Below, in pieces: positions 1 through 6,523 of a stretch of DNA of 6,523 nucleotides. The stretch's first letter is position 1; the number at the start of each line of letters is the position of its first letter. The translations under genes were made by a program, and so were the position numbers. Origin of the DNA: Candidatus Poribacteria bacterium. Lineage in GTDB: Bacteria > Poribacteria > DTPJ01 > WJIO01. The notes under the pieces are model-generated. The model made no database searches. It saw only the letters and a list, made by a program, of their open reading frames with translations, and was not told the DNA's origin. Location of the stretch: the NCBI GenBank assembly GCA_014730235.1, contig WJIO01000440.1, positions 1 through 6,523 on the forward strand, written 5' to 3'.

Positions 1-99
1 AGCGCCATTGGCCAAGACAAGAATCTCAGCTTTTGAGGCTATAAAGCCTATGGTTGCATAATTCGCCAACAGTATCATAAAATTTATGCTTGGAGACAT
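1..99 (-). CDS. Possible partial CDS, N-terminus of an exported protein
   Basis: An ATG at 99 opens a minus-strand frame that stays open for 33 codons to the window edge. The peptide starts MSPSINFMILLANYATIGF and continues IASKAEILVLANGA. The hydrophobic stretch at residues 8-20 followed by SKA could be a signal peptide cleaved after SKA, which would fit the exported neighbours. An alternative start is the ATG at 78 (MILLAN...). Neither start has a recognisable Shine-Dalgarno sequence and there is no basic n-region, so this could be a chance open frame or a gene remnant. The frame is closed upstream by a TGA at 133-135, inside the palindrome. No function can be assigned. Confidence 0.3.
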   Translation of the reverse strand, partial: MSPSINFMILLANYATIGFIASKAEILVLANGA

Positions 100-107
100 T
101 AATAAGA

Positions 108-143
108 CATTCCCGTGATTTTGTATACAAAATCACGGGAATG
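108..143. repeat. 36-bp perfect palindrome, possible terminator
   Basis: Bases 108-125 (CATTCCCGTGATTTTGTA) are exactly complementary to 126-143, giving 18-base arms with no spacer. As RNA this would be a 16-bp hairpin with a TATA loop. It starts 20 bases after the stop codon of the exported-protein gene at 164-919, where a terminator would be expected. The sequence after it on the minus strand (TCTTATTAATG) is only moderately T-rich, so it is not a textbook intrinsic terminator. Its ends, CATTCCCG and CGGGAATG, resemble the CATTCCTG core of the palindromic elements at 2759-2788 and 6314-6477, so it may instead be a mobile palindrome. The 8-base sequence TTGGAGAC occurs on both sides (90-97 and 157-164). 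Confidence 0.85.
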
Positions 144-163
144 AAAAATATGTAAATTGGAGA

Positions 164-919
164 CTATTTTATAGCTCCCCAGGTTGTAGTCAATTTGCTG
201 TCGGGCTGGACTGGTGAAGTGGTAAGAGGTTCGATGGTAATATTATCAAATTCAGCCTGCTGTGCATAAAGCTGTATACCGACAAAACCACCGGAATAAG
301 AATTATCCTGGGCAGAGATGCTGAGCCCATCTTCACGAGTAAAAGTGAAATTTCCATCTTCAACAATCAAAGTCCAGTGAAGTCTTTCACCTTCTGAATA
401 AGGAATATAGTCATCTTTTACGACTTCAAGAAGCTCGTACCAGGGTTCTTCGTTGCTGATACGTTTTGCTATTTTCATAAAAGGGCCGTCATAACCATCA
501 ACTGAACCAGCGGGCCATACATCATTAATCATGATGGCTCTGTAATGTTCATCAGTATCAGCATAAGCCCATACAAGACCCATACCATCGTTATCAGCGG
601 CTGCAACGTCTACATCCATCTGAAAGTTAGTAAACTGTTCGCCCCTGTAAATTAAGAAGGTTCCCAGAAGGCATGTGTCAGGAGCACTTCCCCAGATGTT
701 TGATCCCTGGAAAAGAACTTTACCGTCAAGACCCAACTGACTGTCGCGAATTTCCCATATACTTGGACCCTGATCACCCAGATTTTCGGGTGCTTCGTCA
801 ATAACTTCCCAATCGGTCATGTCCTCATCTTCAAAATCCAGAACAACGGCCTGGGCTATGCCAGCTATAAACATAACAGCAAGGCAAATAACAGCGATTT
901 TACTGAAATGAGATAACAT
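164..919 (-). CDS. Exported jelly-roll (lectin-like) protein with WG tail
   Basis: A 251-residue protein. Residues 1-24 form a Sec signal peptide ending IAQA, and with no lipobox cysteine it is probably not a lipoprotein. The mature part looks like a concanavalin A-like beta-sandwich. Landmarks are LGDQGPSIWE (47-56), SNIWG (73-77), DNDGMGLVW (109-117), HYR (125-127) and FDN (224-226). The acidic DNDG.G.V segment recalls the calcium-binding part of thrombospondin C-terminal and related glycan-binding sandwiches; this is inferred from motifs only. It is a paralogue of the protein at 1905-2657. The C-terminus SPVQPDSKLTTTWGAIK matches the tails of the two neighbouring exported proteins. ATG start with GAGGAG at 928-933, eight or nine bases upstream. 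It is separated from the gene before it by 196 bp of inverted repeats, so it may have its own promoter. The ligand is unknown. Confidence 0.9.
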   Translation of the reverse strand: MLSHFSKIAVICLAVMFIAGIAQAVVLDFEDEDMTDWEVIDEAPENLGDQGPSIWEIRDSQLGLDGKVLFQGSNIWGSAPDTCLLGTFLIYRGEQFTNFQMDVDVAAADNDGMGLVWAYADTDEHYRAIMINDVWPAGSVDGYDGPFMKIAKRISNEEPWYELLEVVKDDYIPYSEGERLHWTLIVEDGNFTFTREDGLSISAQDNSYSGGFVGIQLYAQQAEFDNITIEPLTTSPVQPDSKLTTTWGAIK

Positions 920-947
920 ATTTTAATCTCCTCTGTTTGTTGGTGGT

Positions 948-1090
948 TTGATTGCTTAATAAGATGTTTTTATAAAAAGCTTAAAACTTAATGTAGGTTG
1001 GGTTTCACATACTCAGCTCAACCTCCATAATTAATTACACATTTTCGATTCCATAAGGAAGATTATAAAAACATCTCATTTGGCAAATAA
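948..1090. repeat. 143-bp imperfect inverted repeat filling the gap
   Basis: Arms 948-975 and 1063-1090 are inverted copies matching at 23 of 28 positions. The inner 14 bases (962-975 AGATGTTTTTATAA; 1063-1076 its complement) match perfectly. The 87-base interior is largely asymmetric and carries a smaller hairpin at 991-1028. The structure takes up most of the 196 bp between two exported-protein genes and ends about 15 bases upstream of the downstream gene's ribosome binding site. It could be a small non-autonomous mobile element, a terminator for the gene before it, or a regulatory cruciform. No clear target-site duplication is visible. The right arm also contains TATAAT on the minus strand (1062-1067), but no good -35 box accompanies it. 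Confidence 0.65.
991..1028. repeat. Small hairpin, decayed GTAGGTTGGGT-type repeat
   Basis: Arms ATGTAGGTTG (991-1000) and CAACCTCCAT (1019-1028) pair at 9 of 10 positions around an 18-base loop. The left arm plus loop reads GTAGGTTGGGTTTCAC, which resembles a palindromic repeat I remember from many bacterial genomes (GTAGGTTGGGTTTC ... CAACCCAACCTAC). This copy would be degenerate, and the comparison is from memory. It lies inside the larger inverted repeat 948-1090. Confidence 0.5.
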
Positions 1091-1115
1091 ATCATTAGGA
1101 TATTAAACCCTAACT

Positions 1116-1892
1116 TTATTTTTTTAATTCTCCCCAGCTTACGGTTAATTTGCTAACCGGTTCTACTGGTGAGGCTTGTTTAATCAGCGAATTAATCTCT
1201 TCTTTTGTAAGTACCCGATCATAGAAATAGAATTCATCCAGTATACCATGCCATGCAGGATATGAATTATCGACGTTCTTACCAGAAGGCTCAGCACCGA
1301 TCATAAAATCCGAGCCATTGGTCGTTACATTACCTTCTCTTGTTCCCTTAGCTTCTTGTTCTCCATCCAAATAGATTATAGCGTCAACGCCGTCAAAGGT
1401 GAGGGTCATATGATACCACGTATCGGTCTTTAATTCTGTAGTGCCGATAACATGCAGATAGTCACCATTTACATGCACCCATGCGGTAGGTACTGCATTC
1501 TCGACGGTAAAGGCATAAGAGCCTCCGTCGGTTTTTGATATAATTGTGCGATAATCACCAAAGTTTGTGGCATTTACCCATGAAGCTATGGTAAATTCCT
1601 TGGCCACACTTAATTCAGGAGTGTCAGTTACCCGGACAAAAGAATTTCCAGGATCAGCTTCACCCAGATCAGCATTAAGAGCCACCCCCATATTAAAGTA
1701 TCCCGGAACTATCTGAGCATCACCTTCTAAAGTGCCGTCTATATTATTTTCTACTTTATTTATAACGGTTAAATCATCCACATTATCAAAGGAGTAGTGG
1801 ATCACTATACCATCTTCAATAGCCGAATTTACGCTTGAAACTGGAAGCAACACAACAAAGACAAAAGAAAGAGCAACAAGAGATCTTTTCAT
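1116..1892 (-). CDS. Exported LamG-domain (concanavalin A-like) protein with WG tail
   Basis: A 258-residue protein. Residues 1-24 are a Sec signal peptide (basic MKR, hydrophobic core, cleavage near VNSA). Residues about 28-235 form a LamG-type jelly roll, probably the Laminin_G_3 subgroup: FTIASWV (100-106), WYHMTLTFDG (159-168), IIYLDGE (172-178), FMIGAEP (196-202) and GILDEFYFYDRVLTKEEI (216-233), the usual closing strand. Such domains bind glycans or proteins outside the cell; the ligand cannot be predicted. The sequence is not obviously related to the two flanking exported proteins, yet it ends in nearly the same tail, SPVEPVSKLTVSWGELKK (241-258). The start lies 12 bases after the stop of the gene at 1905-2657. 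Its weak ribosome binding site AAGGA overlaps that TAA stop, so co-transcription and translational coupling are likely. Confidence 0.93.
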   Translation of the reverse strand: MKRSLVALSFVFVVLLPVSSVNSAIEDGIVIHYSFDNVDDLTVINKVENNIDGTLEGDAQIVPGYFNMGVALNADLGEADPGNSFVRVTDTPELSVAKEFTIASWVNATNFGDYRTIISKTDGGSYAFTVENAVPTAWVHVNGDYLHVIGTTELKTDTWYHMTLTFDGVDAIIYLDGEQEAKGTREGNVTTNGSDFMIGAEPSGKNVDNSYPAWHGILDEFYFYDRVLTKEEINSLIKQASPVEPVSKLTVSWGELKK

Positions 1893-1904
1893 TATAAGGT
1901 TTCC

Positions 1905-2657
1905 TTAATAATTCTTCATATGTCCCCACGAAGATGCCAATTTTCTGTTGGCATCCACAGCCCAGGTATCGGTAATAACCAGATTATCAAAGAATATTCC
2001 ACTCTGAGCATAAACCAGAAATCCGACTTTGCCTGTTTCATATGCGTTATCGGTGGCTTCTAAGGTTAATTTATCATCCACATAAAAACTAAAAGAATTT
2101 CCCGTAGCTTCCAGCCTCCAGTTTTGCGGCTGTCCCTGTACATAAGATTCATCACTTTCATCCAGAGTTTCATAGAAAGGAAGTTCATCGCCGCCATCGT
2201 CACCTAAACGACGTTCCAGCAAGCGATATGGACCTCTTCTGCCATTTGGTGAATTACCCGGGTCGATCATGGTTATATAGCGATAATGATTGTTAATATC
2301 CTCCCATCTCCAAACAAGTCCCATTCCGTCGTTATCGTTAGCAACAACATCAACTTCCAGAATAAAATCAGTCCATTCTTCAAGATCGTATACCACAAAA
2401 CTTCCAATAGCTACTGTATCAGTCGCATCTCCCCATATATTGCTGGATTGGCTCATTGCTGGACCATCAATAGGTGAATCCAATACTTCCCAGGATGATG
2501 GTCCCGGGTCTCCAAGATCGTCTTCATCGTAAACAACCCAGTCTCCATCACCCGGTCCCTGTCCAATTGTTGCATCATCAAAGGTTACCATTAAATCACC
2601 AGAAAGAACCGGAAACGCAATTAGGGCAAAACTTAGTACCGTCAATATAAACTTCAT
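1905..2657 (-). CDS. Exported jelly-roll (lectin-like) protein with WG tail, first of three
   Basis: A 250-residue protein starting MKFILTVLSF; residues 1-20 are a signal peptide (cleavage near VLSG) with no lipobox. The frame is open 36 codons further upstream, but that stretch runs into a hairpin repeat and lacks a signal, whereas ATG 2657 has AGGAGAGG just upstream. It is a paralogue of the protein at 164-919, sharing LGDPGPSSWE (48-57), SNIWG (72-76), DNDGMGLVW (108-116), HYR (124-126), FYETL and YAQSGIFFDN (216-225). A concanavalin A-like sandwich is inferred, with acidic DNDG as a possible calcium site. The C-terminus VDANRKLASSWGHMKNY is a looser version of the tail on the other two proteins. 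It is first in a likely operon with the LamG gene, 12 bases downstream. The binding target is unknown. Confidence 0.9.
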   Translation of the reverse strand: MKFILTVLSFALIAFPVLSGDLMVTFDDATIGQGPGDGDWVVYDEDDLGDPGPSSWEVLDSPIDGPAMSQSSNIWGDATDTVAIGSFVVYDLEEWTDFILEVDVVANDNDGMGLVWRWEDINNHYRYITMIDPGNSPNGRRGPYRLLERRLGDDGGDELPFYETLDESDESYVQGQPQNWRLEATGNSFSFYVDDKLTLEATDNAYETGKVGFLVYAQSGIFFDNLVITDTWAVDANRKLASSWGHMKNY

Positions 2658-2660
2658 TTT

Positions 2661-2669
2661 TCCTCTCCT
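2661..2669 (-). promoter_or_regulatory. Ribosome binding site fixing the start at 2657
   Basis: On the minus strand AGGAGAGGA ends three bases before the ATG at 2657. This makes the signal-peptide methionine the start and excludes the longer open frame that reaches into the hairpin at 2759-2788. An AT-rich inverted repeat (GAAAA ... TTTTC) lies directly upstream and might affect access. Confidence 0.8.
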
Positions 2670-2758
2670 GAAAATATATATTTTTTCAATTTGGCTTTTT
2701 AGAGTTAAGTTTAGTAATGAAGAAAGATCGCAAATTAAGCAAGAAAAACTTACTTTAT

Positions 2759-2788
2759 CTGTCATTCCTGCTTTTGCAGGAATGACAG
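2759..2788. repeat. 13-bp perfect hairpin, decayed palindromic element
   Basis: CTGTCATTCCTGC (2759-2771) and its exact complement (2776-2788) flank a TTTT loop. The stem core is identical to the core of the palindromic element at 6314-6477. Flanking bases also align without gaps: AACCCGGAA at 2821-2829 sits at the same distance from the core as in that element, and the left flank (AAGAAAAACTT..) resembles its left arm. This is therefore a shortened or decayed relative spanning roughly 2725-2833. It lies in the 288-bp gap between tldE and the exported-protein operon, where it could serve as a weak terminator or leader hairpin. No convincing promoter was found in this gap; a TATAAT at 2876-2881 on the minus strand lacks a -35 box. 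Confidence 0.8.
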
Positions 2789-2945
2789 CATATAGAAGTT
2801 TCTTATTATTACTACACGTAACCCGGAAACTCTTTCAATTTTAAGATTATTTCCTGGGAAACATTCCAAGTTGTAATTATAACAATGTATTGTTAAGAAA
2901 AGATAAAGGGTTGGTAAATTTTGAATTTTAATAACCTGAATTTAT

Positions 2946-4229
2946 CTATTTAGATATTATACTAAGGTTTTTGATTTTAATCGTGGGGGTTAAGACTCCT
3001 CCATAATTCCATTCAGTTTTATCTCCGATAGATTCTATGTTATTCAAGGCATGGTAGGTATTTCCTGCAAGCATGGTGTCCTTTACCCGTCCCACCACTT
3101 CACCATTTTCTATCTTGTAACCAAGCTGCACGTTTACGGAGAATTCACCGCTTATGGGATTCCCTTGCCCCAGACCTATTACGCTGTTGACGATCAAACC
3201 TTCTTTTGTATCTTTTATCATTTGCTCGTAGGAAGTGTTACCTGTATCTATAACCAGGTTTGAGGGATTGCATCCCGGGCCGTTTCCCGTTGACTTTGTT
3301 CCCGCTTTTCCGGCTGTTTCCAGATCATACAGGAAATTGACGGCTGTTCCATTTTCAATAAGGGGAGTTCTCTGGTGTGTTACACCTTCGGAATCATAAG
3401 GACCACTGTTATCCGCATAGTCAATCAGAGGATCATCAGTCAGGGAAAATCTTTCATCGGTTATTTTTTGCCCTAACTTTCCAGCCAATGGCGAAGCACC
3501 CAGAAACACATTTTTGCCATTGAAACCCATCCTTAGAGCCAACAAAAGCACATCAATGCTTTGAGGAAGGAAAATCACAGACATTTCACCGGAACTTATT
3601 TTTGCTGTGTTTTCAGCCATTCTGAAGAATTCAACGGCTTTTTCAGCAATAGCTTTATGGTCTACCTCCCGTTTTCGCCAACTGAAACCATGTCCAGCAT
3701 GGAGAATATCTGTTCCCCTTATCCAGCTTCCGTATACATACATACCGAAACCAGTTCCCTGCATGGAAAACTGACAGCCGCTGGAGTTGGCATATTCTGC
3801 ACTTCTGACGCTTTTTTCAACGCCGGAATGTAACAAAATATCGGAATTGTAAGATTTGACTATATCCATCATCTCCTGACTTGTATTAACCATCTCATCT
3901 TTATTCACATCATTGACTGATTCGTCGTATACTTTAACCTCAGGAGCTTCCTGGAAGGGGGGGAAATCAAAGTGGACTTTACTTCCGAACTCGGCCACTT
4001 CCAGAGTGCGCTCCACCAATCCATCAATATCATTGATGTCGGTAGTCTGGGATGAACCCTCTTTACCATCCAGTATTACTCTCAGGTTTATGGCTGTACT
4101 CTGGGAAGATTTCGCCGATTTTAATTTGTCATTTTCAAAGGCAATATCATCGGACTTAATACGACGCAGAACAGCTGAAGCTCCCTGGGCTTTTTTCATG
4201 GCTTTTTCTACGATTTTTTCTACTATCAT
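2946..4229 (-). CDS. tldE: TldE/PmbA subunit of the TldD/TldE peptidase
   Basis: A 427-residue protein, close to the roughly 450 usual for TldE (PmbA). The family architecture is clear: an N-terminal domain beginning with a helix and a region about 40-65 like the TldD N-terminus, then a C-terminal half with YDSEGVTHQRTPLIENG (278-294), FLYDLETAGKAGTKSTGN (299-316), DTKEGLIVNSVIG (340-352), SGEFSVNVQLGYKIENGE (360-377) and AGNTYHALNNIESIG (388-402). Where TldD carries HEAFGH this protein has FLPQSIDVLLLAL (220-232), so it has no metal site and should be the non-catalytic, substrate-shaping partner. In Escherichia coli TldD/TldE matures microcin B17 and degrades the CcdA antitoxin. The start ATG overlaps the tldD stop by one base (TAATG), with GGAGG at 4239-4243, pointing to translational coupling and equal subunit output. 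Confidence 0.95.
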   Translation of the reverse strand: MIVEKIVEKAMKKAQGASAVLRRIKSDDIAFENDKLKSAKSSQSTAINLRVILDGKEGSSQTTDINDIDGLVERTLEVAEFGSKVHFDFPPFQEAPEVKVYDESVNDVNKDEMVNTSQEMMDIVKSYNSDILLHSGVEKSVRSAEYANSSGCQFSMQGTGFGMYVYGSWIRGTDILHAGHGFSWRKREVDHKAIAEKAVEFFRMAENTAKISSGEMSVIFLPQSIDVLLLALRMGFNGKNVFLGASPLAGKLGQKITDERFSLTDDPLIDYADNSGPYDSEGVTHQRTPLIENGTAVNFLYDLETAGKAGTKSTGNGPGCNPSNLVIDTGNTSYEQMIKDTKEGLIVNSVIGLGQGNPISGEFSVNVQLGYKIENGEVVGRVKDTMLAGNTYHALNNIESIGDKTEWNYGGVLTPTIKIKNLSIISK

Positions 4230-5599
4230 TATTGTCTACCTCCCACAACCACGTCCTGAATTCTAATATGAGGCCCACCTATTCCTACAGTCAACCCCGA
4301 CTGACCACCTTTACCGCAGCCTCCGGGACCACCAGGGGCCCATTGTAAGTCGTCGCCTATCATGTCTATATTCATCAGGGTGTTAAAAACATTACCAGTG
4401 AGAACTACATCCCGGATTAACTCACATATCTGACCATCCCGGATCATATATGCATAACCCGCGCTGAAGGTGAACATCTCCATAGTTGTCTGGCCACCGA
4501 TCATGTCAAGGGCATATATGCCAAGTTTTACGTCCTTTATCATATCATCAAAAGCAGATTGACCTTTATTAATATAAGTGTTTGTCATCCTTACTATTGG
4601 TTCATTATGATAAGCCAAAGCCCGGGCGTTACCTGTGACGCTTTCACCCATAGTAGCGGCTGTTTCTCTGGAATGCAATCTGCCTACCAATATTCCGTCC
4701 TTGATAAGATAATTTTGCCGGGTTTTAACCCCTTCGTCGTCGTATTTCAATGTTCCCTGTTGGTCCGGGAAACTTCCATCGTCAATTATATTTAGGTTAT
4801 TTGGGCCGAACCTTCTACCCAGAACCATTATCTCTTTCATACGTTCATTTTCGTATACAAAATCCGACTCGCTGAGGTGTCCAAATGCTTCATGGGCAAA
4901 TACCCCGGTGAGACGAGGGTTAGTAACAACAGTGTATTTTCCCCCCTTAACCGGAGGGGCTGCAAGTAGATCAACAGCACGTTTCGCTGCTTTTTCAGCT
5001 TTTTCATGTAAACCCTCCACCACCTGGAAACCCGCGCTGCTGCCTATGCTTTCACGGCCAGGCTGAATATTATCACCATCCTTGGCTGTGGCGGAAATGT
5101 AGGCGGTGGCATAAGGTCTTTCATCCTCGATATATGTTCCCTCCGTGTTGGCATACCAGATTTTCCTGAAACTATCTCTATACATAACATTTGTGGTTTC
5201 AATTTTTTCATGGTAATTCAGAAGAATATCGTTATACTCCTGTATTACTGAGATTTTTTCTGATAGAGGTATATTACGGAAATCCTTTTCCAGCAGAAAC
5301 CGCGTCATATGTTGAACGGGCTCAACCCTGGCCAGTTTGCTTTTATCCTTACCTATAAGCTTTGCCGACTCGCAGGCCTCCTTAACCCTGACTTTCAGGT
5401 TTTTGAGGTCGTTAAAATCAGCATAACCCCAGGCTCCTTTATACAAAGCCCGAACCATACCCCCAACGGTTTTGGAAGAACCTACGCTATCCAGAGCTAC
5501 TCCCCGGAAGTTGGCCCAGGACTTACTTTCGTCTTCGATACGAATCTCCGCATATTCTACATCGCTCTTTAAAAGAGCTTCTTCCATTTGCTGTCGCAA
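4229..5599 (-). CDS. tldD: TldD catalytic subunit, zinc metallopeptidase
   Basis: A 456-residue protein, near the length of Escherichia coli TldD. The metal motif HEAFGHLSE (236-244) is intact, with H236 and H241 as expected zinc ligands and E237 as catalytic residue. The third ligand is C428 in GGPGGCGKGGQSG (423-435), as in other TldD proteins. Other family signatures are YDDEGVKTRQNYLIKDGIL (286-304), TGNARA (322-327) and TFSAGYAYMIRDG (377-389). With TldE it should form a cytoplasmic heterodimer that cleaves unstructured or modified peptides threaded through it. The best start is TTG at 5599, because AGGAG at 5608-5612 is eight bases away; the next methionine, ATG 5587, would be 20 bases from it. 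It lies 33 bp after the flavoprotein gene and overlaps tldE, so the three probably share a transcript. Confidence 0.96.
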   Translation of the reverse strand: MRQQMEEALLKSDVEYAEIRIEDESKSWANFRGVALDSVGSSKTVGGMVRALYKGAWGYADFNDLKNLKVRVKEACESAKLIGKDKSKLARVEPVQHMTRFLLEKDFRNIPLSEKISVIQEYNDILLNYHEKIETTNVMYRDSFRKIWYANTEGTYIEDERPYATAYISATAKDGDNIQPGRESIGSSAGFQVVEGLHEKAEKAAKRAVDLLAAPPVKGGKYTVVTNPRLTGVFAHEAFGHLSESDFVYENERMKEIMVLGRRFGPNNLNIIDDGSFPDQQGTLKYDDEGVKTRQNYLIKDGILVGRLHSRETAATMGESVTGNARALAYHNEPIVRMTNTYINKGQSAFDDMIKDVKLGIYALDMIGGQTTMEMFTFSAGYAYMIRDGQICELIRDVVLTGNVFNTLMNIDMIGDDLQWAPGGPGGCGKGGQSGLTVGIGGPHIRIQDVVVGGRQ

Positions 5600-5607
5600 T
5601 TTTCCTT

Positions 5608-5612
5608 CTCCT
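5608..5612 (-). promoter_or_regulatory. Ribosome binding site supporting a TTG start for tldD
   Basis: The minus strand reads AGGAG, eight bases, then TTG CGA CAG CAA ATG. Spacing fits TTG at 5599 and not ATG at 5587. A second purine run, AAGGA at 5603-5607, lies only three bases from the TTG, too close for a normal site and still 15 bases from the ATG. Confidence 0.7.
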
Positions 5613-5632
5613 GAGTAAATTTTTAAATACCC

Positions 5633-6175
5633 TTAGTCTTCAATTAACCATTTGCCGGTTATCTTCAATACTTCCACTTTCATTTCCAGATTTTGTCTCC
5701 TTACAGGAACCAGATCAACTATATCAAATCCGCATGTTCTCAATACTTTTTCCATGCTGACAGTGCATGATGGCGCGCCTCCACCACCGCCGCCGGCAAC
5801 GCAAATTCCTATACACTTTTTACCGGCTATATTCTCTTTTCCCGATTCGTGCATGCACGTTCTTCTCAATCGATCCAGAAAAGTTTTAAGGCTTTCGCTG
5901 AGATCGCCAAAATAGACAGGTGTAACAAAAGCCACAACATCAGCACCTTTTATTTTATCCACAAGTGAAGCAAAATCATCTTTTATAACACACTCGCCTT
6001 TTGTTCTGCATATACCCCATCCTGCGTTATCACATTGACGACATCTATCTATTTTCATCCTGGGCAGAAAAAACTGTTCGATCTCAGATATATTCATCCC
6101 CTGTATCATTCCATCTGCTGCCCTTGCTGTCTGACCGTCTGGATTTCTGCTTCCCATTATTATTAAAGCTTTCAT
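5633..6175 (-). CDS. Flavodoxin-fold FMN reductase / iron-sulfur flavoprotein-like oxidoreductase
   Basis: A 180-residue protein of the NADPH-dependent FMN reductase family. The first strand and FMN phosphate loop read MKALIIMGSRNPDGQTARAA (1-20). ADVVAFVTPVYFGDLSESLKTFLDRL (78-103) is the second FMN-binding region typical of the family. Cysteines C45, C48, C56 and C62 sit in CRQCDNAGWGIC...GECVIKDDF, where many relatives have the tighter CxxCxxC pattern of iron-sulfur flavoproteins. Whether a cluster is bound is uncertain, since the third cysteine is displaced. A glycine run (128-133) followed by APSC resembles a third cofactor-facing loop. The start at 6175 is set by AGGAGG five bases upstream; the frame is open 31 codons further but those codons cover the promoter. 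Probably first gene of an operon with tldD and tldE, perhaps a redox step; the substrate is unknown. Confidence 0.88.
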   Translation of the reverse strand: MKALIIMGSRNPDGQTARAADGMIQGMNISEIEQFFLPRMKIDRCRQCDNAGWGICRTKGECVIKDDFASLVDKIKGADVVAFVTPVYFGDLSESLKTFLDRLRRTCMHESGKENIAGKKCIGICVAGGGGGGAPSCTVSMEKVLRTCGFDIVDLVPVRRQNLEMKVEVLKITGKWLIED

Positions 6176-6180
6176 GATTT

Positions 6181-6186
6181 CCTCCT
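6181..6186 (-). promoter_or_regulatory. Ribosome binding site fixing the flavoprotein start
   Basis: A perfect AGGAGG lies five bases before ATG 6175. It rules out the longer open frame beginning at 6268, whose extra residues precede the family's first beta-strand and have no ribosome binding site of their own. Confidence 0.85.
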
Positions 6187-6236
6187 GGTATTGTAACTTG
6201 AATCCTGCAAAATGTTCCTGTATAATTGCTTTAGAT

Positions 6237-6265
6237 ACTTTAGCATTATTATTCATATATATCAA
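6237..6265 (-). promoter_or_regulatory. Candidate sigma-70 promoter for flavoprotein-tldD-tldE
   Basis: On the minus strand TTGATA (6260-6265, five of six to TTGACA) is followed by a 17-base spacer and TAAAGT (6237-6242, four of six to TATAAT). A TGC just before the -10 box gives an extended -10 element. Transcription would begin near 6230, leaving a leader of about 55 bases before ATG 6175. The region is AT-rich, so chance matches are possible. Confidence 0.45.
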
Positions 6266-6313
6266 CATTTTTATTTAAGAACCAAGCATAAAATTTATAT
6301 CCGTGAAAACTTT

Positions 6314-6477
6314 GGCTCTTCCGGCTTGAGTGGGGTAAAGATAAGAAACTTTTTTATACTGTCATTCCTGCGAAAGCAGAAATCCAGTAGATCCGCATAA
6401 AGACTGGATTCCTGGTTTCGCAGGAATGACAAGCTAAGAGGATTTTCAATTATAACCCAACTAAACCCGGAAGAACC
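6314..6477. mobile_element. 164-bp palindromic MITE-like element with target duplication
   Basis: The whole stretch is one symmetric imperfect palindrome centred at 6395.5. Ends read GGCTCTTCCGG (6314-6324) and, on the other strand from 6477, GGTTCTTCCGG; the first 23 positions match at 19. The central arms 6360-6388 and 6403-6431 (TGTCATTCCTGCGAAA...) match at 27 of 29 around a 14-base loop. Directly outside lie 7-base direct repeats AAACTTT at 6307-6313 and 6478-6484, as expected of a target-site duplication. It encodes nothing, so it looks like a non-autonomous element moved by a transposase elsewhere. The GGCTCTTC ends recall ISL3-family terminal repeats, from memory only; that family usually duplicates 8 bp. 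It stands upstream of the flavoprotein promoter and, with that promoter, accounts for most of the 348 bases beyond ATG 6175. Confidence 0.8.
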
Positions 6478-6523
6478 AAACTTTATTTGTTAATCCGTTC
6501 TTAGCAATAGCACAGGGATGTAA

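Follow-up and report, generated by a model that had tools for sequence, protein, structure and literature searches.

A short, portable C-terminal tail on exported proteins of unrelated domains throughout Poribacteria

Introduction

Why should neighbouring genes for exported proteins, not all of one sequence family, end in the same short stretch of residues, and what might recognise that stretch? The question is raised by the window analysed here, which is an entire contig of 6,523 bases from a 5.53 Mb Poribacteria genome and which holds three such genes (Table 1). The tail marks about 100 surface or secreted proteins per genome at once, in a phylum that is known through the genomes of uncultured bacteria.

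Results

Three genes of the window share a tail

The sequence-only reading of this window had proposed that three exported proteins carry a common C-terminal tail and that the first and third are paralogous, and both points held: the open reading frames end exactly as described, all three tails fit V-x4-K-L-x3-W-G-x-[IL]-K, and proteins 1 and 3 share 37.8% identity (E 4.6e-45). The frame of protein 3 is open from 2765 (ORF 1905-2765), with the start probably at 2657, at MKFILTVLSF. A further claim, that the domains differ, stood for sequence but not for broad fold. Protein 2 matched Laminin_G_3 (E 3.3e-26), the 3keto-disac_hyd model matched proteins 1 and 3 weakly, and Foldseek matched protein 1 to CBM66 and to 3-keto-glucal hydratases; from the weak family match, and from Foldseek for protein 1, proteins 1 and 3 too have the ConA-like jelly-roll fold. 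Upstream of the three genes lie tldE (pmbA), tldD and a gene for a flavodoxin-like reductase, with the tldE-tldD pair (2946-5599, overlapping at 4229) adjoining the tail genes.

Table 1. Coordinates of the tail-bearing genes and of their tails within the window.
Feature	Position	Strand	Description
Protein 1	164..919	-	Exported, 251 aa; ConA-like jelly roll (3-keto-disaccharide-hydrolase/CBM66-like) and tail
Protein 1 tail	167..217	-	SPVQPDSKLTTTWGAIK; last 17 codons, stop excluded; pLDDT <50 at residues 235-251
Protein 2	1116..1892	-	Exported, 258 aa; Laminin_G_3 domain and tail
Protein 2 tail	1119..1172	-	SPVEPVSKLTVSWGELKK; last 18 codons; pLDDT <50 at residues 243-258
Protein 3	1905..2657	-	Exported paralogue of protein 1, and tail; a start at 2657 gives the signal peptide MKFILTVLSFALIAFPVLSG
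Protein 3 tail	1908..1961	-	AVDANRKLASSWGHMKNY; last 18 codons

The tail recurs at the extreme C-terminus across the genome

Searching the whole genome at the DNA level with the strict pattern K-L-x3-W-G-x-[hydrophobic]-K returned 53 matches, versus 1 for the reversed pattern that served as control. All 53, as well as the 30 of 30 matches read from relatives, lay 0-9 residues ahead of an in-frame stop, and this combination of excess over the control and placement at the stop excludes chance. Valine at position -5, which was outside the search pattern, was present in 80 of 83 tails. A 22-column tail profile then hit 134 genomic sites at E <= 10 (about 95 of these at E < 0.01), and reading these loci together with a relaxed motif gave about 125 distinct carriers. 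The relaxed motif was terminal in 100 of 100 occurrences (ORFs of at least 150 aa in the loci fetched from this genome), a count that is not unbiased in that loci were mostly picked by their tail; the unbiased measure is the genome survey with its 53 strict matches. Tails are 16-22 residues long, with the consensus [AP]-V-[EDS]-[PA]-x-[GD]-K-L-[AT]-T-[TS]-W-[GAS]-x-[IL]-K, followed in nearly all by 0-5 residues. All of this evidence comes from assembled genomes, without proteomics. Running a tail profile against the host genome and its relatives was the check proposed at the outset, and it returned many signal-peptide carriers with unrelated domains and the tail at the extreme C-terminus.

The tail is independent of the protein body

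Evaluating the carriers by domain revealed Laminin_G_3 in 60 of 103, with others holding 3-keto-disaccharide hydrolase-like, CBM9, F5/8 type C, kelch, cohesin and other domains. The bodies that were left after trimming off signal peptide and tail fell into 27 unrelated sequence clusters. Tail identity was 0.47 between body clusters versus 0.45 within them, while the 16 residues upstream of the tail, taken as a control, gave 0.06 between and 0.10 within. Selecting carriers by their tail inflates both tail identities, although it cannot make the two equal, and this equality between and within clusters therefore marks the tail as a portable module. We regard it as nearly certain that this module is real, portable and found across the phylum.

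Three smaller observations concern individual domains. A cohesin-domain protein (L034:5100-6833) bears the tail, such that one candidate docking receptor is itself tagged. Among members of alignment A2, 56 LamG-type carriers hit the TafC fimbrial protein model with scores well short of its cut-off, and a single carrier hits Firmicu-CTERM (E 1.8e-4); the TafC and Firmicu-CTERM matches probably reflect body domains.

Carriers are exported and their tails are predicted to be disordered

AlphaFold2 models of proteins 1 and 2 showed jelly-roll bodies (overall mean pLDDT 87 in one model, 73 in the other) with tails of pLDDT below 50 that formed no strand, being either coil or a 4-residue helical turn. 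Even so, the tail ranks with the best-conserved stretches of the carrier alignments, and a stretch that is conserved yet unstructured points to recognition by a partner. By a crude hydropathy measure of the N-terminus, a signal-peptide-like start was present in about 97% of 106 carriers versus 39% of other ORFs at the same loci.

We compared the tail with described C-terminal signals, from which it differs in being short, soluble and disordered. It resembles PEP-CTERM/exosortase anchors in being a short C-terminal tag on many exported proteins of one lineage, but it lacks their transmembrane segment and terminal arginine cluster and so offers no target for a membrane-embedded sortase: the 0-9 residues after the motif held neither a transmembrane helix with a basic cluster nor any hydrophobic segment. 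With LPXTG, which marks surface proteins for sortase, it shares only the idea of a C-terminal sorting motif, given that an LPXTG-like motif, a hydrophobic stretch and a positive tail were absent from all tails read. Lacking both a hydrophobic segment and a basic cluster, the tail has the wrong anatomy for membrane-anchor sortase systems, which are thereby excluded, in line with what had been inferred from the letters of the window alone. Nor does it resemble the end of an outer-membrane beta-barrel, a beta-strand closing on an aromatic residue: the tails finish with K and a few variable residues, and both modelled bodies are soluble folds. Among the Pfam and NCBIfam matches of the carriers, no model was named for such a tail, and typical tail strings were absent from the literature searched (subscription papers and preprints were outside the search).

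The tail is found phylum-wide within Poribacteria

Strict matches were present in all 58 phylum genomes examined (6-107 each, median 68.5), for a total of 3,857 versus 34 in controls. Within one family (f4), the three genomes poorest in strict matches for that family still held 43-95 tails by profile, many with W-A instead of W-G; tail loss in this family, a candidate explanation for its low strict counts, was thereby ruled out. Outside the phylum, each of 294 Planctomycetota genomes had 0-3 strict matches, as in the control, 63 of 64 Latescibacterota genomes were at chance level, and genomes of Chloroflexi, Desulfobacterota and Bacillota were at control level. Three of these stray matches were read (L123-L125), and all were internal or in spurious ORFs. 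The relatives of the window's TldD follow the same division. This protein is 71% identical to that of Candidatus Poribacteria UWMA-0232 and likewise 71% identical to that of a Desulfobacterales-labelled MAG, and among its relatives two Poribacteria-labelled genomes have 82 and 21 strict tails while Desulfobacterota-labelled ones have none, a split that assigns the host of the window to Poribacteria. As judged from genome sequences, the tail is phylum-wide and phylum-specific as far as tested, with Bacteroidota not sampled.

One Latescibacterota-labelled genome (G072) has two genuine tail carriers, both on short contigs (L210 on G072:C354 and L211 on G072:C505), which may represent transfer or contigs mis-binned from a poribacterium.

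Candidate T9SS machinery is encoded in the tail-bearing genomes

Por-type C-terminal domains were reported in Poribacteria in 2014, when the structural genes for secretion were not found (Kamke et al. 2014, PMC3909097). The SprA and PorV-family genes that we see across the phylum reopen that question. T9SS type A domains were present in 58 of 58 phylum genomes (22-79 each), as was the PorV family, and a single SprA_N match, in a protein of about 2,200 residues that we read as a divergent SprA translocon, was present in 53 of the 58. The SprA/Sov protein of the window's own genome (L207:5344-12237, on G000:C368) matched TIGR04189 at E 9.1e-54, its 182 bits falling just short of the cut-off of 200, and has a LysM domain at the N-terminus; it had no match to solved structures at E 0.01, although NCBIfam recognises it as SprA. 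Four PorV/PorQ-family proteins of this genome scored above cut-off (L299:928-1863, L300:2576-3637, L301:206-1150 and L302:2013-3098). At the last of these loci, the beginning of the PorV-family ORF is overlapped by a small protein whose C-terminal domain is type A-like.

Set against what a T9SS substrate should show, the carriers met the expectation of a Sec signal peptide (97% of 106, by the same crude hydropathy) and of a genome encoding SprA and PorV-family proteins (PorK/L/M/N and PorU were outside the test). The expectation of a type A domain was not met. This domain is an Ig-like beta-sandwich of about 70-100 residues, here mostly with a TRKM-like final strand, whereas the tail has fewer than 25 residues and is predicted to be disordered, and none of 103 carriers matched TIGR04183 at E <=0.1, while other proteins of the same genome did. 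The likeness to type A signals and PorV lies elsewhere, in a C-terminal signal on Sec-exported proteins with many unrelated domains in the same genomes. Known T9SS signals are domains of about 100-235 residues, and in Flavobacterium distinct C-terminal signals use distinct shuttles (PMC12618676); by analogy, it is plausible that another class of signal here has a shuttle of its own. No outer-membrane shuttle gene adjoins the tail genes in the window.

Discussion

Taken together, we think it likely that the tail is a C-terminal sorting or docking peptide on about 125 Sec-exported proteins of this genome and on many more throughout Poribacteria, with its partner unproven. The sequence-only reading had suggested a sorting or docking tag with a dedicated partner, and the tag is supported by exported carriers, unrelated domains and the extreme C-terminal position, while the partner remains unproven. 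As read from sequence and structure prediction, a carrier starts with a Sec-type N-terminus, continues with a folded domain, mostly of carbohydrate-binding type, and then a short linker, and finishes in a disordered end of 16-22 residues, [AP]-V-[ED]-P-x-[GD]-K-L-[AT]-T-[TS]-W-[GAS]-x-[IL]-K-x(0-5). What follows in the scheme is inferred. One common receptor, in the periplasm or at the outer membrane, would bind the tail by way of the two lysines and of V, L, W and I, which would serve as hydrophobic anchors, and binding would route the protein across the outer membrane, fix it on the surface, or both. The machine we favour is T9SS, with one PorV/PorQ-family protein perhaps acting as tail shuttle while another serves type A domains; this is an inference that we hold only tentatively and that may well be wrong, as no physical or genetic link was found. 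The broader proposal, that Poribacteria have an undescribed, phylum-wide minimal outer-membrane signal of about 17 disordered residues, served by a PorV-like shuttle or an unknown receptor in parallel to the T9SS domains, we rate a little short of an even chance. The function of the tail could also be retention rather than transport.

Several other explanations deserve weighing, of which the strongest, although still unlikely in our view, is a surface docking tag unrelated to T9SS, whereby carriers cross the outer membrane by another route and the tail binds them non-covalently to a surface receptor, much as dockerin binds cohesin. The shortness, disorder and strong conservation of the tail are those expected of a peptide ligand, the carriers are mostly small lectin-like proteins, and tail length and fold are unlike T9SS signals; dockerins and short linear docking peptides likewise are conserved terminal ligands on varied domains. 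The tail, however, has no dockerin calcium repeats, and its receptor family was not identified (other outer-membrane routes were outside the search). That the tail marks proteins for processing or degradation and is cut off by a peptidase such as TldD/TldE, whose genes sit directly upstream of the tail genes, appears very improbable. TldD and TldE are cytoplasmic in known cases, whereas the carriers are exported, and the tails are dispersed over about 125 genomic sites. No tail gene lies near tldD at the best-matching Poribacteria locus (L107), and TldD/TldE was rejected as a linked partner on that ground.

Even less credible is a cargo-loading peptide for an intracellular compartment of the microcompartment or encapsulin type, which would suit a terminal peptide that is short, perhaps amphipathic, and patterned small/hydrophobic/basic, but not the N-terminal export signal on 97% of carriers. 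The least credible of all is that the tail is merely the last strand of a LamG-type jelly roll, kept by common descent as the frequency of Laminin_G_3 among carriers might suggest. Confinement to one domain family, or an integral jelly-roll strand, would have refuted the initial reading, and neither was seen: kelch, cohesin, F5/8, CBM9 and unassigned proteins also bear the tail, the bodies form 27 clusters with tail similarity equal between and within them, and the models, as far as prediction can tell, place the tail outside the domain as a disordered stretch without a strand. The varied bodies, the cluster identities and the AlphaFold disorder together refute the LamG-strand explanation.

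Returning to T9SS as the possible reader, if this is true the tail would fall well below the length of the T9SS signals known to date and would make a convenient fusion tag. The LamG family offers circumstantial evidence of alternative C-terminal signals, tail versus type A-like domain: with few exceptions the small LamG proteins have a tail or a degenerate tail, and a LamG protein of 956 aa has a T9SS type A-like domain at its end (TIGR04183 score 21.2 against a cut-off of 23).

Follow-up and report, generated by a model that had tools for sequence, protein, structure and literature searches.

The 164-bp palindrome at positions 6314-6477 of the window (the whole 6,523-nucleotide stretch analysed, contig C392) was found to be, with a probability of about 0.88, part of a nested non-autonomous transposable element that has two or more layers and, at its centre, an independent hairpin; the composite lies upstream of a flavoprotein gene. 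The genome examined comprises 5.53 Mb in 451 contigs and is 91.6% complete and 4.8% contaminated. Copies were fetched by query similarity, and the proportions and statistics given here cover the fetched copies of this fragmented assembly. The features of the window are the following:

78-93, minus strand: right-hand terminus of a further CCAAGCATAAA-type element, at the opposite edge of the contig
2746-2828, no strand: decayed relative of the inner element, with one 26-bp hairpin (2760-2785) and a right arm that ends in AACCCGGAA
6282-6523, plus strand: outer MITE with ISKra4/ISLre2-like ends, starting CCAAGCATAAAATTTATATCCGTG, its right end beyond the contig end
6307-6313, plus strand: AAACTTT left of the inner element, conserved outer-element sequence and the probable remnant of an 8-bp duplication, AAAACTTT
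6314-6477, no strand: inner ISL3-type MITE, 164 bp, with the ends GGCTCTTCCGG and CCGGAAGAACC
6361-6430, no strand: central hairpin, inverted dRS3-like 20-mers at 6364-6383 and 6408-6427 with a 24-bp spacer
6478-6484, plus strand: AAACTTT right of the inner element, part of the outer element, where relatives have the right flank AAAACTTCTGATACAGACTAAAAACTTTATTTG

The initial annotation gave the size and both end positions of the palindrome (6314 and 6477) correctly, and the equal length of its arms was confirmed by gap-free symmetry in a repeat search (arms 6307-6388 and 6403-6484). Its description as fully palindromic was too strong, since the arms are 76% complementary and identity between the element and its reverse strand is 71-72%. 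Nonetheless, the DNA fold of -42 kcal/mol lies so far below that of shuffled sequences (-17.5 +/- 3.3 kcal/mol, z -7.3) that the structure of this imperfect palindrome is real and beyond chance, and the inner hairpin (6361-6430) is as well conserved as had been described. The genome search returned 87 alignments to the inner element, many of them full-length at 80-95%, a number that exceeds the copy number because palindromes align on both strands. Dozens of copies in the genome share both GGYTCTTCCGG ends, as had been anticipated; a single-copy sequence, or copies without common ends, would have spoken against mobility, and the element proved to be multi-copy with both ends common across copies. 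Perfect 8-bp duplications flanked 17 of the 62 end-paired inner copies at the fetched loci (shuffled mean 0.5), rising to 31 of the 62 when up to one mismatch was allowed (shuffled mean 3.1), with exact duplications at 7 bp in three copies and at 6, 9, 10 or 11 bp in none of the 62. Duplications of either 7 or 8 bp had been expected in support of mobility; the 8-bp ones were recovered, and the three of 7 bp all lie within the outer element. The commonest sizes were 164 and 120 bp, the 44-bp gap between them corresponding to a 26-bp single hairpin that replaces the 70-bp double hairpin. The decayed relative at 2746-2828 has no recognisable left end; its neighbours are tldE on one side and a gene for a secreted protein on the other.

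The inner element behaves as a real, multi-copy, non-autonomous MITE of ISL3 type. It resembles ISL3-derived MITEs in being short and non-coding, in its many copies with common terminal inverted repeats starting GG.TC.TCCGG, and in its 8-bp AT-rich target duplications; direct repeats of 8 bp have been reported for ISAeme19, an ISL3 element (PMC12554700). In contrast to them, it is near-palindromic throughout and carries a hairpin mid-element. In this genome, ISL3 transposase fragments terminate in 11 bases that nearly match those of the MITE; they sit at contig ends, and two stop codons fall in the putative terminus (...ACCGGATGAACC and ...CCCGGATGAATCC, with terminal contexts also given as ...CCGGATGAACC and ...CCGGATGAATCC), the ...ACCGGATGAACC end being one base off the MITE consensus. 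Only transposase fragments were recovered, with the IS ends GGTTCATCCGG and GGATTCATCCGG versus GGYTCTTCCGG in the MITE, and the genome yielded no complete ISL3 IS bearing GGYTCTTCCGG ends. Most MITE ends differ from that of the IS by one base (T versus A), the IS end reading GGTTCATCC where most MITE copies have GGYTCTTCC; the copy L079 has GGCTCATCCGG. At a separate locus (L031), the 3' end of a primase/toprim-like gene (frame 285-1511) appears to be cut off by an ISL3-type IS.

The sequence around the inner element is a second repeat, CCAAGCATAAA...TTTATGCTTGG, with complete copies of 107-333 bp, and the full composite unit runs from CCAAGCATAAAATTTATGTCCGTGAAAACTTT through the inner element to ...GTTACTCCGTTCTTCGCAATAACACAGGGATGTAAAATTTATGCTTGG. 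The outer end pattern gave 265 genome matches with up to three mismatches (control, 3), and at least 40 right-arm copies were found in the genome with a joined-flank query. Perfect 9-bp duplications were present in 19 of 40 paired outer copies (shuffled mean 0.48), a single copy having an exact 8-bp duplication and no copy one of 10 bp; the 40 include two overlapping alternative pairings (L099 and L219), so that the elements themselves number slightly fewer. Two outer copies are without the inner element, namely L143 (107 bp) and L018, which is 165 bp long and flanked by ACAAATTAT, a perfect 9-bp duplication. Both are diverged and, aligned to filled copies, run through the join as ...AAGACTTCTGAACAGGCTAAAAACC...; a search of the genome for the near-exact empty junction GTCCGTGAAAACTTYTGATACAGAC, with up to three mismatches, found none. 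The best-preserved composite is L079, in which the inner flanks AAAACTTT/AAAACTTC are accompanied by the perfect outer duplication GAGCTAAAT. The outer element of the window ends at the contig edge, about 13 bp short at the right compared with L050 and L058, and therefore its own 9-bp duplication is not visible; the nine bases just left of 6282 are ATTTAAGAA, and the expected right end of the element is ...GATGTAAAATTTATGCTTGG. The outer-type family bounds the contig on both edges (78-93 and 6282 to the contig end), and a repeat family at both edges is a usual cause of assembly breaks. A 36-bp perfect palindrome (CATTCCCGTGATTTTGTA/TACAAAATCACGGGAATG) lies at 108-143, 14 bp past the end of the outer-type element at 78-93.

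An intact 1,509-bp IS of the same genome (L253), whose transposase frame is open over about 442 aa and whose ends read CCAAGCATAAAAATAATGTTCCCTT, also has CCAAGCATAAA termini and is flanked by the perfect 9-bp duplication ACAAATCGG. The outer MITE is thus like ISKra4/ISLre2-like (UPF0236) insertion sequences in its 11-bp terminus, identical to that of L253, and in the length of its duplication. Past these 11 bp, the inverted repeats of the two diverge (ATTTATGTCC versus AATAATGTTCC), which makes L253 a relative and no exact parent. The L253 transposase matches Pfam UPF0236, and its NCBIfam scores of 152.9 bits for ISKra4 (cut-off 205 bits) and 144.5 bits for ISLre2 (cut-off 200 bits) fall below both curated cut-offs, so that it is termed '-like' and placed in neither family proper. 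A related transposase fragment was found beside a CCAAGCATAAAATTTACATCCG terminus (L223/L254). The ends and duplication lengths suggest that transposases of these two kinds may act on the respective MITEs.

The genes of the window near the element encode a flavoprotein, TldD and TldE/PmbA (tldD and tldE/pmbA). The likely start of the flavoprotein gene is the ATG at 6175, preceded by GGAGG, and the outer element starts about 105-106 bp upstream of it. A promoter-like site, TTGATA-17-TAAAGT, was located on the minus strand at 6265-6237, between the outer element and the gene, and is thus uninterrupted by the element; a search for a terminator-like site at the locus found none. The closest TldD relatives, both at 71%, belong to a Candidatus Poribacteria MAG and to a MAG labelled Desulfobacterales, so that a Poribacteria-like host is probable; the flavoprotein query gave no match in the 16 TldD-bearing loci. 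Elsewhere in the window, three adjacent, apparently secreted proteins are predicted on the minus strand (164-919, 1116-1892 and 1905-2765), with the similar C-terminal tails SKLTTTWGAIK, SKLTVSWGELKK and RKLASSWGHMKNY. Two further similar tails, DKLYETWGEIKTR and NKLPVTWGNIKK, were found by a pattern search of the fetched loci (L225 and L240), and such tails may serve as a sorting or anchoring tag.

The central hairpin is a third, independent repeat that occurs in several unrelated arm contexts. Its assignment to the abundant GTCATTCCTGCGAAAGCAG repeats was borne out by 617 genome matches to the half-site GTCATTCCTGCGAAAGCAGRAATCC with up to three mismatches (reversed control, 0); core matches far outnumber inner-element copies, and the hairpin is also present in other element families. 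The 109 cores with both arms fell into several arm groups, a separation that rests on short alignments; the ISL3-type was dominant, alongside some mixed pairs and two further paired families, C/D and E/G. Arm clusters A and B both contain ISL3-type termini, so A/B pairs are no evidence of mixing, and arms of cluster A or B were seldom paired with those of C, D, E or F (about 12 such mixed pairs). One composite, L198, is without the core and suggests an AGC/CAGC flank as a possible duplication of the core's own, which the other arm families do not show. The core was found in 5 of the 84 genomes of the phylum, this one included, with 71, 190 and 14 matches in G001, G003 and G040, respectively, and its contexts in the other genomes are unlike the arms here. 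In one locus of G001 (L188, about 1416-1530), the half-hairpin GTCATTCCCGCGAAAG is tandemly repeated with the 28-bp unit GTCATTCCCGCGAAAGAACTTTAAAGTT. The 70-bp core had no match in phage and plasmid collections, and the exact 27-bp half-site occurs in three viral contigs. Neisserial dRS3/NIMEs are targets of phage or IS110-type recombinases; no IS110-type recombinase (PF02371) was matched in this genome.

The literature yielded only a gonococcal copy of the core sequence, with the same arrangement of two inverted 20-mers (PMC7593972). The neisserial dRS3/NIMEs have 20-bp inverted repeats around a short spacer in mosaic contexts, dRS3 proper being ATTCCC(N8)GGGAAT and placed on either side of RS sequences (PMC9778887, PMC3898611). 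The core is like them in its two 20-bp inverted repeats, ATTCCY(N8)RGRAAT, its short variable spacer, its hundreds of copies and its mosaic contexts. The repeats here read ATTCCT(N8)AGAAAT and ATTCCT(N8)AGGAAT, alike in form to dRS3 and outside its exact pattern, and differ from dRS3/NIMEs in that the hairpins lie inside transposon arms with defined ends. Taken together, the locus is a nest of known kinds of elements, and its novelty is modest.

AAACTTT directly abuts both ends exactly, as had been noted, and the element is multi-copy with its own duplications elsewhere; both facts would fit a direct, recent insertion of the 164-bp element with a 7-bp target duplication. This candidate was rejected and is now extremely improbable, since the same flanks recur at unrelated places, on both sides in L009 and L021 and on one side in L004, L020 and L029, as part of a larger repeat, which means that AAACTTT is no insertion-site duplication here and that the insertion cannot be called clean or recent on its account. 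Moreover, free inner copies have duplications of 8 bp, and exact 7-bp flanks were seen in three inner copies within the outer element and in none of the 48 outside it. Leaving out L182, a false assignment, none of the 13 inner copies inside the outer element has a perfect 8-bp pair. The right flank in one large subfamily is AAAACTTCTGATACAGACTAAAAACTTTATTTG, from which we infer, for the subfamily of the window, a deletion between the two AAACTTY copies of the right flank that left seven matching bases. Because the flanks are a second repeat with its own 9-bp duplications, and an IS has the same terminus, the unit that landed upstream of the flavoprotein gene was most likely the composite. The segment 6314-6477, formerly taken for the complete unit that moved here, would then have travelled within the outer element, the likely mobile unit.

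A single MITE family of one transposase, with the free 164-bp copies internally derived, would account for the composite being common and for a join conserved across many copies, but it was judged very improbable: free inner copies have their own 8-bp duplications at their own ends at unrelated sites, against 9 bp for the outer element; outer copies without the inner element exist; and the outer terminus is that of an IS with ends and a duplication length unlike those of the inner element. It is also improbable, if slightly less so, that the palindrome serves chiefly as a functional structure of RNA or DNA (a terminator or REP-like sequence) under selection at gene ends, with incidental mobility. 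The strong hairpin, its intergenic position, the patchy occurrence of the core in other genomes of the phylum and its resemblance to dRS3 favour such a function, whereas the lack of a terminator-like site at the locus and the clean duplications at two end sets, which show transposition, oppose it. The genome yielded a single Y1/REP-type transposase, and the 3.4-kb locus around it contains no core hairpin, which likewise counts against this reading and led to the rejection of REP/RAYT mobilisation.

The nested composite is best explained by the following events, the order of which we infer. The outer layer is a MITE with CCAAGCATAAA termini and 9-bp duplications, most likely moved in trans by an ISKra4/ISLre2-like transposase. 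An ISL3-type MITE, carrying the dRS3-like double hairpin found also in unrelated element arms, would have inserted in an ancestor of this outer MITE at AAAACTTT/C, making an 8-bp duplication, and the composite would then have been amplified via its outer ends. In the subfamily of the window, the right-flank deletion would have left only the seven matching bases, and a copy would have inserted upstream of the flavoprotein gene, about 105 bp from its ATG (6175), leaving the nearest promoter-like site uninterrupted. More speculatively, the GTCATTCCTGCGAAAGCAG double hairpin could be a self-spreading module that enters unrelated transposons of distant phyla and serves as a join for the exchange of transposon halves, giving elements with mixed ends; this is possible, though rather doubtful.

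These results correct a plausible misreading: where the flanks of a palindrome belong to a mobile element, a direct repeat around it does not prove insertion. They also define two clean MITE families, each with its duplication length measured; for the outer family, a related IS is present intact in this genome. With hundreds of hairpin copies in several backgrounds, this genome is tractable for asking how the GTCATTCC-type hairpin, a similar form of which is known from Neisseria, spreads.
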